Source: Anaerolineae bacterium
GTDB lineage: Bacteria; Chloroflexota; Anaerolineae; Aggregatilineales; Ch27
Assembly: GCA_013178165.1 (NCBI GenBank)
Contig: JABLXG010000004.1
Span: forward strand, 62,001-126,000
DNA: 64,000 bases
Reading direction: 5' to 3'
This document shows positions 1 through 64,000 of the stretch, piece by piece. The notes below the pieces were generated by a model that was given only the letters and a program-made list of their open reading frames with translations, was not told where the DNA came from and made no database searches. How positions within the stretch are numbered: the first letter of the stretch is position 1; each line of letters opens with the position of its first letter. Both the position numbers and the translations under genes were made by a program.

Positions 1-3000
1 CTGGACGTGCCCTCCCGGTTGCAGGTAGTGGCCCAGGGTATCCAGAACGCCGGGTGGCGGCATGTGTCGATCACCCTGCGCGACGCCAACCTGGACCCGA
101 CCACGCTGATCGCCGTAGGCTATACCGAGGCGGAACTGGATGTGCTGCAGGCGAGCCTGGAAAGCGGTCGCCAGCTCCGTGCCTGGCTGGATGATCCCCT
201 GTTCTACGAGACCCGGGTCGGGGCTGCCTTCTACCTGCGTCATGACGCGCCGTGGGTGATTCAGAACCTGCGCGGCGGTCAGCTACCCGACCCCGCCGAG
301 GCTGTCCCCGCCGGACGCTGGCATCCCGCCGATCGGATTCTGTTGCCAATTTACGGGGCGGAGAACCGGCTGATCGGCCTGATCGGCATGGCTGACCCGA
401 CGGATGGCCGGGCGCCGACTGAGGACAGTCTGCGGCCGATTCAGTTATTTGCCAGCCAGGCTGCCAGCGCCATCGAACTGACCCGGCTGTACCAGGAGAC
501 CAGCCGCGCCGCCGAACAGGAAGCGCTGTTCAACCAGATGATGCAGGCTGTGACCGGCACGCTGGATGTTGAGCAGATCATTCAGGCAGTGGCTGAAGGG
601 TTGCAGCACTTCCTGCTTTTCACTCATATGAGCGTGGCCCTCTATAACGCCGCCGACGACCGGTTTGACCTGCTGGAGGCCAGCTTTGTCGCGGTGGATC
701 GCGTCGAGGTGCGGCCCGGCGGTTCCCTGCCGGCAGCCGGGACGGCGCTGGCTGCCGTGCGGGAGGCCAACCGCGGGCAGGTGCGCTTTGCTCCGGCCAG
801 CCTGGAGCCATCTCTGGAGCCGGATGTCCGTCAGTGGTGGGAAGGCGGAGAGCGTTCGACGATGCTGATCCCGATGCCGGCTGGCGGCGATGTGATCGGC
901 GTCCTGCATCTGGGTAGCGAGAGCCAGCGTGCTTTTGGTTTTGACGAAGCTACGCTGGCGCTGGTCCAGCGCATGACCAACCTGGCCTCGGTGACCATCG
1001 CCAACGCCCGACTTTACCAGCGGACGGTTGAACGCGAGCAATTCTCGGCGGCGCTTGTCCGGCTGGGCAACGAACTGAACGCCACCCTCGATCTTTCCAC
1101 CATCCTGGCCAGCATCTGCCAGGAGAGCCTGGCCATCCTGGAGGTGGACGGGGCGTATATCTGGCAGGCCGAGCGCGATGAACTGGTGGGTATTGCCGGG
1201 GTAGGGCCAGCCAGTGATCGCTTTGTAGGCCTGCGTATTCCCCAGACCGACGACCGGCTGCTGGCGTCGCGCGTCTTTGCCACGCGGGAGCCGCTGTCGG
1301 TCAACCGCTTTGCGGAGCAGGACGCGGTGCAAATTGCCCTGGCGGAAGCGGTCACGGCCAGGGCGGTGATGGGCGTGCCATTGCTGCGGGAGGGACACGC
1401 CCTGGGCGTGCTGGTTGTCGCCCGCACTGCCTCTGACCGGCCGTTTACCGCTGACAGCCTGGAACGGGCGGCAATCTTTGCCACGCAGGCTTCGATTGCC
1501 GTGCAGAACGCCCGCCTGTACCAGGACATGCGCGACCTGCAGGGCTATACCAGCGCGATCATTGAGTCCATCCAGCAGGGCATTGCCGTGCTGGATCGTG
1601 AGGGACGGATCACGCTGTTCAACTCCGCCATGCGCCGCGCCTACGGCTGGGGGCCAGAGGCGACGGGCCAGCTGCTTTCCGCTTACCGTCCGGAAGTAGC
1701 CGCTCTGTTGGCAGAGGATATGGGCGCTGTCCTGGCGGAGGGTGAGCCGCGCCTGGTGTACAACGCCCCGGCTCACACGGTCAGCGGGCAGGCGGTCATC
1801 CAGAACCTCTACCTGTACCCGCTGCAACAGGGATCGGAAGTTGCCGGGCTGGTGCTGCTCGTGGATGACGTCACCGAGCGCGCCCAGCTTGAAGCTGACC
1901 TGGAACGCCGGGCGGAGCAGCTGGCCGCCCTGACCGATATCTCCAGCCGGCTGACGGCCACGCTGGAGCCGGACGACGTGATCCAGCTGGTGCTGGAGCA
2001 GCTTGGCCGGGTGGTAGCCTACGACGGGGTGACGCTGTGGCTGCGGGAGGGGGATGCCCTGCGGATTGCCGCGATCCGCGGTTACGGCGACGGTGCCGGG
2101 GAGCAGATCGGCCAGACAACCGTCATCGCCGACAGCCCGCTGTTCCAGGAGATGGCTTCTCGCCAGCAGGCGCTCAACGTGCTGGACATGACCCGCGATC
2201 CGCGCTTCCCGCTAGAGATGCAGCGCGGGATGCGCAGCTGGCTGGGCGCACCGCTGGTCAGCAAGGGGGAGATGATCGGTCTGCTGGCCCTGGACAAAGC
2301 TGAGCCGGTCTACTACACGACCGCCGATGAGCAACTGATCCTGGCCTTTGCCAACCAGGCTACTGTCGCCCTGGAGAACGCCCGGCTCTTCGCTGAGGCG
2401 CGCCGCCGTACCCAGGAGTTGACGCAGCAAACCGCGCGCCTGAGCCTGCTCAACCGCGTCTCGACCAAGCTGGCCCAGTCGCTGGACATTGAAAACATCT
2501 TTGAGGTGGCCCTGCAGGAGAGCATGCAGGCGCTGGGGGCTACCTCAGCGCGGGCGTTGCTCTTTGATCTGGAGCTGCACATCGCCTCGGTGCTGATCGC
2601 CGTGCCGCGCGGCGACGCCCCACCAACCGAAGTCATCCCGCTGAGCGATCCGGCGCTGGCTCACCTCCGGCATACCTTCCAGCCGCTGGTGGTAGCCGAT
2701 GTACGGGAAGAGCCGTTGCTGGCGGCGATGCAGGCCCGACTGGTCGAGCGCGGCGTGACCGCCCTGATGCTCCTCCCACTGCAGGTCGGGCGCCAGGTGA
2801 TCGGCGCGCTGATGCTGGAGGCGGGTGAGCCACGCATTTTCACCCCGGAACAAATCGAACTGGCCGGGACAATCGCTGGTCAGGCCGCTATCGCCGTCCA
2901 GAACGCTAACCTGCTGGAGCAGTCGTTTGTCCGTACGCGGGAGCTGGAGACGCTGCTGGAAGCGTCCCAGATGATGTCCCTGACGCTGGAACTTGGCGAA

Positions 3001-5646
3001 GTGACTCGCAGCGTTGCCACGCAGGTCGCGTATGCGCTGGAAGCCGATCGCTGTGCGGTGATGCTGTGGGACGAGGTTGAGCAAGCGCTGGTGGTCTCCG
3101 CTGATGTTCGGCGTGATGGCGATGCACTCCTCCCGGGGGCGGCTGCGGTCTGGCCGCTGGAAAACTACCCGGCGCGCCGGCAGGCGCTGGAATCGCGGGT
3201 AGCGATTCTGATACGCCAGGGCGAGGCGGAACATCCCCATGAGCGTACTGATATGGCGGCGCAGGGCTGCGCCATCCGCGCGGTGGTGCCGCTGGTCGTA
3301 CGGGAAAATGCCATCGGCTTGATCCAGATCGACATCAACGATAAGTACCGTAGCTTTGGCCTGCGCGAGCAGCGTATCGCCCGGACGCTGGCCGGGCAGG
3401 CGGCCATCGCCATCGAGAATGCCCGCCTGAATAGCGAGACGGCAGCCCAGGTGCAGGAAGCCTTCCTGATCAACGATCTGAGCCGGGCGGTATCGGCGGC
3501 GGTGGATATGCGCGAACTGCTGCCGATCGTGCGCTCCCAGATCCCGGTATTGACCCGCGCCGGGTGGCTGTACCTGGCTATCTACGATCAGGAGCGCGAT
3601 GTCCTGAGCTTTCCGGTGGCGATCCGCGACGGTGTGGAGCACCCGCTGGAAGCCCGGCCACTGGGGAATGATGAGTTCTCCTGGATTGTGCGCAACAATC
3701 GCCCGTTGCTGCTGGTCGGCGACGACCTGGCGGAGGTACGCCGCAACCTGGAGATCGAAACCCTGTTGCCGGAAGCACGCAGTTTGCTGGGTGTGCCGCT
3801 GTCGGTTGGCCCTAGCGCGGTGGGTGTGCTGGTGGTGGCTGACGCGGAGCGTACGCGGGCCTTTGGGCTGAGCGAGCAGCGCGTCCTGACGACCGTCGCC
3901 AATCAGCTGGCTGTCGCCGTCCAGAATACTAATCTTTTCTCCGAACTGCGTCGCCTGACGCTTGACCTGGAGATGCGCGTCCACGAGCGGACGGAGGAGT
4001 TGCGCGCCGAGCGCGACCGGCTGAATGTGCTATACCGCATGACCGCCGAGCTTTCGGCCACGCTCGACCTGGATCGCGTGCTGAACCGGGCGCTGAGCCT
4101 GCTGGCTGGGGCTGTCGGCGCCGACCAGGGCCTGATTATGTTGATCGATCATGCCCAGTCCCGACTATACAAACGCGCCGAACTGGGCGCGGAGTTCGCC
4201 AGCGCCGGGATGGACGCCGGTCTGCGTTTGGATGAAGGGCTGGCCGGCTGGGTGATCCAGAACCGCGAGTCGGTGGTGATCGACGATGTACAGGGCGATC
4301 CGCGCTGGGTGGTCACCGCGCCGCACCACCGCGAGCCGCGCGGCACGCTGGCTGTGCTGCTGGAAACCAGCGACGATGTGCTCGGTGTGCTGCTGCTCTA
4401 CAGCGTCCGGCCAGGGGCTTTCAACCAGGATCATCTGCGCCTGGCCATCGCTGCCGGCAACCAGCTGGCCACGTCGATCAACAACGCCGAACTCTACCTG
4501 TTCATCCGCGAACAGGCGGAGCGGCTGGGTGATATGGTCCGCGAGCAACAGGTGGAGGCTTCCAAGAGTAATGCTGTCCTGGAAGGCGTGGCCGACGGCG
4601 TGATGTTTGCCAACGAGTTCGGCGAGATCACGCTGTTCAATAATGCGGCAGAGCGCGTGCTCAACCTGCGCCGCCAGGACGTGATCGGGCGCTCCATCCG
4701 CACCCTGACTGGCCTGTATGGCGGCGGCGGGCGGCGCTGGGCAGAGCGCATTGAAGCCTGGATGCGTGAACCGGGCGATATCCGCCCCGGCGAATACTTC
4801 TCCGAGACGCTGGAACTGGGCGAGCGGGTGGTCAACGTGACCCTGGCCCCGGTCAATCTCGGCGATCAATTCCTGGGGACGGTCTCGGTCTTCCGCGACA
4901 TCACCCGCGATGTCGAGGTTGACCGGATGAAGACCGAGTTCATCTCCAATGTGTCCCACGAATTGCGCACACCGCTGACGAGCATCAAGGGTTACGCCGA
5001 CCTGCTGGTCAAAGGGGCGGCAGGCCAGGTCAGCGATCTGCAGCTGAACTTCCTGACCACGATCAAGAACAACGCCGACCGCCTCAACCGGCTGGTAGAC
5101 GATCTGTTGAACATCTCGCGCATCGATTCCGGGCGTGTGGCGCTGGAACTCCGCCCGGTGCAGCTTGGTTTGCTGGCGCGGGAGGTCTTCAATAACCTGC
5201 GCGGTCGCTGCGTCAGCGAGGGCAAGGCTATGACGCTGGTCGATGACATCCCGGATGACCTCCCGATCACCTATGCTGACCCGGACAAGCTGACGCAAAT
5301 CCTCACCAACCTGACCGACAACGCCTATCGGTACACTCCTGAAGGTGGTAAGATCACCCTGTCGATCCGCCTGGAGGATAGCCGGTTCCTGATCGCGGTG
5401 CAGGATACCGGGATCGGCATCCCGGAAGAAGTCCAGGCGCGTGTGTTTGAGCGCTTCTTCCGCTACAGCGAACACCCGCTGGTGATCGAGACGCCGGGCA
5501 CCGGTCTGGGGCTGGCGTTGACGCGCGAACTGGTGGAGATGCATCACGGTACCATCTGGCTGGAAAGCGCGGTCGGTCAGGGGTCGACCTTCTTTGTCTC
5601 GTTGCCGCTGGTGGAAGCGCCCCCGGCGGATGAGGCCGGGTTATGA
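1..5646 (+). CDS. Giant multi-GAF/PAS sensor histidine kinase (5' end cut by window edge)
   Basis: The frame is open to the left edge, so the first in-frame GTG (position 7) need not be the start. The visible part is about 1,880 residues. It holds about eight GAF-like sensor modules of roughly 160 residues each, most ending in a helix of the type 'A-x-x-A-I-x-N-A-R/N-L'. A PAS-like module lies near residues 515-625, a coiled coil near 1318-1345, and a second PAS-like module near 1525-1635. The kinase core has an H-box SHELRTP with the phospho-acceptor at about His1651, an N-box near 1770 (DNAYRYTPEGG), DTGIGIP and GTGLGLAL. There is no transmembrane segment, so a cytoplasmic sensor is likely. 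The next gene encodes a receiver domain 51 bases away and is probably its partner. The ligands are unknown; GAF modules bind small molecules, tetrapyrroles or cyclic nucleotides in other proteins. Confidence 0.93.
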   Translation: MDVPSRLQVVAQGIQNAGWRHVSITLRDANLDPTTLIAVGYTEAELDVLQASLESGRQLRAWLDDPLFYETRVGAAFYLRHDAPWVIQNLRGGQLPDPAEAVPAGRWHPADRILLPIYGAENRLIGLIGMADPTDGRAPTEDSLRPIQLFASQAASAIELTRLYQETSRAAEQEALFNQMMQAVTGTLDVEQIIQAVAEGLQHFLLFTHMSVALYNAADDRFDLLEASFVAVDRVEVRPGGSLPAAGTALAAVREANRGQVRFAPASLEPSLEPDVRQWWEGGERSTMLIPMPAGGDVIGVLHLGSESQRAFGFDEATLALVQRMTNLASVTIANARLYQRTVEREQFSAALVRLGNELNATLDLSTILASICQESLAILEVDGAYIWQAERDELVGIAGVGPASDRFVGLRIPQTDDRLLASRVFATREPLSVNRFAEQDAVQIALAEAVTARAVMGVPLLREGHALGVLVVARTASDRPFTADSLERAAIFATQASIAVQNARLYQDMRDLQGYTSAIIESIQQGIAVLDREGRITLFNSAMRRAYGWGPEATGQLLSAYRPEVAALLAEDMGAVLAEGEPRLVYNAPAHTVSGQAVIQNLYLYPLQQGSEVAGLVLLVDDVTERAQLEADLERRAEQLAALTDISSRLTATLEPDDVIQLVLEQLGRVVAYDGVTLWLREGDALRIAAIRGYGDGAGEQIGQTTVIADSPLFQEMASRQQALNVLDMTRDPRFPLEMQRGMRSWLGAPLVSKGEMIGLLALDKAEPVYYTTADEQLILAFANQATVALENARLFAEARRRTQELTQQTARLSLLNRVSTKLAQSLDIENIFEVALQESMQALGATSARALLFDLELHIASVLIAVPRGDAPPTEVIPLSDPALAHLRHTFQPLVVADVREEPLLAAMQARLVERGVTALMLLPLQVGRQVIGALMLEAGEPRIFTPEQIELAGTIAGQAAIAVQNANLLEQSFVRTRELETLLEASQMMSLTLELGEVTRSVATQVAYALEADRCAVMLWDEVEQALVVSADVRRDGDALLPGAAAVWPLENYPARRQALESRVAILIRQGEAEHPHERTDMAAQGCAIRAVVPLVVRENAIGLIQIDINDKYRSFGLREQRIARTLAGQAAIAIENARLNSETAAQVQEAFLINDLSRAVSAAVDMRELLPIVRSQIPVLTRAGWLYLAIYDQERDVLSFPVAIRDGVEHPLEARPLGNDEFSWIVRNNRPLLLVGDDLAEVRRNLEIETLLPEARSLLGVPLSVGPSAVGVLVVADAERTRAFGLSEQRVLTTVANQLAVAVQNTNLFSELRRLTLDLEMRVHERTEELRAERDRLNVLYRMTAELSATLDLDRVLNRALSLLAGAVGADQGLIMLIDHAQSRLYKRAELGAEFASAGMDAGLRLDEGLAGWVIQNRESVVIDDVQGDPRWVVTAPHHREPRGTLAVLLETSDDVLGVLLLYSVRPGAFNQDHLRLAIAAGNQLATSINNAELYLFIREQAERLGDMVREQQVEASKSNAVLEGVADGVMFANEFGEITLFNNAAERVLNLRRQDVIGRSIRTLTGLYGGGGRRWAERIEAWMREPGDIRPGEYFSETLELGERVVNVTLAPVNLGDQFLGTVSVFRDITRDVEVDRMKTEFISNVSHELRTPLTSIKGYADLLVKGAAGQVSDLQLNFLTTIKNNADRLNRLVDDLLNISRIDSGRVALELRPVQLGLLAREVFNNLRGRCVSEGKAMTLVDDIPDDLPITYADPDKLTQILTNLTDNAYRYTPEGGKITLSIRLEDSRFLIAVQDTGIGIPEEVQARVFERFFRYSEHPLVIETPGTGLGLALTRELVEMHHGTIWLESAVGQGSTFFVSLPLVEAPPADEAGL

Positions 5647-5697
5647 GCGTTCTGCTGAGGGTCGTCCCCGCCCCGGCGGGAACGGTATGGAGTGCGT

Positions 5698-6267
5698 ATG
5701 GCCAGGATTCTGATTGCTGAAGACGAGCGCGACATTCGTGATCTGGTGGACTTTACGCTCAAATTTGCCGGGTATGAGGTGTACACCGCCGCCAATGGCC
5801 TTGAGGCGCTTGAGCTGGCCCCGCAGGTCATGCCTGACCTGATCCTGCTGGACGTGCGGATGCCGCACATGACCGGATACGAGGCCTGCCGCGCCCTCAA
5901 GCAACTGGAGACTGTCAAAGATATCCCCGTAGTGTTCCTTTCCGCTAAAGGGCAGGACATTGAAATGCAGGTCGGGCTGGAGGCCGGGGCGGTAGACTAC
6001 ATCCTCAAGCCCTTTGCCCCGGACGACCTGGCGCGGCGGGTGGCGGAAATCCTGCAGGCGTACCCCTGCATCGCGCCTGATGCGGCTGGCGCCGAACTGA
6101 CCGGCCCGGTCGCTGCAGGTCCGGAAGCCAGCGCTGGCCAGCCAGCAACGACGGTGGCTGGCCCGGATACAGCAGGCCAGACCACGCCGCCAGCGGCGGA
6201 AACTGGCCCGGAGTCCATGCCGGGGGATAAGCCAACGGGCCTGACGGCGACAGACGAGACCGGGTGA
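5698..6267 (+). CDS. Single-domain response regulator with low-complexity tail
   Basis: A CheY-like receiver domain fills residues 1-120: acidic pocket Glu8-Asp9, phospho-acceptor Asp52 in LLDVRMPHMTG, and a conserved Lys in 'ILKPFAPDDL'. I chose the ATG at 5698 over the in-frame GTG at 5692 because a GGAG lies six bases upstream of the ATG. After the receiver there is no DNA-binding or enzymatic output domain, only about 70 residues rich in Ala, Gly, Pro and Thr that look disordered. The gene follows the multi-GAF kinase closely, so it probably receives phosphate from it and acts by protein-protein contact. Confidence 0.92.
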   Translation: MARILIAEDERDIRDLVDFTLKFAGYEVYTAANGLEALELAPQVMPDLILLDVRMPHMTGYEACRALKQLETVKDIPVVFLSAKGQDIEMQVGLEAGAVDYILKPFAPDDLARRVAEILQAYPCIAPDAAGAELTGPVAAGPEASAGQPATTVAGPDTAGQTTPPAAETGPESMPGDKPTGLTATDETG

Positions 6268-6276
6268 AAGGCGAGC

Positions 6277-7314
6277 ATGAGCGCCATAACCATTGACAAC
6301 GATCTGGTGCACTATGAGGTGCTGGGTCGGGGCCGCCCGGTGGTTTTTGTGCACGGCTGGCTGAGTTCGTGGCGGTACTGGCTGCCGTCCATGCAGCACC
6401 TGTCCATGAAGTACCGGACGTATGCGCTGGATCTGTGGGGGTACGGTGATTCCAGCAAGGACACCGAAAAGCTATCGCTGGAAGCGCAGGTAGACCTGCT
6501 AAGCCAGTTCATGGATCGGCTAGGCATCCCCAAAGCGGCTTTCATTGGTCATTCACTGGGCGCGGCAGTGATGGTCCGCTATGCGCTGCTCCACCCGGAA
6601 CGTGTGGCGCGGCTGTTGCTGATCAGCCCGCCAGTTTTTGAGCAAGGCCCTCAGCCTGTGGAGACCTCCGATGTGCCGCCAGCCCGTCTGGCCAGTCGTC
6701 CGCCTTCGCCACCAACGCCGACAGCGCGGCGCCTGCCGCCCGTGGATAGTCTGACCCGCCCGCTGGCTGCGGCGCCCGGACGGCTGCCTGAGTTTCGCCC
6801 GCCGACGACACTCAGCCGCGTTACGGTGCAGAATCCGCCGCCGCGTGACCCTGTGCCGCCGGTGCGCCCGGACCCGGCGGCTAACCCCTTGCGTGGACTG
6901 TTGTTGGACGTAACGCCGACCGAACTGCTGGCCCAGCATCTGGAACGGGAGACGCCGGAGTATGACCGGCACATGGTCGAAGCGTCCAAGACCGCCCAGG
7001 CGGCGCTGGCCGCCAGCGTGGCGTCCTTTGACCGGATCAACCTGGCTCTGGAGATCCACTACCTGGTGGAAACGCCGACGCTGATCCTGCACGGCCAGGA
7101 TGATCGCTTCCTGCCACCTCCCGGCGATCGGGTGGTGCAGTTACTGGGTGGCAACCGGCCCACTCTGCGCTGTGAGATCGTGCCCTCGACCGGGCACTTC
7201 CCCATGCTCAGCGACCCTACGAATTTCCAGCGCCTGATCATGGACTTTCTGGAAGCGACAGACCTCACCAGTCTGGTGCTGCACAAGGAGCGCTGGGTGC
7301 GCCGGGTACGCTAG
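6277..7314 (+). CDS. Alpha/beta-hydrolase fold protein with proline-rich cap insertion
   Basis: This 345-residue protein has the alpha/beta-hydrolase core: oxyanion-loop HGW at 26-28, nucleophile elbow GHSLG with Ser93, an acid in 'LHGQDDRFLPP', and a C-terminal His in 'STGHFPML'. The triad therefore looks complete. Between about residues 125 and 210, where a helical cap normally sits, there is a run rich in Pro, Arg and Thr that looks disordered. It starts nine bases after the response regulator and is probably co-transcribed with the two-component genes. The substrate cannot be told; esterase, epoxide hydrolase or haloperoxidase-like activity are all possible. Confidence 0.85.
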   Translation: MSAITIDNDLVHYEVLGRGRPVVFVHGWLSSWRYWLPSMQHLSMKYRTYALDLWGYGDSSKDTEKLSLEAQVDLLSQFMDRLGIPKAAFIGHSLGAAVMVRYALLHPERVARLLLISPPVFEQGPQPVETSDVPPARLASRPPSPPTPTARRLPPVDSLTRPLAAAPGRLPEFRPPTTLSRVTVQNPPPRDPVPPVRPDPAANPLRGLLLDVTPTELLAQHLERETPEYDRHMVEASKTAQAALAASVASFDRINLALEIHYLVETPTLILHGQDDRFLPPPGDRVVQLLGGNRPTLRCEIVPSTGHFPMLSDPTNFQRLIMDFLEATDLTSLVLHKERWVRRVR

Positions 7315-7338
7315 GCCAACAGCCATCCCGGTTGCTCC

Positions 7339-7365
7339 CGCGCCGCCCCCTGACCGGGCGGCGCG
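7339..7365 (+). terminator. GC-rich hairpin after the hydrolase gene
   Basis: A 10-bp stem (7339-7348 with 7356-7365) closes a seven-base loop 25 bases after the hydrolase stop codon. The downstream tract is only moderately T-rich, so this is either a weak intrinsic terminator or an mRNA-end structure. Confidence 0.45.
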
Positions 7366-7399
7366 TCGTGTTTGCTGGCCGCTTGCACAAGGAGATGCT

Positions 7400-8050
7400 A
7401 TGCAGGCGTTGATCTTCGCCAATGGTGATCTCAATCCTGGCCCGCTCGTAGACCGCGCCCTGCAGGGTGCAGGCGACGCGCTGGCCATTGCTGCGGATGG
7501 TGGAGCGCGGCATATGCTGGCCCTGGGCCTGGCCCCGCGGGTGGTGATCGGTGACATGGATTCGTTGAGCGAGGCCGAGCTGGCGCACTGCGCGGCGCTG
7601 GGCGCGACCATCCTGCGCTATCCGCCCGCCAAAGATGAGACCGATCTTGAGCTGGCGCTGCTATATGCCGCCGGGCGTGGCGCTGAGACGGTGTGCGTGA
7701 TCGGCGCGATGGGCGGGCGGCTGGATCAGACGCTTGCCAACGTCCTGCTGCTGACCCTGCCTCCTCTGCGCGGGCGGGATGTGCGGCTGGTAGCCGGGCG
7801 GCAAGCCGCCTGGTTGCTCTGGCCCGGCGAGCACCATCTGGATGGCCAGGTCGGGGACACGCTGTCGCTCATCCCGCTGGGCGGGGAGGCGACAGGGGTG
7901 GTCACGAATGGGCTGGCCTATCCGCTGCGGGACGAAACGCTGCTCTTTGGCCCGGCACGGGGCATCAGCAACATCTTCAGCGCGGACGCCGCCACTGTGC
8001 GCTTCAGCGCCGGGATGCTGCTGGTTGTCCACACGCTGGGCCGGGCGTAA
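7400..8050 (+). CDS. thiN: Thiamine pyrophosphokinase
   Basis: The protein transfers pyrophosphate from ATP to thiamine to make thiamine diphosphate. Its 216 residues match the usual family size. The N-terminal half has the catalytic signatures AADGGA, 'VIGDMDSL' and 'PPAKDETDLELAL', and the C-terminal half has the 'IGAMGGRLDQTLANVLLL' helix followed by the beta-rich substrate domain. AAGGAG lies five bases before the ATG. No thiamine biosynthesis genes are nearby, so it may serve salvage. Confidence 0.93.
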   Translation: MQALIFANGDLNPGPLVDRALQGAGDALAIAADGGARHMLALGLAPRVVIGDMDSLSEAELAHCAALGATILRYPPAKDETDLELALLYAAGRGAETVCVIGAMGGRLDQTLANVLLLTLPPLRGRDVRLVAGRQAAWLLWPGEHHLDGQVGDTLSLIPLGGEATGVVTNGLAYPLRDETLLFGPARGISNIFSADAATVRFSAGMLLVVHTLGRA

Positions 8051-8132
8051 CTTCCACCCGTTCGGGGGGTATACCTGATCAGGGAGGTGGATCGCGGCCA
8101 CCGGCTGGCGATCCTTGATGAAGGAGACCTGG

Positions 8133-9029
8133 ATGCAGATTGTGACCGATCGCGGGATGGATCTTTCCGCTGAGCAGTGGGCTGGCCTGGACAACGTACA
8201 TCTGGTGCCGCTACTGCTGACCCTGGATGGCAAGACTTACCGCAGCGGCGTGGACATCCAGCCGGACGAATTCTACCGCTTGCTAGCCCAGACCGAGAGC
8301 TACCCCACCACGTCCCAGCCTTCCGCCGGTGATTTTGCTGAACTCTACCGCACGCTGGCCAGAGATGACCCGGAGATTCTGTCGGTGCATATCTCCTCTG
8401 GCCTGAGCGGCACGCTCAACGCGGCCCGCCAGGGCGCGCAGATGGTCCCGGAGGCCCGCGTAACCTTCGTCGACTCGTTGACTCTCTCCGGCCCGCAGGG
8501 CTGGCAGGTGGAGGCTGCGGCGCGGGCGGCCAGGGCCGGCTGGGATAAGGATCGCATCGTTGACCTGCTGGCCGTGATCGCTGCAGCGACTGAGACGATC
8601 TTCACGCTGGACGAGCTGCGCTATCTGGTTCACGGCGGGCGGATCAGCCATATGAAGGGATTGCTGGCTTCGCTGCTGCAGATCAGGCCGGTCATCGGGG
8701 TGTCCAAGGATGAGGGCGTTTACTACCAGCGGGGACAGGCCCGTACCTTCAAGCGGGCGCTGCGGACGCTGGTTGATGTGCTGGCCCACCAGTTCGGCGA
8801 AGGCGCCCACCTGCGCGTGCAGGTGATGCACGCGCAGAATCCAACGGGTGCGGAAGAGCTACGGAGTCTGCTGGCGGCACGCTTTGACTGCCACTTCCTG
8901 CCTGTGGCGACCATTGCGCCGGTGCTGGGTGCGCATACCGGCCCAACCCTGGTTGGTGTGGGCTGCGCGCCGGAGGCGATCTTCACTGGGTTGCCCTGGG
9001 AAGCCGGGCGCCAGACTCAATCAGCATAG
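8133..9029 (+). CDS. DegV family fatty-acid-binding protein
   Basis: DegV proteins bind fatty acids, and FakB members present them to the kinase FakA. The sequence starts with the family hallmark 'IVTDRGMDLS', continues with 'TSQPSAGDFAELY', and has the lipid-contacting 'VHISSGLSGT' and 'LDELRYLVHGGRIS' motifs. The ATG at 8133 is preferred over in-frame TTG/ATG at 8115/8118 because AAGGAG (8121-8126) lies six bases upstream of it. That gives 298 residues, a normal length. No FakA-like kinase gene is in the window. It ends 25 bases from a convergent membrane-protein gene. Confidence 0.9.
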   Translation: MQIVTDRGMDLSAEQWAGLDNVHLVPLLLTLDGKTYRSGVDIQPDEFYRLLAQTESYPTTSQPSAGDFAELYRTLARDDPEILSVHISSGLSGTLNAARQGAQMVPEARVTFVDSLTLSGPQGWQVEAAARAARAGWDKDRIVDLLAVIAAATETIFTLDELRYLVHGGRISHMKGLLASLLQIRPVIGVSKDEGVYYQRGQARTFKRALRTLVDVLAHQFGEGAHLRVQVMHAQNPTGAEELRSLLAARFDCHFLPVATIAPVLGAHTGPTLVGVGCAPEAIFTGLPWEAGRQTQSA

Positions 9030-9054
9030 CGCGTGCCGCCCAGTGCTGTTGGAG

Positions 9055-9900
9055 TCACCCAAACTGGCTGAAGTCAAACCCGGCCCAGGTGCCGGTGAGC
9101 TGGTGGCGTAGCAGGTCGATGCCGCCGATCAGCAGGAAGGTCAGCGCCAGCCCGGCCAGCAGCGGCACGATCAGGTCGGCGGCGCGGTGGGCGGTGTTCT
9201 CCCGGCGTGTCAGGCTGACGAACAGGACGGCAAAGACCATTGTCAGGATCAGCACGGGACCGAGGGCGCTCAGATAGCCGAAGACGATCAGCGCCGGGGC
9301 GCTGCCCAGCAGTACCAGCGTGTCAGCCAGGCCAATCACGATCAGCAGCGCAGCCAGTTCACGCAGTCCGCGCAGGGGCGGTTGCGCCGCCGGGCGCGCC
9401 CAGATCGTAACGCTGAAGACTGGCAGGAGCAGGGTGATCATGGCAACGCCGGTCAGGGAGCCGGTGATCAGGCGCAGCCAGTTCTGCGGCTCGTACGGGC
9501 CTTCATAGCCGGGGAACAGGTGCAGGTAGCTGTTGAGGCCGTCCAGACCCATGATCACCACGAAGATCGCCAGTACGATCAGCACGCGGCGCGGGGCAAA
9601 GTGCGCAGCTTTGCCGCGCCGTCCGGCGACCAACACCAGGAAGCCGATCATCACGCCCATGTACATCCCGGTGCAGCGGACACATAGCGGGAGTTGCACG
9701 CCGTCCACGTGGAAGGAGCGATCGGCGATGCGGTGGCAGAAGGCGTAGCCGATGGCATCGGCTTTCCCGGCCAGGCCGGGGGGCGTACCCAGCCACCACA
9801 GGGCCATGATCAGCCCGGCCAGCGCCGTGATCAGGGCGGCGGTCGCCCGGCGACGGGGATGGGCCGGGGCAGGCGAGTCTGCGGCTGGCGGCTGGATCAT
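9055..9900 (-). CDS. DUF2085 multi-pass membrane protein
   Basis: This 281-residue protein has about seven hydrophobic segments. The core 'CHRIADRSFHVDG' followed by 'LPLCVRCTGMYMG' is the signature of the DUF2085 family, with paired Cys and His residues that could bind metal or form disulphides near the membrane. The N-terminus carries a short Pro/Arg-rich cytoplasmic lead before the first helix. Function is unknown in the family. The gene stands alone on the minus strand between a DegV gene and an epimerase gene. Confidence 0.85.
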   Translation of the reverse strand: MIQPPAADSPAPAHPRRRATAALITALAGLIMALWWLGTPPGLAGKADAIGYAFCHRIADRSFHVDGVQLPLCVRCTGMYMGVMIGFLVLVAGRRGKAAHFAPRRVLIVLAIFVVIMGLDGLNSYLHLFPGYEGPYEPQNWLRLITGSLTGVAMITLLLPVFSVTIWARPAAQPPLRGLRELAALLIVIGLADTLVLLGSAPALIVFGYLSALGPVLILTMVFAVLFVSLTRRENTAHRAADLIVPLLAGLALTFLLIGGIDLLRHQLTGTWAGFDFSQFG

Positions 9901-10060
9901 GGCGCGAATGTCCGGTGATGAAAGGCGAAGGGCACGATGACGGTCGGATTATAGCATACGCTGGCCGGGCCGCTTTTTTGCTTTTTTGGTGGAAGCCGGA
10001 TTGAATCGGACATGGTAAGATGAGCGGGCTATCCACAGGAGTATCCGCAAAGGAAGGCGT

Positions 10061-10984
10061 ATGCGTGTTCTGATCACCGGTGGGGCGGGTTTTCTGGGGG
10101 CGGCGCTGGCCAACCGGCTGGTGGCTGCCGGGCACGAGGTGCGCGTGCTGGACGACCTGAGCAATGGCGATCAAACGCGCCTCTCGCCGCGCGTCTCGTT
10201 CACCCGTGGCGATGTCTCCGATGTGCCGCGCCTGTGGACGCTGCTGCAGGGGGTGGAGTGCGTCTACCATCTGGCGGCGCGGGTGCACGTGCCGGAAAGC
10301 CTGCAATACCCCCGCGAGTACAACACGGTCAATGTGGGTGGGACGGTTTGCCTGCTGGAGGCGATGCGCGACGCCGGGGTCCGGCGGGTGGTGCTGGCTT
10401 CATCGGGCGCGGTCTACGGCGAACAGGCCGAGCAACCCGTTCGCGAGGATATGACCCCCAATCCGCAATCGCCCTACGCCGTCAGCAAGCTGGCGGCTGA
10501 GTATTACGTGCGCACGATCGGCCTGCTGTGGGGGATTGAGGCCGTCTGCCTGCGTATTTTCAATGCTTACGGGCCGGGCCAGCCGTTGCGGGCGTCCTTC
10601 CCGCCGGTTATCCCTTCCTTTCTGCAGCGCATCCTTTCCGGCGGCAGCGTGATCATTCACGGGGATGGCAGCAGCACGCGCGACTTTGTGTACATCGATG
10701 ACGTGGTGGACGCCCTGGTTACTGCCGGGAGCGCGTCGAACGTGGACCGGCGCGTGATCAATGTTGGCAGCGGGGTGGAAACCAGCGTCAGGGACCTGTT
10801 GCGCCTGGTGGAACGGGTGACCGGTCGCGAGGCGCAGACGCTGAATTCTCGCACGCCCTCCGGTGCGTCGCGCCTGTGCGCCGATCTGACGCTGGCCCGC
10901 GAGCTGCTGGGCTATACCCCACAGGTAACGCTGGAAGAAGGGCTGCGTCGCATTCTGGCGGAGGATCCCCGCTTCAGGGAGTAG
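10061..10984 (+). CDS. NAD-dependent epimerase/dehydratase (UDP-glucose 4-epimerase-like)
   Basis: An extended SDR-family protein of 307 residues. The Rossmann NAD-binding motif GGAGFLG is at 7-13, the catalytic Ser in 'ASSGAVYG' near 115, and the catalytic pair Tyr139/Lys143 in YAVSK. C-terminal signatures 'RIFNAYGPGQ' and 'RDFVYIDDVVDA' are typical of nucleotide-sugar epimerases such as GalE and WbpP-like enzymes. It acts in the cytoplasm to make sugar nucleotides for the envelope or glycans. It precedes murJ by 27 bases, suggesting a shared transcript and a role in cell-surface building. The exact sugar substrate cannot be assigned. Confidence 0.9.
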   Translation: MRVLITGGAGFLGAALANRLVAAGHEVRVLDDLSNGDQTRLSPRVSFTRGDVSDVPRLWTLLQGVECVYHLAARVHVPESLQYPREYNTVNVGGTVCLLEAMRDAGVRRVVLASSGAVYGEQAEQPVREDMTPNPQSPYAVSKLAAEYYVRTIGLLWGIEAVCLRIFNAYGPGQPLRASFPPVIPSFLQRILSGGSVIIHGDGSSTRDFVYIDDVVDALVTAGSASNVDRRVINVGSGVETSVRDLLRLVERVTGREAQTLNSRTPSGASRLCADLTLARELLGYTPQVTLEEGLRRILAEDPRFRE

Positions 10985-11011
10985 CTCATCCACCGCAAGG
11001 GATGGACAAGC

Positions 11012-12631
11012 ATGACAGACACAGACACCCAGGCGGTTGAGGCGCTTTCCGGCGGGCGGATGGCCCGCGCGGCGCTGGTGGTGATGCTGGCCTATGTAGC
11101 CAGCGCGGCGCTGGGACTGGTACGGCAGAGCCTGGTCGGGTCCACTTTCGGCGCGTCCAGCGATCTGGATGCTTTTTTTGCCGCAACACGCATCCCGGAG
11201 CTGCTTTTCAATCTGATCGCCGGGGGGGCGCTGGGGTCCGCCTTCATCCCGGTGTTCACTGGCTTCCTGGCCCGTGGCGAGCGCGATGCCGCCTGGCAAC
11301 TGGCCAGCGCAGTGCTGACCCTGTGGACGGCGGCAGCGGCCTTGCTGGCGGCGGCGATGTTCGTCCTGGCGCCGGAGGTGGTGCGCGCCGTTCTGCTGCC
11401 GGGCGACACGCCCGCTAAGCAGCGTCTGGCGGCTGAACTGCTGCGGATCATGCTCAGCACGGTCGTCATCTTCAGCATTAGCGGCCTGCTGATGGCCATC
11501 CTCAACGCTCGCCAGCACTTCTGGCGACCGGCTTTCGCCCTTAGCCTGTACAACCTGGGGATCATCGGCGGGGTGGTGTTCCTGGCCGGGCCGCTGGGGA
11601 TTCATGGCGTGGCCTGGGGCACGGTGATCGGGGCGCTGCTGCACGCCGGAATCCAGGTTCCGGGCCTACGCCGTGTTGATGCCCGCCTGCGTTTTTCGCT
11701 CAATGTCCGCACGCCGGGCGTGCTGCGGGTGCTGGGGCTGATGCTCCCGCGTATCATCGGCCAGGCAGTGGTGCAGATTAACTTTTTGGTGATCACCGCG
11801 TTTACCTCATTCATGGTTGATGGTGCTCAGGTCAGCGTTGGCACCGCTTTCACGCTGATGTTCACAGTGCTGGGCATCCTCGGCCAGAGCATCGGTACGG
11901 CGGCTTTCCCGTCGCTGGCGGCGCTGGTCTCCACTGAAGATTGGGACGGTTTGCAGCGGTTGCTGGGTGGCGTGTTACGCAGCGTGCTTTTTCTGGCCAT
12001 CCCGGCAACGGTCGGCCTGATCCTTATCGCGGAGCCGCTGGTACGGGTGCTGTTTGAGCGCGGGCGCTGGCTGCCGGAGGCGACGGCGGGCACGGCCTGG
12101 GCGCTGCAGTTCTTTGCCCTGGGGCTGGCGGCGCATGCCCTGCTGGAGATCCTGGCCCGTTCCTTTTACGCCCTGCAGGACACCTGGACGCCGGTGATCG
12201 TCGGCGTGATCACGATGGCAATCAACGTCCTGCTGGATGTGCTGCTGATCCGGGTAATCGGGGAACCGGGCAGCCTGGCACGCGGGCCATTCGCCGGGCT
12301 GGCGCTGGCTATGAGCCTGGCCACCGCGCTGGAAGCGGCGACGCTGTGGCTGCTGCTACGGCGGCGGATCGGCGGGATTGGGGGGCGACGGGTGTGGGCG
12401 CTGACCTGGCGGGCGGCGCTGGCCGCGGTGGGCATGGGTGCGCTGGTCTGGGGGGTGCTCACGCTAACCGGAAGGCTGACTCCGGTGATCGGTCTGCTGT
12501 TAGCGGCGGCGCTTGGTGTGAGCGCCTACTTTGGCCTGGGCATAATCCTGGGTCTGGAGGAAGCTCTGATGGCGCCGCGCCTGATCCTGCAGCGGCTAGG
12601 CTGGCGGGGCGGTCATACCGGCGTAGGGTAG
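11012..12631 (+). CDS. murJ: Lipid II flippase MurJ/MviN family
   Basis: This 539-residue, roughly 14-helix protein belongs to the MOP exporter superfamily. The N-terminal half has the MurJ-type 'GLVRQSLVGSTFGASSDLDA' followed by 'FFAATRIPELLFNLIAGGAL' and 'SAFIPVFTGFLA'. These match the MurJ family that flips the peptidoglycan precursor lipid II across the membrane. Other clues are 'LFERGRW' and 'SFYALQDTWTPV' in the second half. Length is normal. It lies downstream of a sugar-nucleotide epimerase in the same direction. A related polysaccharide flippase is the main alternative. Confidence 0.9.
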   Translation: MTDTDTQAVEALSGGRMARAALVVMLAYVASAALGLVRQSLVGSTFGASSDLDAFFAATRIPELLFNLIAGGALGSAFIPVFTGFLARGERDAAWQLASAVLTLWTAAAALLAAAMFVLAPEVVRAVLLPGDTPAKQRLAAELLRIMLSTVVIFSISGLLMAILNARQHFWRPAFALSLYNLGIIGGVVFLAGPLGIHGVAWGTVIGALLHAGIQVPGLRRVDARLRFSLNVRTPGVLRVLGLMLPRIIGQAVVQINFLVITAFTSFMVDGAQVSVGTAFTLMFTVLGILGQSIGTAAFPSLAALVSTEDWDGLQRLLGGVLRSVLFLAIPATVGLILIAEPLVRVLFERGRWLPEATAGTAWALQFFALGLAAHALLEILARSFYALQDTWTPVIVGVITMAINVLLDVLLIRVIGEPGSLARGPFAGLALAMSLATALEAATLWLLLRRRIGGIGGRRVWALTWRAALAAVGMGALVWGVLTLTGRLTPVIGLLLAAALGVSAYFGLGIILGLEEALMAPRLILQRLGWRGGHTGVG

Positions 12632-12865
12632 CCGTAGGGGAAGGGCTACCCGGTCGTCAAGCAGGCTGCCGGGCGCTCGTTTATAGTAACGTCCGGAATT
12701 GCCTACCGGGCAATACCACCGCCCGACCATCATGGCAGAGTGGGAAACCCTCTGCCGGCCATCACCGTCATAACCCTTGCTGCCAGGATTGGCCATCCGC
12801 TGCTGACCACACCCAACGCTGATGGGGGCACTTTGCGCAGCCTGTCCCTTAAGAGGGGGAAAACG

Positions 12866-14074
12866 ATGTACCGCTTGTGGATTGCTTTGCTGGCGTTTTG
12901 CGCCATTTTCACGGTTGTGGGCGTCGCCGATATTGCTGGGACGCCTGTCGCTGCCGCTCAGGAGACGGCCTCACCACTGGCAGTTGTAGAGCGCTTCTAT
13001 GCCTGGTATCTGGCGTATCTCACGCCGGATGCAGAGGGGAACTTTGCCAACCCGCTGGTTGACCGTGCTTACCGCGATAGTGTCTATCTGACTTCTGAGT
13101 TGATCGCCAGATTAGATGTCCGCCTGGATTCGGACGAGCCACTCTGGGTGGATCCTTTCCTCTGCGCGCAGGACATGCCGCAAGACTTCACAACAACGTT
13201 GATCGAGCAGAGTGAGGGAACTGCTGCGGTGCTGCTGGAACAGCGTTTTGGTCTGAATTTGTATACCGTCACGGTAGCGCTCCGGGCGGTGGGTGTGAGC
13301 TGGCAGATCGAGGACGTGACCTGTGGGGAAACAGTCACACCGGCTGGGGTAGTGAGTCGCTTCTATGAGCAGTACATTGCCTATGGCCGCTACGACCCGA
13401 CCACTGGGACTGCACGCAACCCGTTACAGGATGGCGCCTACCGCGATGCCGATCTGCTGAGTGCCAGCCTGATCGCCGACCTGGATGGTCTAGTTGCGGC
13501 TGGTGGCGGAATAGCTGACCCGCTGCTGTGCGCCCAGGATCTACCTGCTGGTGTGGGCGCAGATACGATCCGGGCTGGTGAGGAAACAGCTCTGGTCGCC
13601 CTGCGCCAGTACTTCAGCGGTATGGCCAGCCCGCGCACCATTGCGGTGGCGCTGGTGCAGGAAGATGGCGGCTGGCGCATTGACGGGGTACGCTGTGAAC
13701 TGGCCGCGGAGGAAGCTATCGCTTTGGTCTATGGCCAGTATGCCGAACATACCCGCCGGACGATCGGGCAGGGAGAGCCGAACGATCTGCTGAAGAACCC
13801 GATGATCCCTTGGCGCGTCTATCTGGCCGATGCTTTGCTGGCCGAACTGGCGGCGAAGGCTGCTGATGGACCGCGCCTGGCCGACCCGATCCTGTGCGCC
13901 CAGGATATCCCGGTGGCCTTCACGGTCGAGGCGGCGGAAGATGGCGCTTACCGGGTGAGTGGTCTGTTCCCTGCCGGGTCGGAAACTATGACGGCTTATC
14001 CCCTGGCCCGTGTGCAGGTGGAGGCCGGATCGACCGGCTGGCTGATCACCGCGATCAGGTGCGAAGCCCGCTGA
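12866..14074 (+). CDS. Secreted protein with three tandem repeats, each with two Cys
   Basis: A 402-residue protein with an N-terminal signal peptide ending near 'VAAAQE'. The ATG at 12866 is chosen over 12740 because it sits behind a strong purine-rich RBS and directly starts the signal peptide. The mature part is three copies of one module of about 120 residues. Each begins with 'V/AxxxFYxxYxxY', continues 'NPL..xxYRDx..L...L...LD', then 'DPxLCAQDxP', and ends in a strand with a second Cys ('VTCGE', 'VRCEL', 'IRCEA'). The layout resembles DUF3828-type extracytoplasmic modules, but I am not certain of the family. The paired cysteines may form one disulphide per repeat. Confidence 0.75.
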   Translation: MYRLWIALLAFCAIFTVVGVADIAGTPVAAAQETASPLAVVERFYAWYLAYLTPDAEGNFANPLVDRAYRDSVYLTSELIARLDVRLDSDEPLWVDPFLCAQDMPQDFTTTLIEQSEGTAAVLLEQRFGLNLYTVTVALRAVGVSWQIEDVTCGETVTPAGVVSRFYEQYIAYGRYDPTTGTARNPLQDGAYRDADLLSASLIADLDGLVAAGGGIADPLLCAQDLPAGVGADTIRAGEETALVALRQYFSGMASPRTIAVALVQEDGGWRIDGVRCELAAEEAIALVYGQYAEHTRRTIGQGEPNDLLKNPMIPWRVYLADALLAELAAKAADGPRLADPILCAQDIPVAFTVEAAEDGAYRVSGLFPAGSETMTAYPLARVQVEAGSTGWLITAIRCEAR

Positions 14075-14112
14075 GCCATGTCCTGCCAGGCACAATAGCG
14101 TGGCACGAAAGA

Positions 14113-14151
14113 CAGCAGCGCCGGGGATCGTCTCGGCGCTGCTGGTTTTTT
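14113..14151 (+). terminator. Strong intrinsic terminator after the triple-repeat gene
   Basis: An 11-bp perfect stem (14113-14123 with 14134-14144) with a ten-base loop is followed by six Ts. It sits about 40 bases after the stop codon of the secreted repeat protein. Confidence 0.88.
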
Positions 14152-14199
14152 CCCGGTGTGATCCTGCGTGTTAAGCTGCTCTGGCAGGTGGTTCTGACC

Positions 14200-14252
14200 G
14201 GTTGCTTACGCGCAACCCGTTATGCGTTATCCCAAATGAATTTTGGGATAAC
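14200..14252. repeat. Two perfect inverted repeats between convergent genes
   Basis: A 6-bp stem (GGTTGC 14200-14205 with GCAACC 14212-14217) is followed at once by an 11-bp perfect, AT-rich stem (GTTATCCCAAA 14226-14236 with its complement 14242-14252, loop of five). Neither is followed by a T-tract on either strand, so they do not look like ordinary terminators. They lie in the 238-base gap between the triple-repeat gene and xseB. Confidence 0.7.
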
Positions 14253-14312
14253 TTGGGAAAAGTCTCCTGGCAAAGCAGACCGATTGTCACTTCCGGTCTG
14301 GCGCAGCCAGCC

Positions 14313-14519
14313 TCAGTCGAGATCAGTCAACTCGCGGACGCGCAGTTCGGCGCTATCCAGCGCGTCCTGGCAGAATTGGGCCAGGCGCTGGCCCTGCTCG
14401 AACAGGGCCACCGATTCTTCCAGAGTCAAGCTACCTTCTTCCAGCCGGGTGATAATTTGCTCCAGGCGGGTCAGTGCCTCCTCGAAGGTCAGGGAATCGG
14501 GCAGGGGCTGCTGCGTCAT
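14313..14519 (-). CDS. xseB: Exodeoxyribonuclease VII small subunit
   Basis: A 68-residue protein with the family signature 'LTFEEALTRLEQIITRLEEG' continuing into 'LTLEESVALFEQGQRL'. Small subunits wrap the XseA helical arms and are needed for single-strand DNA exonuclease activity. It starts six bases after the xseA stop, the usual xseA-xseB order, so the two are co-translated. Confidence 0.95.
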   Translation of the reverse strand: MTQQPLPDSLTFEEALTRLEQIITRLEEGSLTLEESVALFEQGQRLAQFCQDALDSAELRVRELTDLD

Positions 14520-14525
14520 GGGTGG

Positions 14526-15764
14526 TTACTCCTCGCTGATGGCATCGACATGGGCGCGCAGGCTGCCCTGCGCGAAGTGCACGGCCAGTCTGTCACCAGG
14601 GGTGGCATCGGCGGCACGGCGCAGCCGGACGCCATCTTCAACGCGCTCAACAATGGCGTAGCCGCGGGCCAGGATCGCGCGCGGATCGGCGGCGGCCAGC
14701 GCCCTGCGGCGGGCGTCCAGCCGTTCCCGCTGCAGGGCAACGATCTGCTGGCAGGCGCGCGCGCCACGCGCTGTCAGGTCATCGATGCGCTGGCGGGCGC
14801 TCTCGATACGGCGCAGGGGGGTAAGCGTGGTCAGGAAGCGCGTCTCGCCTTCCAGCCGTCGACGGTGCTCGGCCAGATCGGTCTGTACCGCTTCTAACAG
14901 ACGCTCGCGGTAGCGGGCAATGGTGTAGCGCAAATCTTCGATGTCGGGGGTGATGATCTCGGCAGCTGCGGATGGCGTTGGGGCGCGGTAGTCCGCCGCG
15001 AAATCGGCGATGGTGAAGTCGACCTCGTGGCCGACACCGGTCACGACCGGGATGCGGCTGGCCCGCACGGCATAGGCCACACGCTCATCGTTGAAGGCCC
15101 ACAGATCTTCCAGGCTGCCGCCGCCACGCACCAACAGGATCACATCTACGTCCTGGCGGTTGATGCGCTCCAGCGCGGCGACGATTTGCGGCGGGGCTTC
15201 ATCGCCCTGGACGAGTGTTGGGCTGAGCACGACCTCGGCCAGTGGAAAACGGCGGCTGAGCACGTTGAGCACATCCTGAAAGGCGGCGGCAGTGGGCGAA
15301 GTGACCACGCCAATGCGCCGGGGGAAGGGGGGCAGGGGACGCTTGAGGGCCGGGTCGAACAACCCTTCTGCCTCCAGCCGGGCCTTGAGGGCCTCGAAGC
15401 GGGCGTTCAGGTCGCCGCGCCCGGCGGGCTGCAACAGGTCGGCGTAGAGCTGGTATTGCCCGCCGGCTTCATAGACGGTGACGTGCCCATGCACCAGCAC
15501 GCCGTCGCCCTGGCGCGGCCGGTAGCGCAGGCGGATGGTGTCGCCCTTCCACATCACGCACTTGAGCGTGGCGGTTTCGTCCTTGAGGGTAAAATACCAG
15601 TGGCCGGATTGCGCCGCGGTGAAGTTGCTGATTTCGCCCTGCACCCACACATCCTGCAGGCGCAGGTCGGCATCAAACAGGTGGCGGATGTAGGCGGTCA
15701 GGCCGGAGATGGTATAGGCGTCCGGTCGGTTGAGCAAGGGTGCACTCCCCCAGGTGGCCGGCAC
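14526..15764 (-). CDS. xseA: Exodeoxyribonuclease VII large subunit
   Basis: The 412-residue protein has the N-terminal OB-fold nucleic-acid-binding domain ('DVWVQGEISNFTAAQSGHWYFTLKD' region, residues about 35-65). The catalytic domain carries 'IGVVTSPTAAAFQDVL', 'VRGGGSLEDLWAFNDE' and 'VTGVGHEVDFTIADF' with the conserved catalytic Gly/His/Asp residues, followed by a long coiled-coil arm that carries small subunits. It degrades single-stranded DNA to oligonucleotides. The start is read as GTG at 15764, which gives a normal length. It diverges from the 104-residue gene that follows. Confidence 0.95.
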   Translation of the reverse strand: MPATWGSAPLLNRPDAYTISGLTAYIRHLFDADLRLQDVWVQGEISNFTAAQSGHWYFTLKDETATLKCVMWKGDTIRLRYRPRQGDGVLVHGHVTVYEAGGQYQLYADLLQPAGRGDLNARFEALKARLEAEGLFDPALKRPLPPFPRRIGVVTSPTAAAFQDVLNVLSRRFPLAEVVLSPTLVQGDEAPPQIVAALERINRQDVDVILLVRGGGSLEDLWAFNDERVAYAVRASRIPVVTGVGHEVDFTIADFAADYRAPTPSAAAEIITPDIEDLRYTIARYRERLLEAVQTDLAEHRRRLEGETRFLTTLTPLRRIESARQRIDDLTARGARACQQIVALQRERLDARRRALAAADPRAILARGYAIVERVEDGVRLRRAADATPGDRLAVHFAQGSLRAHVDAISEE

Positions 15765-15880
15765 GTGCTACAATGCTAGCGCCGCATAAGTCGATATTAG
15801 CCGATCCGGCGCCAAAATCAAACATCGCGCCTGCGCCGGGGTCTTGCACCGCCCGCACACTAGAGGAGCACAACGGACGC

Positions 15881-16195
15881 ATGATCAAGATGCTGCACAG
15901 GCTGACTGAACAGGAGATGCAGGAACTGGCCGAAAAGCTGATCGGCATGAAGATCAACAAGGCTCGCGGCTATACCCGCCGTCTCGATCCCGACTCGGAA
16001 CTGGAATTGCTGCGGGTAGGAGTCGGGCATGAACTGTTGACGCGCTATCGCCTGCCTAACCTGGGCGTCCGGGTGACGCTGGTTGAGCTGCCACGGGAGC
16101 GGGTGTTTGAGGATGGTGGCAACATCCCCGCTTTTGCTATCCGCAAGCGGTTCGAACCGGAGTTTGTCGAGGCGCGGGTCGAACCGCTTGAGTGA
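15881..16195 (+). CDS. Conserved hypothetical protein, 104 residues
   Basis: I do not recognise the family. I chose the ATG at 15881, about a dozen bases after AGAGGAG, over the longer frame from 15740 because the upstream part overlaps the divergent xseA start and looks non-coding. The protein is small and charged, with an N-terminal helix ('LTEQEMQELAEKLIG') and then strands with many Arg and Glu. It has no Cys, no membrane segment and no signal peptide. A strong terminator follows, so it is probably transcribed alone. Confidence 0.65.
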   Translation: MIKMLHRLTEQEMQELAEKLIGMKINKARGYTRRLDPDSELELLRVGVGHELLTRYRLPNLGVRVTLVELPRERVFEDGGNIPAFAIRKRFEPEFVEARVEPLE

Positions 16196-16242
16196 GGCGC
16201 CTGCCGACGCGGGAGGCCGGCGGAGTCTTAAGCCGGGCGATC

Positions 16243-16276
16243 AGGAGGACAAGGGGCTTAGACCCCTTGTCCTCTT
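16243..16276 (+). terminator. Long perfect hairpin, terminator-like, with dispersed-repeat core
   Basis: A stem of 12 perfect pairs plus GU and AT pairs (16243-16256 with 16263-16276) encloses a six-base loop. It lies between convergent genes and could end transcription from either side. Its core GACAAGGGGCTTA recurs at 44052-44064, in another hairpin in this window. Confidence 0.7.
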
Positions 16277-16306
16277 AGTCATATCGCTTTACTCTGATCT
16301 GCCCTG

Positions 16307-17596
16307 TCAGTTGCCGGGGGCGAAAGGCGTCGGCGTGGCGAAGATCGGCAGTGCCGGCAAGGCGAAGGGCGTCGGCGTGGGCAGCAGTCCTACCGGGGGC
16401 AGCCCGTATAAGGCCCGGAATTCGTTCTCAACCTCCACAAACGGCTTGCCCAGTACTGCCGCGATAGCCCCCTCGACTCCCCGACCCGGCATGGCTTCCA
16501 CAATGCGGCGGTGAGTCTCCAGGCCGCCATAGTTGGTCACGATGAAACGGATGAACGACTCGCCCACAGCGTAACCCAGGGCATGGCAGCCGTCCGCCGA
16601 GCGGGTTGCCCCGCCGCCAAGCTGATCGCCCTGCAGCGTGGGCAACTCGTAGCCGGCAGCGCCATAGGCGATCATCCGGGCTTCGGAGTCCCGGTTGCGC
16701 CAGCCGGAGAGCGAGGAGAAGTAGTCGGCCTGCCCTTCCGTCCAGAAGAATGGCCCGCTGCGGTTAAAGTCAGACTGGTACAGGTGAACGGTCTCGTGGA
16801 CGATGGTGTGGACGGTGTCCTGCACCCGCCATTGCTCAGGGGTATTCTCCCGGTTGCCGTACCAGTAGCCGCCGCACTGGGTGCGCAGCTCCTCGTGACG
16901 CTCCGGGCTGCGGGGATCGCCCATGCTCTGCACGGTAAAGCCCTCGGCAGGGTTGGTGAATCCGGCTGCGTTGGGGTTGACTCCGCCAGCGACATACTCA
17001 TTCCAGATGTCGCCGGGCGGGAACAGGATCGCCAGCGGTTTATAGCTGAGCGTGCGGCCCCAGCCCAGGGTGAAGTATTCGCGCATTTCGGCCATGGTCG
17101 CGGCCACCTGCTCGCCCAGTTCCGGCATTTCGCCGAACCAGTAGAGTGTAATGTCTTCGGTGTCGATGCTCCACCAGTCGCGGGTGTTGTCCTCGTAGAT
17201 GCCGTACTGCTTTTCCGTCTCAAAGGTGTTGCCCGCGCTGTCGGTCAGCAGCCACCAGTAATGGAAGTCCACCCACGGTGGCAGACCGCCGCCCTGCCGG
17301 TAAGGTTCAGCTACCCAGCGCCCTTCAGCATCCTGTGAGGCGTTAGCCCGCTCACGCAGGCCCGTGCGTAGCTCATAGAACAGCGTGGCGCGGGTGATCT
17401 CTCCGGCGCTGCTGGCAGCGTCGATGGTGAAGGTCATGCCGCGCGGGTAATGGGATTCCAGGGTGGTGGCGTTGACGGTGAAAACGGCTGCTTCCTGAGC
17501 ATGAACGGGCGGCTGAACCAGCAGCAGGATCGCTGCCGCGATCGCCAGCGCCATGATCGATGCGATCCCCCACGCCAATAAGCCTCTTGTTCTCAT
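16307..17596 (-). CDS. Secreted MA-clan zinc metallopeptidase-like protein
   Basis: The 429-residue protein has a signal peptide (hydrophobic 9-27, cleavage near 'VHA-QE'), a beta-rich N-terminal region (about 35-135), then a metallopeptidase domain. The zinc site is HETVH at residues 267-271, with a likely third ligand Glu in 'FFWTEGQADYFS' about 16 residues later, as in gluzincin-like peptidases. The C-terminal tail is rich in Thr and Pro ('LLPTPTPFALPALP'). The family resembles the Peptidase_MA-like group common in Chloroflexota. Substrate is unknown. It is transcribed alone, convergent with the 104-residue gene. Confidence 0.8.
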   Translation of the reverse strand: MRTRGLLAWGIASIMALAIAAAILLLVQPPVHAQEAAVFTVNATTLESHYPRGMTFTIDAASSAGEITRATLFYELRTGLRERANASQDAEGRWVAEPYRQGGGLPPWVDFHYWWLLTDSAGNTFETEKQYGIYEDNTRDWWSIDTEDITLYWFGEMPELGEQVAATMAEMREYFTLGWGRTLSYKPLAILFPPGDIWNEYVAGGVNPNAAGFTNPAEGFTVQSMGDPRSPERHEELRTQCGGYWYGNRENTPEQWRVQDTVHTIVHETVHLYQSDFNRSGPFFWTEGQADYFSSLSGWRNRDSEARMIAYGAAGYELPTLQGDQLGGGATRSADGCHALGYAVGESFIRFIVTNYGGLETHRRIVEAMPGRGVEGAIAAVLGKPFVEVENEFRALYGLPPVGLLPTPTPFALPALPIFATPTPFAPGN

Positions 17597-17789
17597 GACG
17601 TCATCCTCTGTACCTCAAACCAGTTCAGGCCGGGCGAACGCGCAGCATAATGCTGCGCCCGCCGGCTGTGGAAAAGCATACCGTTATGGACAGGTCAGAC
17701 GCAACATTCTGCTCGCGGACCCGCCTGTCGGCCTTATTGCTGCGCGGGAAGGAAGGCGAAAACCCGGCAAAGCGGCGCGTTGCGGCGGC

Positions 17790-18596
17790 CTATTCCAGGT
17801 TGAACTGCGCCCGCTGCTCCTCGGTCATGGTCAGGCCCAGGATGTTGTAGCCTGCGTCGACGTAGATCGTTTCGCCGGTGATGGCGCTTCCCAGGTCAGA
17901 AGCCAGCCACAGGGCGGTGTTGCCCACATCCTCCTGGGTGATCAGGCGGCGCAGCGGCGCGGCTTCCTCGCTGAACTTGAGCATGGTACGGAACCCGGCA
18001 ATGCCGGAGGCAGCCAGCGTTTTGACCGGCCCGGCGCTGATGGCGTTGACGCGGATGTTCTGCGGCCCCAGTTCGTAGGCCAGGTAACGCACGGAGCATT
18101 CCAGAGCAGCCTTGGCCACTGCCATCACGTTGTAGCGGGGCATGACTTTTTCCGCGCCATAGTAGGTCAGGGTGAGGATGCTGCCGCCGTTGGTCATCAG
18201 CGGGGCGGCGCGTTTGGCCAGCGCCACCAGGCTATAGGCGCTGGTTTCCAGGGCGATCTTGAAGCCCTCCCGGCTGGTATCGATGTACTGGCCGCTGAGG
18301 TCCTCGCGGGTGGCGTAAGCGATGGCGTGCACCAGCACGTCAAGGCGGCCAAAGTGTTCCTTCGCTCTGGCGAAGACGGCGTCCAGCTCGTCGTCGTTGT
18401 TGGCATCGGCGCGTTCCACAAACGTGCAGCCGATCGATTCCGCCAGCGGGAAGACGCGCTTTTCCAGCTGCGGGATGGCATAGCTCAGACCGATATTCGC
18501 GCCGGCGTCGTGGAGAGCCTGGGTGATGCCCCAGGCCAGCGACTTGTTGTTCGCCACGCCAAAAATGAGTGCATTCTTGCCGTCCATCAGACCCAT
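17790..18596 (-). CDS. fabI: Enoyl-[acyl-carrier-protein] reductase (NADH)
   Basis: FabI reduces trans-2-enoyl-ACP in the last step of each fatty-acid elongation cycle. The 268-residue sequence shows the FabI-specific N-terminus '[12 protein letters not shown]', the active-site segment '[21 protein letters not shown]' with a Tyr-x6-Lys pair, '[16 protein letters not shown]', and '[14 protein letters not shown]' near the end. AAGGAG lies nine bases before the ATG. It stands apart from other fatty-acid genes in this window. Confidence 0.96.
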
Positions 18597-18686
18597 GTTG
18601 GTTAACTCCTTCTGTGTGGATCACGGTTTCATGCCGGCGCTCTGCACCAGCCGGATTTGACGACCCGTTACATCTATAAAACGCTG

Positions 18687-19283
18687 TCAGCGCCCTTTGG
18701 ATACGTCGGCGCTGTCCGCCAGCCAGAATCGCCAGGGTCGGGAACGCCACGGTTCCGGCGCATAAGCGATGCCCACCCGCGGCCCTGTACGGATCGCTGC
18801 CTCCGGCGGGGTTTGCCCGGTCTCGATCACCAGCGGCCCGGTAGTGGTCAGATCGACGCCGTTGAGCGTCCCATCGATGGCCAGCGCCCGTGTCAGTCGG
18901 GCCGGTCCGGAGGTCCACTCTTGACGTGGACGTCCGGCGCGCAGGGCGGCGATGCGCGCCAGTCCTTCCAGTGGCTCCAGCGCCCGGATGAGCACAGCGG
19001 CGGGCTGGCCTATCCCTTCGGTGACGACATTGAGCAACCAGTGCATGCCATAGGTGAAGTAGATATAGGCGTGGCCGGGCGGCCCAAACATCACCGCGTT
19101 GCGGCCTGTCCGCCCGAAGCGGGCGTGGCAGGCCCCATCATCCTGGCCGATATAAGCTTCTACCTCGACAATGCGCCCGGCTAGGCGCTCTCCATTAAGC
19201 TGGCGGACAAGCACGCAGCCCAGCAGGTCGCGGGCGACTTCCAGGGTGGGGCGGTCGTAGAAGGCGCGCGGCAGGATTGTCAT
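18687..19283 (-). CDS. 3-methyladenine DNA glycosylase, AAG/MPG family
   Basis: A base-excision repair enzyme that removes alkylated purines. The 198-residue protein, starting at the ATG at 19283 (the longer frame upstream is not protein-like), has the family's 'ARDLLGCVLVR', 'GRIVEVEAYIGQDDGACHA', 'PGHAYIYFTYGMHWLLNVV' and 'GPARLTRALAID' segments. The Glu in 'VEVEAY' is the expected catalytic residue. Length is typical for bacterial members. The gene is in the same direction as fabI, about 90 bases upstream of it. Confidence 0.94.
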   Translation of the reverse strand: MTILPRAFYDRPTLEVARDLLGCVLVRQLNGERLAGRIVEVEAYIGQDDGACHARFGRTGRNAVMFGPPGHAYIYFTYGMHWLLNVVTEGIGQPAAVLIRALEPLEGLARIAALRAGRPRQEWTSGPARLTRALAIDGTLNGVDLTTTGPLVIETGQTPPEAAIRTGPRVGIAYAPEPWRSRPWRFWLADSADVSKGR

Positions 19284-19442
19284 GGGGTGGATTGTAGCAC
19301 ATTGGCGGAGGGGAGACCCAGATTGTTGAAACGGACGCGGCCTGGGGACGCCGAACCCCAGGCCGCTGTCAAAAGGAGGAGAAGAAGAGATTTCGCCCTT
19401 CGAGGATAAAAATACACTACTTTGTGATATTTTTCCTGACGG

Positions 19443-19464
19443 TTGCCCTACGCTTGCCCTACGC
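19443..19464. repeat. Two head-to-tail copies of an 11-bp unit
   Basis: The unit TTGCCCTACGC occurs twice in tandem (19443-19453, 19454-19464), and the next five bases begin a third copy. It lies in the 277-base gap between the DNA glycosylase start and the TauE gene. No function can be assigned. Confidence 0.75.
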
Positions 19465-19560
19465 TTGCGTGAAATTTTCGTGAATCCTCTGATCAGATCG
19501 TCTGTCAGAACTGTGATCACTGGCTCCCAAAAGAGTTCTTCTGTGTGGCGTCCGGCACGG

Positions 19561-20373
19561 CTAAACGATCTGGAAAATGAAGCGCAGGCTAATGACGAGC
19601 AGGAATACTCCGTAGAGACGTTTGACAGTCGCTGAAGGCAGGCCCAGTGCGATGCGCGCCCCGCCCAGCGCTCCGAAGACCAGCCCGGCGGCTACCGTGA
19701 GCGCAGTGGGTATGTGGATGTAGCCTGCATTGTAGTAGGTAATGATCCCGCCGATGCCAACCGGCGGCAACAGGGCTGCCAACGACGTGCCGACGGCGCG
19801 TTTCTGGTCGAAGTGCATGGCACCGACCAGTAGCGGGACGATGATCACGCCGCCGCCGATCCCAAACAGACCGGAGGCGATCCCGGCGATCAGGCCGATG
19901 CCCAGCAACGCCAGCCAGGAAGATGCTTCCGGTTGCGCTGGCAGGCGGGATTCGCCGGGATCGCTGGCGGGCGCGCCATTCAGGCGCGCTGCCAGGGCGG
20001 CCAGGGCCTTGCGCGGTTCGGCAAAGCGCCAGCCGATATAAACCAGGAACAGGCCGTACAACCGCTGCAGGGTCTCCCGGGGCAGATTGATGGCAAGTTG
20101 AGCACCCAGCAGAGTGGCGATCACCAGCCCCAGGCCGATCAGGACAGCTGCCCGGATGTTGATCAGGCGGGCGCGGTAATAGGCGATCACGGCGAAGATG
20201 GCAACCGGCCAGATCAACACGGCCAGCGAGGTACCCAGCGCTTCTTCCAGCGGGTAGCCCATGATGATGGTCAGCGCCGGGACGATGATCACGCCGCCGC
20301 CGATCCCGAACAGGCCGGACATCACGCCGGCGACCAGACCCAGCAACAGCAAAGCTACAGCGTGTTCAGGCAT
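19561..20373 (-). CDS. TauE/SafE family anion exporter
   Basis: The 270-residue integral membrane protein has about eight helices and two inverted-topology halves. Each half repeats 'GVMSGLFGIGGGVIIVPAL' or 'GIASGLFGIGGGVIIVPLL', the family signature. Members move organosulphonates, sulphite or other anions across the cytoplasmic membrane. No sulphur-metabolism gene is next to it, so the substrate is open. Confidence 0.92.
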   Translation of the reverse strand: MPEHAVALLLLGLVAGVMSGLFGIGGGVIIVPALTIIMGYPLEEALGTSLAVLIWPVAIFAVIAYYRARLINIRAAVLIGLGLVIATLLGAQLAINLPRETLQRLYGLFLVYIGWRFAEPRKALAALAARLNGAPASDPGESRLPAQPEASSWLALLGIGLIAGIASGLFGIGGGVIIVPLLVGAMHFDQKRAVGTSLAALLPPVGIGGIITYYNAGYIHIPTALTVAAGLVFGALGGARIALGLPSATVKRLYGVFLLVISLRFIFQIV

Positions 20374-20641
20374 AACGGACTCCGAGCAGGTTAGTATGAC
20401 CAGGTTTCACGGGGAAGGCGCCGCCCATTGTACCGGAAATGGCTTGCAGGGCAAGGCCAAAGCCGGGCATATTGGCGGGGATACAGCCTGCTGGCGCCGG
20501 TGGCGCTTGCCTGTATCCTGCCGGGGGCGGGCGATAGGGTTTTGGCGCGGACTGTGTTATTCTACTGGATGCTCAAGCCTGGCCAGCAACCGGTAACTGC
20601 GCCCGGTGGCCGGCTATGTGTAAGGAGGAAAGCCAACTGGC

Positions 20642-21664
20642 ATGGAAGATAAGGTGACCGTTCTGGTGACGCTGCACGCTGACGAGTCGCTCATCCAGCG
20701 GTTGCGTGACGTGTCGCCCCGCCTGGAGGTGATCCACCGCCCGGCCCAGACGGTGGCGGAAATCCCGCCGGATGTATGGCAGGAAGTGGAGGTGCTGTTG
20801 ACCTGGGGGGATGTCTTGCCGGATCGGGAGACGGCTCCCAATCTGCGCTGGGTGCAGGTGACCTCCGCTGGCATTGATCGGCTGCTGGGCAATCCGCTTT
20901 TTGAGCAGCGCGATGTGCTCCTGACCACGACCAGCGGCATCCATGCGGTGACTATGGCCGAGTATGCGCTGGGGATGATGCTGGCCTTTGCTCACCATCT
21001 CCCGCGGTTCATGGCCCTGCAACAGGCGCACGAGTGGCCGCGCCAGCGGGAGGCGCTCACGCCGCGGCTGCTGCGCGGGGCGACGCTGGGCATTGTCGGC
21101 TACGGGAGCATTGGTCGCGAGCTGGCGCGGCTGGCCCGGGCCTTCGGTATGCAGGTGCTGGCAACCAAGCGCGACGCCATGCACCCGGCCAGCCTGCCTG
21201 AATATGTGGAGCCAGGGACGGGTGATCCGGATGGCGTGATGTGCCACCGCCTGTATCCTTCGCAGGCGCTTAAGTCGATGGTCAGGGAGTGCGACTATAT
21301 TGTAGTGCTCACCCCGCTGACACCGGAGACCGTCAACCTGATCAACGCCGAGGTGCTGAGTACGGTCAAGCCCGGCGCGGTGCTGATCAATCTGGCGCGC
21401 GGTGGGATTGTCGACGAGGCGGCCCTGCTGGCTGCGCTGAAGTCAGGGTTGCTGGGCGGCGCAGCCTGTGATGTCTTCGCGGAAGAGCCGCTGCCGGAAG
21501 ATAGCCCGCTCTGGGATGCGCCCAACCTGATCATCAGTCCACATGTAGCCGGGATGATGCCCGGCTACATGGATCGGGCGGTAGATGTATTTGTGGAGAA
21601 TCTGCGGCGCTACCTGGCGCGCCAGCAACTGCTAAACGTGGTGGACTGGGAGCGCGGATACTGA
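20642..21664 (+). CDS. D-2-hydroxyacid dehydrogenase, NAD-binding
   Basis: A 340-residue dehydrogenase that likely reduces a 2-oxoacid to the D-hydroxyacid or the reverse. The Rossmann motif is 'GIVGYGSIGRELARLARAFG'. Catalytic residues are an Arg in 'INLARGGIVDEAAL', a Glu in 'DVFAEEPLPEDSPLWD' and a His in 'IISPHVAGM'. A 20-residue insertion after the cofactor strand ('YVEPGTGDPDGVMC') is longer than in glycerate or phosphoglycerate dehydrogenases. The RBS AAGGAGG lies about a dozen bases upstream. The exact substrate cannot be called. Confidence 0.92.
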   Translation: MEDKVTVLVTLHADESLIQRLRDVSPRLEVIHRPAQTVAEIPPDVWQEVEVLLTWGDVLPDRETAPNLRWVQVTSAGIDRLLGNPLFEQRDVLLTTTSGIHAVTMAEYALGMMLAFAHHLPRFMALQQAHEWPRQREALTPRLLRGATLGIVGYGSIGRELARLARAFGMQVLATKRDAMHPASLPEYVEPGTGDPDGVMCHRLYPSQALKSMVRECDYIVVLTPLTPETVNLINAEVLSTVKPGAVLINLARGGIVDEAALLAALKSGLLGGAACDVFAEEPLPEDSPLWDAPNLIISPHVAGMMPGYMDRAVDVFVENLRRYLARQQLLNVVDWERGY

Positions 21665-21748
21665 CCGCTTATCCGCAACCCCCGGCCTGATCGCTGCGTA
21701 ATATCAAACAGAGATGCCCGCATTCTACCGGTACAGGAGAAGGTGACT

Positions 21749-22078
21749 ATGGCAGAGCAGGAACCGATTATCACCGAAGCGATGGAAGAGTCCGTGGAGA
21801 CCGAAGAGGAAATGCTCCGCGACGAGCAGGAGAGCGTGCTGGAAGCCTTTATGCGTTACCAGTGTGAAGCGGCCCGCGAGGCCCGCATGGCCCTCGAGGC
21901 GCTGATCCCGGAGGGTACCCGTTCGCATGGCAAGGCCGCCAAGCGCGCTTTCCGCAAGGCGTTCAAGGTTGTGCTGCAGGAGTTGGCCCAACGGATTGAA
22001 CTACCCGAAGAGGAAAAGTCGCCGGGCCGCCCGTCAAGCACGACCGGCAAAGCCAAGGTCAAGGTCGAAGTGAGCTAG
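21749..22078 (+). CDS. Small charged hypothetical protein, 109 residues
   Basis: I do not recognise a family. The ATG at 21749 has AGGAGA eight bases upstream. The N-terminal third is very acidic ('EEEMLRDEQESVLEAF'), the middle is helical with many Arg, Glu and Ala residues, and the end is basic and probably disordered ('PSSTTGKAKVKVEVS'). It has no Cys and no membrane segment. The pattern could fit a nucleic-acid- or protein-associated accessory protein. A clean terminator follows. Confidence 0.7.
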   Translation: MAEQEPIITEAMEESVETEEEMLRDEQESVLEAFMRYQCEAAREARMALEALIPEGTRSHGKAAKRAFRKAFKVVLQELAQRIELPEEEKSPGRPSSTTGKAKVKVEVS

Positions 22079-22133
22079 TCAGGCGGCTGCCGGTCCAGCC
22101 CGGACACCTGGCCGGCAGAGGTCTTCCCACCAG

Positions 22134-22168
22134 GGAGGCTGGTTCCTAACAGGGCCAGCCTCCTGTTT
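22134..22168 (+). terminator. Intrinsic terminator after the small charged protein gene
   Basis: A 9-bp perfect stem (GGAGGCTGG 22134-22142 with 22155-22163), twelve-base loop, then a short T-rich tract. It lies between convergent genes. Confidence 0.75.
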
Positions 22169-22181
22169 ATCTGCACCCGGT

Positions 22182-23963
22182 TTAGGTTTGGCGTCCGTTG
22201 CTGATCAACAGGGCCAGCAATGCCAGGCTGCTCATTGCCAGCCCACCCAATCCCAACACCGTCTCCCCGGCGATGATCAGCAGTGCGCCAGACAGGGCAA
22301 AACCCCCGGCAGCCAGCCCCAGTCCGATCGGTCGGCCGGTCAGGGCGTTGCGCTGACGGTTGACCGCATCACCTTCCACCGGACGAATCTGAACCTGCAA
22401 TTCCCCTCGTTCAAGTTGTGTCAGCACACTTTCCAACCGCCCCGGCAGACCAACGAGGCGTTCTAGGGTATCCCGCCCGGCGGCCAGGGCCAGGCCCACT
22501 GTCTCCGGGGAGAGTAGGGCACGCAACGTGTCCAGCGTTAGCAAGTCTGCCCAGCCCTTCTTTTCTGCGCGGGAACCGTCCTCGGCCAGCAGTTGCCGCA
22601 CAAATGGCTGGATGGCACTCCAGGGGTCGAAGTCTGGGTCCAGGCCGGTACACATGCCGCTCAGGATGCCCACTGCACGCCCCAGGTAGATAAAGTCCTG
22701 GGGCACCTGAAAGGGTAGGCTGAACAACAGATCGCTGAACTCCCGACCAATGTCGCGCACAATCGCCAGATCCAGGTGAGCGATCTCGGCCATTGGTAAG
22801 CCCCAAACCCGGTCGAAGACGGCGTCGCTGGCGGTAGCAATACGTTCCAGATCGGCGCCGGGCAGGATGATGCCCAGTTGCTGGTAGCTGCGCACCAGCC
22901 GCCGCGAGTCGCGGGTGATCAGGGCGATCAATGTCTCGCGCAACCCGGCAACCAGGGCCGGGGTCAGTTCAGCAGTCATGCCAAAGTCAACGAAAATCAG
23001 GTAGAACGGGCGTTGTCCCGGCGGATATTCCTGACCATCGGTGGGCAAAGGATAGACGAAAATATTGCCGGGGTGTGGGTCGGCATGGAAGAAGCGATGG
23101 ACGAACACCATCGTCAGGTAAGTGTTAAGCAGCCGCTGGGCGACAATACGGCGGTCGATGCCCGCCGCTTCGATGGCTTCGTAGTCGCTCAGCTTGATCG
23201 CGGTCACGTCCTCCAGCGTCAGGACGCGGGAGGTGGTATGTTCGCGGTAGATTGCCGGGATGTAGACGCCGTGATCATCGCGGAACAGGGCGGCGAAGCG
23301 TTCGGCATTGGCCGCTTCATGTTCGTAGTCCAGTTCCTGCCACAGCACGCGGGCGAATTCCTCCAGCAGCAAGGGCAGGTTGGCCCGGCGGCGGATGAAG
23401 GAAAAGCGCATGCCGATCCGGGCGACAACGTTCAATGCCTGCAGGTCGGTATAGACGATATCGGCGATGCCGGGCCGCTGGATTTTGACCACGACTCGTT
23501 CGCCGCTGGCCAGTTGCCCTCGATAAGCCTGGCCCAGCGATGCAGCGGCTACCGCGTTTTCATCCAGGGTGGCGAAGCGGCTCCGCCAGTCTGGGCCAAG
23601 TTCCTGGCGCAGGGTGGGTTCCATGGCGGCGAAGGGCAGGGGGGGAACTTCATCGAGGAGATCGGCCAGTTCGCTGGTGACGGTGGGCGGCAGGATGTCG
23701 ATGCGGCTGGAAATGAATTGTCCCAGCTTGATCATCACCCCGCCCAGAGCTACCGCCAGGCTTCGGAACTGCTGTGACCAGTAGCGAAGGCGCCGCTCCT
23801 CCCCGCGGCGGACAAGATCGCGGCCCAGTACTGGCTGGATAATCCCGTACAGGAGAATTACCTGGGTCGCCAGCCACAGGAAAAACGCCACAATCCGCAG
23901 GTAGCGGATGTGGCTGAGGTGATACGATGGCTGCGGTGTTGCTGGCTGAATGATTGTGCTCAT
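22182..23963 (-). CDS. ABC1/UbiB family atypical protein kinase-like protein
   Basis: The 593-residue protein has the family hallmark KxGQ in 'GGVMIKLGQFISSRIDILPP', an Ala-rich loop 'AAASLGQAYRG', a VKIQRPG catalytic-Lys motif, an 'FHADPHPGNIFV' loop and a metal-binding 'FVDFGMTAEL'. Two hydrophobic helices at the C-terminus (about 540-588) anchor it in the membrane. Members control isoprenoid quinone or lipid metabolism with ATPase activity. It lies 24 bases downstream of a membrane-protein gene and is probably in one transcript with it. Confidence 0.93.
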   Translation of the reverse strand: MSTIIQPATPQPSYHLSHIRYLRIVAFFLWLATQVILLYGIIQPVLGRDLVRRGEERRLRYWSQQFRSLAVALGGVMIKLGQFISSRIDILPPTVTSELADLLDEVPPLPFAAMEPTLRQELGPDWRSRFATLDENAVAAASLGQAYRGQLASGERVVVKIQRPGIADIVYTDLQALNVVARIGMRFSFIRRRANLPLLLEEFARVLWQELDYEHEAANAERFAALFRDDHGVYIPAIYREHTTSRVLTLEDVTAIKLSDYEAIEAAGIDRRIVAQRLLNTYLTMVFVHRFFHADPHPGNIFVYPLPTDGQEYPPGQRPFYLIFVDFGMTAELTPALVAGLRETLIALITRDSRRLVRSYQQLGIILPGADLERIATASDAVFDRVWGLPMAEIAHLDLAIVRDIGREFSDLLFSLPFQVPQDFIYLGRAVGILSGMCTGLDPDFDPWSAIQPFVRQLLAEDGSRAEKKGWADLLTLDTLRALLSPETVGLALAAGRDTLERLVGLPGRLESVLTQLERGELQVQIRPVEGDAVNRQRNALTGRPIGLGLAAGGFALSGALLIIAGETVLGLGGLAMSSLALLALLISNGRQT

Positions 23964-23987
23964 ATCTCCCTGACCGCCTGTGGGCGC

Positions 23988-24746
23988 TCAGGGAGTAGTT
24001 TGCACCCGGCTGTCCTTCGGCGCAATCTGCGGTGCGGCCTGGCGGGCAGCAACCAGGACGTCAACCAGCACACCCACGGCGATCAGCGCGAACAGCAGCG
24101 CTTCCTGAGTCTCCCTGAGTTCGGTGATACGGCCGTCATAGGATTCGCGAACAGCATCCAGCGGCCCGTATAGCTTGGACAGGATATAGAACAGCAGAAA
24201 CTGCGCCCCTATTATAAGCGGCGTGATGGGAATACCAACCGCCGTGTACAATTGGCGCAGTCGCTCGCTGAACATGGCGCTCACCGGGATGGCAATTCCC
24301 AGCGTAAACCAGAAGTACAGGAACAGCCGGTTCATCTGGAACAGATTACCGATGTCAGTCGTGTTGAAAAACGGCAGGTTGTGGATAGTGAATTCTTCTT
24401 GCTCATTTTCTTGCAGGAATGTAGGCGTCTCAAAGCCGAGGATCCGCTGTCCCCAGCTGACTTCTTCCATTGCCCCGAAGAACAGGATCAGTGCCAGGGC
24501 CAGATAGACGAGGTTACGCCGCGTTCGAAACAAACCGAAGTTGCTACCAGAGCGCGAATAGAGGAACGCCAGAAACCAGGCGAGACCAGAGGTAAAGAAG
24601 AACATGGCGCTCAGGTATTCTGGCACGCTATCTTCCCGCACCAGGCTGGCAACCGTTTCTTCCGGCAGGATGAATGGAAATGACCAGGTGACTAATCCAT
24701 ACACAAGGCCAATCAATGCCAAAATGATAGTTCGATTGTTCATCAT
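23988..24746 (-). CDS. Membrane protein of unknown function with EEVSWGQR motif
   Basis: The 252-residue protein has about six hydrophobic segments. The core 'FGAMEEVSWGQRILGFETP', with two adjacent acidic residues next to a helix and a Trp, recurs in hypothetical membrane proteins of many bacteria. The paired Glu recalls, but does not prove, CPBP-type intramembrane proteases. It is the first gene of a two-gene unit with the ABC1 kinase. An AT-rich island and a hairpin lie upstream. Confidence 0.7.
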   Translation of the reverse strand: MMNNRTIILALIGLVYGLVTWSFPFILPEETVASLVREDSVPEYLSAMFFFTSGLAWFLAFLYSRSGSNFGLFRTRRNLVYLALALILFFGAMEEVSWGQRILGFETPTFLQENEQEEFTIHNLPFFNTTDIGNLFQMNRLFLYFWFTLGIAIPVSAMFSERLRQLYTAVGIPITPLIIGAQFLLFYILSKLYGPLDAVRESYDGRITELRETQEALLFALIAVGVLVDVLVAARQAAPQIAPKDSRVQTTP

Positions 24747-24884
24747 AAGGCCTCCTGGGCGACACCAGTATTATCAGGATGATGGTGTTGCTCTGAGTGA
24801 CAATGGTTGCTAGCTCGTGCTCCTTTCTGCCCGGCGGCTCCGCATGATACAGCCGATCCGCTCTGGCCTTATCCATAGCTGAGT

Positions 24885-25000
24885 CTGGATATGATGGTGC
24901 AGAAAATAAACGCTCTTTAAGCTTTTAAACATATTTTAACTTATATATAGTGATACAGATGGTAAATTTTGGTAAATTCCTGTTAAAGAACCTGAGAAAT
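24885..25000. other. AT-rich island in a GC-rich genome
   Basis: About 115 bases with much lower GC than the rest of the window, including TTTAAA and TATATA tracts and a direct repeat of GGTAAATT (24961 and 24971). It falls in the 313-base gap between arsA and the EEVSWGQR membrane-protein gene and holds no gene. It may contain the promoter of the membrane-protein gene. Confidence 0.7.
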
Positions 25001-25004
25001 GCAC

Positions 25005-25035
25005 GCCGGGCGCAGCAGTTGATGCTGCGCCCGGC
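25005..25035 (-). terminator. 13-bp perfect hairpin downstream of arsA
   Basis: GCCGGGCGCAGCA (25005-25017) pairs fully with 25023-25035 around a five-base loop. It lies 25 bases after the ArsA-family stop codon, with a weak T-tract in the direction of transcription, so termination of arsA is the likely job. Confidence 0.6.
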
Positions 25036-25059
25036 GGTGATCATAGGGGCAATGTGAGG

Positions 25060-26235
25060 TTAGGCCGGGATGAAACGAATCTTGAGCACAGACTGGTCGA
25101 ATCTGGCACCTTCGATCTCCATGCTGTGCAGGGCGTAAGGCAGTACGATGTTGCGGCGGTATGGCCCGACGCGCAGGGTCAATTCGTCGCGGGAACGGTA
25201 GAGGTCCAGGTCGTTGCGATCGGCAAAGGGCAACGGCACTTGCAACGTGTAGCCTTCACCGGCCGGGTCTTTCTCGATAGTGTGTGTATGCCCGGCGAAG
25301 AAGACTTCCGCCGGGTTGCGCTGGGCGTATAATGCATCAGCCAGCCGCCGCAGGTGATCCAGACCGCCCATTTCCGCGTCAAACAGGGGGGCCTTGAGCA
25401 GCGGCAGGTCGCCGAACGCCTCGGCTATGAGCGCTAGATTCTCTCGCTGGGCATCCTGCCAGGCGCGGAAGTAAGGATCGGTCACTGTATCCGGGATGAT
25501 ACGATTGCAGATCACGGCATCGGTCGGGTAGCCGTAGAGGTTCAAATAGGTGTAGGTGCGCTGTGTCTCCTTGATGACCATTTTCTCCGCGTTTACAACC
25601 AGCCGGATGCTGCTTACCGTCGGGTTGGCCAGTAGCTCACGGACGCGATCCAGCGTATCGAAGAGATCTTTGACCGCCTGAAGGGCCTCGTTATCCGGCA
25701 GGTCGCTGCCCATCGCCAACCGGCTGAGCGGGCGCAGCAGGCGGGCCGCCGTCCCCCCTGCCAGGGCGATGATCTTCTCCAGCCACCAGCGCGTGGCATC
25801 CGGCAGGCTGAGCAGGCGCAGCGTTTCGGCGGTAGGGGCGGCATCCACAACCAGCACGTCAAATTCCCCCTCTTCGAAGTACTTGTTGATCCACAGCAGG
25901 TGCGCGCCTTCTTCCAGCCCCGGCAGCAGGGTGACTTCCTCTGCGACAATGGCTTCCACACCGCGCTGGGTGAACAACGTGACCATGTATTCCTGGAATT
26001 TGCCCCAGTACTTTTCCATCGAGTAGCGGGCGTCAACTTCCTGCGCCCACAGGTTAGGCAGGATGGCGACCGGCTCCGGCCCAATTTTGACATCGAGCGA
26101 ATCAGCCAGGCTGTGGGCCGTGTCAGTGCTGATCACGATGGTTTTGAGGCCCAGCTCAGCACAGCGCAACGCGGTGGCCGCCGAGATACTGGTTTTGCCC
26201 ACACCGCCCTTGCCCGTATGCACGATGATGCGCAT
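25060..26235 (-). CDS. arsA: ArsA/GET3-family ATPase with HSP20-like C-terminal domain
   Basis: The 391-residue protein starts at ATG 26235, which has GGAG nine bases upstream; the annotated TTG three codons earlier is less likely. The deviant Walker A 'TGKGGVGKTS' is at 7-16, switch I 'STDTAHSLADSLD' at about 39-51, and the P-loop partner Asp in 'LVVDAAPTAETL'. The last 70 residues form a beta-rich HSP20-like domain ('LPFADRNDLDLYRSRDEL'), a known extra of bacterial ArsA-like ATPases. There is no ArsB, ArsD or ArsR here, so a role in arsenite export is not supported. Tail-anchored-protein or chaperone-like roles are equally possible. Confidence 0.88.
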   Translation of the reverse strand: MRIIVHTGKGGVGKTSISAATALRCAELGLKTIVISTDTAHSLADSLDVKIGPEPVAILPNLWAQEVDARYSMEKYWGKFQEYMVTLFTQRGVEAIVAEEVTLLPGLEEGAHLLWINKYFEEGEFDVLVVDAAPTAETLRLLSLPDATRWWLEKIIALAGGTAARLLRPLSRLAMGSDLPDNEALQAVKDLFDTLDRVRELLANPTVSSIRLVVNAEKMVIKETQRTYTYLNLYGYPTDAVICNRIIPDTVTDPYFRAWQDAQRENLALIAEAFGDLPLLKAPLFDAEMGGLDHLRRLADALYAQRNPAEVFFAGHTHTIEKDPAGEGYTLQVPLPFADRNDLDLYRSRDELTLRVGPYRRNIVLPYALHSMEIEGARFDQSVLKIRFIPA

Positions 26236-26348
26236 GTGTTCCAACTCCCACTAGAGCGCCATTCGATTCCGGTACTATCCAGTTATACGTAGCCCGTTTG
26301 CGGAAGTTCTACCGCGCCACGGGGGTGGGGGCAAATCGCTTACGGCTG

Positions 26349-26377
26349 TTGCTGATTCCGGTGGCCCTCCTTATACT
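26349..26377 (+). promoter_or_regulatory. Candidate promoter for the LarA homologue
   Basis: A TTGCTG box (26349-26354) and a TATACT box (26372-26377) are 17 bases apart. They stand about 30 bases before the larA-like ATG. The -35 is weak and the -10 is good. Confidence 0.45.
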
Positions 26378-26409
26378 GGGCAACGGGCCAACTGTCTGAA
26401 GGGGGAACT

Positions 26410-27723
26410 ATGGATCACATACTGCGCTTACCCTGGGGCAAAGATACTCTGGCGCTGACGCTGCCGGAGGATTGGTCGCTGGTGGGGGAGATGACGCCGC
26501 AGCCCTTGCCAGCGGTGGCAGATGTGACGGCGGAAACTATCCGCGCTCTGGAGAATCCGTATGGCATGTCACGCCTGGCGGAACTGGCAGGCGCGGCGGC
26601 GCAGATCGCCCTGGTGATCGACGATGACAGCCGGCCAACGCCGGTTGCCCGGCTGCTGCCGGCGGTCATCGCCGAGCTTGAACGCGGCGGCGCCGGGCTG
26701 GAACGGGTGACCCTGATCGCGGCGCTGGGGGTGCACCGTCCGATGACAGATGCCGAGATCGCCCGCCGTGTTGGCGAGCAGGTAGCGCCCCGGCTGAAGA
26801 TCGCCACACATAACCCCGATGACCCGGCAGGGCTGGCTGAACTGGGGATAACGAGCCGCGGTACACCGGTGCAGATCAGCCGCGTGGTGGCAGAGGCTGA
26901 TCTGGTGATCTCGATCGGCTGCATCGAGCCGCATATCATCGCCAGCTTTGGTGGGGGGTACAAAAACCTGGTGCCTGGTGTGGCCGGGCGGGCGACCATC
27001 GCCCATAACCACGCCCTGAACTGTCAGCCGGCCACGTTTAACAGCGTCGGCCAGCCAATCGATCGCAATCCCATGCGTCTGGACCTGGAAGAAGCGGCGG
27101 CGATGATTCGCCCGCCGGTGTTTGTGGTCAACGCCGTGCTCAACAGCGCCCTGGAAGTCGTGCGGGTGGTGGCCGGGCATCCGGTTGCCGCGCATCGGGA
27201 AGGGGCGCAGGTCAGCGCGGCGATCTACGGTGTGCGCATCCCCAGGCTGACGGATGTGGTGATCACCGCCTCACATCCGATGGATCAGGATCTTCGGCAG
27301 GGCGTCAAGGCGCTGGCCAACACGATCCGGGCGGTGCGGCGGGGCGGGGTGCTGTTCACGCTGGTGCGGGCGGAGGAGGGCGTGGGCGTGTTTGGGTTAG
27401 CCAACCGCCGCCTGCCGCTGGGACGCCGGGCACTGCGGGTGTTGGCGCCGGCGCTGCTGGCGCTCCTGCCACGCCTGAAGCTTAAGAATATGGGGGAGGA
27501 AGATCGGTTCTTCCTGTACTTTGCCCTGCAGGCTATGCGCCACGCCACCCTGGTGCTTTACGCGCCAACCATCCCGCCGGAAGTGCGGGCTAACCTGCCC
27601 TTCGTGCAGTTCGTCGACTCGGTGGAGGAAGGGATCGCGCTCGCCAGGAGCAAACTCTCCAGGCGGGCGGAGGTGCTGGTCTTCCCGCACGGCGGAAGCA
27701 CGTACCCGATTCTGCCGGAATGA
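26410..27723 (+). CDS. LarA-family nickel-pincer racemase/epimerase homologue
   Basis: The 437-residue protein matches the nickel-dependent lactate racemase family. The N-terminal domain has 'LVIDDDSRPTPV' and 'ALGVHRPM' (His109); the second has 'CIEPHIIASFGGGYKNLVPG' (His175, Lys185) and 'TIAHNHAL' (His201). These line up, shifted by one, with the four residues that hold the pyridinium-dithiocarboxylate nickel cofactor in Lactobacillus LarA. Cofactor genes larB, larC and larE are not in the window. Homologues with other 2-hydroxyacid substrates are common, so the substrate is uncertain. It diverges from arsA. Confidence 0.87.
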   Translation: MDHILRLPWGKDTLALTLPEDWSLVGEMTPQPLPAVADVTAETIRALENPYGMSRLAELAGAAAQIALVIDDDSRPTPVARLLPAVIAELERGGAGLERVTLIAALGVHRPMTDAEIARRVGEQVAPRLKIATHNPDDPAGLAELGITSRGTPVQISRVVAEADLVISIGCIEPHIIASFGGGYKNLVPGVAGRATIAHNHALNCQPATFNSVGQPIDRNPMRLDLEEAAAMIRPPVFVVNAVLNSALEVVRVVAGHPVAAHREGAQVSAAIYGVRIPRLTDVVITASHPMDQDLRQGVKALANTIRAVRRGGVLFTLVRAEEGVGVFGLANRRLPLGRRALRVLAPALLALLPRLKLKNMGEEDRFFLYFALQAMRHATLVLYAPTIPPEVRANLPFVQFVDSVEEGIALARSKLSRRAEVLVFPHGGSTYPILPE

Positions 27724-27749
27724 AGGACACCGCCGGGCGTTATCCTGCT

Positions 27750-29126
27750 TCAACGTCCCATGTGGCCGTTGCTCGCCGCAGCGATGGCCAGCCCGGAGGA
27801 GACGCTCAGGAATGGCTTGTGTGGGCGCAGTTTTTCCCGGCCAAAGCGGGCGGCGAGCAGATCGGTAATAGCTGGCGTGGCCGACGCGCCACCGGTGCAG
27901 ATCACGATGGCGATGTCGGCAGGCGTGCGTCCCGCGGCGCTGACCACCCGGCTGACCGCCCGGTCAATCTGATCGAGGTAGTCCTGGATGGCTCGTGTGA
28001 ACATCTGGCGGGTGATGCGCTGATCGATGTCGATTCCCTCCACGTGGAACGACAGGGTGACTTCTTCCTGCTGGGAAAGCGCGATCTTGGCCTGCTCGAT
28101 GGCCTCAAAGAGCTGGTAACCGTGCTTGTTGTTGATCAGGGTGTAAAGCGCGGTGAATTCCGGCCCGGCTTTGTTGACGGTGGCCGCCCGCTTGATCTCG
28201 CGGAAGTACTCGTGACGAGTGAGGTCTGGGTGGCGTGCCCAGTCCAGCAGATAATCGTAGATCTCATAGGAGAGCTTGCGGTTGCCTTCGTGTGCTTTGC
28301 CGTAACCGAAGTGCTTCCACAGGAACTTCTCCATGATCCGCTGGTCGAAATTGTTGCCGCCGATGAGCAGGCCTTCAGTCGCTAGCACAGTGGGCGGCTC
28401 CGACCCGCCGATTTCGGCGACCGTCAGGTCCAGCGTACCGCCGCCGAAGTCAAAGATCAGGGCTGCCTGACGTTCGCTCAGGCTGGCGTGGTAGGAATAG
28501 GCGGCGGCGATTGGCTCCAGCATAAAGGTGACGCGCTGAAATCCAGCGGCGTGGGCAGCCTGGCGCAGGATCGCCTCTGCACGCGCGTCATGGTGCGGGT
28601 TGCCGCTGAAGGTCACCGGGCGGCCAAGCAGTACATCCCGTACCGGTTGACGGGCGGCGCGCTCGGCGGCCCCGTGCAACTCGCGCAGCAACAGGGTGAT
28701 CAGTTCTTCGATGGTGTACAGGCGGCCAAAGATGGCCGTCCCGGCGTAATTGGGGTTGCGCAGGGCGGTCTTGATCGATTGTAGCAGGCGGCCATAAGCG
28801 CCGACGTCTTCCTGCACGAAGACGTCGTGGTGAATCAGCACCGGCTCCACCTGGCCACCCAGCGCGGAGGGCATGTCAATGGTTACCCAGTAATCGATGG
28901 TCCCGGCGTGGCGGGTTTCCCAGATAGCGGGGCGACCGGTATCCTCGCTCAGGTAGCGGCGAGCGGCGGTCTTGCCAAGCAGATAGTCGTAGCTGCGCAT
29001 GATGTACAGCAGCGAGGGCAGCACCCCTGATTCCTCGCTGAACGATGACTGCACGATTGTCAGGTCGCCGTCCCGGTAGAGTGCGGCGCTGGAATTGGTC
29101 GTGCCGAAATCAAGCCCCAGGATCAT
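27750..29126 (-). CDS. Hsp70-family protein without the substrate-binding domain (YegD-like)
   Basis: The gene starts at ATG 29126, giving 458 residues; the long open frame upstream is antisense to rplI. The actin-like ATPase core is complete: phosphate-1 loop 'GLDFGTTNSSAAL', 'LIFDFGGGTLDLTV' phosphate-2, and 'VICTGGASATPAI' adenosine motif. It stops where the canonical beta-sandwich substrate-binding domain would begin, as in YegD-type proteins. There is no J-domain or GrpE gene beside it. It is divergent from rplI, with an operator-like palindrome in between. Function is unknown. Confidence 0.88.
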   Translation of the reverse strand: MILGLDFGTTNSSAALYRDGDLTIVQSSFSEESGVLPSLLYIMRSYDYLLGKTAARRYLSEDTGRPAIWETRHAGTIDYWVTIDMPSALGGQVEPVLIHHDVFVQEDVGAYGRLLQSIKTALRNPNYAGTAIFGRLYTIEELITLLLRELHGAAERAARQPVRDVLLGRPVTFSGNPHHDARAEAILRQAAHAAGFQRVTFMLEPIAAAYSYHASLSERQAALIFDFGGGTLDLTVAEIGGSEPPTVLATEGLLIGGNNFDQRIMEKFLWKHFGYGKAHEGNRKLSYEIYDYLLDWARHPDLTRHEYFREIKRAATVNKAGPEFTALYTLINNKHGYQLFEAIEQAKIALSQQEEVTLSFHVEGIDIDQRITRQMFTRAIQDYLDQIDRAVSRVVSAAGRTPADIAIVICTGGASATPAITDLLAARFGREKLRPHKPFLSVSSGLAIAAASNGHMGR

Positions 29127-29186
29127 CCCCCTGTCCCTCTTGGTTCCCTGGCCACCCGGCCCTGTTCCGTTGTGGTTGTAAAGCGC

Positions 29187-29200
29187 TGAAAGCGCTAACA
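29187..29200. promoter_or_regulatory. LacI-type operator-like palindrome between hsp70-like gene and rplI
   Basis: TGAAAGCGCTAACA matches the catabolite-responsive/LacI-family operator consensus (TGWNANCGNTNWCA). A second AAAGCGCT lies nine bases to the left (29180-29187), giving a tandem pair. It sits in the divergent promoter region. Confidence 0.4.
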
Positions 29201-29282
29201 ATACCGTGCTGCGGCGCATCTGGCAACCACTTCGGCGGTTGTTCCTGGCCTGTGACTGTGCAGCGAGCGGCGAGATCGACTC

Positions 29283-29311
29283 TTGTCGGGGCGGGGCGGA
29301 TAAGGTAAGAT
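29283..29311 (+). promoter_or_regulatory. Candidate rplI promoter
   Basis: TTGTCG (29283-29288) and TAAGAT (29306-29311) have a 17-base spacer and stand about 40 bases before the rplI ATG. Confidence 0.4.
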
Positions 29312-29351
29312 AGCGCCCTGATACTCCATCAGAGGGAAGGAATCCGGGAAG

Positions 29352-29948
29352 ATGAAAGTTATCCTCACGGCAGATGTCTACAAGCACGGCGTGGCAGGTG
29401 AGGTGGTCAGGGTAGCGGATGGGTACGCCCGTAACTATTTGATCCCCCAGGGCCTGGCCGTCAAGGCAACGCCTGGTGCGCTCAAGCAGAGCGAAAAGCT
29501 GCGGGAGACGGCGGCGGCCCGGCGGGCGGCCCTGGAGAACCAGCTGAATGAACTGGCGCGCCAGATCGATGGTGTGACGCTGGTCTTTGGCCGGCGGGCC
29601 GGGGCTAACGGCAAACTCTACGGCTCCGTGACCTCGAGCGATATTCAGCAGGCGCTGCTGGAAAAGACTGGCGTGGACCTGAACCGCCGCCGGATCGCTC
29701 AGCAGTCCATCCGTGAACTGGGCGAGTTTGAGGTGCCGGTTCGTCTGGGCAGCGAATTCACGCCCAAGCTCAACGTGATCGTCGTCCGTGAAGAGGAACT
29801 GGCCAGCTATCTGGCCCCGGCAGCGGAAGCCGCGGCCCCTGCGGAAGAGGAAGCGGCTCCGGAACTGGCCAGCGAGAAGATTGTCGAACTGATCAAGGAA
29901 GCCGAAGCCAGAACAGCCACCCTCGGCGAAACCGGGACGGCGGAATAG
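29352..29948 (+). CDS. rplI: Ribosomal protein bL9, with long C-terminal tail
   Basis: The first 150 residues are ordinary bL9: 'MKVILTADVYKHGVAGEVVR' start, 'VADGYARNYLIPQGLA', the long helix, and a C-terminal globular domain ending 'EFEVPVRLGSEFTPKLNVIV'. About 45 more residues rich in Glu and Ala follow, making 198 in place of the usual near-150. The gene is followed by a small zinc-ribbon-like gene 7 bases away, so they are probably co-transcribed. The usual partners rpsF, ssb and rpsR are not here. Confidence 0.96.
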   Translation: MKVILTADVYKHGVAGEVVRVADGYARNYLIPQGLAVKATPGALKQSEKLRETAAARRAALENQLNELARQIDGVTLVFGRRAGANGKLYGSVTSSDIQQALLEKTGVDLNRRRIAQQSIRELGEFEVPVRLGSEFTPKLNVIVVREEELASYLAPAAEAAAPAEEEAAPELASEKIVELIKEAEARTATLGETGTAE

Positions 29949-29955
29949 GCCGGGC

Positions 29956-30306
29956 ATGCCCTCTGACTCTGATCGCGAACATGCGACGCTGATCCGGTAC
30001 CTGATCGACACGTTGCCCTGCGTGGAATGTGGCGGTTCTTATGGCACGGAGGACATCGCCGTCGTCGATGAGGACGCGGAAAGCTGGACCCTGGTAGCCC
30101 AGTGCCCGCATTGCGGGGCGGAGAGCGTCGTCAGGGCGGTGCTGGATGATGATGCCGGGGCGCCAGCGGTTGAAACTGGCGAACCGGTTGCACCCGAAGC
30201 CGGGGACATCGCGGTCGATCTGCCCCCTGATGCGGCGGAGATCGCCGCCTGGCGACGCTTTCTGCGCGAATTTGATGGCGATCTGCGCGATCTGCTGCGC
30301 AGTTGA
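29956..30306 (+). CDS. Small protein with two CxxC knuckles
   Basis: The 116-residue protein has Cys22-x2-Cys25 ('CVECGG') and Cys50-x2-Cys53 ('CPHCGA'), suggesting one zinc ribbon. The C-terminal half is acidic and ends in a helix ('AAWRRFLREFDGDLRDLL'). I do not recognise a named family. It sits between rplI and a RodZ-like gene in one apparent operon. Confidence 0.7.
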   Translation: MPSDSDREHATLIRYLIDTLPCVECGGSYGTEDIAVVDEDAESWTLVAQCPHCGAESVVRAVLDDDAGAPAVETGEPVAPEAGDIAVDLPPDAAEIAAWRRFLREFDGDLRDLLRS

Positions 30307-30346
30307 CCGCGCGGCAGTCGCCGCGTTTGATTCTGCTGGGTGAGGC

Positions 30347-31612
30347 TTGTCGAGCGAACGGGCCAGCATGGAAGCCGAAAGGCTGGGACAGCAGCTGCGC
30401 AACGCGCGCGAAGCCCGCGAACTGACCCTGGAAGAGGTGGAGCAGGCGCTCCGCATCCGGGCCAGGTACCTGGAGGCGTTTGAAGCGGGCGCATATGGTG
30501 ACCTGCCGGGGGCTGTGCAGGCCCGCGGCTTTTTGCGCAACTATGCCCGCTTCCTGCGCCTGGATGAGGAAGCGATCCTGGCGCAGTTTGACGTAGCCTG
30601 GGCTGCCCATGGTGGCGGGCAGGGGCGTTCCTCTGTCGTCCGGCGTGGCGCTCCTCCCGCAACAGGGCCATTGTCTCCCGTTGCTCCGCTGGCGGAGCAT
30701 CCCTTTGCTGTGGCTGCCGAAGCGGGACGGCGTCGGCGATCCGGGATCGTTTTCGGGACGCTGATCGGAATTGTCGCCCTGATCGGGCTATGCCTGGGCG
30801 GGACGCGGCTGGTAGAACGTTTGCTGACCGCGCAGGCGGATCGGGCAGGCACCGACCTGGTCAGCATCCTGCCGACCATGCCTTCGCTCACACCCAGCGC
30901 CACGTTCCTGCCTTCGCCTACGCCCCTGCCGGGAGCGCGACAGATGGCCGGGGCGACGCCGATCACCGATCGGGTTGTACTGGATGTCAGCGTAGTGCAA
31001 CGCACCTATCTGCGGGTGACGGTTGACGGCGTGGAGATCTTCAACGGGCTGGTCCGACCGGGCACGCAGTTGCAGTATCAGGCCCAGCAGGTGCTCAACC
31101 TGCAGGCCAGCAATGGTGCCGGGCTGGAAGTAGTCTTCAACAACCTGCCGCTGGGGCCGCTGGGGCTGCGCGGCGAGGCCATCGATACAACCTTCACGCC
31201 CGACCTGGTGCTGACTCCCACGCCTGACCTGGCTCCAACAGCGACTTTTACCTCTTCGCCGACTCCGGTGACTGATGTCACCTTTGCCACAGTGGAGGGC
31301 ACGCCCGACCCGGCGCTTTCCGGCAAGGCGGGGCAGGGAGCCGGCGCTCCGACTCCGCTGCCGCTGCCGGATGTCGCCCGCGATGTTTCCGGCGGTGCGA
31401 CGTTGACCGGCGTCCCATCTGAGCCGTCGCCGACGCTGCCCGTTCCCGGTGGCATCCCGACGATTGCGCCTTCCGTCACGCCGACGCTGACGGCGACACC
31501 ATCACCTACGCTGACACTCACCGCCACGCCCTCACCGACGCTTACCCCGTCGCCGACGCCGATTCTGCCGCCGCGCTTGACCAGCACGCCGGTGCCCGTC
31601 AAAGAACCCTAG
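30347..31612 (+). CDS. RodZ-like HTH membrane protein with Thr-Pro-rich tail
   Basis: The N-terminal helix-turn-helix of RodZ type covers residues about 15-80 ('LGQQLRNAREARELTLEEVE', 'FLRNYARFLRLD'). A single transmembrane helix follows near 125-150, then an extracellular DUF4115-like beta domain ('VVQRTYLRVTVDGVEIFNG'). The last 130 residues are low-complexity, rich in Thr, Pro and Ser. RodZ couples MreB to the envelope in rods; a Chloroflexota member with no MreB nearby may do something different. The start is uncertain: TTG at 30347 or ATG at 30368, neither with a strong RBS at ideal spacing. RimO follows after 14 bases. Confidence 0.85.
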   Translation: MSSERASMEAERLGQQLRNAREARELTLEEVEQALRIRARYLEAFEAGAYGDLPGAVQARGFLRNYARFLRLDEEAILAQFDVAWAAHGGGQGRSSVVRRGAPPATGPLSPVAPLAEHPFAVAAEAGRRRRSGIVFGTLIGIVALIGLCLGGTRLVERLLTAQADRAGTDLVSILPTMPSLTPSATFLPSPTPLPGARQMAGATPITDRVVLDVSVVQRTYLRVTVDGVEIFNGLVRPGTQLQYQAQQVLNLQASNGAGLEVVFNNLPLGPLGLRGEAIDTTFTPDLVLTPTPDLAPTATFTSSPTPVTDVTFATVEGTPDPALSGKAGQGAGAPTPLPLPDVARDVSGGATLTGVPSEPSPTLPVPGGIPTIAPSVTPTLTATPSPTLTLTATPSPTLTPSPTPILPPRLTSTPVPVKEP

Positions 31613-31626
31613 AAAGACACTCGCTG

Positions 31627-33054
31627 ATGCCCCATCGCCGCCAACGCTACTACCTGCTCAGCCTCGGTTGTGCCAAGAATACCGTCGATTCGCAGAGCAT
31701 GGCTCAACTGCTGGAGGGCGCAGGCCTGCGCGGGACGGACGATCCCGCCCAGGCCGGTGTGTTGATCGTCAATACCTGCGGATTCATCGAGAGCGCCCGC
31801 CAGGAATCGATCGCAGCGCTGAACGATCTGGCTGCGCTTAAGCGCGAGGGCCAGTTGCTGATCGCCGCTGGCTGCCTGTCTCAGCGGGTCGGGCAGGAAT
31901 TGGCCCGGCAGGTGCCCGGTCTGGATGGCGTGATCGGCACCCGACGCTGGATGGATATCGTCGATCTGGTCAGCCGCCTGCGCCAGCGCCGCCACCCAGA
32001 GCCGATCTACCATCTGCCGGATGAGGCGCTCACCGTTGGCGCAGACGAGCGCGGAACGCTGCGGGCCGCCCGTCAGGGGGCTAGCGCCTACCTGAAGATC
32101 GCCGACGGTTGCCGCCGCCCGTGTGCTTTCTGCGCCATCCCCATGATCAAGGGCACGGCCGTCAGCCGACCACTGGCCGCAATCCTCGACGAAGCTCGCC
32201 GTCTGCGCGACGATGGAGTCAAAGAGTTGATCCTGATCGCGCAGGACCTGACCGACTACGGCCACGATCTAGGTCTCAAGGAAGGCCTGGCTCAGTTGCT
32301 GGAAGCGCTGGTCAGGGCGGTGCCGGAGATACCCTGGATTCGGCTGATGTACGCCTATCCGGGGGCGGTCACCCCGCGCCTGATCGACCTGATGGCGGAG
32401 ACGCCGCAGATCCTGCCCTACCTGGACATCCCGTTGCAGCACGGCCACCGCGATACCCTGCTGCGGATGCGCCGCCCGGCCAACGTGGAGTGGGTCTACC
32501 GTACTATCGAGATCATGCGTGCCCGGATGCCCGACCTGGCGATCCGCACGACGTTCATCGTTGGCTACCCCGGAGAGACCGAAGAGGAATTCGCGGCGCT
32601 GCTGCAGATGGTGCACGATCTGCAGTTTGACCGGGTGGGGGTGTTCACTTACTCCTATGAAGCCGGGACACCCAGCGCTGCCCTGCCGGGCCAGCTGCCG
32701 GAGGAGGTCAAGGAAGCCCGCCGCGACGCCCTCATGACGCTCCAGCAAAGCATTTCCCTGGCCCGTAATCAGGCCCAGGTGGGCCGGGTGCTGGGCGTGC
32801 TGGTGGAAGGTCACGCCCGCGCGGAAGACGAGCACGGCCAGCCGCTGGATACGATCATCAGCGTAGGTCGCAGCTACCGCGATGCGCCGGAAATCGATGG
32901 CTACGTGGTGGTGGAAGGGGAATTGCCGGTTGGGGAGATCGTGCCGGTGCGCATCACCGGGGCGATGACCTACGATCTGATTGGAGCGCCGGAACTGGCG
33001 CCAGGGCGGGTGATTGCGCCGGGGCAGGTCTACGGACCGGGCGATCTGGCGTAA
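31627..33054 (+). CDS. rimO: Ribosomal protein uS12 methylthiotransferase RimO
   Basis: A 475-residue radical-SAM methylthiotransferase that adds a methylthio group to an aspartate of uS12. The N-terminal domain supplies three cluster cysteines: Cys15 ('SLGCAKNTVDS'), Cys51 ('NTCGFIESARQESI') and Cys83. The radical-SAM cluster is Cys163-x3-Cys167-x2-Cys170. A C-terminal TRAM domain ends the protein. The motifs distinguish it from the tRNA enzyme MiaB ('GCAKNTVDSQ', 'FIESARQES'). It is translationally close to the RodZ-like gene. Confidence 0.96.
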   Translation: MPHRRQRYYLLSLGCAKNTVDSQSMAQLLEGAGLRGTDDPAQAGVLIVNTCGFIESARQESIAALNDLAALKREGQLLIAAGCLSQRVGQELARQVPGLDGVIGTRRWMDIVDLVSRLRQRRHPEPIYHLPDEALTVGADERGTLRAARQGASAYLKIADGCRRPCAFCAIPMIKGTAVSRPLAAILDEARRLRDDGVKELILIAQDLTDYGHDLGLKEGLAQLLEALVRAVPEIPWIRLMYAYPGAVTPRLIDLMAETPQILPYLDIPLQHGHRDTLLRMRRPANVEWVYRTIEIMRARMPDLAIRTTFIVGYPGETEEEFAALLQMVHDLQFDRVGVFTYSYEAGTPSAALPGQLPEEVKEARRDALMTLQQSISLARNQAQVGRVLGVLVEGHARAEDEHGQPLDTIISVGRSYRDAPEIDGYVVVEGELPVGEIVPVRITGAMTYDLIGAPELAPGRVIAPGQVYGPGDLA

Positions 33055-33152
33055 GCCCTGACGGGTACGGTCTGGCAGTGCTACTTATCTTGCCCCTTGC
33101 CGCGTGCAGCAGTGGTGCTGTTGTACGGCCCCCCTGCCTGAGCGCCCGGTAC

Positions 33153-33158
33153 TATAAT
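33153..33158 (+). promoter_or_regulatory. TATAAT -10 element of the haem-protein gene
   Basis: A consensus TATAAT stands about 48 bases before the ATG. No convincing -35 is visible at the usual distance, so it may need an activator. Confidence 0.4.
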
Positions 33159-33205
33159 CCCCTCGTCTGTTCACCGGTCGCCAGATCAGCGTATGGAGGC
33201 AAGGC

Positions 33206-33679
33206 ATGCAGCCGCACCAGAGAAGATTCTTGTCGATTGTTGTGGGGATAGTGGTTGTCGGGTTTATTGTTTTGCAGCTTATTCCCTTTAAACAGCGTAC
33301 CAACCCACCGGTGACACTACAAATCGCCTGGAACTCCCCGCAAACGGAAACGCTGGTCAGAAACGCCTGTTTTGATTGTCACAGCAACGAGACGCGCTGG
33401 CCCTGGTATTCGGCTATCGCGCCGGTGCGGTGGCTGCTGGTGGATCATGTCGAAGATGGGCGAGACGCCATGAACTTTTCCACAGGGGATCTGGAGCTGG
33501 ATGAGATCGTCAAAGAGATCGAACGCGGGGCAATGCCACCGGCGTACTATACTCCGTTGCATCCGGAAGCGAATTTGACGCCCACGCAGCGTGAGCAGCT
33601 CATTGCTGGCTTGCGCGCATCGCTGGTAAATCTGCCCGGTGGCGAGAGCGAGCAAGAAGGCGATCTGGATGATGATTAG
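33206..33679 (+). CDS. Membrane-anchored c-type haem-binding protein
   Basis: The 157-residue protein has an N-terminal transmembrane anchor (9-27) and a single haem c site CFDCH (Cys55, Cys58, His59). The stretch 'HSNETRWPWYSAIAPVRWLL' continuing into 'DHVEDGRDAMNFS' matches the haem-binding domain family found outside the membrane. The RBS is GGAGG. A perfect -10 element (33153-33158) lies upstream and a clean terminator follows, so it is a single-gene unit. Electron-transfer partners are unknown. Confidence 0.88.
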   Translation: MQPHQRRFLSIVVGIVVVGFIVLQLIPFKQRTNPPVTLQIAWNSPQTETLVRNACFDCHSNETRWPWYSAIAPVRWLLVDHVEDGRDAMNFSTGDLELDEIVKEIERGAMPPAYYTPLHPEANLTPTQREQLIAGLRASLVNLPGGESEQEGDLDDD

Positions 33680-33701
33680 GCCGGGCAAGGTAGTCTGGCA
33701 G

Positions 33702-33731
33702 GGGGCACTGCTTTGGCATGTGCCCCTTTTT
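33702..33731 (+). terminator. Intrinsic terminator after the haem-protein gene
   Basis: A GC-rich stem (GGGGCAC 33702-33708 with GTGCCCC 33720-33726) and an eleven-base loop, followed by five Ts, about 25 bases after the stop codon. Confidence 0.85.
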
Positions 33732-33859
33732 GTCATAGAGAGAGCATGGTAAGACGCGCGCCCCCTGCCTGTTTCAGGAAGGTATGAGCGGCAGGAGAAC
33801 CGATTAGGAGGGGTTGATTGTCGTTGCTCCTCATGACGTGTGTCACTTGAGGATTAATT

Positions 33860-33883
33860 TGCATTTTACTACTCTTAAATGCA
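33860..33883. promoter_or_regulatory. Inverted repeat upstream of the Rrf2 gene, candidate operator
   Basis: TGCATTT (33860-33866) and AAATGCA (33877-33883) form a perfect inverted repeat with a ten-base spacer, in an AT-rich stretch 54 bases before the Rrf2 start. Rrf2 regulators bind such dyads, and the position fits autoregulation. Confidence 0.5.
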
Positions 33884-33936
33884 GAATAAGCCCAACAGGC
33901 ACCTGCTCTTGTGTTGCCTGCGACATGGAGTTGATT

Positions 33937-34371
33937 ATGCAGATAACGCGTCAAGCTGATTATGCGGTTCGCGCCGTTCTTCATGTAGCCCAGCTTAAGG
34001 AAAATGAACGGCTTGCCACTTCCGTTATCGCAGAGGAAGAGAATATTCCCCTGCCGTTCCTGGCCAAGATTGTCTCCCAGCTGTCGGTCAAGGGTATTCT
34101 GGATGCCATGCGCGGGGCAAGCGGCGGTGTGCGCTTGGCCCGCCCGGCAAGCGAGATCTCTTTGCTTGAGGTGATTGAGGCGATTGATGGAGAAATCAGC
34201 CTTAACCGCTGTGTGCTGAACGAAGAAGCCTGCACCAGCACGGCCACCTGCCCGGTGCATGAGGTCTGGTGCGAGGCGCAGCGCGACCTGGTGCGTCGTC
34301 TGCAGGCGACCAATTTTGACCAGCTGCTGGAACGCCAGGCGGCGCTTTCCCAGCAAACCCAATCCGCCTAG
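33937..34371 (+). CDS. Rrf2-family regulator with [2Fe-2S]-type cysteines
   Basis: The ATG at 33937 has GGAG six bases upstream; the earlier ATG at 33814 gives a non-family N-terminus. The 144-residue protein has the winged-helix start 'MQITRQADYAVRAVLHVAQL' and 'IPLPFLAKIVSQLSVKGIL', then 'GASGGVRLARPASEISLLEV'. Three cysteines (Cys92, Cys99, Cys105) match the cluster-binding set of IscR, NsrR and RsrR. It should sense iron-sulphur status, nitric oxide or redox state. No iron-sulphur assembly genes are adjacent, so the targets lie elsewhere. The nearest gene with a redox link is the haem protein just upstream. Confidence 0.92.
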   Translation: MQITRQADYAVRAVLHVAQLKENERLATSVIAEEENIPLPFLAKIVSQLSVKGILDAMRGASGGVRLARPASEISLLEVIEAIDGEISLNRCVLNEEACTSTATCPVHEVWCEAQRDLVRRLQATNFDQLLERQAALSQQTQSA

Positions 34372-34394
34372 CTGTCCGGGGATCGCCCGGCGTG

Positions 34395-34438
34395 ACAGGC
34401 CGGATCGTGCAGGCTGATGGCCACACGATCCGGCCTGT
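34395..34438. terminator. Bidirectional terminator between Rrf2 gene and RNase Z
   Basis: A 15-bp perfect stem (34395-34409 with 34424-34438) closes a fourteen-base loop between two convergent genes. T-rich tails are short on both sides, but the stem is the longest in this part of the window. Confidence 0.75.
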
Positions 34439-34461
34439 TGTCGTTCGGGAACCGCCCGGTG

Positions 34462-35412
34462 CTACGCTTTGGCTGGTTCCAGGCGGGTGACCGGCTGGTT
34501 CTTGACGATGCTGAAGCGGTCAAAGTCGCGGGCGACGAACGTATTCGGAAAGATGGCTGCCGCCTCGTCCAGGATATCCCGTTCCCGGTTGCGACGGGAG
34601 AGGTGGGTCAGGATCAGCGTCTTGACACTGGCCTCCTGCGCGTAGGCGGCTGCTCTGGCGGCTGTCATGTGGCCGAAGTCTTCGGCGAAGTTGGCTTCAT
34701 CGCTGCGATAGGTTGCCTCCATCACCAGCGCATCGGCGCCGTGAATCGACTCCGGCAGGTTGTCCGTCCGGGCGATATCGCCGATGAGCACCAGCCGCGC
34801 TCCCGGCATGACTTCTCCCAGCACATCATCAGGATGGATGATCCGGCCATCCGCCAGGGTGACCGATTCACCCGCGGAAAGGCGGCTGCGCTCTGGCCCG
34901 GCGGGGACGCCGAGCGCCTCGGCGCGTTCCGCCAGAAAGGGGCGGCGCGGCTTTTCCGCAAAGATGAAGCCGAAATTGCCCGGCCCGCGGTGGGTGACCG
35001 GGAAGGCCTCGATGGTGAACTTCTTCGTGTCGAAAGCGATTCCTGGCTGTAGATCCACCAGGTGGATCGGCATCGGTGGGCGCTGGCCGCGCAGGACCAC
35101 GCCGTAGATCAGGTCCTGGACGCGGTCAAGGGTGTGCCGACCGCCCCAGATTTCCAGCGAATCGATGCTTTCCCAGCGCATAAAGGTGGAGAGCAGCCCG
35201 GCCAGGCCGAGAATGTGATCCAGGTGACCATGGGTGAGCAGGATGCGGTTGAGGCGCTTGAAGCCAATGCCGCTCTTGAGCAACTGCCGTTGCGTGCCTT
35301 CACCGCAATCTACCAGAAAGCGGTACTCTTCGGCCAGGACGATCTGCGCGGGCAGCCCACGCAGCACTGACGGCGCCGAGGCGGAGGTTCCCAGAAAAAC
35401 CAGTTCGAACAT
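34462..35412 (-). CDS. rnz: Ribonuclease Z (tRNA 3'-end processing)
   Basis: The 316-residue metallo-beta-lactamase-fold protein has the 'LGTSASAPSVLRGLPA' start, 'VDCGEGTQRQLL', the zinc motif HGHLDH (61-66), and 'ALVMEATYRSDEANFAEDFGH', which contains the RNase Z His-Glu features. RNase Z cuts the 3' trailer from precursor tRNAs. It is the last gene of the minus-strand cluster, 12 bases after the glycosyltransferase gene, so it is likely co-transcribed with it. Confidence 0.92.
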   Translation of the reverse strand: MFELVFLGTSASAPSVLRGLPAQIVLAEEYRFLVDCGEGTQRQLLKSGIGFKRLNRILLTHGHLDHILGLAGLLSTFMRWESIDSLEIWGGRHTLDRVQDLIYGVVLRGQRPPMPIHLVDLQPGIAFDTKKFTIEAFPVTHRGPGNFGFIFAEKPRRPFLAERAEALGVPAGPERSRLSAGESVTLADGRIIHPDDVLGEVMPGARLVLIGDIARTDNLPESIHGADALVMEATYRSDEANFAEDFGHMTAARAAAYAQEASVKTLILTHLSRRNRERDILDEAAAIFPNTFVARDFDRFSIVKNQPVTRLEPAKA

Positions 35413-35424
35413 GCGCTGTCTGTC

Positions 35425-37464
35425 CTAGCCTGTGGCTTCGCCTGCTGCGGTGACCGTGATCTGGTACAGGAAGAGCCGGTCACCGCGCACACGATCGCCG
35501 TCAAAGACGGGCAGGCGCAACCCGGACCCGGCCTGGTACGCACCGATGGACAGATCATACTGGCCGGGCGGGATCGAATCGGGCAGGGTGACATAGCTGA
35601 CCTGCAGGAAGATATCCCGGTTGTGCAACGAAGGCGGCCAGACATTGATCACCGAACTCTGGCTGACAATCGCCGCCGGATCGGAAAGCACATGGGTGAA
35701 GATGCGCAGGTCAGCCGGGATGGGGCCATCTGTCCGCCAGTAGGTGACTACCGGCACGACACCGCCGGGGGCATAGGTGGGGTTGTCTGGCGGCGCGTAG
35801 CCCAGGTAGGTGATGTTGCCGCCAAAGCGCACCGGCAGCCTTGCTGCGCCCGCACCGCCCGGCGATTCCGGCGCGTAGCCGGTCGGCGCGGTGGTCATGA
35901 AACGGCCGACGGTGTCACCCAGGGCGCGGGCAACATTCACCTGCAACACGCTGCCGTCGGCCAGGCCGGGCACAGGGACGGAGGGCTGGCCTTCCAGCCA
36001 GGCCCGCAAGGCCGGGTGAATGCGATCGTAGATCGTCCGGTCGGTGAAGACGATCTGCTGCTGGGCGCCGCCTTCAGCCAGAATCAGCCCGTTGGCGCAG
36101 TCCACGTAACGCAGTGGCGCGTTCTCACGGTGCATCATCAGTTCCAGTAGCAGGGGATCGCCGGGCTGCGCCGCTGTGTTCTGCAGGTGTGGGCTGCACA
36201 CGACGGTCGGGATGCGGTGAGCGGTGCGGTCGAGATGGGCGGCCAGGGCACCACGTCCGGCGTTGAAGGCCTGCCGCACGGCCGGCTGCGCCGGAAAGCG
36301 GATCAGCAGGTCAGTGCCCGCCCAGAGGAAATTGGCAGCAATCAGCCCTGCGGCCAGCCAGGGCAGGGCAGCACGCAGGCCGGGCCGGTGATCGACCAGC
36401 GTATCCAGGGCCAGGTCAGCCCCGCGCCCGACGAGCAGATATAACACCGGCAGGGCGCCGGTCAACGCTGTGAATGCACCGGGGCGGGTGCTCAACAGGG
36501 CTGGCACCAGGCCGATGGCTGCCGCCAGTACCGGCAGGAAGGCTGAGGGTCGCCGCCAGTAGGCCAGCCCGTGGGCCACCCCTCCCAGCAGCAGAACCGC
36601 GCTGAGCGGGCCGAACAAGGGCCGTCCGGGCAGGTTGAAGGCCGGGTCCGGGTCGCCGCGCGGGAAGATCGCCGCCAGCCCATTGATGATCGATCTGGGC
36701 AGGCTTTCCGGAGACATTGCCGTCTGCAGGGCAGCTAAGCCGCTTACTTCTGGCAGGCGCACAGTCGTGACCAGATACGGGATGATGACGATGACTGAGA
36801 GCAGGACAGCAAAGATGCTGGCGCCAAAGGCATGGCGCGAAATCGGCTGCCGGCTCAGGAACAGATAGGCGACGGCTGCTGTGACGGTGATTGCCAGGAA
36901 GATGCCAAACCAGTGCACATACAGGCTGCTGGCGACGACGATGCCCAGCAGCGTGTAACCGGTCAGAGTGGGTGTTTCCGGGGAGACGCGCTGGCGGAGG
37001 TGGAAGGCGTTGACCAGGGCCAGCAGAGCGCTTACCGTCCACAGTGGCACCAGCGCTTCCCGCAGGGAAAGTCGGCTGAGGAGGGCTGGCCAAAAGCCTG
37101 CGGCCAGCAACCCGGCGGCCAGCAGCGCCGCCCGCGGCCCGTATAACCGCCGGGCCAGGGCGTAGAGCAACGCTACAGTCAGCAGACCGCTCCAGACGGA
37201 AGGTAGCCGCAGGGTGATCAGCCCCTTGCCGGTTGGGCCGGTGAGGACCGCCTGCAGGACATGGAACATCATCTCCTCGATCTGGCCCAGCTCCCGGTCG
37301 AAGACACGGATCGCCCCGGCGCTGGCGTGCTCAGTCATGAGCAGGCTGGCCATCTCGGTGCTGTTGAAGCCAGGCGGGATTGTCCCCAGGTCCCACAGAC
37401 GCAGACCCGCCGCCAGCAACAGAAGAAGGGTGGCCAGGACGAGATAGTGATGACGTTGGCTCAA
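35425..37464 (-). CDS. GT39/ArnT-like membrane glycosyltransferase
   Basis: The 679-residue protein has about a dozen transmembrane helices and a large C-terminal extracellular part from about residue 390. The N-terminus 'GLRLWDLGTIPPGFNSTEMA' resembles the lipid-phosphate-sugar-dependent glycosyltransferases (PMT/ArnT), with the acidic loop residue after the first helix. Such enzymes move sugars onto proteins or lipids at the outer face of the membrane. The start codon is TTG, with GGAG eight bases upstream. In the same minus-strand cluster lie four secreted glycosidase-like genes and a CopD-like gene. Confidence 0.8.
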   Translation of the reverse strand: MSQRHHYLVLATLLLLLAAGLRLWDLGTIPPGFNSTEMASLLMTEHASAGAIRVFDRELGQIEEMMFHVLQAVLTGPTGKGLITLRLPSVWSGLLTVALLYALARRLYGPRAALLAAGLLAAGFWPALLSRLSLREALVPLWTVSALLALVNAFHLRQRVSPETPTLTGYTLLGIVVASSLYVHWFGIFLAITVTAAVAYLFLSRQPISRHAFGASIFAVLLSVIVIIPYLVTTVRLPEVSGLAALQTAMSPESLPRSIINGLAAIFPRGDPDPAFNLPGRPLFGPLSAVLLLGGVAHGLAYWRRPSAFLPVLAAAIGLVPALLSTRPGAFTALTGALPVLYLLVGRGADLALDTLVDHRPGLRAALPWLAAGLIAANFLWAGTDLLIRFPAQPAVRQAFNAGRGALAAHLDRTAHRIPTVVCSPHLQNTAAQPGDPLLLELMMHRENAPLRYVDCANGLILAEGGAQQQIVFTDRTIYDRIHPALRAWLEGQPSVPVPGLADGSVLQVNVARALGDTVGRFMTTAPTGYAPESPGGAGAARLPVRFGGNITYLGYAPPDNPTYAPGGVVPVVTYWRTDGPIPADLRIFTHVLSDPAAIVSQSSVINVWPPSLHNRDIFLQVSYVTLPDSIPPGQYDLSIGAYQAGSGLRLPVFDGDRVRGDRLFLYQITVTAAGEATG

Positions 37465-37523
37465 GACGTGGACTCCTCGGCAGGATGGTCTGCGCCGCCG
37501 GCCCCCGGCGGCACACCGCCCGA

Positions 37524-38030
37524 TTATAGCGCGGTTGCCACCGCCGTAAAGGCCAGTACCAGCGCGCCCAGCGCCAGGTTGAGCGCGTTAAGCCGCCGTT
37601 CCCGGCGCAGCAGGCGGGCGGCTTCCGCCGGATCGGCCTTGCCGCGGGTGCGCAGGATCGCCAGCCGCTCCTGGGCTGGAGCCACGCCGAATTGCAGCAA
37701 CGCGCCAACGATGATCATCCCGCCGATGGCGATGTGCTTGAGCAGGATAGCCCGGCTCCAGGCGCTGTCGAAGACAAGCAGACCGTTGTAATTGGGATCG
37801 CCGCTGGTCTGGAACAGGCCGGTGACGATCAGGATCACCAGGCTCAGGTTAGCCCATGGGGTAAAGCGCCGGCGCAGTTCAGCCAGCAGTTCCGGCCAGC
37901 GGGGATCATCGCCCAGCGTGCGAGCTGCCGCCGGCCAGACCACCAGCACCAGCAGCGCCAGCCCGCCGATCCAGACGATCGTCGCCAGCAGGTGGAAGAA
38001 GTAGCTAATGGCGAGGACTGAGGGGTACAT
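37524..38030 (-). CDS. CopD-domain membrane protein
   Basis: The 168-residue protein starts at ATG 38030, overlapping the end of the preceding glycosidase gene by 26 bases. It has four membrane segments and fits the CopD/DUF2269-type fold: 'FFHLLATIVWIGGLALLVLV' at the start, and 'RFTPWANLSLVILIVTGLFQ' and 'LLKHIAIGGMIIVGALLQ' further in. CopD proteins help copper enter or leave the cell or bind haem. There is no CopC or copper-responsive gene nearby. Confidence 0.75.
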   Translation of the reverse strand: MYPSVLAISYFFHLLATIVWIGGLALLVLVVWPAAARTLGDDPRWPELLAELRRRFTPWANLSLVILIVTGLFQTSGDPNYNGLLVFDSAWSRAILLKHIAIGGMIIVGALLQFGVAPAQERLAILRTRGKADPAEAARLLRRERRLNALNLALGALVLAFTAVATAL

Positions 38031-39273
38031 GTTGCACACTCTCAGGGTCGCGGGCAGGGATGATTGTGTCCCCCATAATCTTTTCCATATTGGCCAGGTC
38101 GATGTATGCTTGCCGCACGCCGTAATCCTCGCCGAAGCCGGGCGTTGTCACCGCCCACCAGTACTCTTCGTCGGCTTCGGTCCATTCCGGGGCGGCAATG
38201 TAGATCGTGCTCATCAGCCCAACCCAGGGCCGCCAGTGTTCAGCGGCGTAGCGGTAGGCACCGACCAGATAAGCGGCCTGCGTCGCCTCATCCACTGCGA
38301 ACCAGGCGTAGTCCGGGTGGATGCCAGGGTTGATGTGCCAGCCGAATTCCAGCAAGGCGACCTGCCGCTCGGCGTCGCCATTGGCGATCTGGATACGCCG
38401 CATATCCTCCACATGACGGAAGACCATCCAGCGCCGCTGACCGGCCGCCTCTGCCTCGTCGGGCGACATCTCCGGCGGATTGTTGTAGCCGGGAGCGTGT
38501 AACCCCAGGACATCATAGACTCCGCTCAGGCCGGCGTCAAACATCTGTTGCAGGTAGCGTTCATCGGGGACAGCCGTCGGCGGCTCGGTCCCGGTCGGAG
38601 CCAGCCCGGCGGAGATCACGATCGCGGCAGGGTCGGCGGCCTTGATCGCCGTGTAGCACGCGCCCAGTAGCCGGACATAACCGGCGGCGTCCGGGGTGTA
38701 ACCGGCCCATTCGCGCTGGAGGTTTGGCTCGTTCCAGATCTGATACCCGGCGATCTGGCCTTTGTAGCGGGTAGCCAGCGCCCCGCAGAATGCCGCGTAA
38801 GCCTCCACGTCAAAAGGGATGCCATCGGGGCGCGTGGCCGGATCAACGATCGCCCATTCAGGGGGATGGTCGACGCGGGCAACTAGCTGGCGGCCCCGGT
38901 ACAGCACCTCAGCCACTACCTCATCGGCCCGGCTCCAGTCCCACACATCCGGCTGCGGCTGAATGTCGCCCCAGGCGAAAATCTGCTTGACGTGGGTGAA
39001 GTTCATCAGCCGGATCATCTCCAGGTCAAAGGTCCGTGCGTCAGGACTCCACCACAGGAAAGCCTGGATGCCGTACGTGAGCGACTCGAAGTGCGGCTCA
39101 GCGATTGGTTCCGGGGCAAGCGGCCCGTTATAGGTTGGGACGGGCGTCGCCGTTGGCGCTGCGGTCGGGGTAGGAACGGACAGCGGAGCACACCCCGCCA
39201 GCAGGTTAGCAGCAAGAAGGGTCAGGCCAAGCGCGATCGCGCTCGCCCTGACCCCCCAGTTCCAGAGGCTCAT
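38005..39273 (-). CDS. Lipoprotein clan GH-A glycosidase-like protein (paralogue 4 of 4)
   Basis: The 422-residue protein has a lipobox LLAGC with lipidated Cys28, a Thr/Pro linker (33-55) and a TIM barrel. The acid/base Glu182 lies in 'YQIWNEPNLQREW' and the likely nucleophile Glu309 in 'VALLEFGWHI', the two positions used by clan GH-A retaining glycosidases (GH5/GH39-like). Its start codon abuts the stop codon of the next paralogue upstream, so the two are translationally coupled. The substrate is unknown. Confidence 0.85.
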   Translation of the reverse strand: MSLWNWGVRASAIALGLTLLAANLLAGCAPLSVPTPTAAPTATPVPTYNGPLAPEPIAEPHFESLTYGIQAFLWWSPDARTFDLEMIRLMNFTHVKQIFAWGDIQPQPDVWDWSRADEVVAEVLYRGRQLVARVDHPPEWAIVDPATRPDGIPFDVEAYAAFCGALATRYKGQIAGYQIWNEPNLQREWAGYTPDAAGYVRLLGACYTAIKAADPAAIVISAGLAPTGTEPPTAVPDERYLQQMFDAGLSGVYDVLGLHAPGYNNPPEMSPDEAEAAGQRRWMVFRHVEDMRRIQIANGDAERQVALLEFGWHINPGIHPDYAWFAVDEATQAAYLVGAYRYAAEHWRPWVGLMSTIYIAAPEWTEADEEYWWAVTTPGFGEDYGVRQAYIDLANMEKIMGDTIIPARDPESVQHVPLSPRH

Positions 39274-40725
39274 CTACGGTCCAAAGCGCTCCAGGCGATA
39301 CTGAGCGATGGCGTCCCACGCCGGGGCGGGCTTGCTATCCGGGCGCAGGATCGAGTAGGGCACATTGTCGTTGCTGGGATCAAAGCCGGCCTGAGCGCCG
39401 TAGTTCAGGTTCCAGATCCAGGCCAGCCAGATGATGCCCGATTCTTCAAACCACTGCACCGCCTCGATGAAGTATTCCGCCTGTTCCTGCAGGGTGTTGT
39501 CCTGGGCGAACTCGAAGCCGCGGGGATAGCCGCCCAGGTCCTCAGAAACAGCCCAGCCGAACTCAGTCACGCACAGGCGCTGATTGCCGCCGGCTAGCTG
39601 GATCTTATTGGCGTACGTGGTCAGCGTGGAGTACATGCTCCAGGAGTGATGCGGGTTGTCAAACGGGCCGCGGAAGCGGGCGGTGCGCGCCTCCGGCTCA
39701 CGCGGGGCCACGTCCCAGGCCACCAGCGGGCCAATGTTGTAGCCGTTGTGGTGTGCGCCCACGCAATCAGCATAGTTGAGCATGCCGTTGTTGAGCAGGG
39801 CGTCCAGGTAGGTGAAGTCGTCAATGGCGCTGACACGGCCATCCGGCTCCGTCCAGCCGCCGCCCGGCGAGAGCGCGCCGCTGATCACGATGATGCCGGG
39901 GTCAATGGCCTTGATGGCGTTGTAGGTGGCGGCGAGCAGGGTGATGTATTCGCGGCTGCTGAGGCCGTTAACCGAGGCCCATTCGCGGTCGAGGTTCATC
40001 TCATTCCAGACCTCGATGGCGCCGATCGTGCCGGGGTATTCATCCAGATAGCGGTTGAGGATGGCCGTCACGAAGTTGACGTAATCCTGCGGGTTGGCGG
40101 GCGGGCCGTGCTTGCTGAGGTCGGCGCCAGGCTGGCGCGCCCAGTCCGGCGCGGTGACGATGCTCAACATCACGTTGACGCCCTTCTTATGGGCTTCCGG
40201 GATGACGATGTCCAGGATCGTCCAGTCGATGTTACCCTTCTGCGGTTCCATGACTTCCCAGCGGGTCTGGTGCTTGATCCAGTCCATGTGAAGCTGGTCT
40301 TTGACGACGGTCATCCAGTACTCGTAGATGTCGTAGCTTTCCTGCACCTGGATACCGAAATCGAAGTCGGTGCGCTCGATGAAGGGCAGGGTAGGTTCTG
40401 GCGTCGGCTCAGGCGGCTCGGTAGCGGTGACAGTTGGAACCTGGGCCACAACTGCCGGGGTTGAAGTGGGCTGGGCTTGCGCCAGTTGCGGGATCGGTGT
40501 GGCTGCCACTATACGAGTGGGCAGGGCGGTCGGCTGGCTGATCTCAGCGGCGCTGACCACAACCTGGCCCGACGACTCCGGCAACAGCAGACCGGAGGCC
40601 AGGAAGATGGCGACAAAGGTTGCCAGGCCAAGCACCAGAGTCAGGCCGGCCCAGATCAGAGTAAAGGCGCGCATCTGGCGGCGGCGTTTACGTTCCGATT
40701 GCACGGCAGGGATTTCCATCGTCAT
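39274..40725 (-). CDS. Membrane-anchored clan GH-A glycosidase-like protein (paralogue 3 of 4)
   Basis: The 483-residue protein has a basic N-terminus, one transmembrane anchor (20-45), a Thr/Pro-rich linker (65-115) and a GH-A barrel. Acid/base Glu242 is in 'IEVWNEMNLDREW' and nucleophile Glu388 in 'CVTEFGWAVSED'. GGAG lies nine bases before the ATG. It shares motif order with its three neighbours but lacks the C-terminal CPxC of paralogues 1 and 2. Confidence 0.85.
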   Translation of the reverse strand: MTMEIPAVQSERKRRRQMRAFTLIWAGLTLVLGLATFVAIFLASGLLLPESSGQVVVSAAEISQPTALPTRIVAATPIPQLAQAQPTSTPAVVAQVPTVTATEPPEPTPEPTLPFIERTDFDFGIQVQESYDIYEYWMTVVKDQLHMDWIKHQTRWEVMEPQKGNIDWTILDIVIPEAHKKGVNVMLSIVTAPDWARQPGADLSKHGPPANPQDYVNFVTAILNRYLDEYPGTIGAIEVWNEMNLDREWASVNGLSSREYITLLAATYNAIKAIDPGIIVISGALSPGGGWTEPDGRVSAIDDFTYLDALLNNGMLNYADCVGAHHNGYNIGPLVAWDVAPREPEARTARFRGPFDNPHHSWSMYSTLTTYANKIQLAGGNQRLCVTEFGWAVSEDLGGYPRGFEFAQDNTLQEQAEYFIEAVQWFEESGIIWLAWIWNLNYGAQAGFDPSNDNVPYSILRPDSKPAPAWDAIAQYRLERFGP

Positions 40726-40755
40726 CGCTCAGTAGCTCCTTACTGGAAGCCGGGA

Positions 40756-40778
40756 GGGGCGGCCTTCACAGCCGCCCC
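40756..40778 (-). other. GC-rich hairpin between paralogues 2 and 3
   Basis: An 8-bp stem (GGGGCGGC 40756-40763 with 40771-40778, loop of seven) lies in the 67-base gap after the 1008-residue gene. It has no T-tract, so it is more likely a processing or stability element than a terminator. Confidence 0.5.
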
Positions 40779-40792
40779 CGGCGCAGGCAGGT

Positions 40793-43700
40793 TCACCCGG
40801 CAACGCTACGCAGTGCGTCACAGGCCGGGCATCCGCCGCCCGGGCGGACGATGGCGTAACCGGCCATCGGGTCCCCGGCGTAGTTGGTGAAGTTGACGTT
40901 CCAGATGATCATCAGGCGGACCTTGCCGCTGCTGCTGAGGAGCACGGCGGCGCGGGCCAGCCAGGCAGCCTGCTGGGCGACGGTAGTGTTGCCGCCCCAT
41001 TCGAAGCCGGCGGGCGGCGGGCCGTAGCCTTCCGGCGAGAGATAGCCCAGTTCGGTATAGCACACCGGGCGGGAGCCGCCGAAAGGCGCCCAGGCGCGGT
41101 CGGTCATCGTTGTCAGGAAGTAGGTGGGGTAGCCACCGCGTGGGTCACCGCCGACCTGATCGGGCGGGACGATGCCCTCGTTGTAGTGGGCGCCGATGCA
41201 GTCAGCGAAGTTCGCCGCGCCAGCGGCGGCCATGCCAGCGTAGTAACGGTCGTCATTCCAGACGCGGTCAGTGCCAAAGGCGCCTTCCGCGCCGGTGGGG
41301 GCCAGTGCGCCGGTGATGACCATTGTGCTACCATTGGCCCCTTTGATGGCGTTGTAAGATGCCTGCAGCATCCGGACGTACATACCGGGGTCGATGCGCC
41401 CGGTGGGCCATTCCCGATCGATGTTCATCTCGTTCCAGACTTCAATGGCATCCGCGCCGAGCGCGGCCAGGCCAGCATTGAAGCGAGCGAAGGCGGCGAA
41501 GTAGTCGCCTTCCGAAATGCTGGCCAGTTCGTTGGGATAGCCCACAGAGCCGATCAGGATCTTGAAGCCGTTGGCGTGAGCGGCATTGATGATGCCCGCC
41601 TGCCCGCCCGGATCGGCGCCGTAGTTGTAGCGCACCTGAACCTTAACCCAGCGCATCCCGGCGGCCTGCATGTAGGGCACGGCGCTGTTGAAGTCCGCCA
41701 CATGCCCGCCGATCTCAAAGCCGCCGCTGATCCGCCCTGCCGGGATGACCGGCGCAGCGCCGCCCCCGCTGGGCGCAGCGACTACCGGGCGCGGCGTGGG
41801 CGTCGGCGTGGGGGTTGGTGTGGCGGTTGGCGCAGGGGTGTTGGTGGGGAAGGCGACAGCCACCTGTTGCCCGCCGCGTCCGCTTTCTTCGCCCCCGCCA
41901 ACCACCGCCACGTTGATAGCGTAGTTGCCGTCCTGGTCAATCGCCTGCCACTGGAAGCGCTCGCCGACGCTGGTGGTGGCTTCTTCCACCACGGCGCCGG
42001 AGGAGGCGACGACTGTCCAGCGCAGGGCCAGGTTAAGGTCGCTATCGGCTGGCGGGGCAGCGTTGAGGGCGAAGTTGGTGAGAGCCTGCAGGATGTCCGG
42101 GTGAATTTCCCCGTTCAGCAGGTCGCGGATGGCCACGCCGCCGATATTGAACGGCCTGATGATGTTCATGCGGTGCAGTAGGGCGCTATGGGTGGTCAGC
42201 CAGATGCGATTGCCACCCTCATATTCGATGTAGGGTGTCTGGGCGGCCTGATCAAAGCCGGTTGTGGCGGGGGTGCCATTGAGTGTTGCTTCGATGGTCG
42301 TGCCCGGCAGGAAATAGTGCCGCTCGCTGGCCGTCACAATCTCAACATCGCCCAGCCCGGCGACGGCCTCCGCAAACGTGATCGGGACAAAGACAGGCGT
42401 CTCCCCGCCGATCTGGCGGAAGCTCCGGGCGGAGAGACTGATCTGTAGCTTGTAGCGGCTGATCTCGCCCACTCCCCAGCGTAGCATCCGCTCCACCAGC
42501 CCGCCGGAGACGAAATCGACCGGGTTGTCGCCCAGGGTGACCTGCACGTAGTCAGCGTAGCGGCCAATCTCACGCCAGTCATAAGCGCCGGTGTTCCATG
42601 GCTCGCCGACTGCGCCTTCCTGCGCCGCCGGGACAACCACCAGCAGGCTGCGGCCATTGGCGTGCAGGGCGCGCCCCAGGCCGCGGATGAACAGCGAGAA
42701 CTGATCGCGGTAGACCGGATCGATGCCGCGGTAGTCGATGGCGATGCCGGTGACGGCTGTGCCCTGGTAGCAGGCCTGGGCGCAATTGGCCAGCTCCTGG
42801 ATATGCGCTGCCAGCAGATTCTCGCTGCTCAGGATAGTCTCAACCGTGCCGGTATCCAGGGCGTTGGGATCGCTGTAGTTGCGGACGGCCAGGAAGACCC
42901 CGTAGCCGGCGCCGGTCTGGAAGTTGGCGGCCAGACTGCCTTGCAGCGTACCCTGTAGCGTAGGCTGCAGCCCGGCTGGCAGTACCATACTGGCGACCTG
43001 AGCGACTTCCGTCGTGAGCGCCTCGGTCACGTCCAGAGGGATGGCCACCGTCGGCGCTGGCGCAGCCGTTTGGAAAACCGCCACATGCTGCGGGATATAG
43101 GGCAGATCAGTGACGATGGCAGCGTTGCCTTCAGCCAGCTGGGAGGGGATGAACGCCCACTGACCGGCGGACTCGTCATAGCTGTACAGATCGAGGGTGT
43201 CCAGTGGCTCCGCCCCCGCGGGGGTGGTGATCCGCAGGCCGATGCGGCCGGGCGCTTCACCTTCGTAGGTGATGGTGTACACCGGGCTGAGCAGGGTCAG
43301 GGCCGGGGGCAGGCTCCGGCGGGCGGCAGCGACCCATTCTCCCTCTGCCGTGCCGCCGGTGAAAGCAGCAGTCTCCACCGCGCTGAGAGCTACGCCAAAC
43401 CCCTCGCCTGGCTGGGCTGGGTCAATGGTCAGCGTCAGGCCGTCAGGATGACTGACGCCCGGCGTTTCGGCGTTGAGGGCCACATACTGGGGACCGCTCA
43501 GCCGATCGAGTAGCGAGAAGGGCGGCAGCAGCAGGCCGATCACCACCAGCACAATCACGACAAAGCCGAGCACCAGTGCTGGCAGCAGGCAGCCGCCGCG
43601 CTTTGGCGCTGGCCGGCGTCCCTGCGGTGGTGGGACGGGCGGCATACCCCGTGGCGGCGTGACCGCCCTGGCGCTATCCCGTTCCAGTTTCACGGCGGGC

Positions 43701-43819
43701 AGCGAGGGCGGCGTCTTGGGCGATTCATGGCGGGGGGCTTCCGCGTTATCCTGCGTCTGTGGCTCAAGTTCTGGCTGAGAATCGTCGTTGGTCACGAATG
43801 TCATAGCTTCATCCTTCAT
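40793..43819 (-). CDS. Two-domain extracellular protein: degenerate GH18-like plus clan GH-A barrel (paralogue 2 of 4)
   Basis: The 1008-residue protein has a cytoplasmic Pro-rich lead, one transmembrane helix (about 77-103), a beta-rich region (110-260), a GH18-like barrel (about 260-580), an Ig-like region (590-655), a Thr/Pro linker (658-680), and a GH-A barrel with acid/base Glu797 in 'IEVWNEMNIDREW' and a likely nucleophile in 'VCYTELGYLSPEG'. It ends with 'GGGCPACDAL'. In the GH18-like part the motif reads 'GIAIDYRGID', where active enzymes of the YaaH type have 'IDFE', so the catalytic Glu is Arg here. ATG 43804 is a possible alternative start. A candidate promoter lies about 125 bases upstream. 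Confidence 0.85.
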   Translation of the reverse strand: MKDEAMTFVTNDDSQPELEPQTQDNAEAPRHESPKTPPSLPAVKLERDSARAVTPPRGMPPVPPPQGRRPAPKRGGCLLPALVLGFVVIVLVVIGLLLPPFSLLDRLSGPQYVALNAETPGVSHPDGLTLTIDPAQPGEGFGVALSAVETAAFTGGTAEGEWVAAARRSLPPALTLLSPVYTITYEGEAPGRIGLRITTPAGAEPLDTLDLYSYDESAGQWAFIPSQLAEGNAAIVTDLPYIPQHVAVFQTAAPAPTVAIPLDVTEALTTEVAQVASMVLPAGLQPTLQGTLQGSLAANFQTGAGYGVFLAVRNYSDPNALDTGTVETILSSENLLAAHIQELANCAQACYQGTAVTGIAIDYRGIDPVYRDQFSLFIRGLGRALHANGRSLLVVVPAAQEGAVGEPWNTGAYDWREIGRYADYVQVTLGDNPVDFVSGGLVERMLRWGVGEISRYKLQISLSARSFRQIGGETPVFVPITFAEAVAGLGDVEIVTASERHYFLPGTTIEATLNGTPATTGFDQAAQTPYIEYEGGNRIWLTTHSALLHRMNIIRPFNIGGVAIRDLLNGEIHPDILQALTNFALNAAPPADSDLNLALRWTVVASSGAVVEEATTSVGERFQWQAIDQDGNYAINVAVVGGGEESGRGGQQVAVAFPTNTPAPTATPTPTPTPTPRPVVAAPSGGGAAPVIPAGRISGGFEIGGHVADFNSAVPYMQAAGMRWVKVQVRYNYGADPGGQAGIINAAHANGFKILIGSVGYPNELASISEGDYFAAFARFNAGLAALGADAIEVWNEMNIDREWPTGRIDPGMYVRMLQASYNAIKGANGSTMVITGALAPTGAEGAFGTDRVWNDDRYYAGMAAAGAANFADCIGAHYNEGIVPPDQVGGDPRGGYPTYFLTTMTDRAWAPFGGSRPVCYTELGYLSPEGYGPPPAGFEWGGNTTVAQQAAWLARAAVLLSSSGKVRLMIIWNVNFTNYAGDPMAGYAIVRPGGGCPACDALRSVAG

Positions 43820-43943
43820 CTGGAGGGCTGCCCGGCAAGGACACTGCTCTCCGTCATAGTCAATCCCGCTGGCGGGGTGCCGGGTGCAGGCGGCGTGCTA
43901 CAGGGCAGACCGCCCCGCCCGGGTATACGTGATCAGCGGGCGA

Positions 43944-43971
43944 TATATACCATATCCCGGCGAATTGTCCA
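43944..43971 (-). promoter_or_regulatory. Candidate promoter for the 1008-residue glycosidase-like gene
   Basis: On the minus strand, TGGACA (43971-43966) and TATATA (43949-43944) are 16 bases apart. The stretch is AT-rich against a GC-rich background. The 344-base gap 43820-44163 holds this and the hairpin at 44052; no gene is seen there. Confidence 0.4.
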
Positions 43972-44051
43972 TAGCTTGGTGCGGTTTCCCATTGCGGGCG
44001 ATGGCGGCAGGAAGCCGCAGGGACGCCGGGCAGAGCGCCAGAGAGAGGGCC

Positions 44052-44075
44052 AGACAAGGGGCTTAAGCCCCCTGT
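44052..44075. repeat. Hairpin with the dispersed GACAAGGGGCTTA core
   Basis: GGGGCTTAAGCCCC is a perfect palindrome, extended by four more pairs after one mismatch. It shares 13 bases with the hairpin at 16243-16276. It lies about 90 bases after the stop codon of the paralogue-1 gene and may act as its terminator. Confidence 0.6.
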
Positions 44076-44163
44076 CGCTGTCTCTCGTCTTGCTTGCTTT
44101 AGCCGGAAAACCGGAGCATCGATCAAGCTTGCGGGTCCTTTGTTTACACGGCTGTCCGCCGGG

Positions 44164-45849
44164 CTACCAGATTCCGGCCAGGGCACGGCAGGCCGGGCAA
44201 TCCCCGCCGGGCCGCACGATGGCATAGCCGCCCTGCGGGTCCTCGCCCCAGCGCCCGGTGAAGTCCACATTCCAGACGATGAACAGGCGGACCCTGCCGC
44301 TGTTACGCGCCATACGGGCGGCCTCCGCCAGCCACTGGGCTTGCTGGGCAACGGTTACATTGGCGGCCCATGAAAAGCCACCGGGTACCGGGCCGTAGCC
44401 TTCCCCGGAGAGATAGCCGATCTCGGTGAAGCACAGCGGTCGCTGCCCGCCGAAGGCACCCCAGTAGAGATCGACCATGCTGCGGTAGTACCAGCTATAG
44501 TGCCCGCCGCCTGGATGACCGCTGGTCTGGCCCGGCGCGGTGGCGCCAGCGTTGTAATGCACACCCACGCAGTCCATGTAGCGGGCTGCGCCAGCGGCGG
44601 CCATGCCGCGGATGTAACGATCGTCATTCCAGACGCGGTCGCTGCCAAACCAGCCCTCTGCGCCGGTGGGAGCCGGGGCGCCGCTGATGACCAGCGTAGA
44701 GCCGTTGTTGGACTTGATGGCGTTGTAGGCGGCGGCCAGCATCTGCGTGTACCAGTTCGGGTCAATACGGCCAGTCGGCCACTCCCGATCGATGTTCTGC
44801 TCGTTCCAGACCTCGATGGCATCCGCGCCCAGCCGGGCCAGGCCGCCCAGGTAACCGGCAAAATTGTTGAGGTAGTTCGGATCGCTGGCCAGCTCGTTAG
44901 CGTGGCCCTTGACGCTGAGCAGGATGCGGAAGCCGCGGTTATGCGCGTCAGCGATCAGCCCGGCCTGGCCGCCCGGATCGGCCCCATTGTTGTAGGTGAC
45001 CTGGCGCTTGACCCAGGTCATCCCGGCGGCTTGCATCCAGCCCTGCTGGCTGAAATCGGCCACCTGGCCGCCCAGCATAAAGCTGCCGGAAGGCGCCGGG
45101 TTGGCGACCGGGGGCGGCGGCGCAGCGGCAGGCGCGCCGGAGGCGGCAGGCTGCGCCTGGGCTGCCGGGATCGCTGCCTGCGCCGCTACAGCGCTGACGC
45201 CGCTTGGCGCAGAGGCGTCCAGCACGGGCAGGCTCCCCAGCGCGGCAGGGGTGACATCAGTATAGCGAGCTACTACCCAGCCGGTGATCCCGGTACTGGT
45301 GGTGCCGTAAGCCCACAGGCCGCTGGCGTCACGGCCCTTGAGGCCGATCTGTACGCCCAGCGCCAGCGTCCCCAGACGACGATGCTGGGTGCCGGGGCCG
45401 CTACGGATGTTGACCCGGGTGACGACCGTGGCCGTTGCGCCGTAGCTGCCTGGATCGAACGCGGCACCCAGCGATGCATTTCCAGGAGCGCTGGCTGGCG
45501 CGGAGACGGCGACAGTCTCCCCGCTGATGGGTAGGCTGTTGATGTTCAAATCCAGGCGCAGAGCCAGCCAGCTGGCCTTGACCCAGCCGGTGACATTCGC
45601 TGATGTAGCGGCCAGCAGCCAGACGCCGTCTTCGGTGCGGCCTCGCAGGGTCAGCAGCGTGCCATTGGTCAGCCGCTGGACGATCGGGGCGCTTTCGTCA
45701 GGCGCAGCACGCATGTTCAGGTAGGTCGTGACCACCTGTGCGTCGGCGACAGGCCCCTGCGCCTCAACGGGTGGCAGGAGCGTGACCAGCAGCGTCACTA
45801 CCAGGGCCAGCGCGCCCAGGCGCGGCAGGAGGAATTGCAGACTCTTCAT
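44164..45849 (-). CDS. Secreted SH3b-repeat clan GH-A glycosidase-like protein (paralogue 1 of 4)
   Basis: The ATG at 45849 opens a signal peptide ending near 'VEAQG' (residue 31). The 561-residue protein has two bacterial SH3-like (SH3b) modules, about 36-100 and 138-200 ('LNMRAAPDESAPIVQRL', 'VNIRSGPGTQHRRLG'), an Ala/Pro linker, and a GH-A barrel from about 257. Glu350 in 'IEVWNEQNIDREW' and Glu476 in 'CFTEIGYLSGEG' are the likely acid/base and nucleophile. It ends 'GGDCPACRAL', like paralogue 2. SH3b modules often bind cell-wall peptides, so it may act on or sit in its own envelope. Confidence 0.87.
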   Translation of the reverse strand: MKSLQFLLPRLGALALVVTLLVTLLPPVEAQGPVADAQVVTTYLNMRAAPDESAPIVQRLTNGTLLTLRGRTEDGVWLLAATSANVTGWVKASWLALRLDLNINSLPISGETVAVSAPASAPGNASLGAAFDPGSYGATATVVTRVNIRSGPGTQHRRLGTLALGVQIGLKGRDASGLWAYGTTSTGITGWVVARYTDVTPAALGSLPVLDASAPSGVSAVAAQAAIPAAQAQPAASGAPAAAPPPPVANPAPSGSFMLGGQVADFSQQGWMQAAGMTWVKRQVTYNNGADPGGQAGLIADAHNRGFRILLSVKGHANELASDPNYLNNFAGYLGGLARLGADAIEVWNEQNIDREWPTGRIDPNWYTQMLAAAYNAIKSNNGSTLVISGAPAPTGAEGWFGSDRVWNDDRYIRGMAAAGAARYMDCVGVHYNAGATAPGQTSGHPGGGHYSWYYRSMVDLYWGAFGGQRPLCFTEIGYLSGEGYGPVPGGFSWAANVTVAQQAQWLAEAARMARNSGRVRLFIVWNVDFTGRWGEDPQGGYAIVRPGGDCPACRALAGIW

Positions 45850-46061
45850 GCTTCTCTGCTCCAGTCGTGGCTTTGGGATTGCGGACGGGAGGTGATGATC
45901 ATGACCGGCAATATAACAATTTGGTAGAAACACGGATACACTCAGCGGGCCGGACTGTACCCCCTGAGGCTGGTTGTAGTTTAGCATCTGTAGAGGGGAT
46001 TGCAACCGCCCCTGCCTGACGCTCAACCGCCGTTGACCTGATAGGCAGATGACGGCGGGTC

Positions 46062-46090
46062 TTCACAGCGGGCGGGCGGCGTGCTATGCT
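46062..46090 (+). promoter_or_regulatory. Candidate promoter for the methyltransferase gene
   Basis: TTCACA (46062-46067) and TATGCT (46085-46090) with a 17-base spacer, about 40 bases before the GTG start. Confidence 0.45.
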
Positions 46091-46127
46091 GACGGGGCAC
46101 GATGAGCCAGGTGGAGGAGTGTGGCGC

Positions 46128-46913
46128 GTGAGCGCGAACGAATCACGGGACTTTTATGAACTGGTGGCGCGGTACTACGATGCCGAAAATGCGCACTGGA
46201 CTGACGATCTGCCATTCTACGCGGAACTGGCCGCCCAGACCGGCGGGCCAATCCTGGATGTGGGCAGCGGGACCGGGCGGGTGCTCTTTTACCTGGCCCG
46301 GCAGGGTTACCGGGTCTGGGGTTTCGAAACGTCGCCGCAGATGCTGGCCCGCGCCCGTCGCCATCTGGAAGAACTGCCGGCACTGCAAAAGCGCGTGACC
46401 ATGTTGGAGGGCGATATGCTGGGCGCCCAGCTGGAGGAGCGCTTTGCCCTGATCACGATCTCCTACCATACCTTCATGCACCTGCGCACTCAGGAGGAAC
46501 AGATCGCGGCGCTGAAGCGCTGCAATGAGTGGCTCAGACCGGGCGGGCAGGTGGTCATCGATCTGCCGGATGTGGGCAGCCTCTTTGCCACGCCGGATGA
46601 TGGATCGGTTGTCCTGGAGCGCACATTTGTTGACCCGGAGAGCGGGCGGCTGGTTATGCAGCAGTCGGTCAGCGAACTGGATCGCGCCGCCCAGTTGATG
46701 CACATCACCTGGATTTACGACGAATTGGACGCCGATGGTGTGGTGAGGCGGTTGGTTGCGCCCCTGACATTGCATTACTATTTCCCGGCGGAAATGCACC
46801 TGTTGCTGAGTCTGGCCGGGTTGCGCGAGGTTGCCTTCTATGGCGACTACGACTTCGGGCCGTTTGTGGATGGCTGCCCGCGCATGATCGTTGTGGCGGA
46901 GAAAGGCACCTGA
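46128..46913 (+). CDS. Class I SAM-dependent methyltransferase
   Basis: The 261-residue protein has motif I 'ILDVGSGTGRVLFYLARQGY' and later 'EEQIAALKRCNEWLRPGG'. The fold is typical of small-molecule methyltransferases. GTG at 46128 is preferred because GGAGGAG is eight bases upstream; the ATG at 46086 reads through this RBS and promoter. The acceptor is unknown. The gene is followed, three bases on, by a lipoprotein gene. Confidence 0.88.
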   Translation: MSANESRDFYELVARYYDAENAHWTDDLPFYAELAAQTGGPILDVGSGTGRVLFYLARQGYRVWGFETSPQMLARARRHLEELPALQKRVTMLEGDMLGAQLEERFALITISYHTFMHLRTQEEQIAALKRCNEWLRPGGQVVIDLPDVGSLFATPDDGSVVLERTFVDPESGRLVMQQSVSELDRAAQLMHITWIYDELDADGVVRRLVAPLTLHYYFPAEMHLLLSLAGLREVAFYGDYDFGPFVDGCPRMIVVAEKGT

Positions 46914-46916
46914 TCG

Positions 46917-47789
46917 ATGAGCAAGCGACTGTGGCTGGGGCTGGCAGTCGTGGCGATTCTGCTGGCGGGCTGTGAGGAAGTCAGGCCGACGCCGTTACCA
47001 ACCCGCACACGGATGCCGGAGATCGCCCCCAGCCCGACGGTCAACCCCGTGCTGCCCAGCGTCGATCCCTTCACCCAGCCGGGCCAGAACATCCCGGAAG
47101 CCGCCGCCGCGCCCAGCGGTATGGATATCGAAGGTGTGGTCCCGCTGCCGGGCGAATTCAGCTACGAAGTAGTTGCCAGCCAGGACAGGCTGCGGTTGCA
47201 GGCTATGCTTTACCCTGCCGATGTACAGCCGGCTCCGGCAGTACTCCTGCTGCCGATGCTCAATGGCCGCAAGGAGGACTGGCGGCCGCTGGTGCCGGTA
47301 TTACAGCAGGCCGGCTATACCGTGCTGACGGTAGACCTGCGCGGGCAAGGGGCCACCGGTGGCACGCCCAACTGGACCCAGGCCCGCCAGGACGTGTTGG
47401 ACATGCTGGCTGACTTGCAGGCGATGGATGGCGTGGACGGCGAACGCATCGCCGTGATTGGGGCGGGGATCGGGGCTAACCTGGCCCTGACGGGCTGCGC
47501 GGTCAGCAACTTCTGTGATGCGGTGGCGGTGCTCAGCCCTGGTCTGGACGATCAGGGGGTGTTGACAGAGGGTGCTGTGACCCAGCTGGGTAACCGTCCG
47601 CTGCTGTTAGTTGCGGCGGTTGATGATACGGTCGCCGCTGCGGCGGCGCAGCGGTTGGACGGGTTGGCAGGTGGGCCGCATGATCTGTTGCTGCTCGAAG
47701 GCAGTGCGCGGGGGACAGCCCTGCTGCAGGCGCGGCCCGACCTGCCGGGCACGTTGCTGGCCTGGTTGAATGCTAATTTGCAGCGGTAA
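46917..47789 (+). CDS. Lipoprotein with degenerate alpha/beta-hydrolase fold
   Basis: The 290-residue protein has a lipobox LLAGC (lipidated Cys19), a Pro/Thr linker and an alpha/beta-hydrolase domain like dienelactone hydrolases ('LTVDLRGQGATGGTPNW'). The nucleophile elbow is 'VIGAGIGANLAL', with Gly in place of Ser, and the His position reads 'EGSARGTALL', with Arg in place of His. Only the Asp ('AAVDDTVA') survives. It is probably not an active hydrolase, more likely a binding protein. It follows the methyltransferase gene by three bases. Confidence 0.85.
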   Translation: MSKRLWLGLAVVAILLAGCEEVRPTPLPTRTRMPEIAPSPTVNPVLPSVDPFTQPGQNIPEAAAAPSGMDIEGVVPLPGEFSYEVVASQDRLRLQAMLYPADVQPAPAVLLLPMLNGRKEDWRPLVPVLQQAGYTVLTVDLRGQGATGGTPNWTQARQDVLDMLADLQAMDGVDGERIAVIGAGIGANLALTGCAVSNFCDAVAVLSPGLDDQGVLTEGAVTQLGNRPLLLVAAVDDTVAAAAAQRLDGLAGGPHDLLLLEGSARGTALLQARPDLPGTLLAWLNANLQR

Positions 47790-47807
47790 AGCGGCTGAAA
47801 TTTCGCC

Positions 47808-47835
47808 TTGACACTGGCTCCCGGCAGCGTATAAT
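47808..47835 (+). promoter_or_regulatory. Consensus promoter of tRNA-Lys
   Basis: Perfect TTGACA (47808-47813) and perfect TATAAT (47830-47835) with a 16-base spacer. The tRNA begins 14 bases after the -10, so the 5' leader is only a few bases. Confidence 0.85.
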
Positions 47836-47849
47836 GTCGATTACCATCT

Positions 47850-47922
47850 GGCCCCGTAGCTCAATTGGCAGAGCAGTTGACTCTTAATCAATTGGTTGGA
47901 GGTTCGAGTCCTCCCGGGGTCA
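47850..47922 (+). tRNA. tRNA-Lys, anticodon CTT
   Basis: A 73-base cloverleaf: acceptor GGCCCCG with CGGGGTC (one G-U pair), D-stem GCTC/GAGC, anticodon stem GTTGA/TCAAT with loop CTCTTAA (anticodon CTT), T-stem GGAGG/CCTCC with loop TTCGAGT, and discriminator A. CCA is not encoded. It reads AAG codons. It has its own promoter and terminator. Confidence 0.95.
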
Positions 47923-47931
47923 CAGCCAGTG

Positions 47932-47960
47932 AAAGCGCCCACAAGAAATGGCGCTTTTTT
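47932..47960 (+). terminator. tRNA-Lys terminator
   Basis: AAAGCGCC (47932-47939) pairs with GGCGCTTT (47950-47957), loop of ten, with three more Ts following. It begins ten bases after the tRNA end. Confidence 0.85.
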
Positions 47961-48123
47961 GTTGGGCGGCTCCTTCCACCTGGCGGTGGGGACGGGCTTC
48001 CCGGAGCTGGGCGGCAAGAACCAGTCTGCCATCCACTGGGACATGATCTGTGACATGCGCGCTGGTGGCGAGATCAACGTCGATGGTGAGCTGTTCTACC
48101 GGGATGGTGAATTTGTGGTATAG
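47961..48123 (+). pseudogene. 3' remnant of an M29 aminopeptidase gene
   Basis: The frame ending at 48123 encodes about 53 residues that match the C-terminus of M29 (aminopeptidase T/S/II-type) metallopeptidases. It contains 'FPELGGKNQSAIHWDMICDM' and then 'GGEINVDGELFYRDGEF', including the HWD metal-ligand segment. The other roughly 350 residues are missing: immediately upstream is the tRNA-Lys terminator. An eight-T terminator follows at 48201-48226. This is a deletion or recombination scar, not a functional gene. Confidence 0.7.
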
Positions 48124-48200
48124 GCTGGTTGGAGTCCTTGCGCTGCGTGGAGCAGCACGCAGGGTCGGGAGGGAAAAAGTCATCCAGAGTGGCAGGAAAG

Positions 48201-48226
48201 CGGCGGCTGACCCCGCCGTTTTTTTT
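48201..48226 (+). terminator. Intrinsic terminator with eight Ts
   Basis: CGGCGG (48201-48206) pairs with CCGCCG (48213-48218), followed by TTTTTTTT. It follows the M29 remnant and presumably ended the intact gene. Confidence 0.85.
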
Positions 48227-48381
48227 GAACACCAACCTGTATGCGCTGCATTTTTCCAGGACTCTGATGCACCTCTTACTTGTTTTCGACGTACTTCTTA
48301 TACTGCCTGCCTATAGTGGGAACGGTAAACATTCCAACCTGAATGAAATTCCTCCATCAGGGGGATTATTGGGAGTATCTT

Positions 48382-50988
48382 ATGGATCTGAACCGTTTCA
48401 CCACCAAAGCACAACAGGCGGTGTTAGCGGCGCAACGGCAGGCGGAAGGCGCCGGTCATCCGGAAATCCAGCCGGCTCACCTGCTGTATGCCCTGCTGAC
48501 TCAGCCGCAGGGTGTCGCCCCGGAGGTTATCGCCAAGATTGGCAGCCGCCCGGAGGCGATCCTGGCCGAGGTGAAGACCCTACTTGATGGGTTTCCGCGT
48601 CTTGGTCACCGCGATCAGCAGATCGGCCTGAGCCGTGCCGCCTATAACGTCCTGACCCAGGCTGAGCAGGAAGCTCGCCGGATGAAGGACGAGTATGTCA
48701 GCACCGAGCATATCCTGTTGGCGCTGACCAAAGACGATTCCATGGGTGCTCTGCTGGGGCGTCATGGTATCGACGAGCATAACGTCCTGACCGCCCTGAC
48801 CGCGATCCGTGGCGGGCAGCGGATCACCAGCCAGGACCCCGAATCCACGTTCCAGAGCCTGGAGAAGTACGGGCGTGACCTGACCGCCCTGGCCCGCCAG
48901 GGCAAGCTTGATCCCGTTATCGGGCGCGATCAGGAAATTCGGCGGGCGATCCAGGTGCTCAGCCGCCGTACCAAGAACAACCCGGTGCTGATCGGCGAGG
49001 CTGGTGTTGGCAAAACCGCCATTGTGGAAGGTCTCAGCCAGCGCATTGTCAATGGCGACGTGCCGGAGGGCCTGAAAAACAAGCGGATTGTGGCCCTGGA
49101 TATGGGCAGCCTGGTAGCCGGCGCCAAGTTCCGTGGCGAGTTCGAAGAGCGGTTGAAGGCAGTGCTCAAGGAAGTCGCCGATGCGCAGGGCGAGATCATC
49201 CTCTTCCTGGATGAGCTGCACACGATCGTCGGCGCAGGTGCGGCGGAGGGCGCCATGGACGCCAGCAACATGCTCAAGCCGATGCTGGCGCGTGGCGAAT
49301 TGCATTGCATCGGCGCGACCACACTGGATGAATACCGCAAGCACATCGAGAAGGATGCCGCGCTGGAGCGGCGCTTCCAGCCGATCTACGTCGATGAACC
49401 CAGCGTTGAGGACACGATCAGCATCCTGCGCGGCCTCAAGGAGCGCTACGAAGTGCATCACGGCGTGCGCATCCAGGACAGCGCAGTGATTGCTGCGGCG
49501 ACCCTCAGCCACCGGTACATCACTGACCGCCACCTGCCCGACAAGGCCATTGACCTGATCGATGAGGCTGCTTCCCGCCTGCGCACGGAAATTGACTCTA
49601 AGCCGCAGGAACTGGATGAGGTTGACCGGGCGATCATGCAGCTGGAAATCGAGCGCGAGGCGCTCAAGAAGGAGCGCGACAAAGCTTCCCGCGAGCGGCT
49701 GCAAAAGCTGGAGGCGGAGCTGGCCGATCTGCGTGAGCGTTCCAACCAGCTCAAGATTCGCTGGCAGGCGGAAAAAGAGGTCATTCAGGCCATCCGCGCT
49801 GTCAAAGCGGAGCTGGATCAGGCTCGTGTGGAACTGGAAAAAGCCCAGCGTCGCTTTGACCTGGAGGCGGCATCGCGCATCCAGTACGGGGTCATCCCGG
49901 ACCTGGAGAAGCGCCTGCAGCAGGAGGAGGCCCGCCTGCGCCAGTTACAGGAGAACGGCGCGATTCTCAAGGAAGAGGTTGACGCCGATGAGATCGCCAC
50001 GGTGGTTTCCCACTGGACGGGCATCCCGGTCAGCCGTCTGCTGGAAGGCGAGATCGCCAAGCTGCTGCGCATGGAATCGCGCCTGCATGAGCGCGTGATC
50101 GGCCAGGACGAAGCGATCGCGGCGGTTAGCAGCGCCGTGCGGCGCAGCCGGGCCGGTCTACAGGACCCGCGGCGTCCGATGGGCAGCTTCCTGTTCTTGG
50201 GGCCGACAGGGGTTGGCAAGACGGAACTGGCGCGTGCCCTGGCTGAATTCCTGTTTGATTCGGAAGACGCGATGGTGCGCATCGACATGAGCGAATACGG
50301 TGAGCGGCACAGTGTCGCTCGTCTGATTGGCGCACCGCCGGGTTATGTTGGCTATGATGAAGGTGGCCAGTTGACCGAGGCCGTTCGCCGCCGTCCGTAC
50401 GCTGTCATCCTGTTCGACGAGATCGAAAAGGCGCATCCGGAGGTCTTCAACGTCTTCCTGCAGGTGCTGGATGATGGGCGGTTGACCGACGGTCAGGGCC
50501 GCACGGTGGACTTCACCAACACTGTGATCATCATGACCAGCAACATCGGCAGCCAGTACCTCAAGGCCGCTGGCAGCGCCGACGATCCCGCTGTCCGAGA
50601 GCAGGTGCTCAGGGAACTGGATCGGCACTTCCGACCCGAATTCCTCAACCGGCTGGATGAGATCATCCTGTTCCACAATCTGCGCAAGGAACACCTGTTG
50701 CGTATTGTGGACATCCAGATTGGGCGGCTGGGGCGCCTGCTGGCTGAGCGTGGTCTGACGATCAGCCTTAGCGATGCAGCCCGGGCCTTCCTGGCCGAGC
50801 GGGGGTACGATCCGGTCTTTGGCGCGCGCCCGCTCAAGCGTGCCATCCAGCGCGAGTTACAGGATCCACTGGCCGAGCAAATTCTGGCAGGCACGCTGCG
50901 CGAAGGCGATCACATCTGGGTGGATGTCGATCCGTCGGGCGAACGCCTGAGCTTCCAGGCTGTTGTCCCGGAAGCTGCGGCTGCCTGA
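48382..50988 (+). CDS. clpB: ATP-dependent disaggregase ClpB
   Basis: ATG 48382 follows GGGAG by six bases and starts '[15 protein letters not shown]'; the ATG at 48343 is upstream of the RBS. The 868-residue protein has the Clp N-domain, NBD1 with Walker A '[14 protein letters not shown]', a long coiled-coil middle domain (about 400-525), and NBD2 with '[14 protein letters not shown]' and '[20 protein letters not shown]'. ClpB works with DnaK to dissolve protein aggregates. No CIRCE or other heat-shock operator is evident in the 250 bases upstream. Confidence 0.97.
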
Positions 50989-51018
50989 CACGGAGCCGCA
51001 CCCCGACAGGAAAGGCTA

Positions 51019-51048
51019 TTGACACCTGGTATAGCCGTCCCGTACAAT
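51019..51048 (+). promoter_or_regulatory. Strong promoter ahead of the ABC-F leader
   Basis: TTGACA (51019-51024) and TACAAT (51043-51048), spacer 18. Transcription from here would give a leader of about 290 bases before the ABC-F ATG at 51345. Confidence 0.75.
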
Positions 51049-51081
51049 CGAGGGCAGTAACGGTGCAGCAGGAGGTTGTAG

Positions 51082-51105
51082 ATGATCCGCGTAACGGCCC
51101 GTTAA
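51082..51105 (+). CDS. Seven-codon leader peptide ORF upstream of the ABC-F gene
   Basis: ATG ATC CGC GTA ACG GCC CGT TAA encodes MIRVTAR. A perfect AGGAGG (51070-51075) lies six bases before the ATG, so it should be efficiently translated. It sits about 30 bases after the presumed transcription start and about 100 bases before an intrinsic terminator. It looks like a leader peptide for ribosome-mediated attenuation, as described for several antibiotic-resistance ABC-F genes. The coding bases CGTAACG (51090-51096) can pair with CGTTACG (51134-51140). Confidence 0.6.
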   Translation: MIRVTAR

Positions 51106-51151
51106 AAGGACGCACCGCGCCTTTGTGACGTGACGTTACGGCACACCTTGC

Positions 51152-51166
51152 GCCCGGCTTCCGGGC
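51152..51166 (+). promoter_or_regulatory. Leader hairpin
   Basis: GCCCGG (51152-51157) pairs with CCGGGC (51161-51166) around a three-base loop, in the ABC-F leader. Its partner role in antitermination, if any, is unknown. Confidence 0.5.
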
Positions 51167-51205
51167 CGGGGACTGCAACCGCAATTGACTCACATCGCCT
51201 CACAC

Positions 51206-51238
51206 AGCCGCGGGCGTCTTGCCTGCGGCTTGTTGTTA
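51206..51238 (+). terminator. Intrinsic terminator inside the ABC-F leader (attenuator)
   Basis: AGCCGCGGGC (51206-51215) pairs with 51221-51230 (one G-U) around a five-base loop, followed by TTGTTGTT. It stands between the promoter plus leader ORF and the ABC-F coding region, so it can control read-through. A second, smaller hairpin followed by Ts lies at 51305-51322. Confidence 0.7.
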
Positions 51239-51344
51239 TCTGTGCGGCGGCCCAGCCCACGTAGGCTTGTGGCTGCCCCGGGTTGGAAGACAGCTCTCGG
51301 CTGCAGGCGGCGCCCGCTTTTTGAAGGGAAAGGAAGCCGCCATC

Positions 51345-53000
51345 ATGTTAGCAGTCAATCAACTTACCAAACGTTACGGCTCGGAGCTGATCTTCCGCAA
51401 CGTCAGCTTTCTGGTCAATTATGGCGAGCGGGTCGGCCTGATCGGCCCCAATGGCTGCGGTAAGTCCACCCTCCTGCGCATCATCGCCGGGGAGGAGGCT
51501 CCCTCCGCCGGGAGCGTGAGTTTCACGCCGCCAGACCTGCGCGTCGGCTACCTGCCGCAAGGGCTGGAGCCACCGCCTGGCGCGACGGTGGGCGATGTGC
51601 TCTACCCGCAGGCCAGGGCGCTGGCCGCGCTGGAAGCCGATCTGGAGCGCCTGAGCACACAGCTCGCTGACCGGCCCGATGATCCATCAGTAGTGGCTAC
51701 CTATGCCGCCGTCCTTGGCCGGATCGAGCGCCTGAGTCGTCTGATCCAGCCGGAGACCAGCGGCCCGATCCTGGCCGGGCTGGGGCTGGATGGCCTGCCA
51801 CTGGATACCCCCGTGGCCATCCTCAGTGGGGGGCAGAAGACCCGGTTGGGACTGGCTCGCCTGCTGATCGCTGCGCCGCAACTGCTGTTGCTGGATGAGC
51901 CGACCAACCATCTGGATATCACCACCCTGGAGTGGCTGGAGGGTTGGCTGGCGAGCTTCCCCGGCGCGGCGCTGATCGTCAGCCATGACCGGACTTTCCT
52001 TGACCAGACCGTGACCCGTGTAGTGGCGATGGACCCGTTTGAAATGACGGCCCAGAGCTACGCCGGTGGCTACACGGCCTATATCGACGCTGTGGCCAGA
52101 GCGCGGGAGAAGCAGTGGGCGCAGTGGCGCGACCAGATTGTGGAGGTCGAGCGCTTGCGCCGCGATGTCGAGCGGACAATGGCTCGCGCTATCCGCAAGG
52201 AAAACGCCACGAAGAACGACCAGCAGCGGCGCTACGCCAAAAAGGTTGCCAAAAAAGCCAAGGCGAAGGAAAAGCGTTTGGAACGCTACCTGGAATCTGA
52301 GGAGCGCGTGGAAAAGCCGCGCCTGACCTGGCAGATGAAGCTGGACTTTGCCGCTATCGAGCCGGGCAGCCGTGACGCGCTGCGCCTGGTCGACCTGGCG
52401 GTAGGCTATGATCCTGCTGCTCCATTACTGGCCAACATCAACCAGACGATCCGCGCCGGGGAGCGTATCGTCCTGCTGGGGCCAAATGGCTGCGGCAAGA
52501 CCACCCTCCTGCGCACGATCATGGGCGAATTGCCGCCGCTGGCCGGGAGCGTTTACCTGGGGCCAAGCACGCGGGCCGGGTACCTTTCCCAGGAACAGGA
52601 TACGCTGGATGTTTATGAGAACGCCCTGGAGGCAGTCCTGGCCGTGGCTACCCAGAGCGAGACAGAGGCCCGCACCTTCCTGCATTACTTCCTCTTCAGC
52701 GGGGATGACGTATTTGTGCCGGTTCCCGAATTGAGCTATGGCGAGCGCGCCCGGCTGATGCTGGCCCTCCTGGTGGCGCAGGGCTGCAATCTGCTTATAC
52801 TGGATGAGCCGATCAATCACCTTGATGTGCCGTCGCGGGAGCGCTTCGAGCAGGCCATGAGCAGCTTTGACGGCACTGTGCTGGCCGTGGTCCATGACCG
52901 TTATTTCGTCGATCGCTTCGCTACGCGGGTGTGGATGGCGGAAAGCGGCACGGTGCACGCCTATCTGGATCGCGCGGAAGCGCGAGCCGCTCTCGGATGA
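51345..53000 (+). CDS. ABC-F ATPase (ribosome-associated type)
   Basis: The 551-residue protein has two ABC cassettes and no membrane domain. NBD1: 'GPNGCGKSTLL', 'LSGGQKTRLGLARLL', 'LLLDEPTNHLD'. NBD2: 'GPNGCGKTTLL', 'LSYGERARLMLALL', 'LILDEPINHLD'. The linker (about 250-350) is strongly basic and helical ('AKKVAKKAKAKEKRLERYLE'), as in the ribosome-E-site-binding ABC-F proteins. Members act in translation, and some protect the ribosome from antibiotics. The attenuation-like leader supports an inducible, protective role, but whether it is a resistance protein cannot be decided from sequence. The frame upstream to 51219 is not coding. Confidence 0.93.
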   Translation: MLAVNQLTKRYGSELIFRNVSFLVNYGERVGLIGPNGCGKSTLLRIIAGEEAPSAGSVSFTPPDLRVGYLPQGLEPPPGATVGDVLYPQARALAALEADLERLSTQLADRPDDPSVVATYAAVLGRIERLSRLIQPETSGPILAGLGLDGLPLDTPVAILSGGQKTRLGLARLLIAAPQLLLLDEPTNHLDITTLEWLEGWLASFPGAALIVSHDRTFLDQTVTRVVAMDPFEMTAQSYAGGYTAYIDAVARAREKQWAQWRDQIVEVERLRRDVERTMARAIRKENATKNDQQRRYAKKVAKKAKAKEKRLERYLESEERVEKPRLTWQMKLDFAAIEPGSRDALRLVDLAVGYDPAAPLLANINQTIRAGERIVLLGPNGCGKTTLLRTIMGELPPLAGSVYLGPSTRAGYLSQEQDTLDVYENALEAVLAVATQSETEARTFLHYFLFSGDDVFVPVPELSYGERARLMLALLVAQGCNLLILDEPINHLDVPSRERFEQAMSSFDGTVLAVVHDRYFVDRFATRVWMAESGTVHAYLDRAEARAALG

Positions 53001-53050
53001 TGGCTCCGGCGTGGGTGTGGTAACAAGCCGGGGAGAAGCTTCCCGGCGGG

Positions 53051-54001
53051 ATGGCGAATGCGATGGCTGAACTGATTGTGCGCATGGCGACGCTGGATGA
53101 CACCGCCGCCATCACTGCAGTCCATACTTCCAACATCGAACGCTGGCAGCGCGTGAACGAGGCCGGGGTTGTCGAAGATGTTCCCTACGAACAGTTGCGC
53201 ATCTACGAGCGCTGGCTCTACGGCGGCCCGTGGATGAGTGTGGAAACCTGCGCCGTGCACCTGACCCACCTGTTGCGCGGGGCGGGCCTGCCCGTTGTGG
53301 CCGAGGCAACGGGGCGCGTCGTCGGGCACGGCGAAGCCTATCATGGCGTCGAGCCGGAGCCGTTCGGCTCGCACCTGCACGTCTCTGTGCTGTATGTCCA
53401 TGCAGACTACGCCGGGCAAGGGGTGGAACAGGCATTGCTGACTCACCTGATCGCGTTGGGTAAGGAGCGCAGCTGTGCACGGGTATGCCTGCCCGGCGCG
53501 GATGCCAGGGCGTTCTATGACGGTGAGGACTGGCGACGGTTGGTCCGCCGCCAGCGGGTCAGCTGGCCGGCGCGGAGCGGGCAGGTGTTCTACCAGGCCA
53601 CGCCCCATCCTGACGACGACCCGGCTCAAATTCGCGGCTGGGCCATGCCGCTGGGCCGCGAGCAGAGCGCCCACTATGAATGGGTGACCCACTGGCCAAC
53701 GCTCTGGATGGCGGTGCCGGAGTTGCGCGAGCAACGCGTCGAACGCTTCAAATTCCAGGTGGCGGGCGGGACATTCTTTGTGATGTACATCCAGTCGCGC
53801 TATGACCCGCGCTGGGCCACACTTTACGTCTGGTCAGGCACACCGTTGATCGGGCCAATGATGACCGCCATCAACGACAAGGCGCACAAGCTGGGCTTCC
53901 GCCGCCTGGAATCGATCGTGATCGGGGAGCCGTACGGTTTCCTTGGCCCGGAGGTGGAGCGCCTGGACGAGCCGCGCGACGTATTCAGCATCGAACTGTG
54001 A
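53051..54001 (+). CDS. GNAT-family N-acetyltransferase-like protein
   Basis: The 316-residue protein has a GNAT fold in its first half ('LIVRMATLDDTAAITAV' start, 'VLYVHADYAGQGVEQALLTHL' acetyl-CoA loop region, 'CLPGADARAFYDG'). The second half, about 145 residues, is a second, less conserved domain. The loop reads 'GQGVEQAL' where most have 'RGxGxG/A', so cofactor binding may be weak. ATG 53051 or 53063 could start it. Substrate is unknown. It lies 50 bases after the ABC-F gene. Confidence 0.75.
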   Translation: MANAMAELIVRMATLDDTAAITAVHTSNIERWQRVNEAGVVEDVPYEQLRIYERWLYGGPWMSVETCAVHLTHLLRGAGLPVVAEATGRVVGHGEAYHGVEPEPFGSHLHVSVLYVHADYAGQGVEQALLTHLIALGKERSCARVCLPGADARAFYDGEDWRRLVRRQRVSWPARSGQVFYQATPHPDDDPAQIRGWAMPLGREQSAHYEWVTHWPTLWMAVPELREQRVERFKFQVAGGTFFVMYIQSRYDPRWATLYVWSGTPLIGPMMTAINDKAHKLGFRRLESIVIGEPYGFLGPEVERLDEPRDVFSIEL

Positions 54002-54021
54002 GCCTGCCGCGCTTCCGGTGG

Positions 54022-55809
54022 TTATGAGGTCGTCTGGATTCCCGGATAGGGCCGGGCCTCGTTTGTAGCGATGGCGTCCGGCGCTGTCTGGGTCATCGGC
54101 AGGACGTTATTCTGGGCCATCAGCCATAGCAGCGGCTCCAGCACACGGGCTGGTTGCAGGCTGCTGTAGTCGCCGGGGCGGATGATCCGCCCGGTGGACG
54201 AGCAGCTGAAGAAGCGCACCGCGTTGAACTGAGCGCGCAGGTTGCGCACAAAATTGCCTTCCCCATAAGAAAGCAGAAAATGCTCGACCAGGCCATTGAT
54301 GGCGTCCGTTTCGCTGTGGACAAGCGCCGATTCGGCCAGCAGGCGGCGGGCAGCCGCCCCGCCAATACGCTCATCCAGGTCGAAGGCGTCCGCTTTGGTC
54401 AGCACAACGGCGATCGGGTGGGGAAAGCGTACGCCGCGCCGCAGGCTGTAGTGCACTTCCAGTGTCTCGATCATGCGTTCATAGATGCCTGAAAGCGGTT
54501 CCTGCGGGTTAACGGCCAGCGTTTCGCCTTCGGCCCGTAGCCGCGGTGCGTATTCTGCATAGACAGCGGGGACGGCGAACGGATCGACGATCAGGATCAG
54601 GCCGTTGACATAGCGGTAGTAGACCTGCTGCTGGGCGCTGTCCTGGCTGGTATAGTACTCCCCCGCGCCATCGTAGAGGTAGAGCAGGGTGGGGACGGGA
54701 TGCCAGCGGCGCTTGATCTGCAGGTTAAAGGCGCGGGTGTTGCTATCCTGCTCGATCGGGGTCTTGCGCAGTTGCTGACCGCGCCGTAGCAGGCGCACGC
54801 TGGCTTCGTAATCGCGGCGGTGCTGGACGTCCGGCATGGTGATGGTCAGGTTATGGGCGGGGGCATAACGCTCGATTAGCTCGCGCACGGTGGCGACCAG
54901 GTAGTGCGTCTTGCCCGCTGACGGCCCACCGACGATCGGGATGTGCAGGTTGGTGGCGCGGCCAATGGCCTCGTTGAGGACGCTGTCACAGACCGGGCAG
55001 CGCTGCACCAGCCGGCGGCGGCCCAGCAGGTCCAGGGTGGGCAGGCGCTCGCCACAGTCGCAGGTGTGGTAGAAGACGCCGTAGACGCTCGGCCACAGGC
55101 GGGTGTGGCGGCGATCGCAGGCCGGGCAAATCACCACCGGGATGCGCATCTGGGCATGGCAGTTCGGGCAGCGGAAGTAGATGCGGTATAGCGCACCCTG
55201 CAGGCCGTTGAACGCGCCCAGGAGCAGCATCACCAGGCTGCTGACCAGCGCCCCCGCCACCAGGATCAGCGTCCCGGCGGCTGCCAGCAGCGCCCCGGTT
55301 GCCGCCGCCGTGCCGAAGTGCAGACCCGCGCCGATCCATTGTCCCGCCGCCGAACCGTACAGCCACACGCTGAAGATGTAGTCCCACAGGTTGACTTTTG
55401 ACTCCCGCGCCAGCGCGGCGTAGGCACGGCTCTTGGCTGCCCAGGCATGGGCGCTCATCCTCACGGCGCGTCGCAAGCGACGCAGGACACGCCCGATCAC
55501 GAACCACCCGCCCTCGGCCACGAGCATCAGACGGGCGGGCTGCGGCTCATAGAAGCGGTGAATCAGGGCCGGGCGTGGCTCCCGGCGCGGGCTGGCGGCG
55601 GCGTGCCAGGCGCTCAGTGTCAGGCGATAGACTCCCCATAGGCCTGCCAGCAAACCGGCTCCAGCCGCCAGCCCTGCCCAGACCAGCAGGGTCAGGCCGG
55701 TGATGAGCAGGTAAGCTGCCGCCAGAGGCGTCCCGACGATGATCGCGACGATCGGAGCGACGATGTAGAAGAGGATTTCGTCCAGGGCGGGTGCGTTCTG
55801 GCGCTTCAC
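54022..55809 (-). CDS. Membrane-anchored zinc-ribbon P-loop GTPase (double-GTPase-like)
   Basis: The 595-residue protein starts with GTG, with GGAG seven bases upstream. It has hydrophobic helices at about 12-65 and 145-200, two CxxC pairs (214/217, 228/231) and two further Cys pairs (250/252, 271/274) forming zinc ribbons, and then a TRAFAC-like GTPase domain: P-loop 'GGPSAGKT' (294-301), switch region 'LYDGAGEYYTS' and base-specificity motif 'VLTKADAFD'. This layout fits the family I recall as double-GTPase 2 (DO-GTPase2), linked in comparative genomics to GAP1 proteins. It is the last gene of the four-gene operon, 14 bases after the GAP1-like gene. It probably works at the membrane. Confidence 0.8.
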   Translation of the reverse strand: MKRQNAPALDEILFYIVAPIVAIIVGTPLAAAYLLITGLTLLVWAGLAAGAGLLAGLWGVYRLTLSAWHAAASPRREPRPALIHRFYEPQPARLMLVAEGGWFVIGRVLRRLRRAVRMSAHAWAAKSRAYAALARESKVNLWDYIFSVWLYGSAAGQWIGAGLHFGTAAATGALLAAAGTLILVAGALVSSLVMLLLGAFNGLQGALYRIYFRCPNCHAQMRIPVVICPACDRRHTRLWPSVYGVFYHTCDCGERLPTLDLLGRRRLVQRCPVCDSVLNEAIGRATNLHIPIVGGPSAGKTHYLVATVRELIERYAPAHNLTITMPDVQHRRDYEASVRLLRRGQQLRKTPIEQDSNTRAFNLQIKRRWHPVPTLLYLYDGAGEYYTSQDSAQQQVYYRYVNGLILIVDPFAVPAVYAEYAPRLRAEGETLAVNPQEPLSGIYERMIETLEVHYSLRRGVRFPHPIAVVLTKADAFDLDERIGGAAARRLLAESALVHSETDAINGLVEHFLLSYGEGNFVRNLRAQFNAVRFFSCSSTGRIIRPGDYSSLQPARVLEPLLWLMAQNNVLPMTQTAPDAIATNEARPYPGIQTTS

Positions 55810-55823
55810 TGAGTCGCTCCTGC

Positions 55824-58361
55824 CTACCGCTCAAACAGCCCTTTGAGGAAGCCGCGCGAGCGACCCGCCTCAGGGAAGTGGCGTTCCACCAGCGGATACC
55901 AGGTCAGGTCGCGCAGCGCATCCTCCAGCTCGCGGGCGACGCGGGGATAGGCTTTGTCCGCTTTGAGGACGGCGATCCGTTCCGGCAGGGTCAGGAAGAA
56001 CGCCGGCAGCAGCAGCGGATACGTAGCATGCAGGCGCTGGCTGTGCGCAAACCAGAAGTCCAGCGCCCGCAGGACGGCAGGCAGTTCCCCGGCCTCCAGC
56101 AATCGCCGTCGCAGTTCCGCCCAGTAAAGTTCCCAGAAGATGGCGCGATGTTCTTCAACGTAAAGTGCAGCGATGAGCAGGCCGTGATCGGCGGTTGAGC
56201 CACCCGCAGCAAAGAGTCTCCGCAACAGTCGCCCTGCCTCGGCGCGGTAGGTGGCCTCGTCCGCCGCGCTCAGGCGGCGGTTGAGCAGCGGCACAGTGTT
56301 CTCGTGCAGTTCACCGGCGGACAGCAGGACGACTCCTTCCAGCGCCGCGCGCGCCGCTGGCGTCAGAGGCGCGTCCTCGCGGCTCAGCAGCCGACGGTAC
56401 AGCGCCAGCGCGGCTTTATCCGGTTCAGCGGCCTCAATGACCGGCAGGGCGGCTTCGACCAGGCGAGCCTGCCAGGCAATGTCCAGCGCGGCAGTGACTT
56501 CCGGACGAGCCAGCAGCGTGGCGGACAAGGCGGCGCGGTCGATCTCCGCCTGCTCCCAGCAGAAACGCAGGGCTTCCCCGGCCATGGCTTCGCGGTGCAT
56601 GGGATGAAGGTGAGCCAGCCAGTCGCCGAGGATGGCGCCCAGATCGCTGGGGCTGACCAGGCGCTTGAACAGGTCGCGCTTGAGTTCGTAGGTGATGATG
56701 GTCGGATCGATGGCGCTGTACACCTCGCGGACAGCGGCGCGATCAGCCAGCGCCGCCCCTTCCACCCAGGCGTAATATACCCAGGCCAGGATCGGGCTGG
56801 TCGGGTAGCGCTGGTGGAAGTCGGTGACCAGGCGGGTGACATAGCCGATCGTCTTTTGCGTGCGCAGCATTGCCTTGAGCAGACGGTCGACTTCAGCCGG
56901 GATCAGCAGCGGATCGGGTGTTGCCTGGCGGTGGGCGGCGACCAGTGTCCGGGCGAAGACCGGGGCCAGCAGCCCCAGCGTCGCCTCGTCAAAGGTCAAC
57001 AGCGGGCCGCAGCATTCCCAGAAGGCCAGCAGCCGGGCGGGGTCTTCGCCTACGCGCTCTACCAGCGGCCCCAGCAGATCAGGCCCGCGCATGGCTGCCT
57101 GCAGCGCTTCCAGCGGGTAGAGCGCGCTGAGCAGCCCGGCCAGCGGGCGAACCGGCGCGGCTGCTGGCCGATCCAGCAGGCGGGCCAGTACCTCACACGC
57201 CCGACGGCTGGTGCTGGCAAAGCCCGGATCGTCCTGGCGCAGACGCTCCAGCGCCAGCTGGAAGTCAGGCAGCAGTTCGGGCCGACCGCTTTCCGCCAGT
57301 TCTCCGGCCAGGATATCCCAGGCGGTGCGCAGGTCGCCTGCATCGGCAGGATCAAGGCGCGGCAGGGCGGCGACCTCGCGGATGATCGTACCGGCGATCG
57401 CCGCGACTTCTTCTGAGGGGAGCAGCGGGCTGTCCGGCAATCCCAGCTGGTAGAAGCGGGTCAGCAGGTCGAGTCGGGCCGGATCGGGGGAGGTGCTGGC
57501 CGGGTCGCGGCGCCTGAGGAGCACGAAGAAGTCCAGCACCGCGTTCTCGTAGCGATCTGGCGTCAGGTGGTCGCATACGAAGCGGGCAAACGCCGACTCC
57601 GGCGCGGCGCTGATCCGGCCTTCCGCCGTGTGGAGGACGAAGTAGGAGCGATACTCATCGGCGGTGAAGCGAAAGGTTGAGTCAGGTGTGGTGCCGGTGA
57701 CCAGAAAAGGGACGCTGTACGGGTCGTGATGGTACGTAGCGAAGGTGAGCCAAGGCCGGTGCTGATAGGGCAGGGCCATCGTCAGCAGCGCGATCCAGGC
57801 CGCGACGCTGTCCGCATCGTCAACAATGATGATCCGGCGACCGGAACGCGGGTGATCGAGCACAGCGCACAGCAGGCGGTAAAGCCATTCGCGGCGCTGG
57901 CCGGTCAGGAAGGCCCACAGCCCGTCATAGTTGAAGGCTACCGGTGCCGCAGCGGCCAGGGAGCTTAGCTCCGGCAGGCGGCTCTTTCCGCCATTATCGC
58001 GTTGCACCCAGAAAGGACTGCGCCAGTAGAAAATGGGCGGCAGCGGATCGTTGAAAGCTTCCGGCGGCCCGACTAGACTGTGGGCGAAGAAGTTGCCGGG
58101 CCGCCCGAACTCATCCGGGCCGTTGGACTGGGCGCAGATCAGCAGCGCTTCGTCGCGGGCGGGGGTGTAGTAGCGCAGGCTGATCGGGTGCGTTTCCGGC
58201 GCCTGGGGGTCGGCGCTGGCCGGTGGGCGGTAAGCGATTAGGCGTTGCAGGGCTTGCTCCGCCCGGCGGGAGATGCCCGGCGTGACGGCCCTGACCTGAA
58301 AGCCGGTCTTGCCGGTTTCGGCGTTGCGGCAGGAGGTGTAGTACTGTTGACGGATGGTCAT
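55824..58361 (-). CDS. GAP1-like GTPase-associated protein, N2-type N-terminus
   Basis: The 845-residue protein starts 'RQQYYTSCRNAETGKTGFQV' then 'RAVTPGIS', and continues 'FGRPGNFFAHSLVG' with 'IFYWRSPFW'. I recognise these as the start of GTPase-associated protein 1 (GAP1-N2). The middle has alpha-helical repeat-like stretches; the C-terminus has helical repeats too. No P-loop is seen, so it is not itself a GTPase. Its place between two GTPase genes agrees with a partner or regulator of both. It lies 43 bases after the zinc-ribbon GTPase gene. Confidence 0.78.
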   Translation of the reverse strand: MTIRQQYYTSCRNAETGKTGFQVRAVTPGISRRAEQALQRLIAYRPPASADPQAPETHPISLRYYTPARDEALLICAQSNGPDEFGRPGNFFAHSLVGPPEAFNDPLPPIFYWRSPFWVQRDNGGKSRLPELSSLAAAAPVAFNYDGLWAFLTGQRREWLYRLLCAVLDHPRSGRRIIIVDDADSVAAWIALLTMALPYQHRPWLTFATYHHDPYSVPFLVTGTTPDSTFRFTADEYRSYFVLHTAEGRISAAPESAFARFVCDHLTPDRYENAVLDFFVLLRRRDPASTSPDPARLDLLTRFYQLGLPDSPLLPSEEVAAIAGTIIREVAALPRLDPADAGDLRTAWDILAGELAESGRPELLPDFQLALERLRQDDPGFASTSRRACEVLARLLDRPAAAPVRPLAGLLSALYPLEALQAAMRGPDLLGPLVERVGEDPARLLAFWECCGPLLTFDEATLGLLAPVFARTLVAAHRQATPDPLLIPAEVDRLLKAMLRTQKTIGYVTRLVTDFHQRYPTSPILAWVYYAWVEGAALADRAAVREVYSAIDPTIITYELKRDLFKRLVSPSDLGAILGDWLAHLHPMHREAMAGEALRFCWEQAEIDRAALSATLLARPEVTAALDIAWQARLVEAALPVIEAAEPDKAALALYRRLLSREDAPLTPAARAALEGVVLLSAGELHENTVPLLNRRLSAADEATYRAEAGRLLRRLFAAGGSTADHGLLIAALYVEEHRAIFWELYWAELRRRLLEAGELPAVLRALDFWFAHSQRLHATYPLLLPAFFLTLPERIAVLKADKAYPRVARELEDALRDLTWYPLVERHFPEAGRSRGFLKGLFER

Positions 58362-58404
58362 GGCAAAGCTCCTGCGTCTGAAGGACAGGCGACCCGCCGG
58401 ATGG

Positions 58405-59589
58405 TCATGTCCGGCCCCGGATCAGGCCGAACTGGTAGAAGATCCACAAGATCGGGTCTTCCACCCGGACCGGGGCAAGGCCCTCCACTTTTTGCTGGCC
58501 GGGCATTCCGCGGGGCGGGCGGCCAAAGGATGATACGCCAAAATAGCGGGCGTTGGCGAAGTTCATTTGCACCAGAGTATTGAAGTGCGGCCCCATCCAG
58601 GCTTGCAAATAGGCCGAAATCTCGGCGTGGATCGACCGAACATCGGCCAGGTTCAATGTGCCGAAGTGCTCCCCGGTATGGAACAGCCCGGAGCCAGGAT
58701 CGAGCAGGGGATAGAGCATGTCGATCTTGGAGAGGGTGAAGGCAACCGGCTTGGCGATGCGGTCGCGGCTGCGCAGCCCGAACTCTTGCTCGTATAGCTC
58801 GCGCAGCCGTCCGACGATGTACTCCGGTTCGGCGCCGGGATCGCTGGGCGGCAGGTCAGCAGCGGGCAGGCGGTGACGCACTGCCGGGATTTGCAACGGG
58901 TCCAGCAGGAAGATCAGGGCGTCAGCGTAAAGGATGTAACGCGCCTCGACGCTCATGGCATCCAGCGATTGCATGTCCTCGCCCGCTGTGTCAAAGAGCA
59001 CCAGGTTGGCGGATCGCCCTCTGGCGAAGGTAATGCGGAAGACCAGCGGCGTCCGGGTGGCGGGGTCCACTCCGGCGGTGCGGGTGGGCGGGATCACCTG
59101 TCCCTGGCGGAACAGGGGGGTGTAGAAGTCGCGTTCGTAACGTTCGCGGGTGCGGTCGCCCAGGGCACGCACGGCGGCATCAAAGTGCGCACCGATGGTG
59201 TTCTCCAGGCGGTTGACGAGCAGGGCGATGTAGTTGCTCTTGCCCGTGCCGCGCCCGCCCAGCACGGCGATCATACGTTCTTCGGTTAGCCCGGCGTCAT
59301 AGAGCAGTTCGTAGTGGCAGGTCGGACAGACGCGGCGGTGTGTGTCCACGCCGCAATCCGGACAGACGGCGCTGATCGGCGGGCGCAGCAGGTGCAGCCA
59401 GCCACCGCGCGGCGGCTCCGCCGGGAAGACCCTGCCCATAACCTCCGGGGTGACCAGGCCCTGATAGTCGGCGTAAACGGCGTCTTCAGCGCGACCGGGG
59501 CAGCGCGGATTGGCGCAGCGGAAGAGCGCCCCGCCGGGGGTGAAGCGGGTGAAGCAGAAGGGGCAGGTGATCGGGTGGCTACGCGCCAT
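58405..59589 (-). CDS. Zinc-ribbon P-loop GTPase, soluble
   Basis: The 394-residue protein has Cys pairs at 9/12 and 25/30, and again at 76/79 and 88/91, that look like zinc ribbons. The GTPase core follows: P-loop 'GGRGTGKS' (111-118), Walker B/switch II 'LFDTAGEDM' (Asp200), and 'TLSKID' (286-290), an NKxD-like base motif. No transmembrane helix is seen. It starts three bases after the stop of the 1019-residue gene, so the two are translationally coupled. It is the second GTPase of the operon, and likely a double-GTPase-type partner of the membrane GTPase. Confidence 0.8.
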   Translation of the reverse strand: MARSHPITCPFCFTRFTPGGALFRCANPRCPGRAEDAVYADYQGLVTPEVMGRVFPAEPPRGGWLHLLRPPISAVCPDCGVDTHRRVCPTCHYELLYDAGLTEERMIAVLGGRGTGKSNYIALLVNRLENTIGAHFDAAVRALGDRTRERYERDFYTPLFRQGQVIPPTRTAGVDPATRTPLVFRITFARGRSANLVLFDTAGEDMQSLDAMSVEARYILYADALIFLLDPLQIPAVRHRLPAADLPPSDPGAEPEYIVGRLRELYEQEFGLRSRDRIAKPVAFTLSKIDMLYPLLDPGSGLFHTGEHFGTLNLADVRSIHAEISAYLQAWMGPHFNTLVQMNFANARYFGVSSFGRPPRGMPGQQKVEGLAPVRVEDPILWIFYQFGLIRGRT

Positions 59590-59592
59590 ACA

Positions 59593-62500
59593 TCAAAAGA
59601 CCTTCAAATCGGCCTGATCAGGCCGGCGGATGCGCACATGACCGCCATGGTGCTCATACTGGTGGTCATCGGTCAGGAACAGGGCGGCATAACTATTCAG
59701 CTGTTCCACTGCTGCGTCAAGCGGGATACTGACGGTGGTGGTTGGTTCATCCAGGCGGCGGGCGGGCAGGTAGAGGATCGGCTCGCCGTCGGCGCGGCCT
59801 GTGGGCGGTGAGACCGGCTTGCGGACGAGCACCAGCTCCGGCAGTTCGCCCGCACCCTCTGCTCGCAGGATCAGATGCAGCCCGCCCCGGCCAAGCACCC
59901 GGCGCTGGCGGCGGATGGCGTAGGTGAGCGTGATCCGGCTGCCCAGGCTGATCCGGGCGCGACAGGTTGGCTCCGTCCCCGGTGCGATCAGACGCTGGCC
60001 ATCCTGTACCAGAGCGGCGTAGACAACGATGAAATAATCCGTGCGGGTCGGGCGAGGGATCAGGAAGCGGCCTTCGCGGTCATATTCGGCGCGGGTCAGC
60101 TCGATACGGGCCGCCTGTGGATCGTCAGCGGTCGGGTAGTCATCGTGCCGGTAGACGACAAGCGTATGGTGGCAATTGGAGGGCCATTCCCAGGTGAGGG
60201 CCAGCGCGTCGCCGAGGTACTGGACGCGCAGATCGCGGATATCGTCCAGGGTGGTGTAACTCTGCGTGGGGCCGGGGTAGGCCATCTCCCCGAATAGCAC
60301 GACCGGCGTCAGGTAGATCAGACCAGTGCCGGTAAGGGTGAGCGTCACCTGATGGTGGGGAGCGGGGATGATCTGCCCGTAATTGGCCAGGATCGCCTGC
60401 GGGATGGCCAGACCGGGGCGCAGGTGCGGCGGGACATCGCTGCGCAGCAATGCGGCCTCGCCCTTGCTTACCGGCGGCCAGGAGACGTGCAATTCACGCT
60501 CGCGGCCACTGCGCCGGGCGCTGATCGTCATTCCGGTGATGATCTCCGGTGGTGGTTGTGGGGTGGCGCTGATGCGAGCGCCGGCGCTGCACGCCTGGCG
60601 ACCATCGCCTGCGTCGAAAAGGGCGAAGACGGTATAGTGGTAGACCTGTCCGTTGCGCAGACCGCTATCGGCGGCATCCGACAGGCCAAAGACACGCACC
60701 TGGACGCCATCTTCCGGCGTGGCGGGCGGGCTGGCTTCCCCGCGCCGGACGATCACGGTGGCGGCGTTGGGCGGCGGCTGCCAGCGCAGCCGCACCAGGC
60801 CATCATCTACCTGGGCGGCCAGCGCCTCCACGTCGGCGGTCAGCAACACCGGCTCCGGGGTGCGCGCGCCTTCCGCGGAGCGGACGCCCTCGCGGTCGCT
60901 GTAGACAGCGTAGAAGACGGGCAGGCCGATGGGCAGGCTGTCATCGTCGAAAGCGGTGCCGCTCAGGCTGGCCAGCATCTCGCCGTCGGTCGGGGCGATG
61001 GGTGGTGCGCCAATCCGGCGCACGACCACATAGCGCACACCACGCGCCGGACTGGGCGCCCATTGCAGGTGAGCCATGCGCTGGCCGGGCCGGACAGTCA
61101 GTGGGCCGGGTGGGGCGGGAGGGGTGCGGGCCAGCGCCTCCTGTGCGGGGCGGCAGTCGCGGCATTCCCACAGGATCGCCTGATACAGCTCAACGGCATC
61201 TTCGCCCTTCTGCTCGGCCTGGCGAGCGCGGCTCAGACTGGCCTCAGCGCGGGCAATGGCCATGTCAATCCGGGTACGCGCCTCGTCCAGCGGCAGGTCA
61301 GGGCGCGCGGCGGCGATGTGGCGCAGCAGTTCCCGCGCAGCATAGAAGCGCCGGGAGTCAATGTGTTGCGCCAGGCGGTTGAGGACATCGGCCTCGGCCT
61401 GCTGTTCCGCCCGGACACGAGCGAGGAGGTCCTCCAGCGCGGCGGTAAGGGGGTCGCGCAGTGGGCGCGGCGGGGCAGATGTCCACTGGCGGCGGGCATC
61501 CAACAGGACGGTTTCCGCCCCGGCGTAGTCCCGTGCGCTGAAACGGGCGTCCGCCTCGGCCAGCAATGCCTGCACATTGGCCAGATTGCCGATGGGGAAG
61601 CCGCAGGCGGTGCAGGCCCGGTACTCGGTGGGCATGGTCTGCCCGCAGCCGGGGCAGGGAAGCGTCAACGGCGTGCCACAGGCCGGGCAGTTGGCTGCAG
61701 TGGGGTCGGCCAGTGTCCCGCAGCGCGGGCAGCGCAGGCGGGTTTCGATCGGGGCAGGGTCGGCGATGACCAGGGCGACCTGTAACTCCTGCGCCCGGCG
61801 ACGGATGTAGTGTTCGGCGCGGCGCAGGTCAAGGCCCTGGGCGCGAGCGCGCTCCAGCAGCCGGGCGAATTGGGCGGCGTGGATGGTGCGGCTACCCTGG
61901 GTGATGCGGGCCATGTCGTCGCCCAGCCGGGCGTAGGCCAGATCGTCCAGCGCGTTGTCGTAGCGACGGCGCGAATCGTCGTCATTGAAGATCGTCATGG
62001 CCTGGCCGGCCAGATCAGAGCGGGCGGTCACCAGCGCCGTCTTGGTGGCCTGCTTCTGATTTTCGGCGTAAAGCCGGGCGGCGCGCTCGTGAAGGTCGGC
62101 GGTGCGGCTGGCGCGGACCATGCCCAGGAAGTCGTACAGATCGGTGCTACCGACGATCTTAAGGTTGGCGGCGATGGCCTGCATGGTGCTGGGGTCGAGC
62201 GAGTCGCGCGGCTCGGGGGGCGCGTCATCGGCCCTGATCTCCAGTCCCAGCGCGTCGATGGCGGCCCGTACCACCGCCTGAGTGAGCGCAGGGCCGTAGT
62301 CGCGCAGCAGGGCGTCTACTTCGGCGCGGGTGAGGAAGCCTTTAGCAGCGCGCAGGTCAAGCTCTTCGCGGAAGAGGTTCCCGATCTGCTCTGCCTGCGC
62401 TGCGCGCAGGGTGCGGGCCGCCGCCCGTTCGGCCTCGCGGCGGACGGGATCGCTGAGCACCGCCTCGATGTCACCGGCCATGTCCAGGTAGCTCTTGTAG

Positions 62501-62652
62501 CGCAGGGCATGCTTGGGATGGTTACGCCCGCGCGTCCATTCCGCTTTTTTCTGGTCCAGCCGGGCGGCGAAGGCAGCATCCGACCAGGCCGCATCAGGGT
62601 CGAGTTCCAGCAGGAGAAAGTAATTGGGACGCTCAGGTGGGGTGGTGGCCAT
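59593..62652 (-). CDS. Multidomain J-like, zinc-ribbon and Fn3-like protein
   Basis: The 1019-residue protein is the first gene of the operon. Residues 8-80 are J-like ('NYFLLLELDPDAAW' helix I, then 'NHPKHALR', with HPK at 45-47 where active J domains have HPD). A second J-like stretch lies at about 170-235 ('DLYDFLGMVRAS', 'DDDSRRRYDNAL'). Residues about 308-350 are two zinc ribbons ('CPRCG', 'CPACG', 'CPGCG', 'CTACG'). A helical TPR-like region follows (360-500). The C-terminal 500 residues are Fn3-like beta domains. It probably links an Hsp70 to the GTPases. Confidence 0.78.
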   Translation of the reverse strand: MATTPPERPNYFLLLELDPDAAWSDAAFAARLDQKKAEWTRGRNHPKHALRYKSYLDMAGDIEAVLSDPVRREAERAAARTLRAAQAEQIGNLFREELDLRAAKGFLTRAEVDALLRDYGPALTQAVVRAAIDALGLEIRADDAPPEPRDSLDPSTMQAIAANLKIVGSTDLYDFLGMVRASRTADLHERAARLYAENQKQATKTALVTARSDLAGQAMTIFNDDDSRRRYDNALDDLAYARLGDDMARITQGSRTIHAAQFARLLERARAQGLDLRRAEHYIRRRAQELQVALVIADPAPIETRLRCPRCGTLADPTAANCPACGTPLTLPCPGCGQTMPTEYRACTACGFPIGNLANVQALLAEADARFSARDYAGAETVLLDARRQWTSAPPRPLRDPLTAALEDLLARVRAEQQAEADVLNRLAQHIDSRRFYAARELLRHIAAARPDLPLDEARTRIDMAIARAEASLSRARQAEQKGEDAVELYQAILWECRDCRPAQEALARTPPAPPGPLTVRPGQRMAHLQWAPSPARGVRYVVVRRIGAPPIAPTDGEMLASLSGTAFDDDSLPIGLPVFYAVYSDREGVRSAEGARTPEPVLLTADVEALAAQVDDGLVRLRWQPPPNAATVIVRRGEASPPATPEDGVQVRVFGLSDAADSGLRNGQVYHYTVFALFDAGDGRQACSAGARISATPQPPPEIITGMTISARRSGRERELHVSWPPVSKGEAALLRSDVPPHLRPGLAIPQAILANYGQIIPAPHHQVTLTLTGTGLIYLTPVVLFGEMAYPGPTQSYTTLDDIRDLRVQYLGDALALTWEWPSNCHHTLVVYRHDDYPTADDPQAARIELTRAEYDREGRFLIPRPTRTDYFIVVYAALVQDGQRLIAPGTEPTCRARISLGSRITLTYAIRRQRRVLGRGGLHLILRAEGAGELPELVLVRKPVSPPTGRADGEPILYLPARRLDEPTTTVSIPLDAAVEQLNSYAALFLTDDHQYEHHGGHVRIRRPDQADLKVF

Positions 62653-62858
62653 GGACTTCCGGACTTACACTACGCCTGTTAGCCAGAGTATAAACATCCC
62701 GCCTTCCCTGCGCTATAGAAGCATGAGTAAAACAAGGACCAGGAAGGGGCGCGCCATGCTGCGCCCAGGATGGGCGGCCTCAGGCTCTGACTTGCAGAAT
62801 CGGCGCGGGGCTGTAAGCTAGGCGTAGCGCAGTCCGGATGGCTGGATGGAGGGACGGG

Positions 62859-63482
62859 GTGGAGGAAGAACAGCACACGGATTACACCGGAGAGCCGGCG
62901 GCAGGGCCGGACGAGCTGGCAAGCGGCCCGGTGGATGATGTCCTGGCCCGGCTGGACGGCTTACAGGAAGACCTCCGCCAGGGTCTGATCGCGCTCGGCC
63001 AGCGGCTGACGCGCCTGGAAAAACACTTTGAGACCAAGATTCTCTACGATCAGGCCAAAGATCAGACGATCGACGCGCTGCACCGCGAGTTGCAGGATTA
63101 CCGGGACGGGCTGCAATTCCAGCATCTGCGCCCGCTGGTCGCCGACGTGCTGACCATCTATGACGATCTATCCGCCGTTCTCGAACGGTTCGCGGCGCAG
63201 GCTCCGGAGGCGGCGTCGGAAGCCGTTGCTGGATTGCTTGAGCAGTTGTTTGCCCTGCGTGATGACCTGGGCGGGGCGCTGGAGAAGCACGGCTTCGAGC
63301 TGTACGAGCATCCCGGTGAGGTGGTTGATCGTGCGTTTCAGCGCGTCCAGGCGACCATCCCGACAGACGACCCGGCGCAGGATCGCATGGTCGCCCGCCG
63401 GTTGCGGCGCGGCCTGCGCTATGGCGAGCGTGTCATCCGCCCGGAGATCATCGAGGTGTATCGTTACGAATCGGGCCGCTGA
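62859..63482 (+). CDS. GrpE-like nucleotide exchange factor
   Basis: I take GTG 62859 as start because GGAGGG lies five bases upstream; ATG 62838 is the alternative. The 207-residue protein has a long N-terminal helix ('LDGLQEDLRQGLIALGQRLT') and a GrpE-like domain ('HLRPLVADVLTIYDDL', 'GFELYEHPGEVVD'). It has the family's helix-rich-then-beta layout but low similarity to housekeeping GrpE. It precedes an Hsp70 gene by 61 bases and should help that protein exchange nucleotide. Confidence 0.78.
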   Translation: MEEEQHTDYTGEPAAGPDELASGPVDDVLARLDGLQEDLRQGLIALGQRLTRLEKHFETKILYDQAKDQTIDALHRELQDYRDGLQFQHLRPLVADVLTIYDDLSAVLERFAAQAPEAASEAVAGLLEQLFALRDDLGGALEKHGFELYEHPGEVVDRAFQRVQATIPTDDPAQDRMVARRLRRGLRYGERVIRPEIIEVYRYESGR

Positions 63483-63543
63483 GGCCGGGTGTACAGGCGC
63501 GCGGCGATAGGCGGCCCTGATAGCGGAGCGGAAACGAGGGGAA

Positions 63544-64000
63544 ATGAGCGAGAAACACACGCCGATCTTCGGCATTGACCTGGGCACGACCTATTCCTGT
63601 ATTGCCTATGTGGACGAGTACAACCGGCCAACCGTGGTGCCCAACAGCGCCGGCGACCGCACCACGCCATCGGTCGTTCAGTTTGACGGTGATGAGCGGA
63701 TCGTGGGCAAAGAGGCCAAGAACGCCAGCCTGCTATACCCCGACACGACTGTCGAACTGATCAAGCGGGAGATGGGCAGCAAGGACTACACGTTCTACTA
63801 TCAGGGCGAGAAGTACACGCCGGAGGAGATTTCCTCATACATCATCCGCAAGCTGGTGCAGGACGCGGCGCAGTACACGGGCTACGACATCCGCGATGTG
63901 GTGATCACCTGTCCGGCCTACTTTGGCATTCCAGAACGAGAGGCGACCGCCCGCGCCGGGCAGATCGCCGGGCTGAACGTGCGCAGCATCATCAATGAGC
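63544..64000 (+). CDS. DnaK-like Hsp70 (3' end cut by window edge)
   Basis: The frame runs to the last base with no stop, 152 residues visible. It starts 'IFGIDLGTTYSCIAYVDEYN', the phosphate-1 loop of Hsp70, and continues with 'NSAGDRTTPSVVQF' and 'IRDVVITCPAYFGIPEREAT'. The last differs from housekeeping DnaK, which has 'VPAYFND' and 'QRQAT'. Together with GrpE and the J-like operon partner, this looks like a dedicated chaperone set, not the cell's main DnaK. The C-terminal half is not visible. Confidence 0.85.
   Translation, partial: MSEKHTPIFGIDLGTTYSCIAYVDEYNRPTVVPNSAGDRTTPSVVQFDGDERIVGKEAKNASLLYPDTTVELIKREMGSKDYTFYYQGEKYTPEEISSYIIRKLVQDAAQYTGYDIRDVVITCPAYFGIPEREATARAGQIAGLNVRSIINE

Follow-up and report, generated by a model that had tools for sequence, protein, structure and literature searches.

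The locus considered here raises the question of whether an ABC-F gene is switched on by a ribosome that is held on a seven-codon reading frame in its leader, as was proposed in a preliminary description of the same stretch of DNA (64,000 nucleotides, hereafter the window). Drug-responsive ABC-F attenuators are known from Firmicutes and Actinobacteria; an earlier description of such an attenuator in this lineage was not found among open-licence papers. With a probability of roughly 0.83, the leader is read here as a ribosome-mediated attenuator of an ABC-F ribosome-protection gene for which induction is predicted, and sequence comparison gives good support to the proposal that a ribosome on the leader ORF governs attenuation, the ORF being conserved in relatives. 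The features on which the argument depends are the following:

51019-51048, + strand: sigma-70-type promoter, TTGACA-N18-TACAAT (-35 box TTGACA at 51019-51024, -10 box TACAAT at 51043-51048)
51070-51075, + strand: Shine-Dalgarno sequence AGGAGG of the leader ORF, with a 6-nt spacer to the ATG at 51082; the 16S rRNA of the genome carries the matching anti-Shine-Dalgarno sequence
51082-51105, + strand: leader micro-ORF MIRVTAR, seven codons, stop codon TAA
51090-51140, + strand: anti-antiterminator hairpin P1/P2, pairing CGTAACG (51090-51096) with CGTTACG (51134-51140)
51107-51122, + strand: putative antiterminator strand (the GGACGCACCGCGCCT region), directly after the leader stop codon and inside P2, complementary to the 5' arm and loop of the terminator
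51206-51230, + strand: intrinsic terminator stem-loop AGCCGCGGGCGTCTTGCCTGCGGCT, with its tail at 51231-51240
51299-51315, + strand: segment complementary to the terminator loop and 3' arm (51212-51230), a pairing that would form in read-through transcripts
51306-51341, + strand: hairpin predicted by folding, GGCGGC...GCCGCC, enclosing the ABC-F Shine-Dalgarno region (about 51326-51336)
51345-53000, + strand: ABC-F ATPase gene, ribosomal-protection-like, 551 aa, stop codon TGA (NF000355 414.8 bits, cut-off 380)

The anatomy of the leader is directly observed and agrees with the elements named beforehand, namely a strong promoter (11 of 12 consensus matches with an 18-nt spacer), AGGAGG six bases before the ATG, the ORF MIRVTAR, the complementarity of this ORF to CGTTACG downstream, and a 10-bp stem with a T-rich tail. 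The terminator stem was found to comprise 10-11 bp (-20 to -21.5 kcal/mol), and relatives have a stronger tail, TTTTTGTT, than the TTGTTGTTAT present here. Three elements are added to that description: the strand following the leader stop codon, the hairpin over the ABC-F ribosome site together with its pairing with the distal arm of the terminator, and an avoidance of UGA as the leader stop codon. When both strands of the window were searched for a Shine-Dalgarno score of at least 6, an ORF of 3-10 codons and a terminator 35-135 nt downstream, the combination was met once, at this locus. The 291-nt leader also folded better than 200 of 200 shuffled sequences (z -2.85). No Rfam family exceeded its gathering score at 50990-51380; a sub-threshold sucA-II match on the opposite strand was taken as chance.

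The gene downstream of the leader, already called an ABC-F gene in the preliminary description, is a ribosome-protection ABC-F by family score, and resistance activity is predicted for it; the same NCBIfam ribosomal-protection-like ABC-F family was matched by all 23 orthologs scanned. ABC-F proteins of the ARE4 group have been reported from Actinobacteria and Chloroflexi (PMC6723617), and the best specific NCBIfam model after the general one was that of TlrC/CarA/OleB/SrmB (ARE4). Because the score of 346.2 bits with this model (NF000171) compares with a cut-off of 800, the window protein is not an ARE4 member by this test. A GNAT acetyltransferase-domain protein is encoded at 53051-54001 (+), starting 50 bp after the ABC-F stop codon, and its gene is possibly co-transcribed with ABC-F and so under the same switch.

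Orthologs for comparison were taken from the same order and phylum as the window. A search of genome contigs with ABC-F-wide patterns returned mostly paralogs, and the best named relative in that search, an Anaerolineaceae MAG gene at 45% identity, was without the leader. This relative and the reports of ARE4 proteins from Chloroflexi make Chloroflexota the likely phylum of the window. At a Shine-Dalgarno threshold of 5, a Shine-Dalgarno-led micro-ORF with a terminator was observed before 29 of 35 order orthologs, as opposed to 1 of 109 control genes, which were the other genes at these loci; given these counts and its single occurrence per 64 kb, the arrangement is not due to chance. The sole positive among the control genes (locus L022) lies upstream of a 315-aa ORF, where a Shine-Dalgarno-led micro-ORF, MIGIL, is followed by a terminator, and could be a second attenuator or a chance occurrence.

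In total, a micro-ORF of 3-10 codons was found before 55 orthologs, and a mechanical ranking by Shine-Dalgarno strength selected the same ORF as the choice by hand in nearly all loci. Lack of the leader ORF in close relatives had been named beforehand as grounds for abandoning the idea; the ORF is present in all four same-family genomes (MIGVTAR, MTVRSNSA, MAGLTDR, and MFRVTTR) as well as in most distant orthologs, including MVRSEVPQR, MTRTEVNH, MSTRIANR, and MIGQVNN elsewhere in the order, and MTDSNL, MTDNL, MIRINC, and MRQ in other parts of the class and phylum. The peptides differ greatly in length and sequence, and even two genomes of the same genus do not share one (MIRVTAR and MIGVTAR). 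A promoter-like match to TTGAC(N17-20)TA(N3)T was present in 22 of 30 order-level upstream regions, and terminators are situated about 40-130 nt past the leader stop codon in nearly all orthologs. Five distant loci (L149, L150, L155, L161, and L164) are without a terminator and have a leader of 3-7 codons located 51-75 nt from the ABC-F start, an arrangement that may represent translational rather than transcriptional attenuation.

Is the ORF tied to the RNA structure that follows it? An alignment of the window's family and its sister family yielded one composite hairpin, P1/P2, extending from the 3' half of the ORF to 51140, in addition to the terminator; the apical part (51100-51130) begins in the last sense codon of the leader. 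Covariation in P1/P2 was observed directly (alignment A4), with seven pairs changed on both sides and a score reached in 0 of 500 shuffles, slid control structures scoring far lower. Among 34 order leaders, the duplex between the ORF and region 2 was more stable with its own partner (-20.8 kcal/mol) than with swapped partners (-17.7 kcal/mol), and 0 of 2000 swaps were as good. Both tests argue for a hairpin that involves the ORF and would compete with the antiterminator. The claim for P1 is limited to the order, since pairing between the ORF and region 2 was without support in the class- and phylum-level set (n=13). A model of the P1/P2 hairpin gave one match per genome, only before ABC-F, in six genomes, and weaker matches (E 0.002-0.05) are probably chance; the leader of G003, from the same family, was undetected with model R1. 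MAFFT/RNAalifold on a wider part of the order recovered the terminator alone.

The remaining helices were observed as sequence complementarity. In the window, the antiterminator duplex of 51107-51122 with 51206-51220 spans 14 bp (-22.0 kcal/mol), and among the seven nearest leaders, five (L002-L006) share the antiterminator block. The swap test between region 2 and the terminator gave no signal (z -0.5), and outside the window's family the antiterminator was no better than shuffles, so that its support comes mainly from near relatives. The second-layer duplex of 51212-51230 with 51299-51315 reaches -32.9 kcal/mol, with a mean z of -2.6 against shuffles in seven relatives, and most of these duplexes are retained in near relatives. 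The segment at 51299-51315 also forms one side of the predicted hairpin over the ABC-F Shine-Dalgarno sequence, which is clear in L002 and L003 and different or absent in some relatives. As far as complementarity goes, the leader can adopt the alternative pairings 1:2, 3:4, and 5:6 (off) or 2:3 and 4:5 (on).

From these pairings we infer the order of events, the read-through, a second layer of control and the class of inducers. Without drug, ribosomes would translate MIRVTAR and depart fast, and the 3' half of the ORF would pair with 51123-51140 (P1/P2), thereby locking the antiterminator strand at 51107-51122; the terminator at 51206-51230 would then form and transcription would end before the gene. 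An inhibitor holding the ribosome at the start or first codons would block P1, leaving the antiterminator strand past the stop codon exposed to pair with the 5' arm of the terminator, so that RNA polymerase would read through. Once polymerase has passed the terminator, its distal arm would be free and could pair with 51299-51315, opening the hairpin over the ABC-F ribosome site as a second, translational layer.

The expectation that a ribosome on the leader alters its folding held for partial transcripts of relatives and failed at equilibrium. Equilibrium folding showed the terminator to be far more stable than the alternatives, with almost no relief by a ribosome in nearly all sequences; because the terminator wins at equilibrium, the switch would have to be kinetic and act during RNA synthesis. 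Partial transcripts ending at the terminator loop were also modelled with a sliding 30-nt ribosome footprint, counting pairing with upstream partners only. The terminator 5' arm paired with upstream RNA at a mean of 0.36 without a ribosome and 0.64 when the P site was at the start codon; the gain was greatest for P-site positions at codons 1-2 (+0.28 to +0.29; up in 16-18 of 28 leaders, down in 1) and faded beyond codon 5. The ribosome effect in the leaders' own sequences exceeded that in leader-swapped (z 2.6) and ORF-shuffled (z 3.9) controls. Modelled pairing increased from 0.73 to 0.88 in the sister species and from 0.38 to 0.83 in L005; in the window itself it was unchanged (0.88 without and 0.89 with a ribosome), for which the model is uninformative because pairing is already 0.88 without a ribosome.

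Since modelled antitermination is strongest at leader codons 1-2, the inducers are likely to be inhibitors of the start or of early elongation (lincosamides, pleuromutilins, and streptogramin A) rather than macrolides acting by Arg-x-Arg stalling. Lincosamides, streptogramin A, and pleuromutilins cause start-codon or early stalling on the are5sc and tiaA leaders (PMC12421871), and leaders that rely on stalling at the start need little peptide specificity (PMC9226507, PMC10201436). The preliminary description had remarked that an obvious Arg-x-Arg motif is missing from the leader, and no conserved Arg/Lys-x-Arg/Lys stall motif was detected in MIRVTAR or the other leaders, for which reason a macrolide-type (erm-like) leader was rejected. 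Its absence is to be expected if the switch, as the model indicates, is most sensitive to a ribosome held on the start codon.

The choice of leader stop codon bears on a rather unlikely alternative, in which the same type of switch would be triggered by a late stall, at the last sense codon or the stop codon, through the nascent peptide or inhibition of a release factor. Across 55 loci (L002-L168), the leaders end in UAA (33) or UAG (22) and never in UGA, as a late stall might lead one to expect, and the 15 stop changes reconstructed on the tree are all between UAA and UAG. UGA ends 27-29 of the 55 ABC-F genes of the same loci as against 0 of 55 leaders (Fisher p 2e-10, without correction for kinship). 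Erythromycin blocks termination at the UAA of MsrDL, where the choice of stop codon matters for induction (PMC10314930), and the leaders share a loose peptide pattern (R at -5, A/T/S at -3, N or S at -2 in 34/55) that would also suit a late stall. Yet once the stop codon occupies the A site, the ribosome would mask the antiterminator strand, and of seven near relatives modelled with a ribosome at the stop codon, three showed lower arm pairing, among them the window (from 0.89 to 0.48, self-pairing inside the arm being counted), and none showed higher; the wide variation in leader peptide length and sequence likewise speaks against it. The avoidance of UGA possibly stems from release-factor choice, UGA read-through, or RNA constraints. 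An improbable though broader proposal would have the leader as an ancestral translation-stress sensor that has stayed with a single ABC-F gene across much of the phylum and in which leader termination must use the UAA/UAG-reading RF1, so that the switch would read the state of termination as well as start-codon stalling.

Classical amino-acid attenuation, with an uncharged tRNA stalling the leader ribosome, would employ the same three-helix geometry, and arginine is the commonest pooled leader residue after methionine (47). It is nevertheless very improbable, as no single codon forms a run or a conserved repeat in the leaders, their residues differ among relatives, MTDNL, MIISL, and MTDSNL are devoid of arginine, and the gene is not biosynthetic. 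That the terminator merely ends transcription of clpB, whose end lies 30 bp upstream of the -35 box, with ABC-F constitutive from an undetected promoter and the micro-ORF incidental, is scarcely credible, given that the promoter sits between clpB and the terminator, that the upstream sequence changes among relatives (in L005, for example, to the end of another gene) without separating the promoter-like sequence, the micro-ORF and the terminator, and that the ORF and the downstream arm covary. As an aside, a peptide ending in GGKNQSAIHWDMICDMRAGGEINVDGELFYRDGEFVV, encoded in the window at 47986-48123 (+) close to a tRNA at 47850-47922, is almost the same as the end of the gene that immediately precedes the ABC-F leader in L005; it looks like the truncated end of an aminopeptidase-like gene.

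The ribosome-mediated attenuator proposed here most resembles the vmlR leader of Bacillus subtilis (uORF MIN; PMC9226507), which likewise has a uORF inside an anti-antiterminator hairpin, an antiterminator, an intrinsic terminator with a distal arm that base-pairs within the leader sequence of the ABC-F gene, and a hairpin that covers the Shine-Dalgarno sequence of this gene and is opened in read-through RNA, as is predicted for the window leader. The window ORF differs in being longer (seven codons), of unrelated sequence and from another lineage, with the antiterminator strand directly after the leader stop codon. The Streptomyces are5sc (MLV) and tiaA (MVGDDDISG) leaders (PMC12421871) are also very short ORFs before ABC-F genes, on which start-codon stalling by drugs has been shown, as it is presumed for the window; their leader ribosome sites overlap antiterminator hairpins, whereas in the window, from another lineage, the 3' half of the ORF forms the anti-antiterminator. 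Short ORFs similarly precede the ABC-F resistance genes cplR (MR[I/M]) and lsaA (MAGN), although the mechanism described for cplR induction is translational attenuation, and lineage and leader sequences differ (PMC10201436). MsrDL (MYLIFM), the leader of msrD, shares ribosome-mediated transcription attenuation of an ABC-F gene (proposed for the window) and a non-UGA stop codon; unlike its peptide-specific macrolide stalling at a UAA stop codon (PMC10314930), window-type leaders are without a conserved peptide and use UAG beside UAA.

The proposed switch is of a known kind, conserved across a deep lineage, and the new points are the depth of that conservation and the avoidance of UGA. It is a chromosomal arrangement that recurs in different families of one order, and other classes of the phylum have it in shorter form. 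The wealth of natural leader variants allows one to ask which features a leader peptide needs, which it has to lack, and what lies behind the avoidance of UGA, and such deep conservation suggests a long-standing exposure of environmental bacteria to ribosome inhibitors.
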